A DNA stretch of 64,000 bases from Burkholderiales bacterium RIFCSPLOWO2_02_FULL_57_36. GTDB taxonomy: Bacteria; Pseudomonadota; Gammaproteobacteria; Burkholderiales; Burkholderiaceae_D. The notes under the pieces are model-generated. The model was given only the letters and a program-made list of their open reading frames with translations, had not been told where the DNA came from and ran no database searches. Each line of letters begins with the position of its first letter. The stretch's first letter is position 1. Shown here piece by piece: positions 1-64,000 of this stretch. Position numbers and translations under genes: made by a program. The stretch is from the NCBI GenBank assembly GCA_001770855.1, contig MESE01000016.1, positions 81,532 to 145,531 of the forward strand, in the 5' to 3' direction.

Positions 1-388
1 AGCCGAAAAGCAGGGTGGTGACAACCGCACCATGGGCCGCAAGCACACTGTCCCCTACGGGCTCTATATGGCGCACGGCTTTGTCTCCAGCTTTCTCGCT
101 AAGCAAACCGGCTTTTCCGATGACGATCTTGAATTATTCTGGCAGGCCCTGATCCAGATGTTCGAGCATGACCGTTCTGCCGCACGTGGTGAAATGAGTA
201 CACGCGGACTGTATGTGTTCAAGCATGAATCGGAGCTGGGTAATGCCCCGGCGCACAGCTTGTTCGAGCGCATACGCGCAGAGCGAAAAGAGGGCGTCGA
301 TGTGCCGCGCAGCTTTCAGGATTATGACGTGACGATTCAAGACTCCGACTTACCGGTAGGGGTGACGTTATTGAATAAACCCTGCTAA
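1..388 (+). CDS. cas7: Cas7 (Csd2 family), type I-C Cascade backbone subunit, 3' end only
   Basis: Partial: the frame is open from base 2 and its start lies outside the window. The visible C-terminal ~128 residues carry conserved Csd2 features: [11 protein letters not shown], a segment [20 protein letters not shown], then YVFKHES and LGNAPAH. In the family Cas7 forms the helical backbone that coats crRNA in the type I-C interference complex. It is followed after 28 bp by cas4, then cas1 and cas2, the usual I-C order (cas3-cas5-cas8c-cas7-cas4-cas1-cas2). The missing upstream genes are presumably to the left. Family assignment is firm; the activity of the complex cannot be judged here. Confidence 0.93.
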
Positions 389-416
389 AAACCCGACACA
401 GCGCGAATATTTTCCA

Positions 417-1043
417 ATGCCAAACCCCGCAGACGAAGCCGTCGCACTCTCCGCCCTGCAACACTGGATCTACTGTCCGCGCCAATGCGGGCTGATTCAT
501 CTGGAACAGGCGTTCGAGGAAAACATCCACACGGCGCGCGGGCAGGCTGTGCATCATCTGGTCGATACGCCGGGATATGAAATCAAGTCGGGTGTGCGCG
601 TCGAGCGTGCGCTGCCGGTGTGGAGCGATCGTTACAATCTGATCGGCAAGGCGGATCTGGTTGAGTTCCACCTCGATGGCATGGTGTATCCGGTTGAGTT
701 CAAGCATGGTGCCAAACGGCAGAAACTGCACGACGATATTCAACTCGCCGCGCAGGCGATTTGTCTGGAAGAGATGCTCGGTCGCACCGTGTCAAGCGGG
801 GCCATTTTCCACGCCAGCAGCCATCGGCGGCGAGAAGTTCTCATCACCCCGGCACTAAGGCAGTTGGTGATTGACACCGCCGATGCGATTCGCGCGATGC
901 TATCTTCGGGAAAACTGCCGCCGCCGGTGAACGATGCGCGTTGCGATCAGTGTTCACTGAAAAATATCTGCCAGCCGCAGGCGCTGGCGGAGCGGGGCAA
1001 GCAACGCCAACAACGACGCAGTCTATTCGACCCGGAGGCATAA
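417..1043 (+). CDS. cas4: Cas4, CRISPR-associated RecB-like exonuclease
   Basis: 208 aa, normal for type I-C Cas4. The RecB-type nuclease core is visible as GKAD (Asp80), VEFKHG (Glu94, Lys96) and a downstream QLAAQA helix (Gln109). Cysteines for a 4Fe-4S cluster are Cys20 and the C-terminal trio Cys176, Cys179 and Cys185 (CDQCSLKNIC). In the family Cas4 works with Cas1-Cas2 to trim prespacers and select PAMs during adaptation. The ATG at 417 follows the cas7 stop by 28 bp, and the gene ends 1 bp before the GTG of cas1, so the three are surely co-transcribed. All expected catalytic and cluster residues are present. Confidence 0.95.
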   Translation: MPNPADEAVALSALQHWIYCPRQCGLIHLEQAFEENIHTARGQAVHHLVDTPGYEIKSGVRVERALPVWSDRYNLIGKADLVEFHLDGMVYPVEFKHGAKRQKLHDDIQLAAQAICLEEMLGRTVSSGAIFHASSHRRREVLITPALRQLVIDTADAIRAMLSSGKLPPPVNDARCDQCSLKNICQPQALAERGKQRQQRRSLFDPEA

Positions 1044-1044
1044 G

Positions 1045-2079
1045 GTGCACACTGTCCAGAACACTCTCTATGTGATGACGCCGAATGCCTATGCGCATCT
1101 GGAGAACGCCACCTTGCGCATCGACGTCGAGCATGAGAAAAAACTCCAGGTACCGCTGCATCATCTGGGCGGACTGGTCTGCTTCGGTAATGTCATGGTT
1201 TCGCCCGCACTCATGCACCGGCTGGCGGATGAAGGAAAATCACTGGTGCTGCTGGATAATTCAGGCCGCTTCAAGGCGCGGCTCGAAGGCCCTGTCTCCG
1301 GCAACATCCTGTTGCGCCAATCCCATCACAGGGTGGCGTCCGAACCCGCCTTCAGCCTGGAACTCGCGCGCGCCTTGGTGGCCGGAAAACTCAAGAACAG
1401 CCGGACTAACCTGCAGCGCGGCGCGCGCGAAGCTGCCAACACGGATGAGGCCGCAATCATTACGCGCGTAGCCGATAATCTTGCCGCGTCGGTGCGCGCC
1501 GTGGTCGTTGCCACTAACCTGGATGAGCTGCGCGGCGTGGAAGGGGAGGCGGCACGCGGTTATTTTGCTGCACTCAATCTGATCGTCAAACCGCAGCTGC
1601 GCGCATCGTTCGCGCTCAACGGGCGCACTCGCCGCCCGCCGCTGGATCGTTTCAACGCGCTGATTTCTTTCCTCTACGCGATGCTCATGAATGACTGCCG
1701 CTCGGCCTGTGAAGCTGCCGGTCTGGATGCGCAGTTGGGTTTTCTGCACGCCGTGCGTCCGGGCCGCGCTGCGCTTGCGCTGGATTTGCAGGAAGAATTC
1801 CGTTCAATCACTTGCGACCGGCTGGCGCTTACCCTGATTAACCGTGGACAGGTCAATGCCGGCGATTTTGACGAACGCGAAGGCGGCGCTGTCATGCTGA
1901 ACGATAAAGGCCGTCGCGCAGTCGTCACAGCCTGGCAGGAACGCAAGCAGGAAGAGATCACGCATCCGCTCAGTGAAAACAAAATTCCGATCGGCCTGCT
2001 TCCTTTCATTCAGGCACGGTTCATCGCACGTACCATTCGTGGCGAGATGGAAGGCTATTTGCCCTACCTGGCAAAATAG
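1045..2079 (+). CDS. cas1: Cas1, CRISPR integrase subunit (type I-C)
   Basis: 344 aa, full length. The metal-binding residues of the Cas1 integrase are visible: Glu in [12 protein letters not shown], His in [13 protein letters not shown], and the acidic stretch DLQEEFRS shortly after. The N-terminal [12 protein letters not shown] with LGGLVCFGN is the typical I-C Cas1 beta-domain. Cas1 forms the heterohexamer with Cas2 that inserts prespacers next to the leader. A GTG start at 1045 is chosen because it immediately follows the cas4 stop and keeps the usual N-terminus; an in-frame ATG at 1075 would remove ten residues. The sequence looks intact, so the array may still be acquiring spacers. Confidence 0.96.
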
Positions 2080-2125
2080 GAATTTTTATTGTCGGCCCGA
2101 TGCACGGCGGACCTGGATGAAAACT

Positions 2126-2416
2126 ATGCTAATCATCGTTACCTATGATGTTTCTACCGAAACCGCTGCCGGTCGCAAACGACTGAGACGGGTGGCAAAA
2201 GCGTGCGAGCGTATCGGGCAGCGCGTGCAGAAATCCGTTTTTGAGTGTACGGTCAATGAAATGCAGTTTGAACAACTGGAACGTACCTTGCTCGCTGAAA
2301 TCGACGCGACGAAGGATAACCTGCGCTTTTACCGTATTACCGAACCGGTGGAAATGAGGGTCAAACAACACGGTTGCTTCCGCTCCGTGGATTTCGATGG
2401 ACCGCTCATAGCTTGA
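2126..2416 (+). CDS. cas2: Cas2, CRISPR adaptation protein
   Basis: 96 aa from the ATG at 2126, matching the usual 96-97 aa of type I-C Cas2, which begins M-hydrophobic-TYDVST. The N-terminal beta-strand [10 protein letters not shown] carries the conserved Asp; later segments [11 protein letters not shown] and the C-terminal strand FDGPLIA fit the ferredoxin-like fold that dimerises between Cas1 dimers. An ATG nine bases earlier (2117) would add MKT and cannot be excluded. A still longer in-frame extension back to 1973 overlaps cas1 and is not family-like. The gene ends 176 bp before the first repeat, so cas7-cas4-cas1-cas2 and the array run in the same direction. Confidence 0.93.
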
Positions 2417-2592
2417 GCGCGAACCCCTATCAACGGTCAAAATGCGGGACTTTCGCGCAACCGCTAAGCTAATGATTAATATAGATTTATTCCCCATATC
2501 AAAATCCATGCGCCGCAATTTCCGGCTTGCGGGAATAGATTCGCGGGAATCTACAGAATTCTTCTTACGTAACCATATGTTATGTGAGTGGA
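2417..2592 (+). promoter_or_regulatory. CRISPR leader
   Basis: Non-coding 176-bp stretch between the cas2 stop and the first perfect repeat, with AT-rich patches (TAATGATTAATATAGATTTA near 2468-2487, and around 2565-2585). Repeats next to it are perfect while the far end of the array is degenerate, so this is the leader end, where the array promoter and the Cas1-Cas2 integration signal are expected. I cannot pick out one convincing -35/-10 pair. Inference from position. Confidence 0.75.
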
Positions 2593-5007
2593 GTATCGCC
2601 CGACATAATTGTCGGGCGTGGATTGAAACTCAATGTCCCTGTGCGAAGCATCGAGCTTCGAAATAAGTATCGCCCGACATAATTGTCGGGCGTGGATTGA
2701 AACATGCAAATCTCCGGCGGCACCTCCACTCAGATCGCGTATCGCCCGACATAATTGTCGGGCGTGGATTGAAACCCACATCTCGACCTGGTTGGAAAAA
2801 CCGTTGAGCGATTGTATCGCCCGACATAATTGTCGGGCGTGGATTGAAACATTTAGTTATCCTCCGAGGCATAGTTAAGATTGCCGTATCGCCCGACATA
2901 ATTGTCGGGCGTGGATTGAAACTGGTATTGCCGCCGCCGAAAAGCGACTTGTCCTGCGTATCGCCCGACATAATTGTCGGGCGTGGATTGAAACCGGGAT
3001 CAGATCCGGGAGGCGTTGCGCTTCAGTGTATCGCCCGACATAATTGTCGGGCGTGGATTGAAACCTCGTTGCCTGTACCGAGTCCAACGCGCACGGTCAA
3101 GGTATCGCCCGACATAATTGTCGGGCGTGGATTGAAACAACGCGCAGAACAAGTATCAACTGCCGAGCGAGAAGTATCGCCCGACATAATTGTCGGGCGT
3201 GGATTGAAACTATGTAGCAGCGCACCAATACCGAGGGATCAACCGTATCGCCCGACATAATTGTCGGGCGTGGATTGAAACTTTAGTAATGACTTGCTGG
3301 CAGAGATTGAGCCACTGTATCGCCCGACATAATTGTCGGGCGTGGATTGAAACAAACGTGCGGGCAAAGAACGGCCAGCCGAACGAAGGTATCGCCCGAC
3401 ATAATTGTCGGGCGTGGATTGAAACAAATTGGAGGCAACAATGAGCGCAGAAATACTAAAGTATCGCCCGACATAATTGTCGGGCGTGGATTGAAACTTC
3501 TGTAGAACGCCTGCTCCCGTCGCGCTTTGTCGTATCGCCCGACATAATTGTCGGGCGTGGATTGAAACTCTCTCATCCATAGTCCAGCGTTACTTCTTCC
3601 GGCGGTATCGCCCGACATAATTGTCGGGCGTGGATTGAAACACCTTGTACTCAGGGACAGATGTTTCCGTGACTGGGTATCGCCCGACATAATTGTCGGG
3701 CGTGGATTGAAACATCACGCTTCCTTTCCTGATTGCTGCGCTCCTGTAGGTATCGCCCGACATAATTGTCGGGCGTGGATTGAAACCGGCCAGCGCAACC
3801 GCGCGCACCGCTGGCGTGAACGTATCGCCCGACATAATTGTCGGGCGTGGATTGAAACCGCAATGGTCTGGCCTTGCTGAAACGGGAGAAAAAAGGTATC
3901 GCCCGACATAATTGTCGGGCGTGGATTGAAACCCTCTGACGGTCGAGCAAGGATTCAACGGGCAGAGTATCGCCCGACATAATTGTCGGGCGTGGATTGA
4001 AACATTAGCTGCTTATTGGTCAATGCGCGATGCAGGCGAGGTATCGCCCGACATAATTGTCGGGCGTGGATTGAAACCCTAAAGTGCGCAGTGGACGCCG
4101 AGGACGGAAGGGGTATCGCCCGACATAATTGTCGGGCGTGGATTGAAACCTGAAGGATGGGCTCGGACAGTCGGCAAGACTGTTGTATCGCCCGACATAA
4201 TTGTCGGGCGTGGATTGAAACTTCTCTGCCCATACCGTGAATGCCGATGGTCTGAGTATCGCCCGACATAATTGTCGGGCGTGGATTGAAACCGAAAACG
4301 CGCAACCGGAAAGAAGCCATCCAATCGTATCGCCCGACATAATTGTCGGGCGTGGATTGAAACGAGAATATCGAAGCCCCAGAACGTCCCGGTTGCGGGT
4401 ATCGCCCGACATAATTGTCGGGCGTGGATTGAAACTGGAAAAAATTGCGCAATCCATGGCGGGCAGCATGTATCGCCCGACATAATTGTCGGGCGTGGAT
4501 TGAAACGCGCTGGAACGGTATCAACAAACGATGTCGCTCTGTATCGCCCGACATAATTGTCGGGCGTGGATTGAAACGAAGAAATCTATGTTTATGGCAA
4601 GGCGCTTGGCACGTATCGCCCGACATAATTGTCGGGCGTGGATTGAAACCAAGCAGGGAAGGTCGGCGCGGAGATCGCTGGAACGTATCGCCCGACATAA
4701 TTGTCGGGCGTGGATTGAAACAACGAAGTCGGCAGGAATCGCAGCCACACCGGAAGTATCGCCCGACATAATTGTCGGGCGTGGATTGAAACCTGCAAGG
4801 TTTGCTCAACCTCGGCCAAGGGAACAGTATCGCCCGACATAATTGTCGGGCGTGGATTGAAACGTGTGATCGGGCAGACAGCCGCGTTTTTCGGCGGGGT
4901 ATCGCCCGACATAATTGTCGGGCGTGGATTGAAACGTCGGCGAAGACAGCAACGTCTCGCGCAGCGTCGTGTATCGCCCGACATAATCGTCGGGCGCTGG
5001 CTTTCTG
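2593..5007 (+). CRISPR. CRISPR array, 34 repeats and 33 spacers, type I-C associated
   Basis: Repeat unit is 37 nt: it begins GTATCGCCCGACATAATTGT and ends GGGCGTGGATTGAAAC (the two strings join with one C between them). Repeats start at 2593, 2667, 2739, 2814, 2886, 2958, 3028, 3102, 3174, 3245, 3317, 3389, 3461, 3532, 3605, 3677, 3750, 3822, 3896, 3967, 4041, 4113, 4185, 4256, 4327, 4399, 4470, 4541, 4613, 4685, 4756, 4827, 4899 and 4971. Spacers are 33-38 nt, most 35. The last repeat (4971) is degenerate: a T-to-C change in the loop side, and its 3' third is lost after GTCGGGCG. Each repeat holds a 9-bp inverted repeat CGCCCGACA / TGTCGGGCG around TAAT; cleavage at the stem base would leave the 11-nt handle TGGATTGAAAC typical of I-C. 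Orientation plus, supported by cas genes, leader and distal decay. Confidence 0.99.
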
Positions 5008-5075
5008 GAAGGCAGCTCCCTTGAGCTGGCTGCACGCCGCGTTGTAGGCGTCGATGCCATCCCAGGAATGGTTTT

Positions 5076-5993
5076 TCAGCTCAATTTGAGCTCAAGTTCT
5101 TTTGCCTGCTTTTGAAAATCGGCTGGCCTGGATTTGCTGAAAGTCTGTAGATTGGACAGCTTCCACCGCAGCGCAGGCAAATCGCCGGCGTGAGGACATT
5201 TCAGCAAACTCCAATCGGGTTGGGCATGGGCGAGACCGGCGAGGAAATGCCGGTGCTTGTCAGTCAACATCTTCGGCAGATCCGCACACATCCGTGCGCG
5301 TGTTTCGAGCAGCGTTTCAAGCGGAACCGATTCTCCTGTCGTCATGCCGACAAAACCATTCTGGTATTCGTCCGCGATGTCTTTCTTGTTGCAGAAAAGG
5401 ACTTCATGCGTCGGCCGGTTGTGGCCGGCAAGATAGGTAACGAAACACTCAATCGTATCGGCTGAGAGGCTGCCGGATCGATACAAATTCCACACGTCGA
5501 ACAGATCGCGCGGATGTTGCCTGTCCATCGCCGCCACCAGCTTGCTGCCATAGAGTTCATCGGGTGTGAGAATTGGCAATTCCAGCTCGGCGCTGAACAT
5601 CTCGGCTGTGCTGGCGCAGAGCGCTCGTCGTTCGATCGGCATGACCGTTCCGCGAAACACGACGTTGACCTCGATCTTCACTTGGTTCTCGTCGTCTTCC
5701 ACGATCAGTTTCGTGTCACCCATCCCTTTACTGGCGATTGCCCGGCTTTTCAAGCCGAGTTTGTCGAGCCGCTGCGCGATGGCATCGAGTTCATCGGCGA
5801 TGGCTTGCAATGCTTCGTCGCGCGGCGTGACCCAGGGCAAGTAGACGACGTCGATGTCGACCGACAAGCGCGGCATGTCCTGGACGAACAGGTTGATGGC
5901 CGTGCCGCCCTTCATCGCAAAAATCTGGTTCGCGAAAACGTCCGGCGCCGCCATCAGCAGCAGCCGCACCGTTTGTGCGTAAATGTTATCCAT
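5076..5993 (-). CDS. abiEii: AbiEii/AbiGii-type nucleotidyltransferase toxin
   Basis: 305 aa. Shows the DNA polymerase beta-like nucleotidyltransferase motifs of AbiEii: motif I KGGTAIN (Lys28-Asn34), motif II Asp46-x-Asp48 in SVDIDVVYL, motif III KIEVNVV (Lys107, Glu109), and motif IV spanning Lys152, Asp158, Arg163, Asp164 and Asp167 (DRQHPRDLFDVW). In the type IV TA family the toxin blocks growth by modifying tRNA acceptor ends, and the pair can give abortive phage defence. Its ATG overlaps the antitoxin stop (TGATG), so translation is coupled. A TTG one codon upstream is a less likely start. All catalytic residues are present. It sits just downstream of the CRISPR array, in the opposite orientation. 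Confidence 0.9.
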   Translation of the reverse strand: MDNIYAQTVRLLLMAAPDVFANQIFAMKGGTAINLFVQDMPRLSVDIDVVYLPWVTPRDEALQAIADELDAIAQRLDKLGLKSRAIASKGMGDTKLIVEDDENQVKIEVNVVFRGTVMPIERRALCASTAEMFSAELELPILTPDELYGSKLVAAMDRQHPRDLFDVWNLYRSGSLSADTIECFVTYLAGHNRPTHEVLFCNKKDIADEYQNGFVGMTTGESVPLETLLETRARMCADLPKMLTDKHRHFLAGLAHAQPDWSLLKCPHAGDLPALRWKLSNLQTFSKSRPADFQKQAKELELKLS

Positions 5994-6745
5994 CAAGGTT
6001 TCAAGGTGAGTAGGGTTCCGTCCTTCAGACGGGTCATCCAGCGTTTGTCGCTGCCGACAGGGATATGGTATTGGCTGCGCAGGCTATCGGCGTCGATCAC
6101 GCCGGTTTCGCGGCTCCAGGTGAGAAACAGGCGGACCGTCTTCACGCTGGTGCAACTGGCCAGCAGCTTGCCCAGCACATCCTTGCGCAGGTTGCGCAGG
6201 CCGGAGAAGATGTTGTGCGCTTCTTCGACGCCTTGATGGGTGCCGACTTCATACAAACATTCGAGAATCGCGCGTTCCGGAACGGAGACGTGCAGGCCGT
6301 CGGTGACGCCCGGCGGCGTCGTCAGGCTTTTGGCGGCGGGGAAGAGGTCTTGCCAATCGAACAGCCGCGCATGGACGTAACGCGCCGGGAAACGCGATAC
6401 GAACCAGTCCGGCAGCGTATATCGCACATCGCCCCACAGCACGAGCTTGTCCCGAGGGGAAAGATTGTGGCGCACGCCTTGCAGCGACAGGGCAGTTTTG
6501 CCCGCGACATGCAGACCGGGAACGCGGGTTTGCAAGAATTTTATCGCGCCATGCGCGTCCAGGGTGTCGCCCGGAAAAGCATAGACACCCTGTGCCAACC
6601 GGACGAGCCAGCTACCCTCGGCGTATTTCGCCGCGAGTTGGGCAGATACCCCGTGTTCTGTGAGCATGGCAAGATCGAACGGACTCCCTCGGGGCATGGT
6701 TGCCTGGAGATTCTTGATTAGAGAATGCCGTGTATTTAGCGCCAT
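5993..6745 (-). CDS. abiEi: AbiEi antitoxin and autorepressor
   Basis: 250 aa from the ATG at 6745. The N-terminal ~80 residues look like the winged-helix domain of AbiEi-type antitoxins (DLAMLTEHGVSAQLAAKYAE, then SWLVRLAQGVYAFP). The C-terminal part matches the AbiEi antitoxin domain (VPERAILECLYEVG; LRNLRKDVLGKLLASC). In the family this protein neutralises AbiEii and represses its own promoter through inverted repeats. Such inverted repeats lie directly upstream (see 6763-6846). Gene order antitoxin-toxin with a one-base stop/start overlap is canonical. A TTG six codons earlier would run into the operator and is not preferred. Confidence 0.88.
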   Translation of the reverse strand: MALNTRHSLIKNLQATMPRGSPFDLAMLTEHGVSAQLAAKYAEGSWLVRLAQGVYAFPGDTLDAHGAIKFLQTRVPGLHVAGKTALSLQGVRHNLSPRDKLVLWGDVRYTLPDWFVSRFPARYVHARLFDWQDLFPAAKSLTTPPGVTDGLHVSVPERAILECLYEVGTHQGVEEAHNIFSGLRNLRKDVLGKLLASCTSVKTVRLFLTWSRETGVIDADSLRSQYHIPVGSDKRWMTRLKDGTLLTLKP

Positions 6746-6762
6746 GGTTGAAAAATATCGCA

Positions 6763-6846
6763 AAATCTAATCAAATGCAAGGGCGGTGATTAGATTTGGT
6801 TTTAAATATGTTCTGTTGGTTGATATTTTATGCAATATCTAATCAA
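6763..6846 (-). promoter_or_regulatory. Probable AbiEi operator: inverted repeat plus a third half-site
   Basis: AAATCTAATCA (6763-6773) and its exact complement TGATTAGATTT (6787-6797) form an 11-bp inverted repeat with a 13-nt gap, just upstream of the abiEi ATG. A third related half-site, ATATCTAATCAA, lies at 6835-6846 in the direct orientation. The region between is AT-rich and must contain the minus-strand promoter. AbiEi proteins are known to bind inverted repeats in their own promoter; the assignment here is from position and symmetry. Confidence 0.65.
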
Positions 6847-6925
6847 TCCAGAAGTGCTGAACGCCCGCAAAACAGGCTGCAAATGGTCGGTTGTTTCATA
6901 CACTGCGGAGATGAAAGTCGGCCAG

Positions 6926-7033
6926 TGCCCGGCTGAGATAATTGTCGAGCGCGGATTGAAACAGGCTGATGCCGTCCGCGATCACGTCGCCGAGGCGTAT
7001 CTCCCGACGAGATCGCCGATCATCGACTGACGC
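6926..7033 (+). CRISPR. Decayed CRISPR remnant: two degenerate repeats around a 34-nt spacer
   Basis: Bases 6926-6962 match the array repeat at 28 of 37 positions by my alignment, including the runs ATAATTGTCG and GGATTGAAAC. After exactly 34 nt, bases 6997-7033 match it again at about 24 of 37, including GTATC and CCCGAC in register. The orientation is that of the main array and the spacing is a normal repeat-spacer unit. No further copy is convincing one period upstream or downstream. The rest of 6847-7142 holds nothing I can recognise. It lies on the far side of the abiE operon from the array (see findings). Confidence 0.75.
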
Positions 7034-7142
7034 TCGATAAAGCGGCAGCGGACGAAAATGTAGAGACTGAGCAGAGCTTTGCCGATGAGTATGCCGGCTG
7101 TTGGCAAGGAACAAGTGGGCCGGTCGTCGCATATCCGATCGG

Positions 7143-7586
7143 CTACTCCAGCCGAACACCTTTGCCGTCCGTAACCGCGATCGTCACCGGAATCCCGGCC
7201 TGCACGCTTTGTGTGACCGTGCAAAAGCCTTCGAACTGCCCGAGTGCCCGATCAAGATGTTCGAAATCCGCGGCATCCTTTCCAAGCTGAATCGCTACAT
7301 CGATCTGCACGACGCGCAGTCGATTATCTGCATTGCGATCGACGACGCATGTCGCTGTCGTCGTGATGCCGCCTGCATCCTGCTTGAATTTCTTCAACGA
7401 GAACAGCAGGCTTGCCGACAGGCAGTTCGCCACTGCCGCCGCGAGCATATGGGTCGGCGCCGGGCCTTCACCCTTGCCGAGCGGCACCGGCTCGTCGGCT
7501 ATCAGGTCAGGCATTGCGGCGCCGAAGTCCACCAGGAACTGGTAGTTTTCCTTTTGCGTGACGGTCACGCTGATCGTTTCAGCCAT
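7143..7586 (-). CDS. OsmC/Ohr family peroxiredoxin-like protein
   Basis: 147 aa from the ATG at 7586. OsmC fold signature: PVPLGKGEGPAPTHMLAAAVANCLSASL in the first half and FCTVTQSV near the end, giving the two conserved cysteines Cys55 and Cys122. In OsmC/Ohr proteins these form the peroxidatic-resolving pair that reduces organic hydroperoxides, or polysulfides in some members. It is the last gene of a minus-strand operon and its start overlaps the preceding DUF2892 gene by 8 bp. Since the regulator of this operon is of the persulfide-sensing type, sulfane sulfur or oxidative thiol stress are plausible substrates; that is inference. Confidence 0.85.
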   Translation of the reverse strand: MAETISVTVTQKENYQFLVDFGAAMPDLIADEPVPLGKGEGPAPTHMLAAAVANCLSASLLFSLKKFKQDAGGITTTATCVVDRNADNRLRVVQIDVAIQLGKDAADFEHLDRALGQFEGFCTVTQSVQAGIPVTIAVTDGKGVRLE

Positions 7587-7806
7587 GTTGTTTCGGTGCG
7601 CAACTTTCGCGCACACCCAGTTTCTTCAATATGATTTCAAGCGGGCAGAACCGGGTGAAGCTGCTTTGCAAAAGATTGGCGCCGACAAAAACCGTGAACC
7701 ACAGGAAGTACTTGCTGAAGAAGAGCGGACTCTCGGGCACGCCCAGCGCCAGCGAAAGAAGAATGAAAATACCCGCGAACATGCGGACCATGCGATTGGT
7801 GTCCAT
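7579..7806 (-). CDS. Small DUF2892 (YgaP transmembrane-like) inner-membrane protein
   Basis: 75 aa. Starts with MDTNRMVRMFAGIFILLSLALG and has a second hydrophobic stretch YFLWFTVFVGANLLQSSF, followed by a TRFCPLEIILKKLG motif. This is the two-helix DUF2892 hairpin with its conserved Cys-Pro. In other bacteria such domains are fused or adjacent to rhodaneses and thiol-sulfur enzymes; their function is not settled. A good ribosome binding site (GAAAGGA) precedes the ATG. It lies 29 bp after the RND pump gene and overlaps the OsmC gene. A second DUF2892 gene occurs at the head of the same operon. Confidence 0.8.
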   Translation of the reverse strand: MDTNRMVRMFAGIFILLSLALGVPESPLFFSKYFLWFTVFVGANLLQSSFTRFCPLEIILKKLGVRESCAPKQHG

Positions 7807-7835
7807 TGCGATTCCTTTCTAAAAATAAAACAACG

Positions 7836-10800
7836 TCAAGAAAACTTGTTTCGATTCACTGCGTAGTACAACACCGGGATCACCACCAGCGTCAGCAGGG
7901 TGGAGACGAAAATGCCGAATATCAGCGAAATCGCCAGCCCATTGAAGATCGGGTCATCCAGAATGAAGAACGCCCCGATGATCGCCGCCAGTCCGGTCAG
8001 TACGATCGGCTTGGCGCGTGCCGACGCCGCATGGACCACTGCCTCGATGAACGGGACACCTTGCGAGACCTGCATGTTGATGAAATCGACCAGCAGGATT
8101 GAATTGCGCACGATGATGCCGGCCAGTGCGATCATGCCGATCATCGATGTTGCCGTGTATTGCGCGCCCAGCAGCGCATGGCCGGGCATCACGCCGATGA
8201 TGGTCAGTGGAATCGGCGCCATGATGATCAGCGGTGTCAGATACGAGCCGAATTGCGCGACCACCAGGATGTACACCAGCACCAGGCCGACCGCATAAGC
8301 CAGTCCCATATCACGGAAGGTTTCATAGGTGATCTGCCACTCGCCATCCCATTTGATCGCGAACTGGCGATACGGATCGGATGGCTGGTTGATAAAGTAT
8401 TCGCCCAGCGGCGCGTCCTGCGCGGCGGCCAGACCGGCCAGCTTGCCGCGCGCGGCGAACATGCCGTACAGCGGGCTGTCGAGTTTGCCGGCCATGTCGC
8501 CGATCACGTAAGTCACCGGCAGCAAGTCCTTGCGATGAATCGTTTTCTCGCGCGTGGTCTCTTGCACATTGACCAGTTCGGATAGCGGGACGTTATCGCC
8601 GGTACCGGATTTCACGGTCATCGCCAGCAGCGTGTTCAGCCACGCCTGTTTTTCGGGGGGCAGGTTGAGCCGCACCGGGACGCTGTATTTCGATTGCCCG
8701 TCATGCAACGAGGTGATGTCCTCGCCATCGATTGCCACCCGCATCGCCTGCACCACGTCGGACGCGGGAATGCCGAGCAATGCCGCCTTGCGCTGATCCA
8801 CTCGCAGCACTATTTTTTGCGCATTGTCCTCGATCGAATCGTCGATGCCGATGATGTCGGCAGTCTCGGAAAACGCCTGCCGCACCTGCTTGGCCAAGGC
8901 GTGCCGGCCCGCTTCATCCGGACCATATATCTCGGCGACCAGCGGCGACAGCACCGGCGGTCCCGGCGGCACTTCGACCACCTTGACTTCGGCGCCATGC
9001 CGCGCCGCGATTTTTTCCAGCGGGCTGCGCACCGCGCCTGCAATCTGGTGGCTCTGGCGCGAGCGATCGTGCTGGTGCATCAGGTTGACCTGCAGATCGC
9101 CGAATTCCGGCGCCTGGCGCAGATAATACTGACGCACCAGTCCATTGAAATTGATCGGCGCCGCGGTGCCGGCATACGCCTGGAAATCGATGACTTCATC
9201 GACCGTTGCCAGATAGGCGCCCATTTCCTGCAGCGCTGCCGCCGTATTTTCTACCGGTGTGCCGACCGGCATGTCGACCACCACCTGGAATTCCGACTTG
9301 TTATCGAACGGCAGCATCTTTAATACCACCAGTTGCACCGCGGCCAGGCTGACCGATATCAGGATCGCGGCCAATACGCCGCCCCACAGCAGGCGTCGGT
9401 TGCGTTTGGATTTTTCATGCGCGAGAAACGGCAGCAGCAGCTTGCTGAACCAGCGATGTTGTCTGCTGTCTGTGTGCGATGCATGCGCAGCGTTGCCTGC
9501 GTGCGCCTTGGACAGCCGGTGCGCCAGCCAAGGCGTGACGGTAAACGCGATCACCAGCGAGATCACCATGCCCATGCTGGCATTGATCGGAATCGGGCTC
9601 ATGTACGGACCCATCAAGCCGGAGACGAATGCCATCGGCAGCAGCGCCGCGATCACGGTAAACGTGGCGAGGATGGTGGGGCCGCCGACTTCATCGACCG
9701 CCGCCGGAATGATCTCGGCCAGCGATTTTCCGGGATACAGTTCGCGATGGCGGTGAATATTCTCCACGACGACAATCGCATCGTCGACCAGGATGCCGAT
9801 TGAGAAAATCAGTGCGAACAGGCTGACCCGGTTCAGCGTGAAGCCCCAGGCCCACGACGCGAACAGGGTCGCCGCCAGCGTCAGGATCACCGCGATGCCG
9901 ACAATGGCCGCCTCGCGCATGCCCAATGCAAAAAATACCAGCACCACCACCGCGGACGTTGCAAAAATCAGTTTTTTAATGAGCGTCATTGCCTTGTCAT
10001 TGGCGGTTTCGCCATAGTTACGGGTCACGCTGACTTCCACGCCGGCCGGCACGATGGTGTTATGCAGCTCATCGACGCGGCGGATGATCTGTTCCGCGAC
10101 CTGCACTGCGTTTTCTCCGGGTTTTTTTGTGATCGAGACTGTCACTGCCGGAAATTCGCTGCCGACCGGAGTAGCTTGCGTGGCTGCCGCCTTGCCGATG
10201 CCGAACCATACATATTTCGACGGTTGCGCCGGACCGTCGACGATGCGCGCCACATCGGACAGGCTGACCGGATTGCCGTCGCTCACGCCGACCACCAGTT
10301 GCCCCACTTCCTTCGCATTCGCCAGAAAGTTGCCGGTCTGGACTTCCACCGTGGCATTGTCGGCGGCGAGCTGGCCGGCCGGCAATGCCGCGTTGACGCC
10401 CAGCAGCGCCTGGCGAATGTCGTTGATCGCAAGGTGATGGGCATTGAGCTTGTCGATATCCAGCAGCACCCGCACCAGGCGTCCGGGGCCGCCCAGTGTG
10501 GTTACTTCGCGCGTGCCCGGCACCCGCTTCAACTCGGTTTCCATCGCATGCGCGACGCGCTCAAGTTCATATGCGCCGCGCTCGCTGTCCCTGGTCCACA
10601 GCGTGAGCGATACGACCGGCACGTCGTCGATACCCTTGGGTTTGATCAACGGTTCGCCCACGTTCAGTTCACGGGGCAGCCAGTCGCGGTTGGAGTTGAC
10701 TGTGTCGTACAGCCGCACCAGCGCTTCAGTGCGAGGCACGCCTACCTTGAACTGCGCGGTAATGACTGCCATGCCCGGTTTGGAGACCGAATACACATGC

Positions 10801-11042
10801 TCCAGGTCCTGGATTTGCGAGATCACCTGTTCGGCTGGAATCGCCACCATGGTTTCCACATCTTTCGCCGATGCGCCGGGAAACGGGATCATCACATTTG
10901 CCATCGTGACGTTGATCTGCGGTTCTTCCTCGCGCGGCGTCACCAGCACGGCGAACAGGCCGAGCAGCATTGCCACCAGCGCAATCAACGGCGTCAGTTG
11001 CGAGTGGAGAAAGAATTTTGCGAGACGACCGGCAATGCCCAT
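7836..11042 (-). CDS. RND-family efflux transporter permease subunit
   Basis: 1068 aa, full length for an AcrB/HAE-type pump. After a short cytoplasmic start it has TM1 (LTPLIALVAMLLGLFAVLV) followed by the large periplasmic porter domain, TM4 with the paired aspartates (FSIGILVDDAIVVVENIHRH) that carry protons in the family, a second periplasmic loop from about residue 560, and a final TM bundle ending VSTLLTLVVIPVLYYA. It would form the inner-membrane trimer with the adjacent membrane-fusion protein; no outer-membrane channel gene is present, so TolC-like partners must be elsewhere. Substrate unknown. The gene lies between the adaptor and a DUF2892 gene under a thiol-type ArsR regulator. 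Confidence 0.93.
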   Translation of the reverse strand: MGIAGRLAKFFLHSQLTPLIALVAMLLGLFAVLVTPREEEPQINVTMANVMIPFPGASAKDVETMVAIPAEQVISQIQDLEHVYSVSKPGMAVITAQFKVGVPRTEALVRLYDTVNSNRDWLPRELNVGEPLIKPKGIDDVPVVSLTLWTRDSERGAYELERVAHAMETELKRVPGTREVTTLGGPGRLVRVLLDIDKLNAHHLAINDIRQALLGVNAALPAGQLAADNATVEVQTGNFLANAKEVGQLVVGVSDGNPVSLSDVARIVDGPAQPSKYVWFGIGKAAATQATPVGSEFPAVTVSITKKPGENAVQVAEQIIRRVDELHNTIVPAGVEVSVTRNYGETANDKAMTLIKKLIFATSAVVVLVFFALGMREAAIVGIAVILTLAATLFASWAWGFTLNRVSLFALIFSIGILVDDAIVVVENIHRHRELYPGKSLAEIIPAAVDEVGGPTILATFTVIAALLPMAFVSGLMGPYMSPIPINASMGMVISLVIAFTVTPWLAHRLSKAHAGNAAHASHTDSRQHRWFSKLLLPFLAHEKSKRNRRLLWGGVLAAILISVSLAAVQLVVLKMLPFDNKSEFQVVVDMPVGTPVENTAAALQEMGAYLATVDEVIDFQAYAGTAAPINFNGLVRQYYLRQAPEFGDLQVNLMHQHDRSRQSHQIAGAVRSPLEKIAARHGAEVKVVEVPPGPPVLSPLVAEIYGPDEAGRHALAKQVRQAFSETADIIGIDDSIEDNAQKIVLRVDQRKAALLGIPASDVVQAMRVAIDGEDITSLHDGQSKYSVPVRLNLPPEKQAWLNTLLAMTVKSGTGDNVPLSELVNVQETTREKTIHRKDLLPVTYVIGDMAGKLDSPLYGMFAARGKLAGLAAAQDAPLGEYFINQPSDPYRQFAIKWDGEWQITYETFRDMGLAYAVGLVLVYILVVAQFGSYLTPLIIMAPIPLTIIGVMPGHALLGAQYTATSMIGMIALAGIIVRNSILLVDFINMQVSQGVPFIEAVVHAASARAKPIVLTGLAAIIGAFFILDDPIFNGLAISLIFGIFVSTLLTLVVIPVLYYAVNRNKFS

Positions 11043-11109
11043 GTTCTTGGTTATCCTTGCGCTTCAAAAAATTGAGCGGTTTCAAAATGTATTTCGTAAA
11101 TCAGCCCGG

Positions 11110-12234
11110 TTATTTTTTTACCGGCATTGTGCGATCGGCCATTGCAAGCCCCGCCTTGACGGGTTCCCGCGCAATGCGCTCGCCTTCGCGCAAGCCGGCC
11201 AGCACTTCGACGAAACCATCGACTGATGCCTCTCCGATGCGAATTTGCCGCAATTGCGGTTGTGCGCCGGTCCCCAGCACATAGGCCGCCGTTACTTCAC
11301 TGCGCCGCAGCACCGCATGCTCTGGAATGACCAGCTTGCGCGCCACGCCGGTAGTGAAATAGGTACGCGCGAACTGACCGGGCAACAGGCCGGCGGCGTC
11401 GCCCAGTTCAAGCCGTAGCGTGGCGGTATGGGTGCGGCTGTCGGCCAGCGGCACCAGCGTGACCTGCTTTGCGGTCACGCGTGTCTTGGCCGCAGGCACC
11501 TCGACCTGGACCGGCGTCTGCAGATTCACTTCACGCAGGCTGGACTGCGACAGGGTGGCGATGACACGCATGTTGGCGGGATCGAACACGGTAACCAGCG
11601 GACGTCCGGGCGTCGCCATATCGCCGACTTCGATCGGCGTGGCGGCGACCACGCCGGAGTAGGGCGCAGTGATGGTGGCGAACGTCCTGGCGGTGGATGC
11701 TTGTCCTGCGCTGGCTTGCAATGCACCGACCCGCGCCTGCGCAGCTTGGAAGTCGACTTCAGCTTGATCGAGTGCGGCCTTGCTGATGAATTTTTGCGCA
11801 TACAACTGCTTGCTGCGCTCATAGCTGCGCAACGCATTGGCGAGTGCCGCCTGCGCTTCGGCGAGCTGGCTCAGGCTGCCGGACACCGCCTGCTCCGCGG
11901 TGCGCGGATCGATGCGAACCAGAACCTGGCCGGCTTTCACGCTATCGCCTACCTTGATCCTGAGTTCGACGATTTGCCCCGCTATTTGCGCAGCCAACGT
12001 CGATTGGCGGACGGCTTCGACCACACCTTCCGCACTGATGACGTCGGGAACATCGCGATAGGCAACCACATATGCCGCGGCATGCGCCGCTTCGTCTGCG
12101 CGCACGTGCGCCGGCATGGCCCAGAGCAAAGCTGCGGCAAACAATGCCGCCGCGGCCGGGAAGCCGACGCGCGGAACCCGCTCATCCGAGCAAATAACCC
12201 GGTTAGAAAAAGGGCGCCTATTGCGATTTTCCAT
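11110..12234 (-). CDS. RND efflux periplasmic adaptor (HlyD/AcrA-like membrane fusion protein)
   Basis: 374 aa from the ATG at 12234, preceded by GGAGAGG. A signal-like hydrophobic segment (PAAAALFAAALLWAMPAHVRA) lies near residues 24-44. Then come the biotinyl-lipoyl half-motifs (VVELRIKVGDSVKAGQVLVRID and later ATITAPYSGVVAATPIEVGDM) flanking an alpha-helical hairpin (LAEAQAALANALRSYERSKQ), and beta-barrel/proximal domains ending in LVIPEHAVLRR. Such adaptors bridge the RND pump and an outer-membrane duct. The start overlaps the stop of the upstream DUF2892 gene (ATGATG), so the two are translationally coupled. The pump gene follows after 67 bp. Confidence 0.92.
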   Translation of the reverse strand: MENRNRRPFSNRVICSDERVPRVGFPAAAALFAAALLWAMPAHVRADEAAHAAAYVVAYRDVPDVISAEGVVEAVRQSTLAAQIAGQIVELRIKVGDSVKAGQVLVRIDPRTAEQAVSGSLSQLAEAQAALANALRSYERSKQLYAQKFISKAALDQAEVDFQAAQARVGALQASAGQASTARTFATITAPYSGVVAATPIEVGDMATPGRPLVTVFDPANMRVIATLSQSSLREVNLQTPVQVEVPAAKTRVTAKQVTLVPLADSRTHTATLRLELGDAAGLLPGQFARTYFTTGVARKLVIPEHAVLRRSEVTAAYVLGTGAQPQLRQIRIGEASVDGFVEVLAGLREGERIAREPVKAGLAMADRTMPVKK

Positions 12235-12434
12235 CATCCTCTCCGTGTCTTGCAGGTACGAAAACCAAAAGGGAGGTACGCGGGACACCATCCCGTCAAG
12301 CCGGTCAATAACGGAATCGCACCTGCCAACGCCCACCAGCGATAGCTTTCGCCTAATACAAAAAACAGGCTCAGGATGATAAGACCCGCAGTAATGCGCA
12401 TCGCACGGTCGATGCCGCCCACATTCTTTTTCAT
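12234..12434 (-). CDS. Small DUF2892 inner-membrane protein
   Basis: 66 aa: MKKNVGGIDRAMRITAGLII, then LSLFF...YRWWALAGAIPLLTGLTGWCPAYLPFGFRTCK. This is the textbook DUF2892 pattern (N-terminal MKxNVGxxDR, two helices, GxCPxYxxxG). The Cys-Pro pair is conserved. Members usually occur beside rhodanese, sulfide:quinone reductase or ArsR/BigR regulators; a direct function is not known. An AAAAGGGAAAACC stretch upstream serves as ribosome binding site. It is placed between the ArsR regulator and the adaptor, sharing bases with the adaptor start. Confidence 0.85.
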   Translation of the reverse strand: MKKNVGGIDRAMRITAGLIILSLFFVLGESYRWWALAGAIPLLTGLTGWCPAYLPFGFRTCKTRRG

Positions 12435-12522
12435 TGGTTTTCCCTTTTCAATATCCAGGTTGAAACAGATGTTTTCATTTGAAGCAAGCTTGCGGCAGCC
12501 ATGAAAAAGCCGGAATTCATCA

Positions 12523-12858
12523 TCATGATGCCGATCCCGTTGGCGCCGAAATCGGGCAGTACAAGCCATACAGCGTTGCGAGCACGGAAACCGCGCGTGG
12601 ATCGCTGACCCGATAAAAGATTTTTTTGCCCTCTCGTCTTGTGGACACAACTTCTTCGGTGCGCAGGATGCTCAATTGCTGCGACAACGTGGGCTGGCGA
12701 ATTCCGAGCACCTCTTCCAGGTCACTGACGCAAGACTCCCCCTGTGCAAGTTGGCACAGCAGCAAGAGGCGATCTTCGTTTGCCAGCACACGCAGCATCG
12801 CGGTGGCTCGACCGGCGGCATCGCGCATTTGTTCAACGTTGAGATCTGAAGCGCTCAT
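12523..12858 (-). CDS. ArsR-family repressor, BigR/SqrR/YgaV-like thiol sensor
   Basis: 111 aa winged-helix protein: LRVLANEDRLLLLCQLAQGE, recognition helix IRQPTLSQQLSILRTEEVV, wing STRREGKKIFYRV. Cysteines are at 35, 43 and 101. Cys43 (ESCVSDLEE) and Cys101 (LYGLYCPIS) occupy the two positions that in BigR/SqrR form a di- or tetrasulfide when cells meet hydrogen sulfide or persulfides. No CVC metal site of ArsR/SmtB type is present. It heads the minus-strand operon of two DUF2892 genes, an RND system and an OsmC protein, and likely represses it. The sub-family call rests on the two cysteines and on the neighbours. Confidence 0.82.
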   Translation of the reverse strand: MSASDLNVEQMRDAAGRATAMLRVLANEDRLLLLCQLAQGESCVSDLEEVLGIRQPTLSQQLSILRTEEVVSTRREGKKIFYRVSDPRAVSVLATLYGLYCPISAPTGSAS

Positions 12859-13247
12859 CAGGACATGGATTGATTAAGGTGAATACATTATATATAAAAA
12901 CAGTATATTAGTAAATAAAATATTAGGTGATGAATTGAAATTACCTATGGCAAGGCCGATGTATTCGATTGTTCGAAATATCGGAAGCCGGGCATGCGCC
13001 ACAGGCGCATCGGCAAAGGAGAAGCGCAGCGGGGTCTTGCGCAGCCCGTCAATCCGGGCATGGCAGATTCAGATCATTCGGTAACGGATTTGGAATGTGG
13101 AGCGCGCTTCAGGAGGACATCAGCGGAGCGGGCGCGATCGATCTCGGTCGGGTCGGCAAAAAATGGAAGACAAGCGGATTGAACGACGCAATCGTAATCT
13201 CACACCGGCAACCGATGCATCGGTTGCCGGTGTGACTCTGCAAAAGA
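12859..13247. promoter_or_regulatory. Intergenic region: promoter of the BigR-like operon and a long palindrome
   Basis: No gene that I can support. Bases 12880-12930 are strongly AT-rich and include the palindrome TTATATATAA (12888-12897) and further TA-rich dyads; this should hold the minus-strand promoter and operator of the ArsR gene. Bases 12950-13200 have only short frames without family resemblance. A 34-bp perfect palindrome lies at 13201-13234 (separate entry). Confidence 0.5.
13201..13234 (-). terminator. 34-bp perfect palindrome just after pepA, likely hairpin terminator
   Basis: CACACCGGCAACCGATG followed at once by its exact reverse complement CATCGGTTGCCGGTGTG. It begins 13 bp past the pepA stop codon (pepA is on the minus strand). 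RNA from either strand would fold into a stem of about 15 bp with a tiny loop. There is no clear T-run on either side, so it may act as a transcript-end stabiliser or a protein site rather than a classical intrinsic terminator. Confidence 0.55.
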
Positions 13248-14762
13248 CTATTTGCGCGAAGGCGCGGCTCGATCGATCAGGAACGTGGTCAGTAATGGCA
13301 CGGGCCGGCCGGTCGCGCCTTTTGCCGGGCCGCTTTTCCATGCGGTGCCGGCGATATCAAGATGCGCCCACGTATATTTTCTCGTGAACCGTTCCAGAAA
13401 ACATGCAGCCGTGATGCTGCCGCCCGGAGGCCCGCCGATATTGGCGATATCGGCAAAGTTGGACTTGAGCTGTTCCTGATAACTGTCCTCGATCGGCATG
13501 CGCCATGCAGTGTCGTTCGACTTTTTGCCGGCGGCCAGCAGTTCTTCGGCAAGGGCATCATGCTCAGCGTCGTGGCGCGAAAACAATCCCGAGTTGTGAT
13601 GACCCAGCGCGGTAACGCACGCGCCGGTCAGCGTCGCAATATCCACCACGGCGGCCGGCTTGAAGCGTTCGACGTAGGTCAGCGCATCGCACAGAATCAG
13701 GCGGCCTTCCGCGTCGGTGTTGAGAACCTCGATGGTCTGCCCGGACATCGACGTGAAAATGTCGCCGGGTTTGGTCGCGCGGCCGGAAGGCATGTTTTCG
13801 CAAGTCGGGATGACGCCGATCACATTGAGCTTCAGCTTCAGCTCGGCAATCGCCCGGAATGTTCCAAGAACCGATGCGGCGCCGCACATGTCGTATTTCA
13901 TCTCATCCATGCCGGCGCCTGGTTTCAGGGAAATTCCACCCGAATCGAAGGTGATGCCCTTGCCCACCAAAACAATCGGTGCGTCCTTGGCTTTTCCGCC
14001 CATATGCTTGAGCACGATGAATTTCGGCGGTTCCTCGCTGCCGTTGGTTACTCCGAGGAAGCTTCCCATCTTGAGCGCTTGCAGTTGCTTTCGGTCCAGC
14101 ACTTCCACGCCGAGCCGGTATTCCTTCGCAAGTTTTTTTGCGGTATTGGCAAGATAGGTCGGCGTGCAGATATTCGGAGGCAGATTGCCGAGGTCTTTTG
14201 TCAGCTCCATGCCGTTAGCCTGCGCCACGCCTTGTGCAACGGCTGCTTTTGCCGCATCGGCGGTCGAAGCGGGTACCGCGAATGCCACTTTCTTCACTCC
14301 TGCCGGAAGCGGCTCATCCTTGCTTTTCATTCTGTCGAAGCGATACAGGTTATCGCGCAGGGCCAGCACTGAACTGCACAGCGCCCAGTCGGCATCGCGT
14401 TCCTTGATCTGGTCGAAAGGTAAGGCGACCACCGCATCGCCGGCGCCCAACGATGCGAACACGCGGGCCGCCGCTTGCGTGGCGGTCAGGAAGTCCTTGC
14501 TGCCGATCGATTGATCTTTTCCCAAGCCCACCAGCAGGATGCGTTCTGCCGCGACACCGTCAATGCCGCGTATCAACAGCGTACTGCCGGGTTTCCCTGT
14601 AATATCGCCGGACTTGACCGCGGCGGTGATGTCGCCTTTGTGATTCAATGCCTGCGCGGCTTCGGTCAGTTTCTTGTTTTCAAACACGCCTACCGCGATA
14701 CATCCGGTTTTCACCTGGGCAGTTGTGCTTTTTCCATCGATTGTTTTTATGCTAAAGTCCAT
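13248..14762 (-). CDS. pepA: Leucyl aminopeptidase (cytosol aminopeptidase PepA)
   Basis: 504 aa from the ATG at 14762, nearly identical in length to E. coli PepA (503). The start is chosen for the ribosome binding site GAGGAG and because [10 protein letters not shown] is the normal N-terminus; the frame stays open upstream but without likeness. Peptidase M17 landmarks: [20 protein letters not shown] with the metal ligands, [13 protein letters not shown], and the family signature NTDAEGRL. It cleaves N-terminal residues from peptides in the cytosol using two metal ions. It is divergent from lptF with only 36 bp between the start codons, the common betaproteobacterial arrangement. Confidence 0.96.
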
Positions 14763-14798
14763 AATCACTCCTCTAATTTTTGCAATTATAGTCTTCGA

Positions 14799-15932
14799 AT
14801 GATTTTTCAGCGCGCGCTCCGACGCGAATTGATCAGCACCGCCGGCGCCGTCTTCACCACGCTCTTCACGATTACCATCACCATCATGCTGATCCGTATA
14901 TTGGGTCAGGCTGCGGGTGGCAAAGTCGCGTCGCAAGATGTTTTCGCGCTGATCGGTTTTTCGTCCCTGAACTATTTGCCGATCATCTTGAGCCTGACCA
15001 GTTTTGTTTCCGTGCTGCTGGTCGTGTCGCGCAGCTATCAGGATTCGGAAATGGTGGTCTGGTTTGCCTCCGGCTTGAGCCTGTCGAAATGGATCAAACC
15101 CGTGCTCTCGTTTGGATTGCCGATCGTGGTGTTGACAGCGACCCTGAGTTTCATGGTGACGCCTTGGGCCAATCGGCAAAGTGCCGAATTCAAGGAACGT
15201 TTCCAAAAGCGCGAGGATGTGGCAAAGGTTTCTCCGGGCCGCTTCCAGGAGTCTTCATCTTCCGACCGCGTGTTTTTTGTCGAAGGGGTATCGGGCGATG
15301 CAACCAGGGTGCGGAACGTATTCGTCAATACTGTGCGCAACGGCCAGAACAGCGTGGTGGTTGCCAATGAAGGCTCAATCGAGATCGACAAGCAGGGAGA
15401 CAAATTTCTGGTGCTGCACGATGGCCGCCGGTATGACGGCGCCCCGAATCAGCCCCAATTCCGGTTAATGGAATTCGAGCGCTACAGCGTGCTGGTATCG
15501 CAGCAGTCGCAGGCGTTGAACGGAGATCTGTCCGCGCGCGCATTGCCGACACGGACCTTGCTTGCGAATATGAACAGTTTTAACCGGGGCGAGTTGTTGT
15601 GGCGGATGTCCTTGCCCATCATGGGCTTGTTGCTGATGTTGCTTGCGATCCCGTTAAGCTTCGTCAATCCGCGCGGCGGAAGATCGGCAAACCTGATGAC
15701 GGCGCTGGTATTGTTTGTCGTCTACAGCAATATGATCAGCGTATTCCAGGCCGCCGTAGCGCGCAACAGGATGTCATTGTTGCTGGCGTCGTGGCCGATT
15801 CATCTGTTGGTGATTCTGGCCATTGCGGCGCTTTTCCTGTGGCGATCGAAAATGAATAGCCGTTACCATCCCTTGGTCGTTTTTGCATCGATCAGACGCA
15901 TCTATTTTCGCGGCAGGAAGGTTGTGCCGTGA
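14799..15932 (+). CDS. lptF: LPS export ABC transporter permease LptF
   Basis: 377 aa from the ATG at 14799 ([19 protein letters not shown]). YjgP/YjgQ family: a long first TM ([14 protein letters not shown]), two more TMs before a large periplasmic beta-jellyroll (about residues 125-265), then C-terminal TMs ([47 protein letters not shown]). With LptG and LptB it extracts lipopolysaccharide from the inner membrane. The stop codon overlaps the GTG of lptG (GTGA). A longer frame back to 14475 runs over pepA and is not credible. Confidence 0.95.
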
Positions 15933-17077
15933 AAATTTTGCAAAGATACTTCGCAACGGAAATCATCAAAGCGGTAGCGTTCGTACTGGTCGCGTTTCTT
16001 GCGCTCTTCGCTTTCTTCGATCTGATCGGTGAATTGAAGGGGATAGGAAGCAGCGGATATGAGCTCCACCATGCGTTTCTGTATGTGGCCATGGGACTGC
16101 CGGGCTATACCTACGAATTGATGCCGATCGCCGCATTGATCGGCACGATTTGGGTGCTCGCGCAATTTGCATCGCAATCCGAATTCACGATCATGCGGGT
16201 ATCGAACATGTCGACCCTGATGGCCGGCGGCATGCTGGCCAAAATCGGAGTGCTGTTTGCGGTGATCACCTTTCTGTTCGGTGAATTCCTCGCGCCGAAG
16301 GCCAGCGAGCTTGCGGAAAAGCTGAAGCTCAATGCGCAGGGGACTTCGATCTCGCAGGAATTCCGTTCCGGATTATGGGCCAAGGACGTGATTCGCAAGG
16401 ATGGCGTCTCGGGTGCGGTCCTCGGGTCGCGTTTCCTCAATGTGAGCCAGGTGCGCTCAAACGGGGAACTGCAGGGCGTGAAAATTTATGAATTCGACCG
16501 CAACTTTCGCATGGCTTCGATGATTACGGCAGCCAGTGCGACTTATCGGGGAGCCAATACATGGCGGCTGGTCAACGTGTCTGAAATCCGCTTTCCCGCG
16601 GATGAGACGGATACGCCCAGGTCGATTCAGGATCTTGCCGGTGCGATTTCGACGCACTCCCTGGAATCCAGGGATATGTTGTCGGAAATAACGCCGGAAA
16701 TTCTCGCGGTGTTGTTCGCGGATCCCGACCGGATGTCCGCTTACGATCTTTCCGCCTATGCCAAACACTTGAAGGAGAACAAGCAGCGCGCGGAGCGGTA
16801 CGAAATCGCTTTCTGGAAAAAGCTCACTTATCCATTTGCCGTTTTCGTGATGATGGCGCTGGCACTGCCTTTTGCTTATCTTCATTTCCGCGCCGGGGGA
16901 ATCAGCCTGAAGATTTTTACCGGCATCATGATCGGAGTCAGCTTTCAGCTGATCAATAGTCTTTTTTCACATCTGGGACTGTTGCATACCTGGCCGGCAT
17001 TCGCAACGGCAGTGGCGCCGAGTATCCTTTTCCTGCTGATCGCGATCGGGGCGCTGTCCTGGGTGGAGCGACACTGA
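15929..17077 (+). CDS. lptG: LPS export ABC transporter permease LptG
   Basis: 382 aa beginning with GTG ([20 protein letters not shown]). YjgP/YjgQ fold as in LptF: N-terminal TM, GLPGYTYELMPIAALIGTIWVLAQ with the conserved PIAALIG, periplasmic jellyroll, then SAYDLSAYAKHLKENKQRAERYEIAFWKKLTYPFAVFVMMALALPFAY, the typical LptG coupling region. Start overlaps the lptF stop and its own stop overlaps the ATG of the next gene, so the three are coupled. It pairs with LptF as the membrane part of the LptB2FG machine. Confidence 0.95.
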   Translation: MKILQRYFATEIIKAVAFVLVAFLALFAFFDLIGELKGIGSSGYELHHAFLYVAMGLPGYTYELMPIAALIGTIWVLAQFASQSEFTIMRVSNMSTLMAGGMLAKIGVLFAVITFLFGEFLAPKASELAEKLKLNAQGTSISQEFRSGLWAKDVIRKDGVSGAVLGSRFLNVSQVRSNGELQGVKIYEFDRNFRMASMITAASATYRGANTWRLVNVSEIRFPADETDTPRSIQDLAGAISTHSLESRDMLSEITPEILAVLFADPDRMSAYDLSAYAKHLKENKQRAERYEIAFWKKLTYPFAVFVMMALALPFAYLHFRAGGISLKIFTGIMIGVSFQLINSLFSHLGLLHTWPAFATAVAPSILFLLIAIGALSWVERH

Positions 17078-17460
17078 TGAAACGCCAGGCTCTTGTCTTG
17101 TTTGCACACGGCGCCCGCGATCCGCGATGGGCCGCTCCGTTCGAGCGCTTGCAGCAGTTGCTTCAGGCGCAACTGCCGGATCGCTTGGTGGCGCTGGCTT
17201 TTCTGGAACTGATGACGCCGCGTTTACCCGATCTGGTGGATCGCTTGATGGAACAAGGATGCGATGACGTTACCGTGGTGCCGATATTTTTGGGGCAGGG
17301 GGGGCACGTGTTGCGTGACCTTCCGCTCATCACGGAACAATTGCGCCAGCGTCATCCGCGATTGACGCTCAGGGTCGCCGCTGCCGCGGGAGAAGATGCA
17401 GCGGTATTGAATGCGATTGCAAAATATTGCGTTGATGTGCTGCCCGGCCCCGCAGATTAG
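17077..17460 (+). CDS. Sirohydrochlorin chelatase / CbiX-type small chelatase
   Basis: 127 aa. CbiX/SirB signature: ALVLFAHGARDPRW with the metal-binding His at the end of the first strand, LELMTPRLPDLVDRL, VTVVPIFLGQGGHVLRDLP with the second His. Short single-domain members insert Fe2+ or Co2+ into sirohydrochlorin. It overlaps the lptG stop (ATGA) and converges with cobA, which makes the precursor. Because the sulfite reductase in the next operon needs siroheme, a siroheme ferrochelatase role is likely; cobalt insertion for B12 is the alternative, given the large cobalamin cluster later in the window. Confidence 0.85.
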   Translation: MKRQALVLFAHGARDPRWAAPFERLQQLLQAQLPDRLVALAFLELMTPRLPDLVDRLMEQGCDDVTVVPIFLGQGGHVLRDLPLITEQLRQRHPRLTLRVAAAAGEDAAVLNAIAKYCVDVLPGPAD

Positions 17461-17464
17461 CAAT

Positions 17465-18232
17465 CTATGCGGATTTTTCGATGCTTGCCAGATCGATCGC
17501 CTCGGTCTTTTTGGCTTCGCGCGAAGCCAACGCGTTTCCGATAATCACCAGCACCGGTCCGCTGAATTGCGCAAGTCCCTGTTCCAATGCATACAGGTGC
17601 AAGCGCAGCACACGTTCGTTTGCCCGGCTACAGTTTTCAACGACCAATACCGGCGTATCGGGCGAACGTCCCTGCGCCAGCAATCGTTGCGCCGTCTTGA
17701 TTGCTTCCTTGCCGCCCATGTACTGCACCAGCGTATCGCAATCGGGCATCGTGATTTCATCCGGATGATTGGGCGCGGTGCTTGACGTGAAAAAAGCCAC
17801 GCTGCGTGCAATGCCTCGTTTGGTCAACGGCTGACAAGTTGATGCGGCGGCAGCAAGAGCGGCGGTAATGCCTGGAACGATTTCAAATTCGATGCCGTGC
17901 GCCTCGAGCGCGGATAACTCCTCGTCCGCGCGTCCGAACAGCATCGGGTCGCCGCCTTTGAGCCGCACTACCAGCTGATATTTTTCCGCGCATTCGATCA
18001 GTTGCCGGTTGATGAAGGTCTGCGCAGTGGAGCGTTGTCCGGAACGTTTTCCGACAGAGATTTTGACCGCTTGCGGACAAAGCTGCAGCATTTCTTCGGT
18101 AACCAATGCATCGTGCAGCACTACCTCGGCTTGCGCCAGGATGCGTGCGCCGCGTACCGTGATCAGATCGGCGGCACCGGGCCCGGCGCCGACCAGATAG
18201 ACTTTGCCCAGGCCGGTTTCTCGTGACGGCAT
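17465..18232 (-). CDS. cobA: Uroporphyrinogen-III C-methyltransferase
   Basis: 255 aa from the ATG at 18232, which has the ribosome binding site AAAGGA; a TTG four codons upstream is less likely. SAM-binding GAGPGAADLITVRGARIL at the N-terminus, then VSVGKR-like (KISVGKRSG), RLKGGDPMLFGR, and VPGITAALAAAASTCQPLTKRG, all diagnostic for SUMT. Converts uroporphyrinogen III to precorrin-2, the branch point to siroheme and B12. Last gene of the sulfate assimilation operon, 34 bp after cysN; it supplies siroheme for CysI. There is no CysG-type dehydrogenase domain. Confidence 0.94.
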   Translation of the reverse strand: MPSRETGLGKVYLVGAGPGAADLITVRGARILAQAEVVLHDALVTEEMLQLCPQAVKISVGKRSGQRSTAQTFINRQLIECAEKYQLVVRLKGGDPMLFGRADEELSALEAHGIEFEIVPGITAALAAAASTCQPLTKRGIARSVAFFTSSTAPNHPDEITMPDCDTLVQYMGGKEAIKTAQRLLAQGRSPDTPVLVVENCSRANERVLRLHLYALEQGLAQFSGPVLVIIGNALASREAKKTEAIDLASIEKSA

Positions 18233-18266
18233 AATTCCTTTCAATGGTTCGGCCTGATGCGCCGGT

Positions 18267-19613
18267 TTAGGCGAGGCGAATCATTCCGGCCGCGACCGTC
18301 TGATGGGTCACTTCATCGATCAGGATGAATGAACCGGTGGATCGAATCGCATCGTAGGCATCCGCCGCCAGCGGCTGCTGCACGTTGAGGGTGATATTGG
18401 CAATGCCATTCAATGCCAATGCATCCGCCGGACGCTTTTCCTGGGTATTGATATCGAGCAGCGTATCGATTCTGGTGACACGCGCAGCCACTTGTTTCGT
18501 GGTGTGCTTGAGCCAGTATTTGCGGCGCACGTCCAGCGGTTCCTCGGAAAGCCAGCATACGTCGGCATTCACCGTCTTGAGCAGGGTGGCGGGCCGCTCC
18601 GCCGAGGCCAGCATGTCGCCGCGCGAGATATCCAGGTATTCATCCAGCAGCAGGGTCACCGATTGGCCCACGACGGCCGAATCGAGCGAACCATCGAGTG
18701 TCACGATTTCCTTGACGGTGGCGGTCTGGCCGCTTGGTTGCACCGTTAACTTGTCGCCTTTACTGACTTTGCCGGCTTCGATGCGGCCCATGTAGCCACG
18801 GAAGTCGTTCGCTTCATGACCTTTGTGCCGCGCCACCAATTGCACCGGGAAGCGGAATGGTTCGTCATGCGATTCATCGTAGACGCTTAGCGATTCCAGC
18901 AGTTCGATCAGCGTCGGTCCTTGATGCCAAGGCATTTTTTCGCTGGCGGTGACGACGTTGTCGCCGGTCAGGGCCGATAACGGAATCGGACGAATATCCT
19001 TCAAGCCCAACTGGCTGGCGAATGCCTGGTATGCGCCGACGATGCGGTCGTAGACGGTCTGATCGTAATTGACCAGGTCCATCTTGTTGACCGCGACCAC
19101 GACATGCTCGATTTGCAGCAGATGCGCAATCGTCGAATGGCGCTTGGTCTGGATCAGCAACTCAACGCTGCCATCGTCGCCCAATTTCACTTTCGACACG
19201 TCGATCAGGATGATCACCGCATCGGCGGTCGAAGCGCCGGTGACCATGTTACGCGTGTACTGTTCATGGCCCGGCGTATCGGCAATGATGAACTTGCGCT
19301 TTGGTGTGGCGAAATAGCGGTATGCGACGTCGATCGTGATGCCTTGCTCGCGCTCGGCTTCCAGGCCGTCGGTCAATAGCGAGAGATCGACGGCATCGCC
19401 GACGGTGCGTTTGTGCTTGGCGCGGGACATTGCATCGAGCTGATCGGCAAATATTCCCTTGCTGTCGAACAGCAAGCGCCCGATCAGCGTGCTCTTCCCG
19501 TCATCCACCGAACCGGCGGTGATAAAGCGCAGCAACCCGCGCTCCGAAGTGGTTGGTCCGGTTTTGGCCAAGCCTTGTTCAGCAACCACGGCTGAATTCA
19601 ATTGCGCTGCCAT
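18267..19613 (-). CDS. cysN: Sulfate adenylyltransferase subunit 1 (GTPase CysN)
   Basis: 448 aa. EF-Tu-like GTPase: G1 GSVDDGKSTLIGRLL, G3 DTPGHEQYTRN, G4 NKMD. No APS kinase domain follows, so it is CysN and not NodQ. With CysD it forms ATP sulfurylase, which uses GTP hydrolysis to drive APS formation. The ATG overlaps the cysD stop (TGATG). Confidence 0.96.
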   Translation of the reverse strand: MAAQLNSAVVAEQGLAKTGPTTSERGLLRFITAGSVDDGKSTLIGRLLFDSKGIFADQLDAMSRAKHKRTVGDAVDLSLLTDGLEAEREQGITIDVAYRYFATPKRKFIIADTPGHEQYTRNMVTGASTADAVIILIDVSKVKLGDDGSVELLIQTKRHSTIAHLLQIEHVVVAVNKMDLVNYDQTVYDRIVGAYQAFASQLGLKDIRPIPLSALTGDNVVTASEKMPWHQGPTLIELLESLSVYDESHDEPFRFPVQLVARHKGHEANDFRGYMGRIEAGKVSKGDKLTVQPSGQTATVKEIVTLDGSLDSAVVGQSVTLLLDEYLDISRGDMLASAERPATLLKTVNADVCWLSEEPLDVRRKYWLKHTTKQVAARVTRIDTLLDINTQEKRPADALALNGIANITLNVQQPLAADAYDAIRSTGSFILIDEVTHQTVAAGMIRLA

Positions 19614-20548
19614 CAGAAATATCCTTCTTTTTTGCGTTTTTCCATCGAGGCTTCGGAGGTCTGGTCATCCATGCGCGTCGCGCCCCGTTCGGTAATTTGC
19701 GTCACCGCGGTTTCGGCAATGATTGCATCGACGGTCGCAGCATCGGAAGCGACCGGGCAAGTGCAGGAGATATCGCCGACAGTGCGGAAGCGCACCATGC
19801 GCGTCTCAACTGTTTCGCCCTCCTTGGGCGGCGTCAAATCGGTCAGCGGCACCAGCAGGCCGCTGCGCGGGATGACTTGCCGTTCATGCGCGAAATAGAT
19901 CGGCGGCAACTCCAGTTTTTCGCGCGCGATGTATTGCCATACGTCGAGCTCGGTCCAGTTTGAAATCGGGAACACGCGCATGTTTTCACCCGGATGAACG
20001 CGGGTGTTATACAGGTCCCACAACTCAGGACGTTGCGCCTTCGGGTTCCATTGGCCGAACTCGTCGCGGAAGGAAAAGATGCGTTCCTTGGCACGGGCTT
20101 TTTCCTCGTCGCGGCGTGCGCCTCCGATGCAGGCATCGAACTTGTGTTCGGCAATCGTTTCCAGCAGGGTCACTGCTTGCGCGGCATTGCGTGAATCGGT
20201 TTTCGGATTGCGCAGACGTACCGTGCCGCGTTTGATCGAGTCCTCGACCGAACCGACGATCAGGCGCTCGCCCAGTTCGGCGACGCGTTTGTCGCGGAAG
20301 GTGATCACTTCTTCGAAATTATGGCCGGTATCGATATGCACCAGCGGGAACGGGAAGCTGCCGGGACGAAAAGCTTTTTCAGCGATGCGCAGCAACACGA
20401 CCGAGTCCTTGCCGCCCGAAAACAGCAATGCCGGGTTGGCGCACTCAGCCGCAACTTCGCGCATGATGTGGATTGCTTCCGACTCGAGCCAATCCAGATG
20501 CCTGTTGCTGGCCGCATCGAGAAATAATTTTTCAACTGCTGTATTCAT
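19613..20548 (-). CDS. cysD: Sulfate adenylyltransferase subunit 2
   Basis: 311 aa, full length. PP-loop ATP pyrophosphatase motif LLFSGGKDSVVLLRIAEKAF near residues 41-60; HIDTGHNFEEVITFRD; ACIGGARRDEEKARAKERIFSFRDEFGQWNPK, the typical CysD segment. Catalyses adenylation of sulfate together with CysN. Starts 4 bp after the cysH stop and overlaps cysN, inside the cys operon. Confidence 0.96.
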   Translation of the reverse strand: MNTAVEKLFLDAASNRHLDWLESEAIHIMREVAAECANPALLFSGGKDSVVLLRIAEKAFRPGSFPFPLVHIDTGHNFEEVITFRDKRVAELGERLIVGSVEDSIKRGTVRLRNPKTDSRNAAQAVTLLETIAEHKFDACIGGARRDEEKARAKERIFSFRDEFGQWNPKAQRPELWDLYNTRVHPGENMRVFPISNWTELDVWQYIAREKLELPPIYFAHERQVIPRSGLLVPLTDLTPPKEGETVETRMVRFRTVGDISCTCPVASDAATVDAIIAETAVTQITERGATRMDDQTSEASMEKRKKEGYF

Positions 20549-20552
20549 GTTT

Positions 20553-21284
20553 TCAAGCCGGTGTTGTTTGCGTTGCTGATTTGATTCGGATCAGTTTACC
20601 GTCGACGACATGCAAGCCGCATTCTTTCGATTCCGGATTTTCCCACCACCAGCGTCCGGCGCGCACGTCTTCGCCGGGCTGGATCGCGCGCGTGCAAGGC
20701 TCGCATCCGATCGATGGATATCCCTTGTCGTGCAGTGGGTTGTACGGCACGTTGTTGCTGCGGATGTAATGCCAGACATCTTCCTCGGACCAGTCGGCCA
20801 GGGGATTGAACTTGGTCATGCCGTGCGCTTCGTCCTGCTCTTCAATATCCAGTGCGGCGCGAGTCGTCGATTGCGCGCGGCGCTGACCGGTGATCCATGC
20901 CTTGTTGCCGGCGAGCGCGCGATTGAGCGGCTCGACCTTGCGGATGCGGCAGCATTCCTTGCGCATGTCGACGCTGTCATAAAATGCATTCAAGCCGTTC
21001 TGCGAGACATAGGCATCGACCGCAGCCGGTTCCGGACGATACAGGCTGACTTCGTAACCATAGGTCTCACGGATACGATCGAGCATGCCTAGGGTTTCGG
21101 CATGCAGGCGGCCGGTTTCCAAAGAAAAAATCTTGATGGCCAGTTTGCCGCGCAGGATCAGGTCGGTCAGCACCATGTCTTCCGCAGCCAGGCTCGATGC
21201 AAACACTGCAGGCGAAAAGTCGCCGGCAATGCGCGTCAGCGTCGCCTGGGTTGCTGCGACCAATCCGTTGAAGTCGTCATTCAT
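20553..21284 (-). CDS. cysH: Assimilatory APS reductase (4Fe-4S type)
   Basis: 243 aa PAPS/APS reductase fold. The cluster-binding cysteines of the APS-type enzyme are present: the Cys110-Cys111 pair in KECCRIRKVEPL and Cys193-x2-Cys196 in GCEPCTR; the catalytic Cys is Cys221 in ECGLH. The E. coli-type PAPS reductase lacks the first two pairs, so this enzyme should reduce APS directly, in line with the absence of an APS kinase gene here. Reduction yields sulfite for CysI. Overlaps the DUF934 stop by 4 bp. Confidence 0.94.
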   Translation of the reverse strand: MNDDFNGLVAATQATLTRIAGDFSPAVFASSLAAEDMVLTDLILRGKLAIKIFSLETGRLHAETLGMLDRIRETYGYEVSLYRPEPAAVDAYVSQNGLNAFYDSVDMRKECCRIRKVEPLNRALAGNKAWITGQRRAQSTTRAALDIEEQDEAHGMTKFNPLADWSEEDVWHYIRSNNVPYNPLHDKGYPSIGCEPCTRAIQPGEDVRAGRWWWENPESKECGLHVVDGKLIRIKSATQTTPA

Positions 21285-21808
21285 TCTTGCAGCGCTTTCT
21301 CTTCACGGTTAGTACGGCGAAACAGCGGCGCCTTTTGATCCCATGAAGCCTGGTACGCTTCCGAAAAGTCGGTCAAACCTTTCAGTGCGTCATGGATGTT
21401 GCGGTCAGGACGCGTGGCGAACGCATTGAAGCCGACGCGCTGCATGTAAAACAGCTGGTCGCGCAACACGTCGCCAATCGCACGCAGTTCGCCGGTGTAG
21501 CCGAGGCGCGCACGCAGATTGTAGGCAATCGAATAACCGCGCCCATCCGAAAATTTTGGAAAATCGACGGCGATGACCGGGAAGTTCTGCACTTCGCCTT
21601 TCAGCGCTTCAGGACGCTCGTCGCTGGCGATCCAGACGCCGATATCGCCGCGGCCTTGCAATGCCGCCTGCTGTGCCTGCCAAACCTTCAGCGGCACGAT
21701 CACTTTGCCGGCAAGGACGGCAACGGTTTCCGGCGTGTCGCCTTCAGCCAGCTGCAATAGTGTCCAGTCGTCTGCAATAACGGCTTTGTCTTTAATGATT
21801 TCACGCAT
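21281..21808 (-). CDS. DUF934 protein of the sulfite reductase operon
   Basis: 175 aa from the ATG at 21808 (MREIIKDKAVIADDW). DUF934 features: LPL-like linker, VQNFPVIAVDFPKFSDGRGYSIAYNLRARLGYTGELRAIGDVLRDQLFYMQRVGFNAF. The family is nearly always between cysI and cysH in beta- and gammaproteobacteria and is thought to help sulfite reduction; the exact role is unknown. The start overlaps the last 8 bp of cysI. An extension back to 21955 would run inside cysI and is rejected. Confidence 0.88.
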   Translation of the reverse strand: MREIIKDKAVIADDWTLLQLAEGDTPETVAVLAGKVIVPLKVWQAQQAALQGRGDIGVWIASDERPEALKGEVQNFPVIAVDFPKFSDGRGYSIAYNLRARLGYTGELRAIGDVLRDQLFYMQRVGFNAFATRPDRNIHDALKGLTDFSEAYQASWDQKAPLFRRTNREEKALQE

Positions 21809-23495
21809 ATGCGTCTTCTCCAGCATTGTGCTTTGCCTTGATCGGCGTGGCATACACATGTTCCTTGAACGGTGCGACGCCGATCCGGCGCGTGGTTTCG
21901 ATAAATCGTTCGTCTTCGATCCGCTCGCGCACGTACACTTCCAATAAGCGTTCAATCACGACCGGCATCTGGTGCGCCGAAAACGACGGGCCGATGATCT
22001 TGCCGATCGAGCTTTCATTTCCTTGGGCGCCGCCGATCGAAACCTGATACCACTCCGCGCCGTCCTTGTCCACGCCGAGAATGCCGATATTGCCGACATG
22101 GTGATGACCGCAGGCATTGATGCAGCCGGAAATGTTGAGTTCGATATCGCCGATGTCGTGCTGAAAATCGAGATTGTCGAAACGCTCCGCAATCGCTTCG
22201 GCGATTGGAATCGACTTGGCATTGGCCAGCGAGCAGAAATCGCCGCCGGGGCAGCAAATGATGTCGGTCAGCAAACCGATATTAGGTGTCGCCAGCCCGT
22301 TGGCCTTGGCTTGTTCCCACAACGCGAACAAATCCGCTTGCTTGACGTCGGCCAGCACCAAGTTCTGCTCGTGCGTGACGCGCAATTCGTTGAAGCTGTA
22401 GCAGTCGGCTAGATCGGCGACGAAGTCCATTTGCTCCGCAGTTGCGTCGCCGGGCGGCACGCCGGTTTTTTTCAGCGACAGAGTAACGATCGCGTAGCCG
22501 GGCACTTTGTGCGGACGGACATTGCGATTGAGCCAGTTGGCGAATCCCTTGTTCTCGGCTTTCAGCTGTTCGAAGCGGGCATCGGCCGCGGGAAGGGTTT
22601 CGTAGGCCGGCGGCGTGAAGTATGCGGCCACGCGCTTGAACTCTTCAACGGTCAATGTGCTCGGACCATCCTTGATGTCCGCCCATTCTTCTTCCACTTG
22701 CCGCGCAAATTCTTCCGCTCCAATTGCCTTGACCAGGATCTTGATACGCGCCTTGTACATGTTGTCGCGGCGTCCGTACTGGTTGTAGACGCGCATGATC
22801 GCTTCGGTATAGGTCAGCATGTGCTGCCACGGCAAGAAGTCGCGGATCACGCTGCCGAGTATCGGGGTACGGCCCATGCCGCCGCCGACCATCACCTTGA
22901 AGCCGATTTCGCCCTGCGCATCCTTGACTACGGTGTACCCGATGTCGTGCACTGCGATCGCCGCGCGGTCTTCCGCCGCGCCGTTATAGGCCATCTTGAA
23001 TTTTCTTGGCAGGTAGGCGAATTCCGGATGGAAGGTGCTCCACTGGCGCATGATCTCGGCATACGGGCGCGGATCGATGATCTCGTCCGCCGCCACACCG
23101 CAGTATTCATCGGATGTGATATTGCGGATGCAATTGCCGGAAGTCTGGATCGCATGCATTTCCACCGAAGCCAGCAGGTCGAGAATGTCCGGCGTCTGTT
23201 CCAGCTCGATCCAGTTGTACTGGATATTCTGGCGCGTGGTGAAATGGCCGTAGCCGCGATCGTATTTGCGCGCAATCTGCGCAAATGTGCGCATTTGCGT
23301 GGACGACAGCAGGCCGTAAGGCACCGCGATACGCAGCATGTATGCATGGCGCTGCAGGTATAGCCCGTTCTGCAGACGCAACGGGCGAAACTCGTCTTCC
23401 GTCAGCTCGTCGGACAGACGGCGTCGGACCTGGTCGCGATATTGCGCCGCGCGCTCCTTAACGATCTGATGGTCATATTGGTCATAGCGATACAT
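21801..23495 (-). CDS. cysI: Sulfite reductase, siroheme and 4Fe-4S hemoprotein
   Basis: 564 aa nitrite/sulfite reductase family protein. Two ferredoxin-like half-domains (RLQNGLYLQRHAYMLRIAVPYG, then KVPGYAIVTLSLKKTGVPPGD) alternate with two catalytic domains. The cluster/siroheme ligands are seen as CCPGGDFCSLANA and NISGCINACGHHH. TSGNCIRNITSD binds siroheme carboxylates. Reduces sulfite to sulfide with six electrons. No cysJ flavoprotein gene is adjacent, so electrons may come from ferredoxin or a separate flavoprotein. Follows the TauE/SafE gene by 9 bp. Confidence 0.94.
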   Translation of the reverse strand: MYRYDQYDHQIVKERAAQYRDQVRRRLSDELTEDEFRPLRLQNGLYLQRHAYMLRIAVPYGLLSSTQMRTFAQIARKYDRGYGHFTTRQNIQYNWIELEQTPDILDLLASVEMHAIQTSGNCIRNITSDEYCGVAADEIIDPRPYAEIMRQWSTFHPEFAYLPRKFKMAYNGAAEDRAAIAVHDIGYTVVKDAQGEIGFKVMVGGGMGRTPILGSVIRDFLPWQHMLTYTEAIMRVYNQYGRRDNMYKARIKILVKAIGAEEFARQVEEEWADIKDGPSTLTVEEFKRVAAYFTPPAYETLPAADARFEQLKAENKGFANWLNRNVRPHKVPGYAIVTLSLKKTGVPPGDATAEQMDFVADLADCYSFNELRVTHEQNLVLADVKQADLFALWEQAKANGLATPNIGLLTDIICCPGGDFCSLANAKSIPIAEAIAERFDNLDFQHDIGDIELNISGCINACGHHHVGNIGILGVDKDGAEWYQVSIGGAQGNESSIGKIIGPSFSAHQMPVVIERLLEVYVRERIEDERFIETTRRIGVAPFKEHVYATPIKAKHNAGEDAYA

Positions 23496-23504
23496 CGTTA
23501 ATCC

Positions 23505-24299
23505 TTAAAAAGCAAAAAGGGTAGTCGCGCCGGATAACTTCGCTGCGACAAGCGTCAGGACAGTCGCCAGCAAGCCGCGCAAAAATTTTTCCGGAACTGC
23601 ACGCGCTGCCAGTGAACCGAGGGTAATGCCGGGCACCGATCCGATCAGCAGCATTGCCAGCAAAGGCCAGTTGATCGAACCGAGCCACCAGTGACCGAGA
23701 GCCGCAATCGCGGTCAGCGGCACCGCGTAGGCGATATCGGTACCGGCAATTTCGGCAGGCGACAGGCGCGGATAGAGCAATACCAGCAAGGTGGCGCCGA
23801 TCGCGCCTGCGCCGATGGATGATATTGTAACCAATACTCCCAGTATCGCGCCGGAGATGATGGTGGCGGCAATCAGTCGGGTTCCTTGCAATTGTCTTTC
23901 CGGATGTGCCGTCATCCATGACTGCATTTTACGTCTGTATATGATGGCGACGACGGTAAGCATTACCGAGACTGCGATCGAGTAGCGAATCACCTGGCCT
24001 ATCTGCTCGTCCAGCGCACCGAAATACTTGAGCGCCAGTGTTGCAACGACAGCCGCAGGCAAGGCGCCAAACGATAAATGCTTGACGATTTGCCAATGCA
24101 CTGTGCCGCGGAATCGATGGGCAAACGTTCCTGCCACCTTGGTGATCGAGGCGAAGGCAAGGTCGGTGCCAACGGCGACCGTCGGGGATACGCCAAAAGC
24201 CAGCGTCAGCAGCGGCGTCATCAATGAGCCGCCGCCTACACCGGTCAATCCGACCAGAATGCCGACCGCAAATCCGGAAACTATATAAAAAAGATCCAT
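23505..24299 (-). CDS. TauE/SafE (TSUP) family anion permease, first gene of the cys operon
   Basis: 264 aa from the ATG at 24299, with GGGGGAT just upstream. Eight or so hydrophobic helices; the TSUP repeats GLTGVGGGSLMTPLLTLAFG at the N-terminus and SSIGAGAIGATLLVLLYPRLSP in the second half. The family moves small sulfur or organic anions. At the head of a sulfate-reduction operon it may import sulfate or export surplus sulfite; the sequence does not decide. An upstream start at 24344 is less likely because it lacks a ribosome binding site and extends into the regulatory region. Confidence 0.88.
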   Translation of the reverse strand: MDLFYIVSGFAVGILVGLTGVGGGSLMTPLLTLAFGVSPTVAVGTDLAFASITKVAGTFAHRFRGTVHWQIVKHLSFGALPAAVVATLALKYFGALDEQIGQVIRYSIAVSVMLTVVAIIYRRKMQSWMTAHPERQLQGTRLIAATIISGAILGVLVTISSIGAGAIGATLLVLLYPRLSPAEIAGTDIAYAVPLTAIAALGHWWLGSINWPLLAMLLIGSVPGITLGSLAARAVPEKFLRGLLATVLTLVAAKLSGATTLFAF

Positions 24300-24433
24300 A
24301 TCCCCCCACGCCAAGTAGCATGAATCGTAATAAACTTGTTCCATATTCCAAACTACATAGTATTTATTTGCTTATATGCTTATTTGGTATATGCAAATAG
24401 ACATCGTGACTAACAGCAGTATCAGGGGAACCC
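24300..24433. promoter_or_regulatory. Divergent cys operon / cysB control region with AT-rich dyad
   Basis: 134 bp between divergent starts. TATTTGCTTATA (24365-24376) and TATATGCAAATA (24388-24399) form an inverted repeat with 11 of 12 matching positions and an 11-nt gap, size and AT-richness as expected for a LysR-type binding site. CysB, encoded next door, is the natural candidate. I assign no -35/-10 with confidence. Confidence 0.5.
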
Positions 24434-25375
24434 ATGAATCTTCATCAGCTTCGCTTCGTGCGTGAAGCGGTTCGCCAGAATTTCAATCTGACCGAAGCCG
24501 CCAAGGCATTGTTTACTTCGCAGCCGGGAGTATCGAAGGCAATCATCGAGCTGGAAGAAGAACTCGGCGTCGATATCTTTACCCGCCACGGCAAGCGAAT
24601 CCGCGGATTGACCGAACCGGGCCGCGCGGTGCTGAAGTCGGTAGAATTGGTCATGCAGGAAATAGAGAGCCTGAAACGGATCGGCAAGGAATACGCGGCG
24701 CAGGATAGCGGCAGCCTCACGATCGCGGCGACCCACACCCAGGCACGCTATTCCTTGCCCAAGGTGGTGCAGGCTTTTACCCAGAAATTTCCGAAAGTCC
24801 GGCTTTCGCTATTGCAAGGCAATCCGAAACAGGTGGCCGAGATGGTGTTGAAGGATCAAGCCGACCTGGCGATCGCAACGGAGTCGGTTGCAGACATTGA
24901 TGGCCTGGTTTCGTTGCCATGCTATCAATGGGAGCATATGGTGGTCGTGCCTCCCGAACATCCATTGCTGAAATCCAAATCGATTACGCTGGAGGAAATC
25001 GCTTCCTATGGCCTGATTACCTACGATGCCGCGTTTACCGGCCGCAACAAGATCGATCATGCGTTTTCCTTGCGTGGGTTGAAACCTGACGTGCTGCTGG
25101 AAGCAATCGATGCGGATGTGATCAAAACCTATGTAGAGTTGGGCATGGGTGTCGGAATCATTGCGGGCATGGCGTTCGACGCCGAGCGCGACAAGAATTT
25201 GCGCGCAATATCGGTCGGCCATCTGTTCGGCACCAACCTCTCCCGCGTGGCAATCAAGCAAGGCGCTTACTTGCGCAGCTATGTGTATACCTTTATTGAA
25301 TTGCTGACGCCCACATTGAACCGCAAGCTGATCGACCAGGTGATGAGCGGCGAAAAGGATATGTACGAGTTATGA
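24434..25375 (+). CDS. cysB: CysB-type LysR transcriptional activator
   Basis: 313 aa, the length of CysB. N-terminal winged helix MNLHQLRFVREAVRQNFNLTEAAKALFTSQPGVSKAIIELEEELGV is the CysB/Cbl signature; the effector domain has SLTIAATHTQARYSLPKVVQAF and the C-terminal YLRSYVYTFIELLTPTLNRK. It activates sulfate assimilation in response to O/N-acetylserine. Divergent from the cys operon it is expected to control. Its stop overlaps the ATG of the next gene (ATGA). Confidence 0.94.
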   Translation: MNLHQLRFVREAVRQNFNLTEAAKALFTSQPGVSKAIIELEEELGVDIFTRHGKRIRGLTEPGRAVLKSVELVMQEIESLKRIGKEYAAQDSGSLTIAATHTQARYSLPKVVQAFTQKFPKVRLSLLQGNPKQVAEMVLKDQADLAIATESVADIDGLVSLPCYQWEHMVVVPPEHPLLKSKSITLEEIASYGLITYDAAFTGRNKIDHAFSLRGLKPDVLLEAIDADVIKTYVELGMGVGIIAGMAFDAERDKNLRAISVGHLFGTNLSRVAIKQGAYLRSYVYTFIELLTPTLNRKLIDQVMSGEKDMYEL

Positions 25376-26166
25376 GGCCGCTGGTTGAGTGGCCCCTGCC
25401 GGAGCGTTCCGGTATTCGGGGTGTATTGACGGATATAGACGATACATTGACCACCCATGGTCAACTGACGCCTGAAGTGCTGGCAGCGCTGGCACGCCTT
25501 CGCCGGGCAAACGTGCAACTGATCGCGGTAACGGGACGGCCGACTTACTGGGCATTGCCGCTGCTGCGCCTGTGTGGATTTGACGCGGTGATTGCCGAAA
25601 ACGGCGCGAGTGCGTTCTGGCTGGATAAACAGAAACGGCAGCAAAGCCTGTTCTATGCGGATGCATCGACCCGGCAGACGCATCGACGCGCGCTGGATGC
25701 GTTTGCCGTGACGCTTCGGGAACGATTTCCTGGCGTTTCGGTGGCGGAGGACGCGCCGCAGCGCGTCGGCGATCTGGCATTCGATATCGGTGAAAACGTG
25801 CCGCCATTTCCCGCCGGGCAGGTTGACGAAATCATTGCTTTTATTCGTGGCCAAGGGCTTTACGCAACGGCTAGCAGTATTCATGCGCATGCGTCGCTGG
25901 CGCAGTTTTCCAAACAGATGACAAGTGCGCGGGTGTTGAGCGACGTGTTTGGCGTGGATGATGCTGCCGCGCAAAAGCAGTATGCTTTCGTTGGAGACTC
26001 GGGGAATGATGCATCAATGTTTGGACACTATCCATATGCGATTGGCGTCGCAAATGTCGCCAATTTCATGGACAAGTTGCCGGTGCCGCCGGCTTATGTG
26101 ACGCGCCGGGCATATGGTGCCGGTTTTGTGGAAGTTGCGGATGCGATTTTGGAAGGCAGGACATGA
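25372..26166 (+). CDS. HAD-superfamily IIB phosphatase
   Basis: 264 aa. HAD motif I DIDDTLTTHG near residue 22, motif II AVTGRP, motif IV FVGDSGNDASMFGH with GDSGND. Cof-type cap between motifs II and III. Resembles mannosyl-3-phosphoglycerate phosphatase and related sugar phosphatases, but the substrate cannot be told. Translationally coupled to cysB upstream and to the methyltransferase downstream by ATGA overlaps. Confidence 0.85.
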   Translation: MRPLVEWPLPERSGIRGVLTDIDDTLTTHGQLTPEVLAALARLRRANVQLIAVTGRPTYWALPLLRLCGFDAVIAENGASAFWLDKQKRQQSLFYADASTRQTHRRALDAFAVTLRERFPGVSVAEDAPQRVGDLAFDIGENVPPFPAGQVDEIIAFIRGQGLYATASSIHAHASLAQFSKQMTSARVLSDVFGVDDAAAQKQYAFVGDSGNDASMFGHYPYAIGVANVANFMDKLPVPPAYVTRRAYGAGFVEVADAILEGRT

Positions 26167-26819
26167 ACAATGCAGATGGTGCTGAACTGGCAGCTTATTA
26201 TGCCAAGCGCGCCGGTACCTATGAACAAGTGTATGACAAACCCGAGCGACAGGCGGATCTGGCTGTTATGAAGGAAAGAGTACGCGAGGCGTTACGCGAT
26301 CATCAAGTGCTGGAGATTGCCTGCGGTACCGGGTACTGGACCGAGCAGTTGGCGCAGTCGGCAGCGTCGGTGCTGGCGACCGATATCAATCAGGAAATGA
26401 TCGATGTCGCGAAAGCAAAGAATCTACCAGCCGATAAGGTGCGGTTTGCATTGGCGGATGCGTTCGATCTGCAGACAAGCGACGCATTTTCCGCATGCTT
26501 TGCCGGATTCTGGTGGTCGCATGTCAAGAAACAGGATCAGTCGGCATTCCTGCAACAGCTGCGCGCCAAGCTGGGCAAGGACACCTATCTGGTTTTGATC
26601 GATAACGTGTACGTCGAGGGAAGCAGCACCTCTATTGCGCGCACCGATCTGGATGGAAACACCCATCAAATCCGTACGCTTGCGGACGGCACGCGGCATG
26701 AAGTGGTGAAAAATTTCCCAACCGATAGTGCGTTGCGGAAGAAAATGGCGACGACGGTGAAGGATATCCGGATTTTGCGGCTGGAGCATTACTGGATGCT
26801 GACTGGCCGGCTCAAATAA
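26163..26819 (+). CDS. Class I SAM-dependent methyltransferase
   Basis: 218 aa. SAM-binding motif I VLEIACGTGYWTEQLAQ (glycines in ACGTGYW), acidic motif II ATDINQEMI, and VRFALADAFDL as motif III. Methyltransf_25 type; substrate unknown. Third gene of a coupled chain cysB-HAD-methyltransferase (ATGA overlap at its start). The region 26820-27054 that follows has no recognisable gene. Confidence 0.84.
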   Translation: MNNADGAELAAYYAKRAGTYEQVYDKPERQADLAVMKERVREALRDHQVLEIACGTGYWTEQLAQSAASVLATDINQEMIDVAKAKNLPADKVRFALADAFDLQTSDAFSACFAGFWWSHVKKQDQSAFLQQLRAKLGKDTYLVLIDNVYVEGSSTSIARTDLDGNTHQIRTLADGTRHEVVKNFPTDSALRKKMATTVKDIRILRLEHYWMLTGRLK

Positions 26820-27054
26820 GCCGGGAGTTGAGATAAAAGCCGGCGCGGCATTGGTCGCAACAGGAAATCAGTACATTGGCAACGGTGATATCCCAATCGC
26901 CGCGAAAGCTCAACCGTATGAATTATGTCGATTGGGAAATATTGCTGCGCAGGCGCCAATAATATGGACCGAGAGCCCTACCATTTCGAGCAATTTTTGG
27001 TTGCGATACAATGAATTAATTTACTTGAGCCGTACCTATGGATCTCCTTGCCGA

Positions 27055-28071
27055 ATGAAACTTGCGACTCTTAAAGACAGTACCCGGGACGGACAACTTG
27101 CGGTCGTGTCACGCGATTTGAAGACGGCCGTGATTGCCGACGGCATTGCGCCGACGCTGCAGCGTGCGCTGGATGACTGGCATTTCATCGCGCCGCAACT
27201 CGCCGAACTTTACGACGAACTGAATGCGGGCAAGGCGCACCGTACCTTCGAGTTCGATACCAGGCGTTGCATGGCGCCGTTGCCGCGCGCATACCAGTGG
27301 GCGGACGGTTCTTCTTATGTCAATCATGTCGAACTGGTGCGCAAGGCGCGCAATGCCGAGATGCCGGAATCGTTCTGGCATGAGCCGCTGATGTATCAGG
27401 GAGGTTCGGACGATTTCATCGGCCCGACCGATGACATCGAACTCGGATCGGAAGAATGGGGCATCGATTTCGAAGGCGAAGTCGCTGTGATTACGGACGA
27501 TGTTCCGATGGGAATCCGAGCGGACAAGGCCGGATCGCATATCAAATTGCTGATGTTGGTCAACGACGTATCGCTGCGTAATCTGATTCCTCCGGAACTG
27601 GCGAAAGGTTTCGGTTTTCTGCAGTCCAAGACTGCGTCGAGTTTTTCGCCGGTTGCCGTGACGCCGGATGAATTGTTGAGCGCGTGGCAGGACGGCAAAG
27701 TCCACTTACCCTTGCGCACCACCTGGAACGGGGTGCAGGTCGGCCAGCCGAATGCCGGCGTCGACATGGTCTTCAGCTTTCCGCAACTGATCGCGCATCT
27801 GGCGAAAACACGCAATGTGCGTGCCGGTTCGATCATCGGGTCCGGCACGGTGTCCAACAAGGATACGAAAAAGGGATATACCTGCATCGCGGAAAAGCGC
27901 GCGCTGGAAATGATCACCGATGGCGAGCCGAAAACGCCATTCATGAAATTCGGCGACACGATCAAGTTTGAAATGTTCGATGCCGATGGAAAATCGATTT
28001 TCGGCGCGATCAATCAGCAGCTTGTTCAACATGGCGTCAAAAAAACCGTGCATCCTGATACTGAACTTTAG
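27055..28071 (+). CDS. Fumarylacetoacetate hydrolase family protein
   Basis: 338 aa from the ATG at 27055 (MKLATLKDSTRDGQLAVVSRD). The FAH fold is clear: WGIDFEGEVAVITDDVPMG with the metal-binding acidic residues, KAGSHIKLLMLVNDVSLRN, GSIIGSGTVSNKD with the conserved GSGT, and GDTIKFEMFD. Family members hydrolyse C-C bonds of 3-oxo acids such as fumarylacetoacetate in tyrosine breakdown. The following VOC gene starts 9 bp later, so a small aromatic-catabolic operon is likely. An in-frame extension back to 26851 has no family likeness. Confidence 0.88.
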   Translation: MKLATLKDSTRDGQLAVVSRDLKTAVIADGIAPTLQRALDDWHFIAPQLAELYDELNAGKAHRTFEFDTRRCMAPLPRAYQWADGSSYVNHVELVRKARNAEMPESFWHEPLMYQGGSDDFIGPTDDIELGSEEWGIDFEGEVAVITDDVPMGIRADKAGSHIKLLMLVNDVSLRNLIPPELAKGFGFLQSKTASSFSPVAVTPDELLSAWQDGKVHLPLRTTWNGVQVGQPNAGVDMVFSFPQLIAHLAKTRNVRAGSIIGSGTVSNKDTKKGYTCIAEKRALEMITDGEPKTPFMKFGDTIKFEMFDADGKSIFGAINQQLVQHGVKKTVHPDTEL

Positions 28072-28080
28072 GAGCTCATC

Positions 28081-28647
28081 ATGGATTCATTAGCCGATAT
28101 AGCAATCGGTCAGCCTGCAACGATCCCTGCGGCTGTGCCGATCAACGGACTGCATCATTTTGCCTATCGTTGCCGCGACGCGGAAGAGACGCGGCATTTT
28201 TATGAAGACATTCTCGGACTGCCCTTGTTTCATTACATCCGCGCCGACATCGTGCCATCGACCGGCGAGTATTGTCCGTACGTGCACATTTTTTTCCGGA
28301 TGACCGATGGCGGATGCCTTGCATTTTTTGATCTGGGCGACAATCAGGCATGTGCATCATCGCCGAATACACCGGCGTGGGTGAATCACATCGCATTGCG
28401 TGTCGATACGGTGGCGCAACTGGAATCGATGAAGGCGCGGATCGAGGCGCATGGCATTGAAGTCCTTGGCGTCACCGATCATCGTGTATTCAAATCGATT
28501 TATTTCTTCGATCCGAACGGCATCCGGCTTGAACTGTGTGCGCAACTGGCGTCCGAGTCGCAAATGGCGAGCGAGCAGCACGGTATCCATGAAAAAATTG
28601 CGGCATGGTCCAAAGAGAAGGCAGAGCGGCTGGCGCAGACACGCTAG
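28081..28647 (+). CDS. VOC (glyoxalase/extradiol dioxygenase fold) family protein
   Basis: 188 aa. Two beta-alpha-beta-beta-beta modules: GLHHFAYRCRDAEETRHFYEDILGLPLFH (metal His near residue 25) and WVNHIALRVDTVAQLESMKARIEAHG, ending SIYFFDPNGIRLEL with the metal Glu. Might be a dioxygenase, isomerase or lactoylglutathione lyase-like enzyme. Co-directional with and 9 bp after the FAH gene, suggesting a step in the same ring-cleavage route. The sequence alone does not show the reaction. A GC-rich dyad (GGGCCGTCCGGCC) directly after its stop could be a weak terminator. Confidence 0.8.
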   Translation: MDSLADIAIGQPATIPAAVPINGLHHFAYRCRDAEETRHFYEDILGLPLFHYIRADIVPSTGEYCPYVHIFFRMTDGGCLAFFDLGDNQACASSPNTPAWVNHIALRVDTVAQLESMKARIEAHGIEVLGVTDHRVFKSIYFFDPNGIRLELCAQLASESQMASEQHGIHEKIAAWSKEKAERLAQTR

Positions 28648-28689
28648 CGGGCCGTCCGGCCGGGCTGCGCATTAATGTTAGATACTCAA

Positions 28690-28735
28690 GGCGAGGACGA
28701 CCTCGCCACACCACCACAAAGCAGGGACGACCCTG
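28690..28735 (+). ncRNA. Guanidine-II riboswitch (mini-ykkC)
   Basis: Two adjacent hairpins with identical ACGA loops: GGCGAGG-ACGA-CCTCGCC (28690-28707) and CAGGG-ACGA-CCCTG (28722-28735), joined by a 14-nt CA-rich linker. Twin stem-loops with ACGR tetraloops are the defining structure of the guanidine-II class, in which the loops dock and bind guanidinium. It ends 21 nt before the ATG of a SugE/Gdx exporter, the classic target. Expression should be turned on by guanidine, probably at translation. Confidence 0.92.
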
Positions 28736-28756
28736 ACATTTTAAGAAAACAAAAAA

Positions 28757-29071
28757 ATGACATGGTTCGTTCTTTTCGTCGCAGGCCTCTTCGAGATCGC
28801 CTGGGCAATCGGCTTGAAATACACCGAAGGATTCACCAGGTTGTGGCCGACGGTAGCCACAGTCGCAGCCATGGCGGTCAGCCTGGGATTGCTTGGGATT
28901 GCGATGCGCACAATTCCGGTCGGCACCGCGTATGCGGTATGGACCGGGATCGGTACCGTAGGCACGGTCATTCTCGGGATATTCCTGTTCGGCGAATCCG
29001 CAACCGGTTTGCGCCTGCTGTGCGTCGCACTGATTCTGGCGGGAATTCTTGGATTGAAGCTGGTCGATTGA
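28757..29071 (+). CDS. sugE: SugE/Gdx guanidinium exporter (SMR family)
   Basis: 104 aa, four TM helices. SugE-type [35 protein letters not shown] with the essential Glu13 in TM1, and [20 protein letters not shown]. Gdx proteins export guanidinium in exchange for protons; the guanidine-II riboswitch directly upstream agrees. The stretch before the ATG (AAAACAAAAAA) has no ribosome binding site of its own, fitting riboswitch-dependent translation. Confidence 0.93.
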
Positions 29072-29104
29072 CGGCTTGCGATAGTCCGCGGTCGGAGGCT
29101 GCCG

Positions 29105-29956
29105 TCAGCCAATGCCGGAAATTAGTCTGATACTCGCTTCAAACAAAGCATGCTCCGGCATTGCGAAGGCGTCGCAGATTGTCAGATGATTTTTATCCGG
29201 CAAGGCAATGTCGGCGACATGAACTGCCTTCCATTGTTCGGTAATCAGCGCGGTCTGCCGCCGGAACTCGTCAGACTCAAGTCCGCCAACTGCGGTAATG
29301 AACGGCGTGTCATGCGCTTGCGGCATGAATGCAGGCGAGAGCGGGCCGATATCCGCCGGCCCCAGCTTCAGGTCGACGTTGACGAAATCCGCATGGCGCA
29401 CCGGCGCAAGATCGTATAAACCGGACATCAATATTCCTGCCTTGACCAGATCGGTCGGCAGGTCGGGCCCGAAATCAGCCCACCGCGCCGCCATCATCAT
29501 TGCCGCAAGATGAGCGCCCGCCGAATGACCCGCGATGACGATTCTGTTCCGATCGAAATCATAGTGCTCGGCATTGCGATACAGCCACGCCAGCGCGCGC
29601 AATTGTTGCCGCGTGATTTCCTGAAGCGATGCGTGCGGGGCCAGCGTGTAATTGGTCAGCGCAACGTTGAATCCGGCATGTTTGTAGCCTGGTGCCACGA
29701 ATGAAAAATCCGCTTTGTCCAGCGATCGCCACCATCCGCCGTGAATGAAGATCAGGAGCGGTGCTCCGCTTCGGCTGGCGGGAAAAAAATCGAGGCGCTC
29801 GCCTGCCGATTCGCCATAGGCGAGGCCGAGCAAGCCGGCGTTGGTGCGGCGGACATGAGCCGAATCTTTTTGCCAGCGTGTGAATATTTGCGGATGATCG
29901 GGAATTGCGGCGCGCGCATTGTATTGCCGGCTATAGTATTCGGATTGATTTTTCAT
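29105..29956 (-). CDS. Alpha/beta hydrolase, arylformamidase/carboxylesterase-like
   Basis: 283 aa from the ATG at 29956 (MKNQSEYYSRQYNARAAIPDH). The HSL-like oxyanion motif LLIFIHGGWWRSLDK, nucleophile elbow VIAGHSAGAHLAAM, late Asp and His in LPDKNHLTICD. Looks like kynurenine formamidase/esterase family members of 260-290 aa. Stands alone, convergent with sugE and divergent from cobT. Substrate not determined. An upstream extension to 30121 lacks the family pattern. Confidence 0.85.
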   Translation of the reverse strand: MKNQSEYYSRQYNARAAIPDHPQIFTRWQKDSAHVRRTNAGLLGLAYGESAGERLDFFPASRSGAPLLIFIHGGWWRSLDKADFSFVAPGYKHAGFNVALTNYTLAPHASLQEITRQQLRALAWLYRNAEHYDFDRNRIVIAGHSAGAHLAAMMMAARWADFGPDLPTDLVKAGILMSGLYDLAPVRHADFVNVDLKLGPADIGPLSPAFMPQAHDTPFITAVGGLESDEFRRQTALITEQWKAVHVADIALPDKNHLTICDAFAMPEHALFEASIRLISGIG

Positions 29957-30162
29957 GAAGATCGGTGGCAACGCATTCAATTGATACACGAAGAAGGCAT
30001 CCGGAAATGATAGCTTAGTTTGACGCAATGCAGTCAGGCACATACACTGCAGCTGTTTTTGGACTGCGCGTGTTGTGGACAGCGATTCTGCGCATTTGAA
30101 TTTCAAATTGACGTCAATCATTCATCGCAAGGACCATGCGTCCAATACGGCGCAGCCAGCTT

Positions 30163-31197
30163 ATGCAAATCCCGGATATTCATTCGACATACGACTCCGT
30201 ATTATCAGCAGCGCTTGATGCGGCGATCAACAACAAGACCAAGCCGCTCGGCAGCCTTGGGATGCTGGAATCGATTGCCAGGCAAATTGGCCTGATTCAG
30301 AAAACCACGCAACCGCAGTTGCTCGCGCCGGCCATCATCGTATTTGCAGGCGATCACGGGATCGTTGCGGAAAATGTGTCGGCCTATCCGCAAAGCGTCA
30401 CTTGGCAAATGGTGGAAAATTTTCTCGCGCAAGGCGCTGCGATCAACGTTTTTGCGCGACAGAACAATTGTGCGTTGCTCATCGTCGATGCCGGCGTCAA
30501 TCATGACTTCGGACCGCGCGCCGGCTTGATCGACAGGAAGATCGGCCCCGGCACATGCAATTTTGCGCAACAACCTGCAATGAGCAAAGCGCAGTGCGAA
30601 CTGGCGATGCAGCATGGCGCGGACTTGGTGTCGTCGCTTGAAGGCAACGTGATCGGCTTCGGTGAAATGGGTATCGGCAATACGACGGCCGCGGCGGCAA
30701 TCATGCATAAATTGACAGGAATCCCGCTTGCCAAATGCGTTGGCGCGGGCGCCGGAGTGGCCGCATCCGGCATCCTGCACAAGCAGAAAGTGATCCGGGA
30801 TGCAGTCGGCCGTCATGCGGGGGTAGCCGAGCCGCTGGACGTCCTCACGACCTTCGGCGGATTCGAAATCGCGATGATTGCCGGCGCAATGCTGGCCGCC
30901 GCCGAACGCAGGATGGTGGTGCTGATCGATGGCTTTATCGTGACCAGTGCATTGCTGGTCGCGGCCAGACTGCAGCCGTCGATACTCGACTACTGTCTGT
31001 TTGCGCATTGTTCGGATGAACACGGTCATGCCCAAATGCTGGAGTATCTCGGCGCGAAACCGTTGCTGCAGCTGGGCTTGCGGCTGGGTGAGGGCACCGG
31101 CTGTGCGCTGGCGCTGCCGCTGGCGCATGCCGCCGTGAATTTCATGCGCGACATGGCGACCTTCGAATCCGCGTCAGTCAGCGAAAAGCTGGAATAG
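30163..31197 (+). CDS. cobT: Nicotinate-nucleotide-dimethylbenzimidazole phosphoribosyltransferase
   Basis: 344 aa from the ATG at 30163 (MQIPDIHSTYDS); an ATG at 30136 adds nine residues and has a slightly better but too close AAGGA, so the start is open. CobT landmarks: NNKTKPLGSLGMLESIARQI, IVFAGDHGIVAENVSAYPQSVTWQMVENFL, GEMGIGNTTAAAA, and the catalytic Glu region near the end (LGLRLGEGTGCALALPL). Activates DMB to alpha-ribazole phosphate for the lower ligand of B12. cobS follows in 2 bp. Confidence 0.95.
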   Translation: MQIPDIHSTYDSVLSAALDAAINNKTKPLGSLGMLESIARQIGLIQKTTQPQLLAPAIIVFAGDHGIVAENVSAYPQSVTWQMVENFLAQGAAINVFARQNNCALLIVDAGVNHDFGPRAGLIDRKIGPGTCNFAQQPAMSKAQCELAMQHGADLVSSLEGNVIGFGEMGIGNTTAAAAIMHKLTGIPLAKCVGAGAGVAASGILHKQKVIRDAVGRHAGVAEPLDVLTTFGGFEIAMIAGAMLAAAERRMVVLIDGFIVTSALLVAARLQPSILDYCLFAHCSDEHGHAQMLEYLGAKPLLQLGLRLGEGTGCALALPLAHAAVNFMRDMATFESASVSEKLE

Positions 31198-31211
31198 GCT
31201 TGCGCCGCGCC

Positions 31212-32024
31212 ATGTTGCCTGAACCCGCTTCGCGCCACCGTTTTGCCGATAGATGCGTCCACCAGCTTCGGCTGTTTTTCATCGCGCTGCAATTCTTCAC
31301 CCGGCTGCCGATTCCGCGCTGGGTCGGGTTTGCGCCTGACTGGCTGCAACATGCATCGCGCTACTTTCCTGCGGTCGGGATCGTGGTCGGCGCGGTCACG
31401 GCAGGCGTGTATGCCTGTTCGCTGTATTTTTGGCCGCAATCGATCGCGGTACTGTTGTCGACTGCTGCCGGCATCTACCTGACCGGTGCTTTGCATGAAG
31501 ATGGATTTGCCGATACCTGCGATGGCTTCGGTGGCGGCTTTACGCCGGACCGGGTGCTTGAGATCATGAAGGATTCGCGCATCGGCGCCTACGGTGCAAT
31601 CGGCATCGGACTTTTGATCGCAGTGAAATGCGCGGTGCTGATCAGCATGCCCGCATGGTCGGTGGCGGCGGCGCTGATGCTGGCGCATCCGTTGTCACGG
31701 CTGGCCTCGGCTGCGCTGATCTGGCGCCTGTCCTACGTCAAAGCGGCCGGCAAGGCCAAGCCGCTGGCGCAGCATATGTCGACGATGGAATTTTGCATTG
31801 CCGCGGCCACGGTATTGTTGCCGCTGCTGGTACTGAGGTTTGCCGGCTGGCTATCCTGGCCCGGCATCGCCGTCGGGGCAATCGCGGCGGCAATGGCCGC
31901 GTTATGGCTGGCCCGGTTTTTCATCCGGCGCATCGGCGGCTATACCGGTGACTGCCTGGGCGCGGTGCAGCAGGTTTCCGAAGTGGCGTTTTATCTTGGT
32001 CTGCTGGCCGTGCTGACATCCTGA
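31212..32024 (+). CDS. cobS: Adenosylcobinamide-GDP ribazoletransferase (cobalamin synthase)
   Basis: 270 aa from the ATG at 31212; a TTG at 31200 would start 2 bp after cobT and is possible. Polytopic membrane protein with FFIALQFFTRLPIPRW, the acidic motif LHEDGFADTCDGFGGGFTPDRVLEIMKDSRIGAYGA that binds Mg and substrate, and GGYTGDCLGAVQQVSE. Joins adenosylcobinamide-GDP with alpha-ribazole(-P) at the membrane. Between cobT and cobC, same strand. Confidence 0.95.
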   Translation: MLPEPASRHRFADRCVHQLRLFFIALQFFTRLPIPRWVGFAPDWLQHASRYFPAVGIVVGAVTAGVYACSLYFWPQSIAVLLSTAAGIYLTGALHEDGFADTCDGFGGGFTPDRVLEIMKDSRIGAYGAIGIGLLIAVKCAVLISMPAWSVAAALMLAHPLSRLASAALIWRLSYVKAAGKAKPLAQHMSTMEFCIAAATVLLPLLVLRFAGWLSWPGIAVGAIAAAMAALWLARFFIRRIGGYTGDCLGAVQQVSEVAFYLGLLAVLTS

Positions 32025-32043
32025 ACCCGATCGGGCATCGACC

Positions 32044-32598
32044 ATGCGGCTCTACCTTGTACGCCATCCCCAGCCGCTGATTGCACCCGGCATCTGCTAC
32101 GGACGAACCGACGTGGCGGTCTCGCCGCAGGAGCGGGCGCTTGCATTGCACGCGCTGACAACGACCCTGCCCAAAAGCATTCCCGTCTATTCCAGCCCCT
32201 TGTTACGTTGCAGCGAGCTGGCGGCCGATCTGGCCGTCGCGCTGGACTGCGCACCGCCGATCCTGGATCCACGCGTTGCGGAAATGGATTTCGGTACATG
32301 GGAAATGCGCGGATGGGACGACATTCCCAGACCGGACATCGATGCATGGACCGCCGACCTGGCCGGCTATCGTCCGGGCGGCGGCGAAAATGTACTGGAA
32401 GTCACACGCCGGGTGCGCGCATTCCATGACGACCTGCTGCGCTCGGGCCCCGCCTGCGCAATCGCGGTTTGCCATGCCGGGACAATCCGTCTGCTGCTGG
32501 CCTGCCAGCGCGGGTTGCCGCTGGTCGACACAGCATTGTGCGCAGCGCGCGCGCCGCACAAGATCGCCTATGGCGAAGTGCTGGTGCTGGATTGTTGA
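32044..32598 (+). CDS. cobC: Alpha-ribazole phosphatase, histidine phosphatase family
   Basis: 184 aa. Phosphoglycerate-mutase-like: LYLVRHPQPLIAPGICYGRTDV (catalytic His in VRHPQ), YSSPLLRCSELA, EMDFGTWEMRGWDDI, and the second His in AVCHAGTIR. Removes the 5'-phosphate from alpha-ribazole phosphate or from adenosylcobalamin phosphate. Last gene before the cobalamin riboswitch, 19 bp after cobS. It could act on other phosphates, but the context is decisive. Confidence 0.9.
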   Translation: MRLYLVRHPQPLIAPGICYGRTDVAVSPQERALALHALTTTLPKSIPVYSSPLLRCSELAADLAVALDCAPPILDPRVAEMDFGTWEMRGWDDIPRPDIDAWTADLAGYRPGGGENVLEVTRRVRAFHDDLLRSGPACAIAVCHAGTIRLLLACQRGLPLVDTALCAARAPHKIAYGEVLVLDC

Positions 32599-32632
32599 GC
32601 GGTTGATTTGTACCGGGTTTTGAAACGCATGG

Positions 32633-32661
32633 TTGCCGGTAACCGGCGCCGGGCTTACAAT
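32633..32661 (+). promoter_or_regulatory. Promoter of the btuB riboswitch transcript
   Basis: TTGCCG (32633-32638) and TACAAT (32656-32661) with a 17-bp spacer, placed about 10 bp before the start of the cobalamin riboswitch. A sigma-70 type promoter in the right place, judged by eye. Confidence 0.5.
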
Positions 32662-32671
32662 AGCGCTGTTT

Positions 32672-32870
32672 TGGTGCTCGCAGACATGTCCATGTCCGCA
32701 GTTAAACGGGAAACACGGCGCTCAAGTAAATGAAATATGAGCCAACGTGTGCTGCCCCCGCAACGGTAAAACAAGCGTCATTTCGATGACTTGCCGTCTC
32801 TCAATACCACTGTGCTGCCTGCATGGGAAGGTGAGACGGTATGACTTGTCAGCCCGGATACCGGCCAGAT
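32672..32870 (+). ncRNA. Cobalamin riboswitch upstream of btuB
   Basis: Has the conserved blocks in order: GGTGCTC start, AACGGGAAACACGG, the B12-box region GTGCTGCCCCCGCAACGGTAA, TACCACTGTGCTG and CATGGGAAGGTGAGACGG, closing with AGCCCGGATACCGGCC. The distance from its end to the btuB ATG is about 175 nt, which leaves room for an expression platform. In the class, adenosylcobalamin binding shuts off downstream expression. It likely governs btuB through bluB, which all run the same way with small gaps. Confidence 0.93.
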
Positions 32871-33044
32871 CAGGTGGAAGTGTTGCGGACGGGGATTTTC
32901 GCGCCATGAAAGGACCGGCCGATATTCGTTGAATATTCGTTGAATGCGCGTCGCCTCTCAGGTCGCTGATCTACGCTCCAATCATTTCTGTTCAATCCAG
33001 CCTGCGGGGAAGCGGGCCGGTTGTTTATTTCCAGAAAACCTATC

Positions 33045-34910
33045 ATGACCTTTACTGTATCGCGGCACGTCACCCTGACGATCAAGCCGTTGGCCCTGGC
33101 TATTGCCATCGCCGCTGCCTTTCCCTCCCTTACCTTTGCACAAACCGGCCAGGACACGATGCTGGCGCCGGTCGTGGTGACTGCCACGCGCTCCGCTCAG
33201 GCTGCACGCGACATCATTACCGACAATATCGTTATTACGTCGGAAGAAATTGCGCAGTCCGGCTTTGCTTCCCTGCCCGATTTGCTGCAACGCAAGCGCG
33301 GAATTGAAATCTCGCGTAACGGCGGTCCGGGCACCAATGCATCGGTGTTTATCCGCGGCACGAACAACAATCAAAGCATCGTGCTGATCGATGGCGTGCG
33401 CATCGGTTCATCCACCTCGGGCGGCGCTACCTGGCAAACAATTCCCCTGTCGCAAATCGATCATATCGAAATCGTCTACGGGCCGATGAGCACCATGTAT
33501 GGCGCAGATGCAGTGGGCGGCGTGATACAGATTTTCACCAAGGCCGGCGATGGCGCTCCGCGTGTCACCGCATCTGCCGGCGCCGGCAGCTACGATACGC
33601 GGTCGCTGGAGGCGGGCGTGTCCGGCGCGACTGGCGGCGAGCACCGGTTCAGTTATGCAATCGGCGCCGCACACGAAAAGTCGGAAGGTTTTTCAGCGAC
33701 CAAGAGTGGGGCGTTCGGATTCAATCCGGACCAGGACGGCTATCAAAGAGACAGCGCAAGCGGACGCTTTACTTTGGACGTCGCAAAAGGGCATGAACTC
33801 GGTTTGACCTTTCTGAGCAGCCGGCTCGATTCGCAGTTCGACAACGGTTCCTCCGCTTTTGACGCACGAAACATTATCCGGCTCGGGAGTTACGCGCTGC
33901 ATTCAAAAAACCGCTTGCTGCCGAACTGGACCAGCCGGGTGCAATTGGCGCGCTCGATCGATAAGGCGGAGTCGTTAACGAGTACCGGGACCGGCATTTT
34001 CGATACCACGCAAAACCATCTGAACTGGCAGAACGATTTGACGCTTGGCAGCGACGTGTTGCAACTGGTGCTTGAGCGGCGTGAAGAAAAAGCCGCGTCA
34101 ACCGTAGCGGAGGTGGCCCGTACGCGCGATACCAATTCGGCGGCGGCTTCCTATCTGCTCAAGCGCGGATCACATCTGGGCAACCTCGCCATACGCAACG
34201 ATCGCAGTTCGCAGTTCGGTTCCCATACCAGCGGAAGCATCGGTTACGGCTATCGCATCACGCAGGCGCTGCGCGCCAGCACCAGCGTCGGCACAAGCTT
34301 TCGCGCGCCGACCTTCAATGAACTGTATTTTCCGGGGTTTGGATCAACATTGGTTCAGCCCGAAGAAGGCAAGAACGCGGAAATCGGCTTGTACTACGAA
34401 GGTAAAAAAACACAGCTCAGCGCCGTCTATTATCGCAATCGCCTGACCAACCTGATTGTCAACGGGCCATGCCCGGCCAGCACAGGATTTTGCGCAAGCA
34501 ACGTCAACAAAGCATTGTTGACAGGCATCTCGCTAGGTGCGAGCACCAGGCTGGGCAGCTTTACCGCGCGCGGTTCGCTGGACATTCAGGAGCCGCGCGA
34601 CGAAACCACCGAAAAGATTCTGACCCGCCGCGCAAGGCAGCATGGCAGTGTGGCGCTTGAATATAACGCCGGCGCGGTCAGGAGCGGCATTGAAACGGTG
34701 TTTTCCGGCAAGAGATTCGAAAACACCGCCAACACCGTGCGGCTTGGCGGTTATGGCATCGTGAATCTTTATGGCAGCTATGACTTTGCGCGCAACTGGT
34801 CGGTGTTCGGACGCTGGAACAATGTGTTCGACAAAAACTACGAAGTGGCCAGGAATTACGCAACGCCGGGGTCCAACCTGTTCGTCGGGGTGAATTATGG
34901 TTTCAATTGA
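33045..34910 (+). CDS. btuB: TonB-dependent vitamin B12 receptor BtuB
   Basis: 621 aa from the ATG at 33045. Signal peptide about residues 1-34 (ending FPSLTFAQ). TonB-box-like LAPVVVTATRSA, plug domain GFASLPDLLQRKRGIEISRNGGPGTNASVFIRGTNN and VLIDGVRI, then a 22-strand barrel ending in an aromatic residue (GVNYGFN). Imports cobalamin across the outer membrane with TonB energy. The cobalamin riboswitch upstream and btuC/btuD/btuF downstream support the ligand. A TTG at 33021 is a poorer start. Confidence 0.93.
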   Translation: MTFTVSRHVTLTIKPLALAIAIAAAFPSLTFAQTGQDTMLAPVVVTATRSAQAARDIITDNIVITSEEIAQSGFASLPDLLQRKRGIEISRNGGPGTNASVFIRGTNNNQSIVLIDGVRIGSSTSGGATWQTIPLSQIDHIEIVYGPMSTMYGADAVGGVIQIFTKAGDGAPRVTASAGAGSYDTRSLEAGVSGATGGEHRFSYAIGAAHEKSEGFSATKSGAFGFNPDQDGYQRDSASGRFTLDVAKGHELGLTFLSSRLDSQFDNGSSAFDARNIIRLGSYALHSKNRLLPNWTSRVQLARSIDKAESLTSTGTGIFDTTQNHLNWQNDLTLGSDVLQLVLERREEKAASTVAEVARTRDTNSAAASYLLKRGSHLGNLAIRNDRSSQFGSHTSGSIGYGYRITQALRASTSVGTSFRAPTFNELYFPGFGSTLVQPEEGKNAEIGLYYEGKKTQLSAVYYRNRLTNLIVNGPCPASTGFCASNVNKALLTGISLGASTRLGSFTARGSLDIQEPRDETTEKILTRRARQHGSVALEYNAGAVRSGIETVFSGKRFENTANTVRLGGYGIVNLYGSYDFARNWSVFGRWNNVFDKNYEVARNYATPGSNLFVGVNYGFN

Positions 34911-35215
34911 TGTTCGGGGTCGTGTGCATGGGCTTTGTCATATAACGAAATGGCCTTGGCACATCACTACTTAGTTTTCAGGAAATAAATGGCAGCTGAG
35001 CATATTGAACCGTTCGACCCCCACCCTAGCCCTCCCCCTGCCCGGGGGAGGGGACCAAACTCCTTCCCCCTTGCAGGGAGGGTGGAGCAAGGAATTCGGA
35101 TCGCATGCGATCCGCTTGCGGAACGGATCGCGCTTGCAAGCGCGATCGCCTCGGTTGGGATGGGGGTAGTGCGTGTCAAACATCTACTAAATTTTCAATA
35201 GGTAATCGTTAAACC
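34911..35215. repeat. Intergenic region with dispersed palindromic repeats
   Basis: No gene. It contains a C-rich/G-rich hairpin unit (about 35019-35095; CCTCCCCC and GGGGGAGG arms, then TTCCCCCTTGCAGGGAGG). Next is the palindrome GGATCGCATGCGATCC (35098-35113) followed by GCTTGCG, and a 22-bp perfect palindrome GATCGCGC/TTGCAA/GCGCGATC at 35126-35147. A close relative of the 35098-35120 motif occurs at 45423-45444. These look like dispersed REP-type repeats common in intergenic DNA of betaproteobacteria. They lie between btuB and btuC and may act on the transcript. Confidence 0.7.
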
Positions 35216-36262
35216 ATGCAAACCACCGCACAGCCAACTTTCAGCACTGCCCATACACGAGGAGCATCGCGTGCATGGCTGGTGCTGGGCGCGCTGGCGC
35301 TACTCGCGCTTGCGAGCATCCTGCTTGCGTGCAGCGTCGGATCGGTCGCGCTGTCGGCGGCCGACCTGTTCGGTGCGATCAGCGAGGCGGTCCGCGGCGA
35401 TCATTCGACGCTTGCCGCGACCTTGCTTGAATTGCGCCTGAACCGCGCGCTATCGGGATTTGTTGTCGGCGCCATGCTGGCTCTGGCCGGCGTGCTGATG
35501 CAGGCGCTGCTGCGCAATCCGCTGGCCGATCCTTATGTGCTGGGCGTATCCGGTGGCGCGGCGGTCGGCGCGCTGGCGGCGATGCTTTTTTTCACTGCGG
35601 CCTGGGCTATCGACATGGCCGCCTTTGGCGGCGCGATCGCGGTCGCCTTGCTGCTGTTTCTGCTCGCGCATCGCGACCTGCGCAATGGCGCGGTCGAAGG
35701 CAATGCGCCTTTCCTTTTACTGACCGGCGTGATCGTCGCATCGGGTTGTGGTGCGCTGGTGACGCTGATGCTGTCGATCGCGCCGGACAATCGCTTGCGC
35801 GGCATGGTGTTCTGGCTGATCGGCGATTTGTCCGGCACGCAATTGCGCTGGCTGCCGTGGCTGGTGCTTGCCGGCGCATTAATATTCTCTACCCGCATCG
35901 CGCGCGCGATCAACATGGTTGCGCAGCATGCGGAAGCGGCGGCAACCCTGGGCGTGCGGGTCGGCCCCTTGCGCAAGGGTTTGTTCGTCTGCGCCGCGCT
36001 ATTGACCGCCGGCGCGGTGAGCAGCGCCGGCAGCATCGGATTCGTCGGGCTGATCGTGCCACACGCATGCCGTTTCGCGCTGGGGCCGGATCATCGGCTG
36101 CTGCTGCCTGCGGCCACGCTGGTCGGCGGCACTTTCCTGGTGCTGGCCGATACGCTGGCGCGCACGCTGATCGCGCCGCAACAGCTGCCGGTCGGCGTGA
36201 TCACCGCGCTGATCGGCGTGCCGGTATTCTTGCTGCAGCTGCATCACATGAGAAGACGGTGA
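35216..36262 (+). CDS. btuC: Cobalamin ABC transporter permease (FecCD/BtuC family)
   Basis: 348 aa, about ten TM helices. BtuC/FecCD signatures: LRLNRALSGFVVGAMLALAGVLMQALLRNPLADPYVLGVSGGAAVGAL, GSIGFVGLIVPHACRFALGPDHR, and RTLIAPQQLPVGVITALIGVPVFL. It forms the inner-membrane channel for corrinoid uptake with the ATPase that begins 1 bp later and the periplasmic BtuF further on. The ATPase contact EAA-like loop is intact. Confidence 0.93.
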   Translation: MQTTAQPTFSTAHTRGASRAWLVLGALALLALASILLACSVGSVALSAADLFGAISEAVRGDHSTLAATLLELRLNRALSGFVVGAMLALAGVLMQALLRNPLADPYVLGVSGGAAVGALAAMLFFTAAWAIDMAAFGGAIAVALLLFLLAHRDLRNGAVEGNAPFLLLTGVIVASGCGALVTLMLSIAPDNRLRGMVFWLIGDLSGTQLRWLPWLVLAGALIFSTRIARAINMVAQHAEAAATLGVRVGPLRKGLFVCAALLTAGAVSSAGSIGFVGLIVPHACRFALGPDHRLLLPAATLVGGTFLVLADTLARTLIAPQQLPVGVITALIGVPVFLLQLHHMRRR

Positions 36263-36263
36263 C

Positions 36264-37043
36264 ATGATGAAGACGATCGGATTGCAGCTTCGCATCGGCG
36301 AGCGCACCTTGGTGGCGGGACTCGACTGGCAGGTTCATGCCGGAGAGTGCTGGTGCGTGATCGGGCGCAATGGCGCAGGCAAGAGTACCTTGCTGCGCAC
36401 GCTGGCCGGCTTGCGCGAAGCGGATGGCGGCGCGGTGCAAGTCGGGGGGCGCTTGCTGCCGGACTGGCCGCTGCAGGATCTGGCACGCGAACGCGCTTTC
36501 CTGGCGCAAGGGCGCAATGACGCGTTCGGCTATCGCGTGCTCGATACCGTTCTGTCGGCACGCCATCCATACCATGACGCCGGTTACTGGGAGTCGGATG
36601 CCGACTATCAGGCGGCGCATGCGGCATTGCATGCGCTGGACGTCGGCGCGCTGGCCGAGCGCGACGTGCGCACCCTGTCCGGCGGCGAGCGCCAGCGCGT
36701 GGCGATTGCCGCGGTGCTGGCGCAGGACACACCCTTGCTGTTGCTGGACGAGCCGGCCAATGCGCTCGATCTCGCGCATCAGGTCAGCGTGATGGGCCTG
36801 CTGGCACGGCTCTGTCGCCAGAGCCGCAAGGCGGTGGTGATGGTCAGCCACGACCTGAACCTGGCGCACAGCGTCGCGAGTCACGCACTGCTGTTGATGG
36901 GCGACGGCCGATGGCAGGCGGGTCCGGTCGCCGAAGTGATGCAGGCGCCGATCCTGAGCCACTGCCTGGGGCACCCGATCGAGATCGTGCGGCATGGCAG
37001 CCGGACCATTTACCTACCTGTCGAGGAGACACACCATGAGTGA
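36264..37043 (+). CDS. btuD: Cobalamin ABC transporter ATP-binding protein
   Basis: 259 aa. Walker A GRNGAGKSTLL, Q-loop region FLAQGRNDAFG, signature LSGGERQRVAIA, Walker B LLLLDEPANALD, switch His in VVMVSHDLN. FecE/BtuD subfamily. An ATG one codon in is an alternative start. Follows btuC directly and overlaps cobO by 8 bp. Confidence 0.92.
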   Translation: MMKTIGLQLRIGERTLVAGLDWQVHAGECWCVIGRNGAGKSTLLRTLAGLREADGGAVQVGGRLLPDWPLQDLARERAFLAQGRNDAFGYRVLDTVLSARHPYHDAGYWESDADYQAAHAALHALDVGALAERDVRTLSGGERQRVAIAAVLAQDTPLLLLDEPANALDLAHQVSVMGLLARLCRQSRKAVVMVSHDLNLAHSVASHALLLMGDGRWQAGPVAEVMQAPILSHCLGHPIEIVRHGSRTIYLPVEETHHE

Positions 37044-37644
37044 CGACAACATCAATGAGCGGCATCGGGCGCGCATGCAGCGCAAGAAGGATGTGGTCGA
37101 TCAAAAGATCAATGCGGCCAAACGCGATACCGGCGTATTGCTGGTCAACACCGGCAATGGCAAGGGCAAGAGTTCGAGCGCGTTCGGCATGGCGATCCGC
37201 ACGCTCGGCCACGGCAAGAAAGTAGGCATCGTGCAATTCATCAAGGGTGCCAAGGCAACCGGCGAAGAACAGTTCCTGCGCCGCTTCCCGGACGAAGTGA
37301 GTTTCTATGCGATGGGCGAAGGCTACACCTGGGAAACCCAGGACCGCGAACGCGATATCGCCTGTGCGCAAAAGGCCTGGGAAAAAGCGCAGGCATTTTT
37401 ACGCGATCCGGAAATCGGGCTGGTGGTGCTCGATGAATTGAATATCGCGTTGAAATACAAGTACCTCGACGTCCATCAGGTCATCGCCGATGTGGATGCG
37501 CGTCCCGAAATGCAGCACGTGGTGATCACCGGCCGCGGCGCGCCGCCGGAACTGATCGAGGTGGCCGATACCGTCACCGAGATGCAGCCGGTCAAGCATG
37601 CTTTTGCGGCCGGCATCGCGGCGCAACCCGGCGTCGAATGGTAA
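37036..37644 (+). CDS. cobO: Cob(I)yrinic acid a,c-diamide adenosyltransferase
   Basis: 202 aa from the ATG at 37036 (MSDDNINERHRARMQRKKDVV). CobA/CobO/BtuR family: P-loop VNTGNGKGKSSSAFGMAIR, KVGIVQFIKGAKATGEEQF, VVLDELNIALKYKYLD, ITGRGAPPELIEVADTVTEM. Adds the 5'-deoxyadenosyl group to Co(I) corrinoids. It overlaps btuD and is followed by cobB after 10 bp. Confidence 0.95.
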   Translation: MSDDNINERHRARMQRKKDVVDQKINAAKRDTGVLLVNTGNGKGKSSSAFGMAIRTLGHGKKVGIVQFIKGAKATGEEQFLRRFPDEVSFYAMGEGYTWETQDRERDIACAQKAWEKAQAFLRDPEIGLVVLDELNIALKYKYLDVHQVIADVDARPEMQHVVITGRGAPPELIEVADTVTEMQPVKHAFAAGIAAQPGVEW

Positions 37645-37654
37645 GGCGCATCCG

Positions 37655-38971
37655 ATGACTGACCGCGCCACAGCTCGGGTTGTTCTCGTCTCCGCCATTG
37701 CGTCCGGGCAGGGCAAAACCACCGTGACCGCCGCATTGGCGCGCAAGCTGGTGCAGCAGGGACAGCGGGTTCGGATATTCAAGGCGGGCCCGGATTTTCT
37801 GGATCCAATGATGCTGGAGCGAGCCGGCGGCATGCCGGTGTACACGCTTGATCTGTGGATGGTGGGGCTCGACCAATGCCGCCGGATGCTGGCGCTGGCG
37901 GCGGCGGAAGCGGACGTGATCCTGATCGAGGGCGTAATGGGCTTGTACGACGGCACGCCTTCATCGGCCGATCTGGCGCGTGCGTTCGGTGTGCCGGTCA
38001 TGGCGGTGCTCGATGCCTCCGCAATGGCGCAAACCGCAGGCGCGGTGGTCATCGGCTTGCGCGATTACGGCCCGGTAGATCTGGCCGGCGTCATCGCCAA
38101 TCGTGTCGGCAGTCCGGGCCACGCGAAAATGGTGGCGGCTGCGATGCGCGATGTTCCATTGTTCGGCACGCTGCCAAAGCAGCTTGAATCGCTGCCGGAA
38201 CGCCACCTTGGCCTGGTTCAACCCGACGAAATCGATATGCTCGACTTGGTGCTCGATCGGATCGCGGGGCAATTGGCACTGGATATGGATGCGTGGAACA
38301 GCTTGCGCAGCACCAGCTTCGATGCCGACGATAGCGACGATGTTGGCGCGGCAATCGAGCCGGCATTGCAGGGCAAAACCGTTGCGATCGCGCGCGACGC
38401 GGCATTTGCCTTTCTGTATCCGGCCAATCTCGATTGCCTGCGTGCGCTGGGCGCCGCTGTGGTGTCATTTTCACCGCTGGCGAACGAGCCGGTTCCAGAG
38501 TCCGCGGATGCGGTGTACCTGCCCGGCGGTTACCCGGAACTGAACGCGCGTGCATTATCGCAGGCAACGCGCTGGCAGGACTCGATGCGCAACACGCATG
38601 CGGCGGGTGTTCCGATCCTGGCCGAATGCGGCGGCCTGATGGCGCTGACGCAGACCTTGACCGATCTGGACGGCGCGGTCTGGCCGATGGTCGGCTTGCT
38701 GCCAGGACAGGTACAAATGCAATCGCGGCTGGCCGCGATCGGCATGCAAGCCTATACCACGGCGCAGGGCGAGTTGCGCGGCCATGCTTTTCATTACTCG
38801 CGTTTCGACACCGCGCACCTCCCGGCGCATCATGCACGGAAGAATCCGTCGGGCGATCCGGGTGAGGCGATCTATCGCAGCGGTTCCCTGACGGCGTCGT
38901 ATTTCCATGCGTACTTTCCATCCTGCCCGGCGGCAATTGCCGCCATCCTCCTCGGACAGGGCCAACCATGA
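37655..38971 (+). CDS. cobB: Cobyrinate a,c-diamide synthase (CobB/CbiA)
   Basis: 438 aa from the ATG at 37655. N-terminal dethiobiotin-synthetase-like ATPase (VSAIASGQGKTTVTAALARKL, FKAGPDFLDPMML) and C-terminal class I glutamine amidotransferase with nucleophile Cys in PILAECGGLMALTQ, then SYFHAYFPS with the catalytic His. Amidates the a and c side chains of (hydrogeno)cobyrinate. Its stop overlaps the start of cobU (ATGA). Its presence implies that some corrin ring synthesis or salvage from cobyrinate occurs. Confidence 0.94.
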   Translation: MTDRATARVVLVSAIASGQGKTTVTAALARKLVQQGQRVRIFKAGPDFLDPMMLERAGGMPVYTLDLWMVGLDQCRRMLALAAAEADVILIEGVMGLYDGTPSSADLARAFGVPVMAVLDASAMAQTAGAVVIGLRDYGPVDLAGVIANRVGSPGHAKMVAAAMRDVPLFGTLPKQLESLPERHLGLVQPDEIDMLDLVLDRIAGQLALDMDAWNSLRSTSFDADDSDDVGAAIEPALQGKTVAIARDAAFAFLYPANLDCLRALGAAVVSFSPLANEPVPESADAVYLPGGYPELNARALSQATRWQDSMRNTHAAGVPILAECGGLMALTQTLTDLDGAVWPMVGLLPGQVQMQSRLAAIGMQAYTTAQGELRGHAFHYSRFDTAHLPAHHARKNPSGDPGEAIYRSGSLTASYFHAYFPSCPAAIAAILLGQGQP

Positions 38972-39525
38972 CCCGCACCTTCATCCTGGGCGGCGCCCGC
39001 TCCGGCAAAAGCGCCTATGCCGAAACATTGGCCGCCGCGACCGGCAAGGAAGTGATTTATGTCGCGACCGCGCAGGCCGGTGATGATGAAATGGCGGCGC
39101 GCATCACGCGTCATCGGCAACAGCGCGATAGCGGCTGGGCCACGATCGAAGAGCCGCTGGCGCTTGGCGCGCTGATTGAAAAATGGAGTGCGCCGGATCG
39201 CGTGATCCTGATCGATTGCCTGACCATCTGGCTGTCGAACCTGTTGTTCTCGGAGGATAAAAATTATCCGGACATCGGTGAAATCATTCCGCCGGCGTGC
39301 TTTCACGAGCAGCGCGACCAATTCCTGCAAGCGCTGGGACAGGCAAACGGCGACGTAATCCTGGTATCGAATGAAGTCGGCATGGGTGTGATACCGCAGG
39401 GGGCGATTTCGCGCTGGTTCGTCGATGAAGCGGGACGCATGAACCAGGCGGTTGCCGCAACATGTGACCGCGCATTGCTGATTGCCGCCGGCCTGCCGCT
39501 GGTATTGAAAGGCACAGCATGCTGA
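38968..39525 (+). CDS. cobU: Bifunctional adenosylcobinamide kinase/guanylyltransferase
   Basis: 185 aa. P-loop at the very N-terminus (FILGGARSGKSAYAE), VIYVATAQAGDDEMAARITRHRQQR, ILIDCLTIWLSNLL, and VSNEVGMGVIP, all CobU/CobP signatures. Phosphorylates adenosylcobinamide and transfers GMP to give AdoCbi-GDP, the substrate of CobS. Overlaps cobB and cbiB at both ends. Confidence 0.95.
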   Translation: MTRTFILGGARSGKSAYAETLAAATGKEVIYVATAQAGDDEMAARITRHRQQRDSGWATIEEPLALGALIEKWSAPDRVILIDCLTIWLSNLLFSEDKNYPDIGEIIPPACFHEQRDQFLQALGQANGDVILVSNEVGMGVIPQGAISRWFVDEAGRMNQAVAATCDRALLIAAGLPLVLKGTAC

Positions 39526-40484
39526 TCGGACTGGGCCTCGCCATGGCGGCACTATTGAGCGCTGCAGGTGTCGCGCTCGACCTGATGCTGGGCGAGGTCC
39601 GGCGCTGGCATCCGCTGGTCGGATTCGGCCGCATCGCAAACGCGATCGAGCGCTTCCTGAATCGCGGCGCATACCGCTTCTGGTGCGGCGCGCTGGCCTG
39701 GCTGCTTGCGGTTGTGCCGTGCGTATTGCTCGCGTATTGGACGATACTCTGGAGCATGGACATCGATCCGATGTTAGGGATCGGCCTCCATGTGCTGTTG
39801 CTTTACTTCAGCCTCGGCCTGCGCAGCCTGCATGAACATACTGCGCCGATCGAACAGGCGTTGCACCGCAATGATCTGCCTGCCGCGCGCGAATACACGG
39901 CCCGCATCGTCAGCCGCGACACGGGGCAGGCGGATGAATCCGATCTGGCCAAGGCAGGCGTGGAGTCGTTGCTGGAAAACGGCAACGATGCAGTGTTCGG
40001 CACGCTGTTCTGGTTCATCATCGCGGGCGGTCCGGGCGCGCTTCTGTTTCGGCTGGCGAATACGCTGGATGCGATGTGGGGTTACAGGACGCTGCGCTAT
40101 CGCGCTTTCGGCTGCGTGGCTGCCCGCATCGACGATATTCTCAACTGGATTCCGGCACGGCTGACCGCATTGTCATATGCATTGCTGGGCAACACGAAAC
40201 TGGCATGGCATTGCTGGCGCACGCAGGCGCCGCTGTGGTCGAGCCCGAATGCCGGTCCGGTAATGGCATCCGGCGCGGGTGCGCTGGGACTGGCCTTGGG
40301 CGGCGCCGCTTGCTACGACGGCGTCGTCGAAAATCGGCCTCCGCTGGGAAGCGGGCGGGCGGCAGCGGCATCCGACATCGGCCGTGCATGGCGGCTGGTT
40401 TTGACTACAACGGCATTGTGGGTGGGCGTGGCGATGCTGGTTGCGGCAGTCAAATGGTTTCTGGAAAGGGGCATGCATGCTTGA
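39519..40484 (+). CDS. cbiB: Adenosylcobinamide-phosphate synthase (CbiB/CobD membrane protein)
   Basis: 321 aa integral membrane protein with an N-terminal DLMLGEVRRWHPLVGFGRIANAIERFLN, the conserved VSRDTGQADESDLAKAGVESLLENGNDAVFGTLFW, and FGCVAARIDDILNWIPARLTA. Attaches aminopropanol (phosphate) to adenosylcobyric acid. Overlaps cobU by 7 bp and the next gene by 8 bp. Confidence 0.93.
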   Translation: MLIGLGLAMAALLSAAGVALDLMLGEVRRWHPLVGFGRIANAIERFLNRGAYRFWCGALAWLLAVVPCVLLAYWTILWSMDIDPMLGIGLHVLLLYFSLGLRSLHEHTAPIEQALHRNDLPAAREYTARIVSRDTGQADESDLAKAGVESLLENGNDAVFGTLFWFIIAGGPGALLFRLANTLDAMWGYRTLRYRAFGCVAARIDDILNWIPARLTALSYALLGNTKLAWHCWRTQAPLWSSPNAGPVMASGAGALGLALGGAACYDGVVENRPPLGSGRAAAASDIGRAWRLVLTTTALWVGVAMLVAAVKWFLERGMHA

Positions 40485-41481
40485 ACACGGCGGCAACCTG
40501 CGCGATGCGGTGATCCGGTTCCGGCGGCCGCTTGAAGACTGGCTCGACCTGTCGACCGGGATCAATCCGCAACCGTATCCAGTGCCGGGATTGGCACCAA
40601 ATGCCTGGCATCGTTTGCCGGAAGTGGATCCGGCGCTTGCGATTGCCGCGCAAGAATATTACAACGCACCGTGCATGCTTGCGGTGGCGGGCACCCAGGC
40701 GGCGATTCAAATGCTGCCGCGCCTGCGGCCCTTTTCGCGGGTCGTGGTGGCGGCGCCGGCGTATGCGGAACACGCGCATCACTGGGCGCTCGCAGGTCAT
40801 GCAATGCGCGAAGTGGCGTATGAAGAATTGGGAAACGCCGTTGCCGAGTGCGACGTGATGGTGGTCTGCAACCCCAACAATCCGACCGGCGTCACGATCG
40901 CGCCAGCCCTGTTGCTGGAATGGGCGGACAAATTGGCATCGCGCGGCGGCTGGCTGGTGGTCGACGAAGCGTTTGCCGACACCACGCCGATGATGAGCGT
41001 CGCCGCGCAATCGGATCGTCCCGGATTGATCGTGCTGCGTTCGGTGGGAAAATTTTTCGGCCTGGCCGGCTTGAGACTCGGCTTCGTTGCTGCGCACCCG
41101 GATTTATTGACGGCCCTGGCCGATCTGTTGGGGCCGTGGACCGTCAGCGGCCCGGCGCAAGAGATCGGCTGCAGGGCATTGAACGACCGCGCCTGGCAGG
41201 CCGCCATGCGCACGCAGCTTTTGGAAAGTGGCGCGCGCCTGCACCGCTTGCTTGGCTATCACGCCATTCATGCCGGCGGCAGCGCGCTGTACCAGTGGTG
41301 GGCCGAACCGAAGGCGGCTGTATTCTGGCAGCATATGGCGCAACACGGCGTCTGGGTACGATTGTTTACACGCGGCGCTTGCGGCATACGACTGGGCCTG
41401 CCGCCGGATGAAGCCGGCTGGCAGCGCCTGCAGCAAGCACTGACCGCATGGTCTGAACTGGAAAGGAAAGAAAGAAAATAA
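40477..41481 (+). CDS. cobD: Threonine-phosphate decarboxylase, PLP enzyme of B12 synthesis
   Basis: 334 aa from the ATG at 40477 (MLEHGGNLRDAVIRF). Fold-type I aminotransferase-like: LSTGINPQPYP, VVCNPNNPTGVTIAP, LVVDEAFAD, and the PLP lysine in VLRSVGKFFGLAGLRLGF. The HGGN start with LDLSTGINP is diagnostic for CobD/CobC-type L-threonine-O-3-phosphate decarboxylase, which makes aminopropanol phosphate for CbiB. It overlaps cbiB and ends on the A of the btuF ATG. Confidence 0.92.
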   Translation: MLEHGGNLRDAVIRFRRPLEDWLDLSTGINPQPYPVPGLAPNAWHRLPEVDPALAIAAQEYYNAPCMLAVAGTQAAIQMLPRLRPFSRVVVAAPAYAEHAHHWALAGHAMREVAYEELGNAVAECDVMVVCNPNNPTGVTIAPALLLEWADKLASRGGWLVVDEAFADTTPMMSVAAQSDRPGLIVLRSVGKFFGLAGLRLGFVAAHPDLLTALADLLGPWTVSGPAQEIGCRALNDRAWQAAMRTQLLESGARLHRLLGYHAIHAGGSALYQWWAEPKAAVFWQHMAQHGVWVRLFTRGACGIRLGLPPDEAGWQRLQQALTAWSELERKERK

Positions 41482-42365
41482 TGAAGTTTTATCTGTTTCT
41501 TATTACATGTCTGGTCGCTGGCCAGGCAGCGGCGGTGATCAGCGTGCAGGACGACGCCGGCAACACGGTGGTGTTGCCGCGTGCGGCGCAGCGGATCGTC
41601 ACACTGGCGCCGCACACCACCGAACTGGTATTTGCCGCAGGCGGCGGCGACCGTATCGTCGGCACGGTCGGCTATAGCGATTATCCGCCGGCGGCGCGCG
41701 ATATTGCGCGGGTGGGCGATCACCGGCAGATCGATCTTGAACGCATCATCGCGCTCAAGCCCGACTTGCTGATCGTCTGGCTGCATGGCAACTCCGAGCG
41801 GCAACTGGAGCACATTCGCAAGCTGAACATCCCGTTCTATTATAGCGAGCCGCACAAGCTCGACGATATTCCGCGTGCCGTGCTGCGCATCGGGCAAATG
41901 ATGGGGACCGAAAGCCAGGCGCTGCAAAGCGCGACTGAACTGCGCCGGCAACTGGCAAAACTGTCCGAACAATATCGCAATCGTCCGCCGGTTCGCGTGT
42001 TTTACCAGGTGTGGGGGCGGCCGTTGTACACGCTCAACGGCGAGCACATCCTGAGCGACGTGATCCGGCTATGCGGTGGCGAAAACATTTTCGCGAAACT
42101 GTCGGTAACCGCGCCGGCGGTGAGCACCGAAGCCGTCTTGATGGAAAATCCCGAAGTCATCATCACCGGCGGCCGGAAAGACCGGACCAAAGCCGGCCTG
42201 GAAATCTGGGACGCCTACGCAAGCATGCCGGCGGTACAACGCGGCAACCTTTTTTCAATTGATGGGGACTTGCTGAATCGGGCGGGACCGCGGCTGATTG
42301 CCGGTGCGGCGGCGGTGTGCGAAAAACTGGAACAGGCGCGCAGCCGCCGGAGCGAACAACGATGA
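41481..42365 (+). CDS. btuF: Periplasmic cobalamin-binding protein BtuF
   Basis: 294 aa with a short signal peptide (MKFYLFLITCLVAGQAAA). Helical-backbone (cluster A-II/type III) substrate-binding protein: RIVTLAPHTTELVFAAGGGDRIVGTVGYSDYPPAA, RVGDHRQIDLERIIALKPDLLIVWLHGN, ending FSIDGDLLNRAGPRLIAGAAAVCE. Delivers B12 to BtuCD. The stop overlaps the next gene (ATGA). Confidence 0.92.
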   Translation: MKFYLFLITCLVAGQAAAVISVQDDAGNTVVLPRAAQRIVTLAPHTTELVFAAGGGDRIVGTVGYSDYPPAARDIARVGDHRQIDLERIIALKPDLLIVWLHGNSERQLEHIRKLNIPFYYSEPHKLDDIPRAVLRIGQMMGTESQALQSATELRRQLAKLSEQYRNRPPVRVFYQVWGRPLYTLNGEHILSDVIRLCGGENIFAKLSVTAPAVSTEAVLMENPEVIITGGRKDRTKAGLEIWDAYASMPAVQRGNLFSIDGDLLNRAGPRLIAGAAAVCEKLEQARSRRSEQR

Positions 42366-43168
42366 GTCTTTACCAGCGCATCGCATGCCTGTCTACCGAG
42401 GCGGTGGAAACACTGTATGCGCTCGGTGCACAGGATGCGATTGTCGGAATATCGGGCTATACCACGCGGCCGGCGCAGGCGCGCCATGAAAAGCCGAAGA
42501 TCAGCGGCTTTTCATCATCGCGCACGGAGCGCATTCTTGCGGTCAAGCCCGACCTCGTGATCGGGTTTTCCAACATACAAGCCGAAATCTGCCGTGACCT
42601 GGCGTCGGCCGGCATCGAAGTTCATTTGTTCAACCAGCGCGATATCGCCGGCATTCTGCGCATGGTGGAAGTGCTCGCGGCACTGGTGCAGCGTCAGGAA
42701 CAGGGGCGGCACCTGGTTGCGGATCTGCAGGCCCGGATCGACGCCGCGCGCGAACGCAGCAGGCAGTGGAGCGTGCGCCCGAAAATCTACTTTGAAGAAT
42801 GGAATGATCCGTTGATCAGCGGCATCGGCTGGGTGTCGGAATTGATCGGAGTTGCCGGCGGCGATGATGTATTCGCCGACCTGGCGCTGCATTCGAGCGC
42901 CAAACAGCGGATCATTGCCGATCCGCTCGACGTCGTGCGGCGCGCGCCGGACATCATCATCGGTTCATGGTGCGGCAAAAAATTCAGGCCCGAATCGGTG
43001 TGTAGCCGGCCGGGCTGGGATGCGATTCCGGCGGTCCGTAACGATATGGTGGTGGAAATAAAATCAGCCGACATCCTGTCTCCCGGCCCATCCGCGATTG
43101 CCGAGGGCTTGCCGCACATCGCCGCATTGGTCGAACGCTGGCAACAGGCGCAACGGAGCCGGCCATGA
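42362..43168 (+). CDS. Second BtuF-like cobalamin-binding protein, without signal peptide
   Basis: 268 aa from the ATG at 42362 ([22 protein letters not shown]). Same periplasmic-binding fold ([45 protein letters not shown] and [27 protein letters not shown]), with [21 protein letters not shown] typical of COG0614 members. I see no signal peptide or lipobox, so it is predicted cytoplasmic or its start is missed; upstream in-frame codons lie inside btuF and do not encode one. Coupled to btuF and cobQ by ATGA overlaps. Possibly a cytosolic corrinoid carrier; function unproven. Confidence 0.82.
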
Positions 43169-44649
43169 CGTTCCCGTTTCACACGCTGATGGTGCAGGGC
43201 ACCACTTCAGACGCCGGTAAAACCACGCTCGTCGCAGCACTTTGCCGCCTGCTGGCGCGGCAGGGCGTGAAGGTAGTTCCATTCAAGCCGCAGAACATGG
43301 CGTTGAATAGCGCGGTGACTTCGGATGGCGGTGAAATAGGGCGCGCGCAAGCATTGCAGGCGCAAGCCGCCGGACTGGCGCCGCATACCGACATGAACCC
43401 GGTGCTGCTCAAACCGTCCAGCGATACCGGCGCACAAATCATCATTCATGGCAAAGTGCGCGCCGACATGAATGCCCGCGACTATCACCAGTTCAAGCCG
43501 GTTGCGATGCAGGCAGTGCTGGCTTCGTATCGACGCCTGAGGGAGCAATACCACGCGGTCATCGTGGAAGGCGCAGGCAGCCCGGCCGAGATCAATCTGC
43601 GCGAGCGCGATATCGCGAACATGGGTTTTGCCGAGGAGGTCGATTGTCCGGTGATCCTGATCGCGGACATCGATCGCGGCGGCGTGTTTGCGCACATTGT
43701 CGGCACGCTGGCATGTCTATCCGAGAGCGAGCGCAAGCGCATCGTCGGCTTCGTGATCAACCGCTTTCGCGGCGACATCGGTTTGCTGGAGCCGGGATTG
43801 GAATGGCTGCAGCAGAACACCGGCAAGCCGGTGCTGGCCGTCCTGCCATACCTGCACGGCTTGTTCCTGGATGCGGAGGATGCGATTCAACCGGCGCAAG
43901 TGGACAGCGGTACATTCCGTGTCGTCGTGCCGGTGCTGCCGAGAATCAGCAACCATACCGATTTCGATGCGCTGCGTGCGCATCCTGACGTCAATCTGCA
44001 ATTCATCGGAACCGGACAGCCGATTCCACCGGCCGATCTGGTGATTCTGCCCGGCAGCAAAAACACGCGCGCCGATCTGGCATGGCTGATCGACCAGGGC
44101 TGGCGCGAAGCATTGACCAAACATCTGCGATACGGCGGCAAGGTCATCGGCGTGTGCGGCGGCTACCAGATGCTGGGACGCAGCATCGACGATCCGCATG
44201 GCGTAGAAGGTAAACCCGGCGTATCCAACGCGTTGGGCCTGCTCGACATCGATACCGAACTGACGCAAGACAAGCGGCTGTTGCAAGTCAGCGGGCGCTG
44301 CGTGTTTGCAGACGCGGCGGTCAGCGGGTATGAAATTCACATGGGCACATCGCAAGGCGCCGCCCTGGCCAATCCTGCCTTTTATATAGCTGAGCGACCC
44401 GAAGGCGCGCGGTCGGCGGACGACCAGATCCTCGGCACCTATCTGCACGGCTTGTTCGATACGCCCGCGTCCTGCGCCGCGCTGCTGCGCTGGGCCGGCC
44501 TCCATAGCGACGTCTCGGTCGATCTGGTCCAGTTACGCGAACAAAGCCTCGACCGCATTGCCGACGCCAGCGCAGGACTGCTGGCCGCGCTCATCGCCCT
44601 ACCATCTAAAGGCGCCATCCATGAATTCCCACCAATTCTCCCCGTCTGA
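43165..44649 (+). CDS. cobQ: Cobyric acid synthase (CobQ/CbiP)
   Basis: 494 aa, full length. Walker-type [95 protein letters not shown]; GATase nucleophile in [12 protein letters not shown] and His in TYLHGLFD. Amidates the b, d, e and g side chains of adenosyl-cobyrinate a,c-diamide. Its last 29 bp overlap bluB. Confidence 0.96.
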
Positions 44650-45289
44650 AATCGACGGCGTGTATCGCGCCATCCGCGAACGCCGCGACATGCGGCATTT
44701 CTTGTCGGACCCGGTCGATCCGGCACAGCTGGCGCGATTCATCGGCGCTGCGCACAACGGACCGAGCGTCGGTTTCATGCAGCCGTGGCGCTTCATTCGC
44801 ATCACCGACCGGGCGTTGCGGCAGCAGCTCTACGAGCACGTGCAAGAGGAACGGTTGCTGACCGCTGACGCGCTCGGACAGCGTGCCGAGGACTTCATGC
44901 GGCTGAAGGTCGAAGGCATACTCGCCTGCGCCGAAGTGCTGGTGGTCGCACTGACCGATCAGCGCGAACAATACGTATTCGGCCGCCGCACGATGCCTGA
45001 AATGGACATGGCGTCGGCTGCCTGCGCGATCCAGAACTTCTGGCTGGCGGCACGCGCCGAAGGCATCGGCGTCGGCTGGGTCTCGATGTTCGACCCGGCG
45101 CGGCTGCGCAGCTTGTGCAACATGCCGGAAGGCAGCCAGCCGATCGCCATCTTGTGCGTGGGCCATGTAGAGGCTTTTTATCCGGCGCCGATGCTGGAAA
45201 CGGAAGGCTGGGATCGGCGTCGCGATCTCGAAACAATCGTGTATGAAAACACCTGGGACTGTATGAAAAAGCCTGATTGCCCGGATTGA
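44621..45289 (+). CDS. bluB: 5,6-dimethylbenzimidazole synthase BluB
   Basis: 222 aa from the ATG at 44621. Nitroreductase-fold flavoprotein: [44 protein letters not shown], and [39 protein letters not shown]. BluB cannibalises reduced FMN with oxygen to make DMB, the lower ligand base used by CobT. This implies aerobic production of true B12. It ends the first B12 transcription unit; the next 980 bp have no complete gene. Confidence 0.95.
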
Positions 45290-45316
45290 TTTTTGGTCGA
45301 GATATAAAAAAATATT

Positions 45317-45444
45317 CGTAGGTTGGCGGTGAGCGCAGCGAACCCCAACGTTCGGCGTCCAATTTTGGGGGTGAAGGAGGGGGTGAGTAGGGGTTTCAGA
45401 CGACATGTCGTCTGCCTACGAACGATTGCATGCAATCCGCTTGC
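45317..45444. repeat. Dispersed palindromic repeats between bluB and the cobN fragment
   Basis: CGTAGG (45317) opens a segment starting GGTTGGCGGTGAGCGCAGCG, a repeat type common in betaproteobacterial intergenic DNA. It closes with the perfect 18-bp palindrome CAGACGACATGTCGTCTG (45397-45414) and CCTACG (45415-45420), the complement of the opening six bases. Immediately after comes GATTGCATGCAATC (45424-45437) plus CGCTTGCG, closely related to the unit at 35098-35120. The cobN fragment starts at the end of this motif. Confidence 0.65.
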
Positions 45445-45445
45445 G

Positions 45446-45653
45446 TAAGTCGGTGGCACTGCAGCCACCGGCGCGATGCTCGACAAGATCGGCGTGCCGG
45501 CCATCAATACCCTCATGCTCAGTCAGCAATCGGCGGCGCAATGGCAAGAGTCGAAAGTCGGGCTGGACATCATCGAACGCACCTGGCAACTGGCCGGCGC
45601 GGAATTTGCCTGCCTGATCCAGCCCACCGTGGTCACCAGCGGCGAACGCGTGA
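45446..45653 (+). pseudogene. cobN fragment, partial duplicate of the downstream CobN-like gene
   Basis: About 208 bp align with bases near 50166-50376 of the large CobN-like gene at high identity without gaps: GCCACCGGCGCGATGCTCGA is shared at both places, and the reading frame gives MLDKIGVPAIN, then SQQSAAQWQESKVGLD and so on. Differences are scattered substitutions (NTLML against NAITL; FACLIQP against FAGLIQP). The likeness stops abruptly after GCGAACGCGTGA. Without the rest of the gene it is a relic, either of a lost second copy or of a partial duplication. Confidence 0.8.
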
Positions 45654-45851
45654 TAGCTTCCTTTCCTTCGCCGAAAAAGGTCTTCTATAGGTGAATCGGG
45701 TAACGCTTTATCCCAATCCGCTGGTAGTGACACATTTTTTTGATCCTGAGGGGACTGCCCTTGCCAGTATGCTGGAACAATCCGCGCTAGGGAGCGGGAG
45801 CGGTAGTTGATTTAGCAAAACAATCAAGGTAGACTCCGCCCCTTACGTGTA
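45654..45851. other. Unassigned spacer region before the second riboswitch
   Basis: No recognisable gene. A 39-codon frame (GTG 45691 to TGA 45810; NRVTLYPNPLVVTHFFDPEG...) looks orderly but matches nothing I know, and it lacks a ribosome binding site. The promoter for the second riboswitch transcript should lie here, perhaps near GTTGATTTAGCAAAACAATC (about 45807-45826). Confidence 0.3.
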
Positions 45852-46037
45852 TGGTGCCCTCCTGCTTATCTGTCGGAGGGTGAAACGGGAAGCCGGTGAC
45901 GTGGGAGATTGCATCTCTTGCCAGTCCGGCGCAGCCCCCGCTGCTGTAAGCCTGACGAATTTGTCCAAATGCCACTGTGCCACTGCATGGGAAGGTAAGG
46001 ACAGAGGAGGATGAAGGCGAGCCAGAATACCGGCCAT
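45852..46037 (+). ncRNA. Cobalamin riboswitch upstream of the second TonB receptor
   Basis: Textbook cobalamin riboswitch blocks in order: ATGGTGCCCTCC, AACGGGAAGCCGGTG, CCAGTCCGGCGCAGCCCCCG with CTGCTGTAAGC, ATGCCACTGTGCC with CACTGCATGGGAAGGTAAGG, and the closing GCCAGAATACCGGCC. It ends about 230 nt before the receptor ATG. It should repress the receptor-ExbB-DUF2149-CobN-like-ferredoxin unit when adenosylcobalamin is plentiful, the same logic as at btuB. Confidence 0.96.
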
Positions 46038-46269
46038 GCGCGTTGATTGATGGTGCAAAACCCGGGGAGTGGTTTTGTCCGTTTGACTTTAGCACCCATT
46101 GACTTGTTTCCAATTGATTTCGCTCGTCGCGGGCACTGCCTGTGCTCGCGACGCACATGTGCGCCGTCGATGGATGAGATCGGACAATGCGGTTCTGCAG
46201 ATACGCACTCAAACGGCGGTTTCCTTTTCGCGTGATGCCCGTGTCGCCGAACTATTATCAGGGAAAATA

Positions 46270-48363
46270 ATGCGCATTCTTCATTTGCAATCTTCGCTGC
46301 TGGTCACGCTTCTGGCCGGCGTCAGCCTGGTCAATGCGGCCGGCATCCCCACGCTGCAGGAAGTTGTCGTCACCGCCGATCGCAACAGCCTGATCGGGGT
46401 GGCGGACTCCGCCACCGAAGGCACGGTCACCGCCAAACAGCTGGCCAATCGTCCCTTGCTGCGCGCGGCGGAAGTCATGGAGATGGTGCCGGGCATGATC
46501 GTCACCCAGCACTCCGGCGACGGCAAAGCCAATCAATATTTTCTGCGCGGATTCAATCTTGATCATGGCAGCGACTTTGCGACCACGCTGATGGGCATGC
46601 CAGTCAACATAGTGAGCCATGCGCACGGTCAGGGTTACATGGATCTCAATTTCCTGATACCCGAACTGATTTCCACGCTTAAATATCGCAAAGGCGTCTA
46701 TGCCGCCGAGGATGGCGATTTTGCCACCACCGGTTCTGCGCACATCGGTTACCAGCGCCAATTGAAAGATGCGTTTGCCGATGTGACGCTGGGACCGCAT
46801 CAATACCGCAGTCTCCTGGCCGCCGGCAGCAGGGAAATCAATGGCTTCCAGTTGTTGGGCGGCGTTGAGCTGGCCGGCAACAACGGCCCTTGGGACCAGC
46901 CTGAAAATCTGCGCAAGTTCAATGGCGTAGTGCGCCTGTCCAAAGGCAGCGTCACCAACGGCTTCGCACTCACCGCAATGGCTTATCAGTCCGACTGGAT
47001 CGCCACTGAGCATGTGCCCGAGCGCGCAATCATCAGCGGAGAAATTGGCCGCTACGGCGCGCTTTCCGCCAATGATGGCGGCAAGACGCATCGCTACAGT
47101 TTGTCCGGCGAATGGGCCAGGACGGACGCGGCCGGGTCCGACAAGCTTAGCGCCTATGTTGTCGATTACGGCCTCAATCTTTTTTCCGCACCGTCCGGCT
47201 TCATCAACGGGTCGCAGGGAGATCAGCACGAACAGGCCGATCAGCGCACCACCTGGGGCGGTCAGGCAAGCCGCTCGTGGTTCCTGGGGCCTGACCTGAA
47301 GGACACCGAGCTGACGGTCGGCCTGCAGTTGCGCCATGACAGCATCGGCAACGTAGGTCTGTATGAGACAGTCAACCGTGTACGCACCAATACGGTCCGC
47401 CAAGACACGATCACCGAAACCGCCGCTGGCCTGTTTGTCGAAGCACGCAGCCAATGGAACCGCTGGTTGCGCAGCACCGTGGGTGTGCGCCGTGATCAAA
47501 TCAGCGGAAACACTACGGCGACCGGCGGTCAGTTCAACATGAATAATGGCGGCAGTGTCAATGCTGGCCAGACCAGCCCCAAGCTCAGCATTGTCCTGGG
47601 TCCGTTTGGCGAGCCGGCCAACACTGAGTTGTACGGCAACTGGGGTTACGGCTTTCACAGCAACGATGTGCGCGGCGCAACGGCGGTGACGAATCCGCTT
47701 GACGGCGCGGCGGCGGAAAAGCTGGCGATTTTTTCCAAGGCAAAAGGCGCGGAAATCGGCGTGCGTCTCAAGCCGCTGCCCGGCTGGAGCAGCAGCCTGT
47801 CGTTGTGGCGCATGGAGTTGGGATCGGAGCTGGTGTTCGTAGGCGACCAAGGTGTCACCGAGGCACGCGGCGCTTCCGAGCGGTACGGCGTTGAATGGTC
47901 GAACTACATCACACCCAACGACTGGCTGATCATCGACGGCGATATCGCCTGGTCAAAAGCGCGATTCAAAAATCCGGTGGCTGGCGATGGCGGCACCTAT
48001 ATACCGAATGCGATTCCGCTGACGGCGTCGCTCGGCATTACCGCCGATCATGGCGGGCAATGGTTCGGCGGCTTGCGCCTGCGTTATCTGGGTGCCTACG
48101 CGCTGGAAGAAACCGGCAAGGAAAAATCCTCGCCGTTCTGGACTGCCAACCTGAAACTGGGTTATCGCATTCAACCGAAGGTCCAACTCAGTCTCGATGT
48201 GCTCAATCTGTTCGACCGCAAGGCGAATGATGTCGAGTACTGGGGTGGCGCTTGCACCCGCGGCGAGCAGGCCGGCGGCACCTGCAACGGAGGGATCGAC
48301 GGGCGCCTGATCCATCCACTGGAGCCACGGACTTTTCGCGTCAGTGTAAGAGCCTCGTTCTGA
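46270..48363 (+). CDS. TonB-dependent receptor under B12 control
   Basis: 697 aa from the ATG at 46270, with AGGGAAAATA upstream; earlier in-frame starts run through the riboswitch tail. Signal peptide about 1-23 (LLVTLLAGVSLVNAA). TonB-box-like LQEVVVTADRN, plug with EVMEMVPGMIVTQHSGDGKANQYFLRGFNLDHGSDF, barrel to a C-terminal Phe (VSVRASF). It is not a close match to BtuB at 33045. The His-rich plug loop NIVSHAHGQGYMDLN is notable. Ligand unknown: a corrinoid, cobalt chelate or another metal complex is likely from the riboswitch and the downstream chelatase. Confidence 0.88.
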   Translation: MRILHLQSSLLVTLLAGVSLVNAAGIPTLQEVVVTADRNSLIGVADSATEGTVTAKQLANRPLLRAAEVMEMVPGMIVTQHSGDGKANQYFLRGFNLDHGSDFATTLMGMPVNIVSHAHGQGYMDLNFLIPELISTLKYRKGVYAAEDGDFATTGSAHIGYQRQLKDAFADVTLGPHQYRSLLAAGSREINGFQLLGGVELAGNNGPWDQPENLRKFNGVVRLSKGSVTNGFALTAMAYQSDWIATEHVPERAIISGEIGRYGALSANDGGKTHRYSLSGEWARTDAAGSDKLSAYVVDYGLNLFSAPSGFINGSQGDQHEQADQRTTWGGQASRSWFLGPDLKDTELTVGLQLRHDSIGNVGLYETVNRVRTNTVRQDTITETAAGLFVEARSQWNRWLRSTVGVRRDQISGNTTATGGQFNMNNGGSVNAGQTSPKLSIVLGPFGEPANTELYGNWGYGFHSNDVRGATAVTNPLDGAAAEKLAIFSKAKGAEIGVRLKPLPGWSSSLSLWRMELGSELVFVGDQGVTEARGASERYGVEWSNYITPNDWLIIDGDIAWSKARFKNPVAGDGGTYIPNAIPLTASLGITADHGGQWFGGLRLRYLGAYALEETGKEKSSPFWTANLKLGYRIQPKVQLSLDVLNLFDRKANDVEYWGGACTRGEQAGGTCNGGIDGRLIHPLEPRTFRVSVRASF

Positions 48364-48428
48364 GCAAACCTGCAGCTCTATTACATCAATTCACAAGTAT
48401 CAACCTACAAATTATTGAAGGAATGCTG

Positions 48429-49055
48429 ATGCCATATTTTTCTTCCGATTCGACGGTGCATCTCGTCGAGACGCTGCTGTATTCCATCTCGACCGCTCTC
48501 TACTTGCCGGTACTGCTCGCGATTGTCGGCCTGGTGCTGCATCTGCTAATCTGCTTCGGCGCGTTCATCGGCGAGTGGCGCGAGCGGCGGCGCGGCATCC
48601 GGATTCTAGTCGATACGGCGCAAGCACAGATGACCGCCTCACTTGCTGCGACGGATGGCCAGCCGGGACTCGACGCGCGGCTGGAGCGTCTGGTGCAGAA
48701 AGCCGATGCCGACGGCATGCGCCGTCTCGACTCGGTCCGTTTCGTGGTGCGGGTCGGCCCGGCACTTGGGTTGATGGGCACGCTGATACCGATGGGTATT
48801 TCGCTGGCCGGCCTGGCGCAAGGCAACCTGCCGAAAATGGCCGAGAGCATGACGACCGCATTCACCGCCACTGTGGTTGGCCTCGCCTGCAGTGTGACCG
48901 CCTATGTGTTGACCTTGGCGCGCGAACACTGGCTGCGCAGCGACGTCTCCGACATTGCCTATGCGGCGGAAATGCTGCTGGCGCAACATGCGACCAATTC
49001 GACTCCGGCTCATGCAGTGCACGCCGCACCGCATATCGTCCGCACGGGGGCCTGA
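48429..49055 (+). CDS. MotA/TolQ/ExbB proton channel family protein
   Basis: 208 aa from the ATG at 48429, six bases after GAAGGA; an ATG at 48423 is possible. N-terminal TM (LYLPVLLAIVGLVLHLLICFG), then the ExbB/TolQ double-TM core VRVGPALGLMGTLIPMGISL and MAESMTTAFTATVVGLACSVTAYVL. Shorter than ExbB but with the conserved GLMGTL and AFTATVVGL motifs. ExbB-type channels turn proton flow into work on the outer membrane or periplasm. Followed at once by the DUF2149 protein, which takes the place of ExbD. Confidence 0.88.
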   Translation: MPYFSSDSTVHLVETLLYSISTALYLPVLLAIVGLVLHLLICFGAFIGEWRERRRGIRILVDTAQAQMTASLAATDGQPGLDARLERLVQKADADGMRRLDSVRFVVRVGPALGLMGTLIPMGISLAGLAQGNLPKMAESMTTAFTATVVGLACSVTAYVLTLAREHWLRSDVSDIAYAAEMLLAQHATNSTPAHAVHAAPHIVRTGA

Positions 49056-49056
49056 G

Positions 49057-49395
49057 ATGCGCTACCTGAATCGCCATCGCTACAGCCGCATCAACAATCA
49101 TGACGGCGACGACCCGTTGGCTGGCGTCGCCAACCTGTTCGACGCCAGCATCGTGTTCATCGTCGCGATGATGCTGGCCCTGTTTTCAGCATGGAACATG
49201 CTGGATCTGCTGGATCCGAATTCGGAAGTCACGATCGCCAAAAAAGGCGCCGACGGCAAGGTCGAAATCCTCACCAAAAAAGGCGCGGAAATCAAGATCA
49301 GCCGCGTCAGCGACAAACCGCTGTCGGGCGCCGGCACGCGCCTCGGCACTGCCTATCAGCTGCCCGATGGAAAGGTCGTCTATGTACCGGAATAA
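49057..49395 (+). CDS. DUF2149 protein, probable ExbD-like partner
   Basis: 112 aa from the ATG at 49057, directly after the channel-protein stop. Short cytoplasmic part, one TM (LFDASIVFIVAMMLALFSAWNML) with an Asp at its start (FDAS), then a small periplasmic domain SEVTIAKKGADGKVEILTKKGAEIKISR ending GTAYQLPDGKVVYVPE. This layout is like ExbD/TolR. DUF2149 genes accompany MotA/TolQ/ExbB genes and CobN-like genes in several phyla. The 3' end overlaps the CobN-like gene by 14 bp. Confidence 0.85.
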   Translation: MRYLNRHRYSRINNHDGDDPLAGVANLFDASIVFIVAMMLALFSAWNMLDLLDPNSEVTIAKKGADGKVEILTKKGAEIKISRVSDKPLSGAGTRLGTAYQLPDGKVVYVPE

Positions 49396-52300
49396 GCTGT
49401 ACGTATTGACACTATTATTTTTTTGCCTGCTCGGCAACGCGCATACTGCACCACGCACATTTGCAGTGTTGCTGGGCGATGTCGAATCGCGCCCTGCAGT
49501 GCTGGCAGTGCGCGCATTGCAACCGACGCTGCAATCGCTCGACGTGACGGTGCGCATCATCCCCGCCAGCGGCATGACGCAGGCCGATCGCGCCGCACTG
49601 AGCAGTGCCGATGCGGTGCTGCTGAATGTACAGGGCAGGCAACTGGTGCAGCCCATCACAGAGGAATTGCAGATATTACAGCGCGCCGGTCGCCCGGTGT
49701 ACGCAGTCGGCGGCGCACTGGACGACGGCTTGCGCGCGCTCGGCATGCGCGAGGATAAAACCATGCAGGATTATCATCGCGCCGGCGGCGTTGAAAACAT
49801 GAGCAACCTGCTGCGTCATTTGCTGCGCATCGGGTTCGGCGCAGATATCGCCGTCGCCCCGCTGCAGCCGATGCCCGAAGTCGGCCTGTACGACGTCGGC
49901 GCCAATCGCACCGCAGCCAGCTTCGACCAATACGTGCGCGGCTATCCAAAGCATCGTCCCGGTGCGCCGTGGATCGGCGTGATGTTCTATCGCGCCAGCC
50001 TGGTTGCCGGGCAGACGCTGCCGTTGGCCGCCGTCGTGGCGCGGCTGGAGCAGGCTGGCTACAACGTGCTGCCCGCATTCGGCTATCCATATGAAGTGCC
50101 GCTGCGCTATTTTGTCGATGACGCAGGCAAGTCGCGCATCGACCTGATCGTCGCTCTCGGCATGAAAGTCGGCGGCACCGCAGCCACCGGCGCGATGCTC
50201 GACAAGATCGGCGTGCCGGCCATCAATGCCATCACGCTCAGCCAGCAATCGGCGGCACAATGGCAAGAATCGAAAGTCGGGCTGGACATTATCGAACGCA
50301 CCTGGCAACTGGCCGGCGCGGAATTTGCCGGCCTGATCCAGCCGACCGTGGTCGCCAGCCGCGAACGCGTGACCGATGCCCAGACAGGCTTGGCCTATGT
50401 CGAAGAGCAACCGATCACCGAACGCATAGAGCGCCTGCAGGCGCGCATCGCCGCCTGGCTCATCCTGCGCCGCAACGCCAATGCCGACAAGCGTGTCGTC
50501 ATGTTGTACTACAACTACCCGCACGGTTCCGAAACCATCGGTGCCGCCTACCTCAACGTATTGCCGGAAAGCCTGTGGCATATCGCGCAGCGCCTCAAGC
50601 AGGAAGGCTACGCAACCCAGCTACCGGCAGACAAGCGCACACTGCAAAACGACATTCAGCGCTGGGGCAATTATCCCGGCAAAGGCGCGCAGGATTATCG
50701 TGCCGGCCTGGCGCAACTGGCCACAGCCGGCGAAGCGCTGCTGGTGCCGCTGGCCGACTACCGCCGCTGGTATGGGCAGTTGCCCGCCGCATTGCGCCGT
50801 TCGGTTGAAAAAGCCTGGGGCCTGCCTGAGCAGGCGCCGGTGTTGTGGCGCGACGCCGCTGGGCAGGCGCAATTCGTATTCCCGGCGCGACGCTACGGCA
50901 ACCTCATCATGGCACCGCAACCGGGCCGCGCATGGGAGCAAAACCTGGAAAAGCTGCACAACGACGTCACCCTGCCGCCCAGCCATGAATACATCGCGTT
51001 CTACCTGTGGATGCAACACGGCTACAAGGCCAACGCAGTGCTGCACGTCGGCACCCACGGCACGCACGAGTGGCTGACCGGCAAGGAAGCAGGGCTATCG
51101 GAAGCAGACTCGACCGAAGCGCTGATCGGCGCAGTGCCGAACATCTATCCCTACGTGATGGACGATGTCGGCGAAGGCCTGCAAGCCAAGCGGCGCGGCA
51201 TGGCCACCATCATCGACCACATGACGCCGCCGTTCGACGTGGCCGGGCTCAATCCCGACTTGCGTGAACTGGGCGCGCTGCTCAACGACCACCGTGTCGC
51301 CGAACAGAAAAGCCCGCTACTGGCGCGCAGCCATCTGGCCGCGCTGAACCGGCTGGCACTGAAGAGCGGCGTTCTCAAGGACATGAAACGCAAGACGCTC
51401 AGCAGCGAAGCCGACCTCGAAGCGCTGGAAGAATATCTCGACGATACCGCCGCCAAGCTCGCGCCGTTCGGCCTGCACACATTCGGCGTCGCACCCGATG
51501 CGACAATGCGCAATGCCACCGCGCGCGCCGTGGTCAGCCTCGACAAGAACCTGACGCCGACCGAACAGGTAAGCCGCATCCAGCAACTGGAGCAAGACAT
51601 CCTGCGCAGCGCCGACCTGGAGCTGGATCGCCTGATGCAGGCGCTGGCAGGACGCTACATTCCATCCGGCCCCAGCGCCGATCTGGTGCGCAATCCCGAT
51701 GCGCTGCCGACCGGCCGCAACTTCTTTGGCCTCGATCCATCGCGCATTCCGAGCCGCGCCACCTACGAGCAGGGCTCGAAACTGGCGCAGCAACTGGTCG
51801 AGGATTATCGCGCGCGCCACGGCAGCTATCCGGACAAGCTCAGCATCAACCTGTGGGGCGTGGAAACCTCGCGTCACGAAGGCATCATGGAAGCGCAGAT
51901 CATGGCGCTGATGGGCGTACGGCCCAAGTGGGACGAGCGCGGCCGCGTGACCGGGGTCGAACCGATTACCCGCAGCAAGCTTGGCCGGCCACGGGTCGAT
52001 GTCACGATGATTTCATCCGGCCTGTTCCGCGACCTGTTCGGCAACCTGCTCAAGCTGCTGGACCAGGCTGCGCAACTGGCGCAGCAACAGGACGACAGCG
52101 ACAACCCGCTGCAAGCCCACACGCGCAAGATGACCGCCGACCTGCAGCGGCGCGGCCTGTCGGCGGAAGAAGCGCAACGCATGGCCGGCGTGCGCATCTT
52201 CGGCCTGCCCTCCGGCGCGTACGGCACCAACATCGAAAAGCTGATCCCGCTGTCCAACGCATGGCAGAACGAAAAGCGGATCGCCGACGTCTTCATCAAC

Positions 52301-53353
52301 CGCATGAGCCATCCTTTCGGCCAAGGCTACTGGGGCGACGAGCAGAGCGACAGCCAGGCCGCCGTCGCGCTGCGCCATGACGTATTCAAGCAAGCGCTGT
52401 CGGGCAGCAAGATCGCGCTGCACAGCCGCTCCAGCAACCTGTTTGCGACGCTCGACAACGATGACTTCTTCCAGTATCTGGGCGGCACCGCGCTGGCGAT
52501 TCGCAGCGTGGACGGCAAGACGCCGGAAGTAACGGTCAGCGACCTCTCCAACCCACGCAATCCGCATCATGCGTCGCTGGAAAAATACATGGGACAAGAG
52601 CTGCAGACCCGCTACCTCAACCCGCGCTGGGCAGACGGCATGCTGCGCGAAGGCTACGCCGGCACGCGCTTCATCAACCGCGTGGTCGATTACTTGTGGG
52701 CCTGGCAAGTCACCGTGCCGGAAGTAGTGGACGCAAGCAAATGGCAGCGCATGTACGACACCTACGTCGCGGACCGCCACGGCCTGCACGTGCGTGACCG
52801 GTTTGCCGAAAGCGGCAACATGCGCGCCTTCCAGGCCATCACCGACCGCATGCTGAGCGCCATCGAGCGCGGCTACTGGAAGCCGACCGACGCCGTGCGC
52901 GCGAGACTGCAGCAAGAGAACGCGCGCGCCATCGCCGATGCAGGCGTGGCATGCAGCGTCGAGTCCTGCAGTCGCGCCACACTGAAGATCGCGCCTCGTC
53001 TTGCGACGAACGCCGCTGCACAAACTCAGGCGAAAGGCAGCGCACCGGGCAATGCTGTAATGCCTGTCGATGCACTGGCGGCAACCGCCGCAGCTGCATC
53101 GGCAGTGCAGACAAAACCTGCCACTGTCGTGGCAAAATCCGTTGCGCTTGCAAAACAAACCAGCAGCAAAGTCGCGCCGTCCGCACCTGCAAACAAAGCG
53201 CCGGAAGGGCAGGTCTCGGGTTTTGAAATGCAGACGCTGACCAACTTGACCCCCGACCAGAAAACCATTGGCACGCTGTTGTTGCTGGCATTGGCGATTG
53301 GATTGATGGGCATCGGCTATTGGCGACGCAGTAGTGCCAAGGCCGTGCGTTGA
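49382..53353 (+). CDS. CobN-like chelatase subunit with signal peptide and C-terminal membrane anchor
   Basis: 1323 aa from the ATG at 49382. CobN/magnesium chelatase H family: VMLYYNYPHGSETIGAAYLNVLPES, VLHVGTHGTHEWLTGKEAGLSEAD, INLWGVETSRHEGIMEAQIMALMGVRPKWDERGRV, and RMSHPFGQGYWGDEQSD. Unlike cytoplasmic CobN it begins with a signal peptide (KLYVLTLLFFCLLGNAHTAP) and ends, after a long Ala/Lys/Gln-rich linker (about residues 1200-1280), in a TM (TLLLLALAIGLMGIGYW) with a basic tail. It should therefore be periplasmic and anchored in the inner membrane. No CobS/CobT ATPase is encoded nearby. It resembles the membrane-bound HmuS haem dechelatase type. It may insert or remove cobalt in a corrin, or serve transport; unproven. 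Confidence 0.88.
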   Translation: MYRNKLYVLTLLFFCLLGNAHTAPRTFAVLLGDVESRPAVLAVRALQPTLQSLDVTVRIIPASGMTQADRAALSSADAVLLNVQGRQLVQPITEELQILQRAGRPVYAVGGALDDGLRALGMREDKTMQDYHRAGGVENMSNLLRHLLRIGFGADIAVAPLQPMPEVGLYDVGANRTAASFDQYVRGYPKHRPGAPWIGVMFYRASLVAGQTLPLAAVVARLEQAGYNVLPAFGYPYEVPLRYFVDDAGKSRIDLIVALGMKVGGTAATGAMLDKIGVPAINAITLSQQSAAQWQESKVGLDIIERTWQLAGAEFAGLIQPTVVASRERVTDAQTGLAYVEEQPITERIERLQARIAAWLILRRNANADKRVVMLYYNYPHGSETIGAAYLNVLPESLWHIAQRLKQEGYATQLPADKRTLQNDIQRWGNYPGKGAQDYRAGLAQLATAGEALLVPLADYRRWYGQLPAALRRSVEKAWGLPEQAPVLWRDAAGQAQFVFPARRYGNLIMAPQPGRAWEQNLEKLHNDVTLPPSHEYIAFYLWMQHGYKANAVLHVGTHGTHEWLTGKEAGLSEADSTEALIGAVPNIYPYVMDDVGEGLQAKRRGMATIIDHMTPPFDVAGLNPDLRELGALLNDHRVAEQKSPLLARSHLAALNRLALKSGVLKDMKRKTLSSEADLEALEEYLDDTAAKLAPFGLHTFGVAPDATMRNATARAVVSLDKNLTPTEQVSRIQQLEQDILRSADLELDRLMQALAGRYIPSGPSADLVRNPDALPTGRNFFGLDPSRIPSRATYEQGSKLAQQLVEDYRARHGSYPDKLSINLWGVETSRHEGIMEAQIMALMGVRPKWDERGRVTGVEPITRSKLGRPRVDVTMISSGLFRDLFGNLLKLLDQAAQLAQQQDDSDNPLQAHTRKMTADLQRRGLSAEEAQRMAGVRIFGLPSGAYGTNIEKLIPLSNAWQNEKRIADVFINRMSHPFGQGYWGDEQSDSQAAVALRHDVFKQALSGSKIALHSRSSNLFATLDNDDFFQYLGGTALAIRSVDGKTPEVTVSDLSNPRNPHHASLEKYMGQELQTRYLNPRWADGMLREGYAGTRFINRVVDYLWAWQVTVPEVVDASKWQRMYDTYVADRHGLHVRDRFAESGNMRAFQAITDRMLSAIERGYWKPTDAVRARLQQENARAIADAGVACSVESCSRATLKIAPRLATNAAAQTQAKGSAPGNAVMPVDALAATAAAASAVQTKPATVVAKSVALAKQTSSKVAPSAPANKAPEGQVSGFEMQTLTNLTPDQKTIGTLLLLALAIGLMGIGYWRRSSAKAVR

Positions 53354-53423
53354 GCAGCATGATTCATGCAGAGCATGTTGATCATGTGGATAAACTTATT
53401 CAGCCAGACGAGGAGGAAAAACT

Positions 53424-53783
53424 ATGAGAACCCATGTCAAGCACGTGTTGATTTGTACCGGCCCTCGCTGCGATGTCGACGGCGTACCGGCGCACGCATT
53501 GTTTCATCGATTAGGTGAAATGATCGATGCGCGTCCGGATATAAAAGTGAAGCGCACCCGAACCCAGTGTTTCATGGTGTGCAAGGAGGCGCCGATTCTG
53601 GTCGTCTATCCTGACGGCGTGTGGTATCACCGCGTTGACGAGAAAGCGCTTGAGCGGATCGTGGTCGAACATCTGGAGGGCGGCCGGGAAGTCACGGAAT
53701 ATGTTTTCCATCGCTTATACGAAGGCGACGTAGGCCCGCCGGAAGATCCAAACGAGCCGCATCCATGCGACCCCGGCTGCTGA
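53424..53783 (+). CDS. 2Fe-2S thioredoxin-like ferredoxin of B12 clusters
   Basis: 119 aa with a strong ribosome binding site (AGGAGGAAAAACT before the ATG). Thioredoxin-like 2Fe-2S fold: HVLICTGPRCDVDG (Cys11, Cys16) and TQCFMVCKEAPILVVYPDGVWYHRV (Cys49, Cys53), plus a C-terminal CDPGC (Cys115, Cys119). COG3411-type ferredoxins are often found in cobalamin loci, where they may deliver electrons for cobalt reduction. 70 bp after the CobN-like gene, and the last gene of the unit. The protein lacks a signal peptide, so it is cytoplasmic, unlike the CobN-like partner. Confidence 0.85.
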   Translation: MRTHVKHVLICTGPRCDVDGVPAHALFHRLGEMIDARPDIKVKRTRTQCFMVCKEAPILVVYPDGVWYHRVDEKALERIVVEHLEGGREVTEYVFHRLYEGDVGPPEDPNEPHPCDPGC

Positions 53784-53792
53784 ATTGATGAA

Positions 53793-54212
53793 TTAACGCG
53801 GCCACAGCACCATCTGCGTGCAACGAAACAGCGCGATGGTTTTGCCGTCCGGGCCGGTCACTGTGGCATCCCATACCTGAGTCGTCCTGCCGAGGTGGAC
53901 CGGCGTCGCATGACACTCGATCACGCCATCGCGCGCCGTGCCCAGATGGTTGCTTTTCAATTCGATGGTAGTGAATCCCTGCGCGCCTTCCGGCAGATGC
54001 GCGATGCAGCCGTATCCGCAACTGCTGTCGGCCAGCATCACCACCGACGCGGCATGCAAAAAACCGTTCGGCGCAAGATGATGCGGTTTGATTGTCATTC
54101 TTGCATGGAGATGATTGGCTTCCACGGTCAGCACTTCCATACCGAGCAAATCGGGCAGGGTGCCTATCTGCTTGGTGTTGAAGTCGCTGGGTGTACGTTT
54201 AATCTGGCTCAT
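53793..54212 (-). CDS. Hotdog-fold thioesterase (PaaI/YbgC-like)
   Basis: 139 aa from the ATG at 54212 (MSQIKRTPSDFNTKQIG); an ATG at 54239 is possible. Hotdog signature HHLAPNGFLHAASVVMLADSSCGYGCIAHLPEG and FTTIELKSNHLGTARDG with VIECHATPVHLGRTTQVWDA. 4-hydroxybenzoyl-CoA thioesterase family; hydrolyses an acyl-CoA, substrate unknown. Convergent with the ferredoxin gene, divergent from parA. Confidence 0.86.
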   Translation of the reverse strand: MSQIKRTPSDFNTKQIGTLPDLLGMEVLTVEANHLHARMTIKPHHLAPNGFLHAASVVMLADSSCGYGCIAHLPEGAQGFTTIELKSNHLGTARDGVIECHATPVHLGRTTQVWDATVTGPDGKTIALFRCTQMVLWPR

Positions 54213-54333
54213 GGTGAGTTTTCTCAATGGAATCGTCATGTTATTCTTGCATAAAAATAAAACAACCGAATTACACCGGTAAGCTTGGTTTACATCGGCG
54301 CTGCAGGCGCCTTGATTCGAAAGGGGAAAAGCC

Positions 54334-54945
54334 ATGCCAGTGATCGTTATTGCCAATCCAAAGGGAGGCGTCGGAAAAAGCACGATCGCCACCAATCTTG
54401 CCGGTTACTTTTCCTATCAGGGAAATAACGTGATGCTGGGCGATGTCGATGTGCAGCAATCGTCGCGCGCTTGGCTTGACCTGCGGCCCGGATCCCTGCC
54501 GCCGATCAGGCCGTGGGAGATCGCCGACGGGCATATCGCGAAAGCGCCGAAGGGCACCACCCATATGGTGCTGGATACGCCTGCGGGACTGGATGGCAAA
54601 CTCATGGAAGAGGCTTTGCGGATTGCCGACAAAATCATCGTTCCATTGCAGGCGTCCATGTTCGATATTCTGGCAACGCAAGCTTTTCTGCAAAAAATGA
54701 TCAACCGGCGCGGCAAGAGCGGAATCGCCGTCATCGGCATGCGCGTCAATGTCCGCACAAAAGCGGCAGACCAATTGGCGCATTACGTCAGCAATCTCGG
54801 GTTGCCGGTGCTGGGTTGTCTGCGCGACACGCAAAATTACGTACAGCTTGCCGCACTCGGCGCTACTTTGTGGGACGTGGCGCCGTCGCGAGTCGAAAAG
54901 GACGTGGCGCAATGGCAAGAACTGATCGCCTGGGTAGACCAATGA
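54334..54945 (+). CDS. Orphan ParA-family ATPase
   Basis: 203 aa. Deviant Walker A NPKGGVGKSTIATNLAGYF at residues 8-26, GDVDVQQSSRAW (switch I), VLDTPAGLDG (Walker B). No parB partner or centromere-like repeats are near, so it is not a replicon partition locus; chromosomal orphan ParAs position protein cargo. The stop codon overlaps the ATG of the DinB gene (ATGA). Confidence 0.88.
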   Translation: MPVIVIANPKGGVGKSTIATNLAGYFSYQGNNVMLGDVDVQQSSRAWLDLRPGSLPPIRPWEIADGHIAKAPKGTTHMVLDTPAGLDGKLMEEALRIADKIIVPLQASMFDILATQAFLQKMINRRGKSGIAVIGMRVNVRTKAADQLAHYVSNLGLPVLGCLRDTQNYVQLAALGATLWDVAPSRVEKDVAQWQELIAWVDQ

Positions 54946-55451
54946 TTTCACCGGATTATGTGCAATTGATGGCGCGATATAACCGCTGGATGAATGTGCA
55001 GGTGTATGCCGCATGTGAAAAACTGAGCGACGACCAACGTAAAAGCAACAAGGGCGCATTTTTCAAGTCGATTCATTCGACTTTAAATCATTTGCTGTGG
55101 GGCGACTATATGTGGCTCGGCCGCTTCACGCAAGGCACCGCTCTTGCCAAGGATTATCCGAAAGCGGTCATAGGCACAGATTTTTTTCAAGACTGGGCCG
55201 AACTGAAAGCGGCCCGCGCCGCGATGGATGACGATATCGAGGCGTGGGCCGCAACCATAAAGCGCGAGTGGCTGGAAAGCGATTTCACCTGGTACAGCGG
55301 CTTGACGAAATCGACGCGCACGAAACCCGCATGGCTGCTGGTCGCACATCTTTTCAATCACCAGACGCATCACCGCGGGCAAGTGACGACACTGCTGTCG
55401 CAGCAGGGAATCGATCCGGGCGTGACCGACCTGATGCTGATGCCGGATTGA
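54942..55451 (+). CDS. DinB-family metal-dependent hydrolase-like protein
   Basis: 169 aa from the ATG at 54942. DinB four-helix bundle with the metal triad His50 (STLNHLLWGDYMW), His140 and His144 (LFNHQTHHRGQVTTLL). ARYNRWMNVQVYAAC is the usual N-terminus. Possible thiol-dependent transferase or hydrolase; no substrate can be named. Coupled to the ParA gene. Bases 55452-55655 after it hold no recognisable gene. Confidence 0.85.
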   Translation: MISPDYVQLMARYNRWMNVQVYAACEKLSDDQRKSNKGAFFKSIHSTLNHLLWGDYMWLGRFTQGTALAKDYPKAVIGTDFFQDWAELKAARAAMDDDIEAWAATIKREWLESDFTWYSGLTKSTRTKPAWLLVAHLFNHQTHHRGQVTTLLSQQGIDPGVTDLMLMPD

Positions 55452-55671
55452 AGCATTCTTGTGACCGACGAAATAGAAACGCATTGGCTCCGGCTTCGGG
55501 AAAAGGGACGTGTCGTCTTTGCCGATTCTATTACCAATGTATATCGAGACAGCGGTAAAGGCGAAAGCCAGTATTCATGCGGCTTTGCAGCCAGCGAAGT
55601 TCTCGTGTGAAACGACACTACCCATTTTAATGCGGTGTTTTACGACTTATAACAAGTTGGGCGACGACAAA

Positions 55672-56055
55672 ATGCGAAAACTGAATCTGGCCCTTGCAAC
55701 CGTTCTTGGCGTCTCCTTGCCGCTTGGTGAGACTGTTCGCCGCTGGGGTACGGATTTCTTCCTTCCCATGTTTTTGGACGACTACCTTATGGGAGGAATG
55801 TTGCTCTTTGGGGCTTGGTGCACGTACAAAAATACAAAGGAGTTAAGTTTTTTGTTGGTTGCTTGGGCGTTCACATGCGGGATGCTTTATCTGAGCTTCT
55901 TCGGGAACCTCGACCGGTACTTGAACCAATCCCAAAGCGCAGGTATTTCTTCAGCGTTTTGGGTCTCTCTAATTCTGCTTGCGTTCGTTAGCGCTATTCT
56001 TGGTCTGGCGCTCACTCTCTGGGAGAACCGGCGCTTGAACGGTAAGATTGGGTAG
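55672..56055 (+). CDS. Small hydrophobic membrane protein of unknown function
   Basis: 127 aa from the ATG at 55672. About four TM segments: LALATVLGVSLPLG, LMGGMLLFGAWCTY, FLLVAWAFTCGMLYLSFF, and FWVSLILLAFVSAILGLALTLW. I recognise no family. Codon use (many TTG, TTT, GCG mixed) seems less GC-biased than the neighbours. It is enclosed by integron-type core sites, so it was probably acquired as a cassette. The frame is open further upstream to 55510, but that part lies outside the cassette and looks non-coding. Confidence 0.7.
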   Translation: MRKLNLALATVLGVSLPLGETVRRWGTDFFLPMFLDDYLMGGMLLFGAWCTYKNTKELSFLLVAWAFTCGMLYLSFFGNLDRYLNQSQSAGISSAFWVSLILLAFVSAILGLALTLWENRRLNGKIG

Positions 56056-56148
56056 CGCCCAACAAGATGCTCGAGCCGACGCAGTGAGGCGCCACAGAGT
56101 TTCCTGTAAGGTCTGTGGCCGGCGCGGCTCAGCTCTGCGTTCGGCGCC
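56055..56148 (+). repeat. attC-like recombination site (59-base element)
   Basis: Left end GCGCCCAAC (R''), right end GTTCGGCGC (R'), complementary except for one C-C mismatch. Inside, GCTCGAGCCG (L'') pairs with CGGCTCAGC (L') leaving one extra-helical base on the left arm, the feature that sets strand choice in attC sites. The centre (about 45 nt) contains a further dyad (GCCACAGA / TCTGTGGC). Length about 94 bp, inside the known range. Starts at the stop codon of the membrane-protein gene. Confidence 0.65.
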
Positions 56149-56209
56149 ATCGCCTTTTGGCAACTCTCAATCAGCTTGACTGAGCTATTTAACGTAGCTA
56201 CAATAAATC

Positions 56210-56479
56210 ATGCAAATCGAGTTTGATTCTGCCAAAGACGCTGCCAATTTATCGAGGCACGGTGTGCCTTTAGGTCTTGCGGGACAGCTTGATTGGGATG
56301 CTGCGCTTGTATGGATGGATGATCGTTTCGAGTACGACGAGATGCGCATGATTGCGCTCGCCCCCGAAACCAATACGCTGTAATACGTGGCTTTTGTTGA
56401 TCGTGGTGAGGTGCGGCGAATTATTAGTCTGCGCCGAGCCGAACGTCGAGAGGTAAAGCATTATGTCGAAAACATCTAA
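56210..56479 (+). pseudogene. brnT: BrnT-family toxin gene with an in-frame stop codon
   Basis: ATG 56210 to TAA 56477. The frame reads MQIEFDSAKDAANLSRHGVP... DDRFEYDEMRMIALAPETNTL, then TAA at 56381-56383, then YVAFVDRGEVRRIISLRRAERREVKHY. Both halves are BrnT (COG2929): FDxxKxxxNxxKHGV start, and RIISxRxAxxxE at the end. The TAA stands just before the conserved Tyr/Val strand. Without readthrough the toxin loses its C-terminal third with catalytic residues. The overlapping antitoxin gene is intact. Confidence 0.8.
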
Positions 56480-56753
56480 ACAAACCATCGTGTTGCCCAC
56501 GCTTGATGAAGATGCAGCCATTATTGCCGCTGCAAAGGCCGATCCCGATGCACAACCGTTAACGGACACACAACTGGCGTCGATGGTGCCAATGCGGTCA
56601 TTGCGCGGAAGGCCTAAGTCAGAAAGCAAAAAGCTGTTGCTGTCAGTTCGGTATAGCCCTGAGGTCGTGGAGTACTTTAAGTCAACGGGCGACGGTTGGC
56701 AGGCGCGTATGGACAGCGTGCTGCGGGACTATGTCACGCAGCATTCCCGCTGA
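56463..56753 (+). CDS. brnA: BrnA-family antitoxin
   Basis: 96 aa; starts inside the end of brnT as usual for brnTA. Pattern typical of BrnA: central MRSLRGRPKSESKKLLLSVRYSPEVVEYFKSTGDGWQARMDSVLRDYV, a ribbon-helix-helix DNA-binding C-terminus preceded by a flexible N-terminus that wraps the toxin. It would neutralise BrnT and repress the operon. Here it may be a leftover antitoxin or may guard against BrnT from elsewhere. Confidence 0.85.
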   Translation: MSKTSKQTIVLPTLDEDAAIIAAAKADPDAQPLTDTQLASMVPMRSLRGRPKSESKKLLLSVRYSPEVVEYFKSTGDGWQARMDSVLRDYVTQHSR

Positions 56754-56828
56754 ATCGGTTAGTCATGCGGAAACCGCAACGCGACGATTCGACCTTGTTT
56801 GGTAACCCCTGTGAGTCAGCGTCGGCAA

Positions 56829-57755
<927 letters not shown>

Positions 57756-58625
57756 TCAGGTCGGCGAATAGGACAGGCGCACATAGATCGGCGCAAAAGG
57801 TTCGGCCTGGGTAATTTCGATCAGGGTTTCCTTCGCCAGTTCGAGCAGCGCGATGAAATTGACGATCACTACCGGTACGCCGCGAGCCGGATCGAACAGG
57901 TCGGCGAATTCGACGAATTTGGCGGATTGCAGACGCCGCAAAATACCCGTCATATGCTCGCGTACCGACAATTCCTCGCGGCTGATGGTGTGGTGCGCAG
58001 TCAGCTTTGCACGCTTGAGCACATCGGCCCATGCACTTTGCAAATCGACGACGTCCACTTCCGGCCAGCGCGTGACGATGCTCTGTTCGATGTAGATCTG
58101 CGTGCGCACATAATCGCGGCCCAGCTGCGGCAAGGTATCGAGTTGGTAGGCGGCCAGTTTCATCTGTTCGTACTCAAGCAGACGACGTACCAGTTCGGCG
58201 CGCGGATCGCCGGCCTCTTCGCCGGTATCGGCCTTTCTGACCGGCAGCAGCATGCGCGATTTGATTTCGATCAGCATCGCCGCCATGAGCAGATATTCGG
58301 CAGCCAATTCCAGATTGTGGACACGAATCTGATCGACATATTCCAGATACTGCAGTGTGACCTGCGCCATCGGAATGTCGAGAATATTGAAGTTTTGCTT
58401 GCGGATCAGGTATAGAAGCAGGTCCAGCGGACCTTCGAACGCTTCGAGGAAAATTTCCAGCGCGTCCGGCGGGATATACAGATCGGTCGGCATCCGGAAT
58501 AGCGGTTCGCCATACAGTTTGGCAAATGCCACACCGTCGATCACATCCGGAGTCGAGTCGACTTGGCCGGCTAACGCCAGCGCGTCCGAAGGCGGCGCTG
58601 CGTTCTTACGTACACTCACGATCAA
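57756..58625 (-). CDS. scpA: Segregation and condensation protein A
   Basis: 289 aa. Kleisin pattern: LEIFLEAFEGPLDLLLYLIRKQNFNILDIPMAQVTLQYLEYV near residues 60-100 and a C-terminal winged-helix LIEITQAEPFAPIYVRLS. ScpA bridges the SMC dimer in chromosome condensation. The frame begins with TTG right after the DUF3460 stop; a GTG at 58619 is an equally good start. scpB is not next to it. Confidence 0.92.
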   Translation of the reverse strand: MIVSVRKNAAPPSDALALAGQVDSTPDVIDGVAFAKLYGEPLFRMPTDLYIPPDALEIFLEAFEGPLDLLLYLIRKQNFNILDIPMAQVTLQYLEYVDQIRVHNLELAAEYLLMAAMLIEIKSRMLLPVRKADTGEEAGDPRAELVRRLLEYEQMKLAAYQLDTLPQLGRDYVRTQIYIEQSIVTRWPEVDVVDLQSAWADVLKRAKLTAHHTISREELSVREHMTGILRRLQSAKFVEFADLFDPARGVPVVIVNFIALLELAKETLIEITQAEPFAPIYVRLSYSPT

Positions 58626-58835
58626 TCAGCTCTTGTTCTGATATACGTAAGGCTGTTGCTTGACGCGAGACTCCTGGATCCGTTTCTGCGTATCGAGATC
58701 AATCGGCGTCTTATCCCAAAGCAAGGCGCGGCCAATGCGCTGCTGCACTTCAATGTCGGGATTTTTTTTCTTCAGATCGTTGATGAATCGCGTGGCTTCG
58801 GACTCATACAGCTGATGTTGCTTGGTAAATTTCAT
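58626..58835 (-). CDS. DUF3460 family protein
   Basis: 69 aa from the ATG at 58835 (MKFTKQHQLYESEATRFINDLKKKNP); the family motif YESEATxFxxxLKxxxP and GRALLWDK are clear. Function unknown. In Burkholderiales DUF3460 genes stand just upstream of scpA, as here with no gap, so a role linked to chromosome maintenance or simply co-expression is possible. No membrane or signal segment. Confidence 0.85.
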   Translation of the reverse strand: MKFTKQHQLYESEATRFINDLKKKNPDIEVQQRIGRALLWDKTPIDLDTQKRIQESRVKQQPYVYQNKS

Positions 58836-58912
58836 GAATTTATTTCGCATCAAGATTGATATGAACTGTTATTTTACCCTGTCTTGACGCATATTCCGCC
58901 AAAGGAAACGAT

Positions 58913-59425
58913 ATGAAACGGCTGATTTTTATCATTCTTGCCATGACGTGTACATTATTGATCGGCGCCTGTGACCGGGAAGGGCGTCCGATTCAGGAGT
59001 TCGGCCTGGATAAGCTCGGCAAAGGCGTTTCGACCGAAGGCGATGTGCGTGCCGTCATGGGGCAGCCCGAAACGGTTAGGGAAGAGAGCGACGGTAGCCG
59101 GGTTCTTGAATATCCCAAAGGGCCGATGGGCCACCGCACCTGGTTTTTCGTGATCGGCAAGGATGGCAAGCTGACGGACTACAGGCAGGTATTGACCGAG
59201 GAAAATTTTTCCAATATCAAGCCCGGAATGAGTACGGATGCCGTGCGTCGCATGCTTGGAAAGCCGCGTACCGTATCGCAACTGAAGTTGAAAAATGAAG
59301 AAGTCTGGGATTGGGCGTATTTGCAACCTGACAACAAAACCAGGTTATTCAACGTTCATTTCGATATGAGCAGCGGCAAAGTGACGCGAACTTCGACGTC
59401 GGAAGACCCGCAAAGCCCGTATTAG
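58913..59425 (+). CDS. SmpA/OmlA (BamE-like) domain outer-membrane lipoprotein
   Basis: 170 aa. Lipoprotein signal with lipobox LIGAC (lipidated Cys20). Two BamE-like modules: LGKGVSTEGDVRAVMGQPETVREE (residues 36-60) and IKPGMSTDAVRRMLGKPRTVSQLKLKNEEVWDW. BamE helps outer-membrane protein assembly; the double domain differs from standard BamE, so this is a relative and not necessarily BamE itself. Divergent from DUF3460, convergent with the GNAT gene (4-bp overlap). Confidence 0.87.
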   Translation: MKRLIFIILAMTCTLLIGACDREGRPIQEFGLDKLGKGVSTEGDVRAVMGQPETVREESDGSRVLEYPKGPMGHRTWFFVIGKDGKLTDYRQVLTEENFSNIKPGMSTDAVRRMLGKPRTVSQLKLKNEEVWDWAYLQPDNKTRLFNVHFDMSSGKVTRTSTSEDPQSPY

Positions 59426-59901
59426 CGTTTCAGCAACCTGCGCATGACCGTCGGTGAGGGTTCAAAGGGGTTGGCATGCGTGTACTCCAGTTCCAGCGCA
59501 AGCTCGAATCCATAGGCGGCATACAGGTCAAGCAAGCGTGTCTGGTCGCTTCGCACCGCAAGACGCAATTCTTCGACATCCGACGCCAATGCGCGATGAA
59601 TAACGGCTTCAAGTAAGTGCTGCGACAGACTGTGGCCGCGATATTCAGGCAGGACGCTCATGCGTGCGACTTCCCATATGGATGGGTCGGAATCCAGCGG
59701 TAGCCAGCGCACCGATCCTGCAGGTATTTCGTCAGCCATTAGGATGAATCCGCCGCCCATCTGCAGGTGTTCCGCTACGCCGGACGCCATTTCCCGATGA
59801 CCGCTGGAAGTGGCCGCGACTTTGCCGGCCCACGCCGCGCGCGTCAGATCCGCGATCAATTGAGCATCGTCGAAAGTGGCTTCGCGTACCTGCAGATCCA
59901 T
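59422..59901 (-). CDS. GNAT-family N-acetyltransferase
   Basis: 159 aa. GNAT core with acetyl-CoA motif VARMSVLPEYRGHSLSQHLLEAVIHRAL (R/Q-x-x-G-x-G/S pattern) and the C-terminal strand LYAAYGFELALELEY. Substrate unknown. Overlaps the lipoprotein gene tail to tail, 27 bp after metG on the same strand. Confidence 0.85.
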   Translation of the reverse strand: MDLQVREATFDDAQLIADLTRAAWAGKVAATSSGHREMASGVAEHLQMGGGFILMADEIPAGSVRWLPLDSDPSIWEVARMSVLPEYRGHSLSQHLLEAVIHRALASDVEELRLAVRSDQTRLLDLYAAYGFELALELEYTHANPFEPSPTVMRRLLKR

Positions 59902-59928
59902 GACGATGTAAATCCTTTTCCTTGCGGT

Positions 59929-62043
59929 CTATCGGACCCGCATGCCGGGTTTTGCGCCTGGCCACGGGTTGAGCACATAGATGCCCGGATCTGTCTTTTC
60001 ATCGGCGGCGGATGCCGCCAGCACCATGCCTTCGGATACGCCGAATTTCATCTTGCGCGGCGCCAGATTGGCCACCATCACGGTCAGCTTGCCGATCAGG
60101 TCTTCCGGTTTGTAGGAGGACTTGATACCGGAAAATACATTGCGGGTTTTGCCTTCGCCGACATCGAGCGTCAAGCGCAGCAACTTGTCGGAGCCGTCGA
60201 CCAGCTCGCAGTTGACGATCTTTGCAATGCGCAAGTCGATCTTGGCGAAGTCATCGATCTTGATCTCTGGAGCAAGCGCTTCAATTGCGCCGCCGTTCCC
60301 ACCTTCTCCCTGGGAGGGAGAAGGCCGGGATGAGGGTTGAGTCGTCGAATCGGCGCCGCCACCCAGTTCCGGCCCCTCAAACAACGCCTCCAGCATCTTG
60401 CCCTCAACCCGCGTCATCAAATGCGAATAAGCATTGACCCGGTGACCGTGCGGCAGCGGCACGTCCACATCGGTCCACCGCAGCGGCGGCACATTCAATA
60501 ACGCTTCCACCTGTAAGGCCAATTCCGGTAAAACCGGTTTCAGGTAAATCGTCAGAATCCTGAACGCTTCCAGCAGGCGGCTGCAAACCTCATGCAACTG
60601 CGCGCTTTTGTCCGGATCTTTTGCAAGTTCCCACGGCTTGTTGGCATCGACATAGGCATTGACATGGTCCGCCTGTTCCATCACCGCACGAAGCGCCTTG
60701 CCGAATTCGCGATGATCGAACAATGACTGAATTTCTGGCGCCGCGCTACGCAATCCGGAGAGGAAGGAGTCGGAAGCCGTGGCCCAATCCGTCACCACCT
60801 TGCCATCGAATTTTTTTGCGATAAATCCCGCCGAGCGGCTTGCGATATTGACGTACTTTCCAATCAGGTCGCTATTGACCCGAGCAATGAAATCTTCACC
60901 GCTGAAGTCAACATCTTCCACCTTTGCATTGAGCTTGGTCGCGATGTAGTAACGCAGCCATTCCGGATTCATGCCGATATCGAGGTAACGCAGCGGAGAA
61001 ATGCCGGTGCCGCGCGACTTGCTCATCTTTTCGCCGTTGACCGTGAGGTGGCCGTGCACATTCACCTTGAGTTTGTCGATTACCGGATGGTCCGAGAACT
61101 TCAGCATCGCCGGCCAGAACAGCAGGTGAAAGGAAACGATATCCTTGCCGATGAAATGGATCTGCTCGGTCGCGGGATCGTGCAGCAACGCTTCGTAATC
61201 AAGCCCTTTCTTGCCGCAATAGTTTTTCAGGCTGGCCAGGTAGCCGACCGGCGCATCCAGCCACACGTAAAAATATTTACCCGGCGCGTCCGGAATCGGA
61301 ATGCCGAAATAAGGCGCATCGCGCGAGATATCCCAGTCGGCAAGATCCTGCCCGTTATTGCCCAGCCATTCGCTGACCTTGTTGACCATCTCCGGTTGCA
61401 GGCGCCCGGGCGTGTTGACCCAGTCCTGCAGGAATGCGACGCAGCGCGGATCGGATAATTTGAAGAAATACTGTTCAGCCGGCCGCATCACCGGCGTCGC
61501 GCCCGTCAGCGCCGAATACGGATTTTTCAATTCGGTCGGTTCGTACGCGGCACCGCATACTTCGCAGTTGTCGCCATATTGGTCTTTGGCGCCGCATTTC
61601 GGGCATTCGCCCTTGACATTGCGATCCGCCAGGAACATGCCTTTTACCGGGTCGTAAAAACGCTCGACGGTGCGCGTGACGATCAATCCCGCAGCCTTCA
61701 AACGCAAATAGATGCTTTGCGACAGTTCGGTATTTTCCGGCGACTCGGTTGAATGCCAGTTGTCGAACGAGATATGAAAGCCATCCAGATATTGCTGGCG
61801 GCCCGCCGCTACGTTGGCAACGAATTCCTGCGGCGTGATGCCGGCTTTTTCAGCGGCGATCATGATCGGCGTGCCGTGCGCATCGTCCGCGCCGACGAAA
61901 TGTACTTCGTTGCCTTGCATGCGCTGAAACCGAACCCAGATATCCGCCTGGATATATTCCATGATGTGGCCGATGTGGAACGCGCCATTGGCGTAGGGCA
62001 GGGCAGTGGTGACGAATAGCTTGCGGGGCAATGGGGTGCTCAT
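59929..62043 (-). CDS. metG: Methionyl-tRNA synthetase
   Basis: 704 aa, MetG1 type with C-terminal tRNA-binding domain. HIGH motif in [20 protein letters not shown], Zn knuckle [22 protein letters not shown] in [11 protein letters not shown], and EMAP-like C-terminal domain ([34 protein letters not shown]). The linker before that domain (about residues 565-585, [11 protein letters not shown]) is encoded by a dispersed hairpin repeat, see findings. Charges initiator and elongator tRNA-Met. Start at 62043 by family N-terminus [20 protein letters not shown]. Confidence 0.97.
60302..60324. repeat. Hairpin repeat inserted in frame in metG
   Basis: CCTTCTCCCT-GGG-AGGGAGAAGG: 10-bp perfect stem with 3-nt loop, followed by CCGGGATGAGGGTTGAG. 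This is the well-known GAGAAGG/CTCATCCC type intergenic repeat of betaproteobacteria. On the metG strand it reads as the Ser/Pro/Gly-rich linker. Confidence 0.7.
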
Positions 62044-62220
62044 AAGGTGATGCTGAATGGATAAAGGTGTGATTTTATCAGTGCGCGGCGATTTATCGTG
62101 CCGATTGCAGTCAAACCGGGCTTTCAGCGGGCCGCAGGAAGCCCATCCCGGCTGCTGAAGCGGTAAAATAGCGCTTTTATGTTTAACGGCTTTGGCGATC
62201 CAAGGCCGTTTTTATTTGCC

Positions 62221-63615
62221 ATGACAGTTCGCACCCGTTTTGCTCCCAGCCCGACCGGCTATCTCCATCTGGGCGGTGCCCGTACCGCATTGTTTGCATG
62301 GGCCTACGCGCGCCGCTTCGGCGGCACATTCATTTTGCGCATTGAAGACACCGATCTGGAGCGTTCGACACCCGAGGCGGTGCAGGCGATCCTGGACGGC
62401 ATGCAATGGTTGGGCTTGCATCACGACGAAGGCCCGTTTTACCAGATGCGACGCATGGATCGGTACCGCGAAGTGATCGGTCAGATGCTGGAAGCTGGCA
62501 CTGCCTATTATTGTTACTCGTCGACGGAAGAGGTCGAGGCAATGCGCGAGCGCTTGCGCGCCGCCAGCGAAAAACCGCGTTACGACGGCACCTGGCGCCC
62601 GGAGCCGGGCAAAACCTTGCCGCCCGTGCCGGCCGACCGTAAGCCGGTGGTGCGTTTCAGGAACCCGCTCGATGGCGACGTGACCTGGGATGACGCGGTC
62701 AAGGGACCGATCACCATTTCCAACCGCGAAATGGACGACCTGGTGATTGCTCGCCCCGACGGCACGCCGACCTATAATTTCTGCGTGGTGGTGGATGACT
62801 GGGACATGAAAATTACCCATGTGATCCGCGGCGACGACCACGTCAACAATACGCCGCGCCAGATCAATATCCTGAAAGCGCTTGGCGCAACGCTGCCGAT
62901 ATACGGCCACGTGCCGATGATTCTGGGCGCGGACGGCGAAAAGCTGTCCAAGCGCCACGGCGCGGTCAGCGTGATGGAATATCCGGCGCAAGGTTATCTT
63001 CCCGAGGCGATGCTCAATTACCTGGCCCGTCTTGGCTGGAGCCACGGCGACGAGGAACTGTTTTCGATGGAGCAGTTCTGCGCATGGTTCGATCTCGATC
63101 ATCTATCGAAGTCGCCGGCGCAGTTCAATCCGGAAAAACTGGCATGGGTTAATAATCACTATATCAAGCAAGCCGACAATGCCCGTCTCGAAGGGCTGGC
63201 GCGCCCGTTGATGGAGCAGGACGGCGCACGGTTTTCCGGCGGCCCGGATTTGCAGGCGGTGATTGCATTGATGAAAGAGCGTGTCAACACGATCAATGAG
63301 CTGGCCGAGGCGGCCATGTTGTTTTATCGCCAGCCGGCACCGGATGCGGCGTTGCTTGCACAGCACCTCAACGATGCCGTGCAACCGGCGTTGGCCGAGT
63401 ATGCGGAGCGATGCAAGGCGGTTGAATGGAATCGCCAGGCATTATCTGCCATGCTGAAAGAAGTGCTGGCGGCGCACAAGCTGAAGATGCCGCAACTGGC
63501 AATGCCGTTGCGCCTGATCGTCACCGGGCAACTGCAGACGCCATCGATCGACGCGGTCATCGAGTTGTTCGGACGGGAAACCGTGCTGACGCGTCTGAAA
63601 ATGCATTTGGGATAA
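62221..63615 (+). CDS. gltX: Glutamyl-tRNA synthetase
   Basis: 464 aa from the ATG at 62221 ([19 protein letters not shown]). HIGH-equivalent [28 protein letters not shown] with the KLSKR motif. Discriminating GluRS of normal length; attaches Glu to tRNA-Glu, whose gene lies 178 bp downstream. An ATG at 62179 would add 14 residues without family support. Divergent from metG with 177 bp between. Confidence 0.96.
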
Positions 63616-63630
63616 TTTTCAAAAAGGCGA

Positions 63631-63660
63631 TTTACAGCAGAGCAAAATCTTTGCTATACT
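63631..63660 (+). promoter_or_regulatory. Promoter of the tRNA-Ala/tRNA-Glu operon
   Basis: TTTACA (63631-63636) and TATACT (63655-63660) with an 18-bp spacer, then CTCGCTTCTGCGC as a GC-rich discriminator, 14 bp before the first tRNA. Typical stable-RNA promoter. Confidence 0.75.
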
Positions 63661-63674
63661 CTCGCTTCTGCGCA

Positions 63675-63750
<76 letters not shown>

Positions 63751-63793
63751 GCAAAGAAATTGCAATACAGGTCGTAGTAACGGACAGATTTTT

Positions 63794-63869
63794 GTCCCCA
63801 TCGTCTAGAGGCCTAGGACATCACCCTTTCACGGTGAGTACAGGGGTTCGAATCCCCTTGGGGACGCCA
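63794..63869 (+). tRNA. tRNA-Glu (anticodon TTC)
   Basis: 76 nt ending in encoded CCA. Acceptor GTCCCCA pairs with TGGGGAC, anticodon stem CACC/GGTG with loop containing TTC, T-arm AGGGGTTCGAATCCCCT. 43 nt after tRNA-Ala and followed by a terminator, so the two form one small transcript next to gltX. Confidence 0.97.
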
Positions 63870-63874
63870 GATTA

Positions 63875-63905
63875 AAACGCCGCACGCAAGTGCGGCGTTT
63901 TTTTT
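63875..63905 (+). terminator. Strong intrinsic terminator of the tRNA operon
   Basis: AAAACGCCGCAC-GCAA-GTGCGGCGTTTT followed by more T: a 12-bp stem counting the A-T pairs, tetraloop GCAA, and an eight-base T-run ending at 63905. A model rho-independent terminator. Confidence 0.95.
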
Positions 63906-63907
63906 GG

Positions 63908-64000
63908 GTGCGCCCAGCATGGGCGCACTCTTGGAGGTGCAAGTCCTCCCGCAAGCTGACCACAGCGAGCGAAGCGAAGCGCAACTGCGGAAGGGCGACC
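63908..64000 (+). mobile_element. 5' end of a probable class C group II intron (cut by the window edge)
   Basis: Starts GTGCG (63908-63912), the group II 5' consensus GTGYG, and continues as a hairpin TGCGCCCA-GCA-TGGGCGCA, then GGAGGTGCAAGTCCTCC (a second hairpin of domain I type) and CTGACCACAGCGAGCGAAGC. Class C introns insert right behind terminator hairpins, and this begins 2 bp after the T-run of the tRNA terminator. The reverse-transcriptase ORF would lie to the right and cannot be seen. Confidence 0.65.

What the first reader, a model, noticed from the sequence alone, without database searches (positions are those of the whole stretch)
45852..53783. B12-riboswitch operon with a secreted, membrane-anchored CobN-like chelatase, ExbB/DUF2149 motor and its own TonB receptor
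The sequence shows a cobalamin riboswitch, a TonB receptor, an ExbB/TolQ-like channel, a DUF2149 protein with an ExbD-like layout, and a 1323-aa CobN homologue that has a signal peptide and a C-terminal TM, then a 2Fe-2S protein. Ordinary CobN is cytosolic and needs CobS/CobT ATPases, absent here. Known parallel: Bacteroidetes hmuYRSTUV, in which the CobN-like HmuS removes iron from haem and is flanked by MotA/TolQ/ExbB and DUF2149 genes. Inference: this may be a corrinoid- or cobalt-dedicated version, in which the ExbB/DUF2149 pair uses proton motive force to drive the periplasmic chelatase (dechelation of cobalt from corrinoids, insertion into metal-free corrin, or handover from the receptor). 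The receptor is not BtuB, which is present separately.
Basis: partly seen in the sequence, partly recalled or inferred. Interest (0 to 1): 0.88.

Follow-up and report, generated by a model that had tools for sequence, protein, structure and literature searches.

The report
Proton-driven cobalt chelatase of cell envelope
A B12-riboswitch-led operon beside this bacterium's vitamin B12 genes encodes an outer-membrane receptor, an ExbB-family proton-channel protein with a DUF2149 partner, and a relative of the cobalt-inserting enzyme CobN that is predicted to sit in the cell envelope, where it would likely pull cobalt out of imported corrinoid-like complexes using the proton gradient instead of ATP.

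Summary
Window 45835-53783 carries a cobalamin riboswitch (121.5 bits), TonB receptor, ExbB-like channel, DUF2149 protein, 1323-aa CobN-type chelatase with predicted signal peptide and C-terminal TM, and a likely 2Fe-2S protein. The gene set is known from Bacteroidota hmu (haem) and Pseudomonas PA1922-1925 (zinc). Riboswitch-led hmu-like operons are in print for Bacteroidetes (PMC10100974); CobN-like 'BtuS' proteins date from 2003. New here: the window's chelatase belongs to a clade whose named members span at least five phyla. A same-strand riboswitch lies upstream in 43 of the 80 loci held (16 of them near relatives). Some relatives' operons add BtuF-CbiZ fusions, DUF4430 (transcobalamin-type) proteins or cobalt permeases. 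The active site is CobN-like and lacks HmuS's haem ligands. DUF2149 keeps an invariant TM aspartate. Best reading: a B12-repressed, proton-driven envelope chelatase for cobalt/corrinoids, likely de-chelating. Direction is unproven: the window's genome shows no corrin-ring markers and no CbiZ, which leaves cobalt insertion into scavenged corrins open.

The parts
45835..46052 (+). Cobalamin (B12) riboswitch aptamer
   Evidence: RF00174 121.5 bits, model 1-189; refound by own model R1 at 154.4 bits, though R1 was built with it
46270..48363 (+). TonB-dependent outer-membrane receptor, 697 aa, not BtuB
   Evidence: PF00593 and PF07715; 27.9 bits to TIGR01779 against cut-off 599.7; 73% identical to a riboswitch-led receptor before a different CobN clade in L036, 38-44% to receptors beside CobN in Oxalobacteraceae, Methylomonas and Brocadia loci; no PDB relative at E 1e-3
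48423..49055 (+). ExbB/TolQ/MotA-like proton-channel subunit, 210 aa
   Evidence: PF01618 40.4 bits; P113, G116, T120, P123, A146, F147, G153 in 68 of 68 chelatase-linked ExbBs aligned, T150 in 65 of 68
49057..49395 (+). DUF2149 protein, 112 aa, one predicted TM helix, ExbD-like layout
   Evidence: PF09919 102.5 bits; P20, N26, D29, G97, G105 invariant in 52 of 52; AF2 helix 20-52, low overall confidence, pLDDT 67.7, pTM 0.32
49382..53353 (+). CobN-type class I chelatase, 1323 aa, predicted signal peptide and C-terminal TM anchor
53424..53783 (+). Likely thioredoxin-like 2Fe-2S protein, 119 aa, last same-strand gene before an opposite-strand ORF
   Evidence: PF01257 21.7 bits, under cut-off 24.8; a homologue lies near the cytosolic-type CobN of G088 (L056, 228 bits) and in none of L062-L141
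45447..45653 (+). Orphan copy of a 207-base piece of cobN, just upstream of the riboswitch
   Evidence: 93.7% identical to 50166-50372; seen as a PF02514 fragment

Best explanation
A B12 riboswitch heads one run of genes for a TonB receptor, an ExbB-family channel, a DUF2149 protein and a CobN-type class I chelatase, which together would likely form an envelope machine that takes cobalt out of an imported corrinoid-like complex with energy from the proton gradient. Shown by sequence: the gene set and order, the riboswitch and its recurrence in relatives named from at least five phyla, the CobN-type (not HmuS-type) active-site residues, no CobS/CobT match, the linkage of ExbB and DUF2149 to the chelatase, and corrinoid and cobalt neighbours in some relatives. 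Inferred steps: (1) low B12 would switch the operon on; (2) the receptor brings a cobalt complex into the periplasm; (3) the chelatase, anchored by its C-terminal helix and facing the periplasm, binds it in the class I cavity around H559/D1028/Q1031; (4) ExbB plus DUF2149, through the invariant DUF2149 TM aspartate, turn proton flow into the conformational work that CobST/ChlID do with ATP; (5) cobalt(II) is released and taken up by a permease (HupE, CbiMNQO or DUF2162 in relatives; a HupE-family gene elsewhere in this genome). The cargo in the window itself may be a corrinoid or another cobalt chelate; de-chelation is preferred over insertion but not proven.
For: Riboswitch on the same strand within 10 kb upstream in 43 of 80 relatives, 41 of 62 with at least 6 kb upstream held; 16 of the 43 are Oxalobacteraceae near relatives, the other 27 lie in betaproteobacterial, Desulfobacterota-type, planctomycete, Bacteroidota, Nitrospirota- and Verrucomicrobia-named branches. 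Chelatase-type ExbB within 3 kb in 68 of 79 and DUF2149 in 69 of 79 (within 100 bases in 57 of 79); in the 47 loci with 7 kb held on both sides, 45 have that ExbB, 44 DUF2149, 37 a receptor within 7 kb. Eight of 80 loci hold an ExbD beside a canonical ExbB, i.e. a second motor, and 12 a TonB hit. Corrinoid partners: CbiZ in 11 of 80 plus L037, six fused to a BtuF-type binding domain; DUF4430, the C-terminal domain of transcobalamins (PMC4350170), in 5 of 80. Cobalt partners: CbiM and/or CbiQ in 4, HupE in 2, CbiK in 6 of 80. Riboswitch-led systems sit in genomes with the corrin-ring gene CbiC in 23 of 28, others in 6 of 22. Active site: H559, D1028, Q1031 as in cytosolic CobN. Envelope: signal-like N-terminus plus C-terminal TM in 73 of 85 clade rows (near copies and cut rows included), 0 of 3 cytosolic CobN. 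The receptor family plus riboswitch is joined to a second, distant CobN clade in L036. Precedent: HmuS de-chelates haem without ATP, NADH- and membrane-dependent (PMC12583661).
Against: The own genome has no CbiC or CbiJ, so freed cobalt has no known use in making B12 there; 22 of the 23 DUF2149 genomes lack CbiC (one of them only 67% complete). No CbiZ in any of 12 genomes tested, 10 Oxalobacteraceae (own included) and 2 riboswitch-led Bacteroidota, so these corrinoid partners come from other lineages. The riboswitch/CbiC link is not significant on independent tree pairs (median p 0.125). 37 of 80 relatives show no upstream riboswitch; some contigs are short. Two full loci (L111, L121) have receptor and chelatase but no ExbB or DUF2149, and 7 of the 13 receptor-less loci are near relatives of the window. 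Overall shape is nearer HmuS by TM-score (0.85 against 0.76 for CobN). No known chemistry removes cobalt from an intact corrin (recalled). DUF2149-ExbD homology is weak: hhalign probability 24%, E 8e-4. Topology is predicted only. In B. fragilis a btuS1 btuS2 double mutant still released PPIX from haem (PMC6460266).
Confidence: 0.4

Rival explanations
1. The machine inserts cobalt into scavenged metal-free or incomplete corrins in the periplasm, a late-insertion step moved outside the cell and driven by the proton gradient.
For: Active-site residues match inserting CobN rather than HmuS. The own genome lacks CbiC/CbiJ but holds CbiA- and CobQ-like genes beside the operon, the late half of the pathway (recalled). 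Six of six genomes of the distant CobN clade (type C) lack CbiC, and four of its six loci show a CbiA-family gene near cobN (L049, L051, L052, L053).
Against: 23 of 28 riboswitch-led relatives tested carry CbiC, so metal-free corrin scavenging would be odd there. Adjacent cobalt permeases in a few loci fit release better. Free metal-less corrins are rare in nature (recalled).
Confidence: 0.22
2. The ExbB/DUF2149 pair merely energises the TonB receptor, and the chelatase works unpowered, as the hmu literature draws it.
For: PMC12583661 assigns HmuU/HmuV to receptor energising. TonB genes lie in 12 of 80 loci. Recombinant HmuS converts haem to PPIX (PMC12583661). Two full loci keep receptor and chelatase without the pair (L111, L121).
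Against: 13 of 66 loci have pair and chelatase but no receptor within 7 kb, though 7 of the 13 are near relatives of the window. Eight loci encode a separate ExbD with its own ExbB. DUF2149 rings in the single-membraned archaeon Methanosarcina acetivorans (control), which has no TonB receptors (recalled); its gene neighbourhood was not seen.
Confidence: 0.28
3. The cargo is another metal or chelate: nickel, zinc or an unknown cobaltophore, with B12 control a by-product of cobalt or nickel economy.
For: The window-type receptor sits beside HupE, a Ni/Co permease family (recalled), in Methylomonas loci that lack a riboswitch. PA1922-1925 is zinc-regulated. Zur-like sites with 2 and 3 mismatches lie upstream in L045/L046.
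Against: The riboswitch recurs across distant branches of the clade, and corrinoid proteins recur in the operons of some.
Confidence: 0.12
4. It is an ordinary haem-iron system of the HmuS type with a misleading riboswitch.
For: Same gene set as hmuRSUV and the best TM-score is to HmuS (0.85).
Against: HmuS M79, H254, H1209 and E1212 are Q84, M261, D1028 and Q1031 here, and a long HmuS insertion is absent. Gene order differs.
Confidence: 0.04

Closest known systems
Bacteroidota hmuYRSTUV with HmuS haem de-chelatase (PMC12583661, PDB 9d26/9p4s)
   Different: B12 riboswitch, no HmuY or HmuT in the window, other gene order, no haem ligands M79/H254, no H1209/E1212, no long insertion
Riboswitch-led hmu-like operons of Bacteroidetes (PMC10100974) and the BtuS proteins of Rodionov 2003
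   Same: Cobalamin riboswitch before an hmu-like CobN operon; the authors suggest cobalamin metabolism
   Different: In the passages I saw, a few sentences on Bacteroidetes; here a clade named from several phyla with CbiZ, DUF4430 and cobalt-permease partners in some. Rodionov 2003 itself is not held
Pseudomonas aeruginosa PA1921-PA1925 (PMC4542158, PMC9431628)
   Same: Receptor, CobN-like, proton-channel protein, DUF2149 in one operon
   Different: Zur-regulated, zinc stress; gene order receptor-CobN-channel-DUF2149 as in several of my type B loci, not the window's order
Cytosolic cobaltochelatase CobNST
   Different: Predicted export and anchor; no CobT or CobS match in the genome
ExbB-ExbD / TolQ-TolR / MotAB motors
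   Same: PF01618 subunit plus a one-TM protein with an invariant TM Asp
   Different: DUF2149 gives no Pfam ExbD match; profile match weak

Membership tests
HmuS haem de-chelatase | Site-1 haem ligands Met79 and His254 | tested here: not met
   Q84 and M261 at the aligned places
HmuS haem de-chelatase | LSLDHxxEFMGG motif with His1209 and Glu1212 | tested here: not met
   TLDNDDFFQYLGG, D1028 and Q1031
HmuS haem de-chelatase | Superfamily His538 in HFG(T/A)HG | tested here: met
   HVGTHG, H559
HmuS haem de-chelatase | Methionine-rich insertion | tested here: not met
   HmuS 687-917 corresponds to window 707-730; that this stretch holds the insertion is my inference
CobNST cobaltochelatase | CobN fold and active-site residues | tested here: met
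CobNST cobaltochelatase | CobS and CobT partners in the genome | tested here: not met
   No match in G000; genome 97.5% complete; other AAA+ partners not tested
CobNST cobaltochelatase | Cytosolic, no signal peptide or anchor | tested here: not met
   Hydropathy prediction only
BtuS (CobN-like, envelope, Rodionov 2003) | CobN relative, predicted exported and membrane-anchored, apart from CobN of synthesis | tested here: met
   the definition is second-hand from PMC6460266
BtuS (CobN-like, envelope, Rodionov 2003) | Groups with BtuS1/BtuS2/HmuS reference sequences in a tree | not tested
   No such reference was in the trees
ExbB/TolQ/MotA channel | PF01618 with conserved TM2/TM3 motifs | tested here: met
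ExbD/TolR | Pfam ExbD match | tested here: not met
   Window protein matches only PF09919 at E 0.1
ExbD/TolR | Homology and TM Asp shared with ExbD | tested here: inconclusive
   Asp29 invariant 52 of 52; an ExbD (L055) hits PF09919 at 1.9e-5, below cut-off; hhalign 24%
BtuB | TIGR01779 over cut-off | tested here: not met
   27.9 bits against 599.7; the window's BtuB itself scores 426, also under it
Proton-driven chelatase motor | Physical complex and proton-gradient dependence | not testable with these tools
   Needs biochemistry

The most novel reading that the evidence does not exclude
A class I metal chelatase whose ATP-burning partner ring has been replaced by an ExbB/ExbD-type proton motor, working in the periplasm as a corrin de-metallase: the first enzyme to take cobalt out of an intact corrin, kept under B12 control across several phyla.
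Probability: 0.27. Interest if true: 0.92.

Novelty: new variant of a known kind. Interest (0 to 1): 0.64.

Why it matters
If right, it gives cobalt and corrinoids what HmuS gave haem: an envelope route to the metal. [quoted passage not shown] It would link ExbB-type motors to enzyme catalysis instead of outer-membrane transport, and name a partner set (DUF2149, DUF2162, BtuF-CbiZ, DUF4430) that can be tested in ordinary laboratory strains. It also warns that 'CobN' in a genome does not mean aerobic B12 synthesis.

Tried and rejected
HmuS membership was rejected on four residues and the insertion. BtuB identity of the receptor was rejected. No good Zur box was seen near the window operon (best match 4 mismatches, inside cobN); the consensus was recalled, I looked at 29 sequences with no shuffled control, and only L045/L046 gave near matches upstream of a receptor. 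The riboswitch of L035 leads nrdD-like genes, not the CobN operon (gene names recalled). DUF4430 proteins found no PDB relative by sequence or profile, so the transcobalamin link rests on Pfam and PMC4350170. The DUF2149 model was too weak for a fold search. Archaeal neighbourhoods could not be fetched; only the control hit in Methanosarcina acetivorans and PMC10846266 passages (two BtuS copies in M. barkeri) bear on them. L044, a CobN relative without the catalytic His, was left out of the query alignment A2. Type names A, B and C are mine.

Rows dropped: four DUF2149 matches under the cut-off (G055, G078, G097, G105); only G055 was looked at and is ExbD. CbiC was tested in 50 of those 80. 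L094 has no full chelatase and is out of the 79. The tree left out 12 of 111 rows as near copies or fragments; that left out 11. Tree method is FastTree with long-branch warnings. Gene calls in loci are mechanical ORFs; of the partner families, one or a few members each were checked in Pfam, the rest by profiles of my own.
Full report
WHAT IS THERE. Riboswitch RF00174 at 45835-46052 is followed on the same strand by a TonB receptor, an ExbB-like protein, a DUF2149 protein, a 1323-aa CobN-type protein and a likely 2Fe-2S protein. DUF2149 and cobN overlap by 14 bases. The window is one stretch of a 5.4-Mb, 151-contig genome that is 97.5% complete. Upstream lies a B12 gene cluster; its gene names are my reading, except BtuB and the BtuF- and CobQ/CbiA-like hits. 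By its nearest relatives (Duganella, Noviherbaspirillum, Massilia) the host is probably an Oxalobacteraceae bacterium (inference).

LOCATION. A signal-like N-terminus plus a C-terminal hydrophobic helix are found in 73 of 85 rows of the window's clade (near copies and cut rows included), 13 of 14 of a second clade (type B), 4 of 6 of a third (type C), and 0 of 3 cytosolic-type CobN rows. The window's own N-terminal stretch is hydrophobic but short (17-residue mean 1.59). This is a hydropathy count, not a topology experiment.

DISTRIBUTION. DUF2149 rings in 17 of 398 genomes drawn from the phylum and 11 of 116 of the family, 7 of them over the cut-off: sporadic. A same-strand riboswitch lies within 10 kb upstream of the chelatase in 43 of 80, 41 of 62 where at least 6 kb upstream is held. 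Sixteen of the 43 are Oxalobacteraceae near relatives. I made the riboswitch model from 14 sequences, two from the window and none from these 80 loci. In the tree riboswitch-led rows occur in planctomycete, Desulfobacterota-type, Bacteroidota, Nitrospirota/Verrucomicrobia-named and betaproteobacterial branches, while several derived branches, such as Methylomonas, Dyadobacter and part of the Verrucomicrobia, lack it (FastTree). Many of these names are those of metagenome bins.

DOES THE MOTOR TRAVEL WITH THE CHELATASE? Chelatase-type ExbB lies within 3 kb in 68 of 79 loci with a full chelatase and DUF2149 in 69 of 79. In the 47 loci with 7 kb held on both sides, 45 have ExbB, 44 DUF2149 and 37 a receptor within 7 kb. 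Of 66 loci with 3.5 kb upstream, 13 have DUF2149 but no receptor within 7 kb, 7 of these near relatives of the window; 7 have a receptor but no DUF2149 within 3 kb, of which L111 and L121 are full loci without any ExbB or DUF2149, while L123, L132, L135 and L141 are held for under 2 kb past cobN and in L128 it lies further off. Eight loci also carry an ExbD with a canonical ExbB, and 12 a TonB hit. Across 52 DUF2149 proteins the TM aspartate D29 is invariant. The profile iterated on these pulled in true ExbDs and an ExbD hits the DUF2149 model weakly, yet profile comparison is unconvincing (probability 24%). So 'ExbD-like' is a layout and one residue, not proven homology.

CORRINOID AND COBALT PARTNERS IN RELATIVES. 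CbiZ, which cuts the nucleotide loop off corrinoids (recalled function), is in 11 of 80 loci plus L037, and in six (L037, L106, L114, L126, L133, L136) it is fused to a BtuF-type periplasmic binding domain; the N-termini of some look like signal peptides. Five Brocadia-type loci have a small secreted-looking DUF4430 protein just before the chelatase; transcobalamins carry this domain at their C-terminus (PMC4350170 passages). CbiM and/or CbiQ occur in L079, L091, L131, L141; HupE in L080, L084; CbiK in 6 of 80; DUF2162 'predicted transporter' in 16 of 80, directly before ExbB in 15 and in one reading frame with it in L131. Genomes with riboswitch-led systems carry the corrin-ring gene CbiC in 23 of 28, others in 6 of 22 (Fisher p 1.4e-4), but independent tree pairs give only a median p of 0.125.

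AGAINST. The own genome has no CbiC, CbiJ, CbiZ, CobS or CobT match. None of 12 genomes tested for CbiZ has it, 10 of them Oxalobacteraceae; of those 10, 4 have CbiC and 3 CbiJ. It has one HupE-family gene elsewhere (all 10 genomes have such a gene). So the link to corrinoids is borrowed from other lineages, and what the window's host would do with free cobalt is open. This keeps cobalt insertion into scavenged corrins alive as a rival.

A NATURAL SWAP. L036, in the same family, has a receptor 73% identical to the window's behind a riboswitch, but its chelatase belongs to the distant type C clade. One receptor family joined to two distant chelatases supports a functional pair. The same receptor family is 38-44% identical in Duganella-type, Methylomonas (beside HupE) and Brocadia loci. 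Other operons of the clade use receptors nearer to BtuB, for instance 24-36% in the Brocadia-type loci.

PRIOR WORK. In the held library five papers mention DUF2149. PMC10100974 (passages) already reports cobalamin riboswitches before hmu-like operons in Bacteroidetes and suggests cobalamin metabolism. PMC6460266 (passages) credits Rodionov 2003 with the BtuS family; that paper is not held. PMC4542158 and PMC9431628 (passages) describe the zinc-linked PA1921-1925 genes. [quoted passage not shown] In the listings and the passages I opened I saw no report of a cobalt or corrin de-chelatase with this motor; the library covers only open-licence papers.

VERDICT. A real, conserved, B12-riboswitch-linked branch of the envelope CobN-type chelatases. 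Cobalt/corrinoid role likely; proton drive plausible; direction open.

Noticed in passing
window 2593-4935: CRISPR array of RF01322-type repeats, 33 repeat matches listed.
   Followed up: no
window 28689-28735: Guanidine-II (mini-ykkC) riboswitch, 46 bits.
   Followed up: no
window 45447-45653: Partial duplicate of cobN (207 bases, 93.7%) directly before the riboswitch, a scar of a second copy or rearrangement.
   Followed up: partly
L045, L046: CobN-like proteins of the same phylum, other class, with HmuS-like D-H-x-x-E in the active site and a Zur-like palindrome (2 and 3 mismatches to a recalled consensus) upstream of the receptor.
   Followed up: partly
L134:1-3060, L139:5998-9993: Second CobN-like copies in the same loci with the first motif His replaced by Ser (SLGTHG), possibly a changed or inactive subunit.
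   Followed up: no
L044:10219-14169: CobN-like protein beside DUF2149 that has lost the catalytic His motif.
   Followed up: no
L036, L049-L053: A third clade (type C, about 1430-1570 aa) with ExbB-type and short DUF2149 partners, often in or near B12 salvage genes or behind a riboswitch, in genomes without CbiC.
   Followed up: partly
L117, L119, L120: A roughly 201-aa membrane-like protein (L117's has no Pfam match) lies between riboswitch and ExbB in Bacteroidota loci, where other loci have DUF2162.
   Followed up: no
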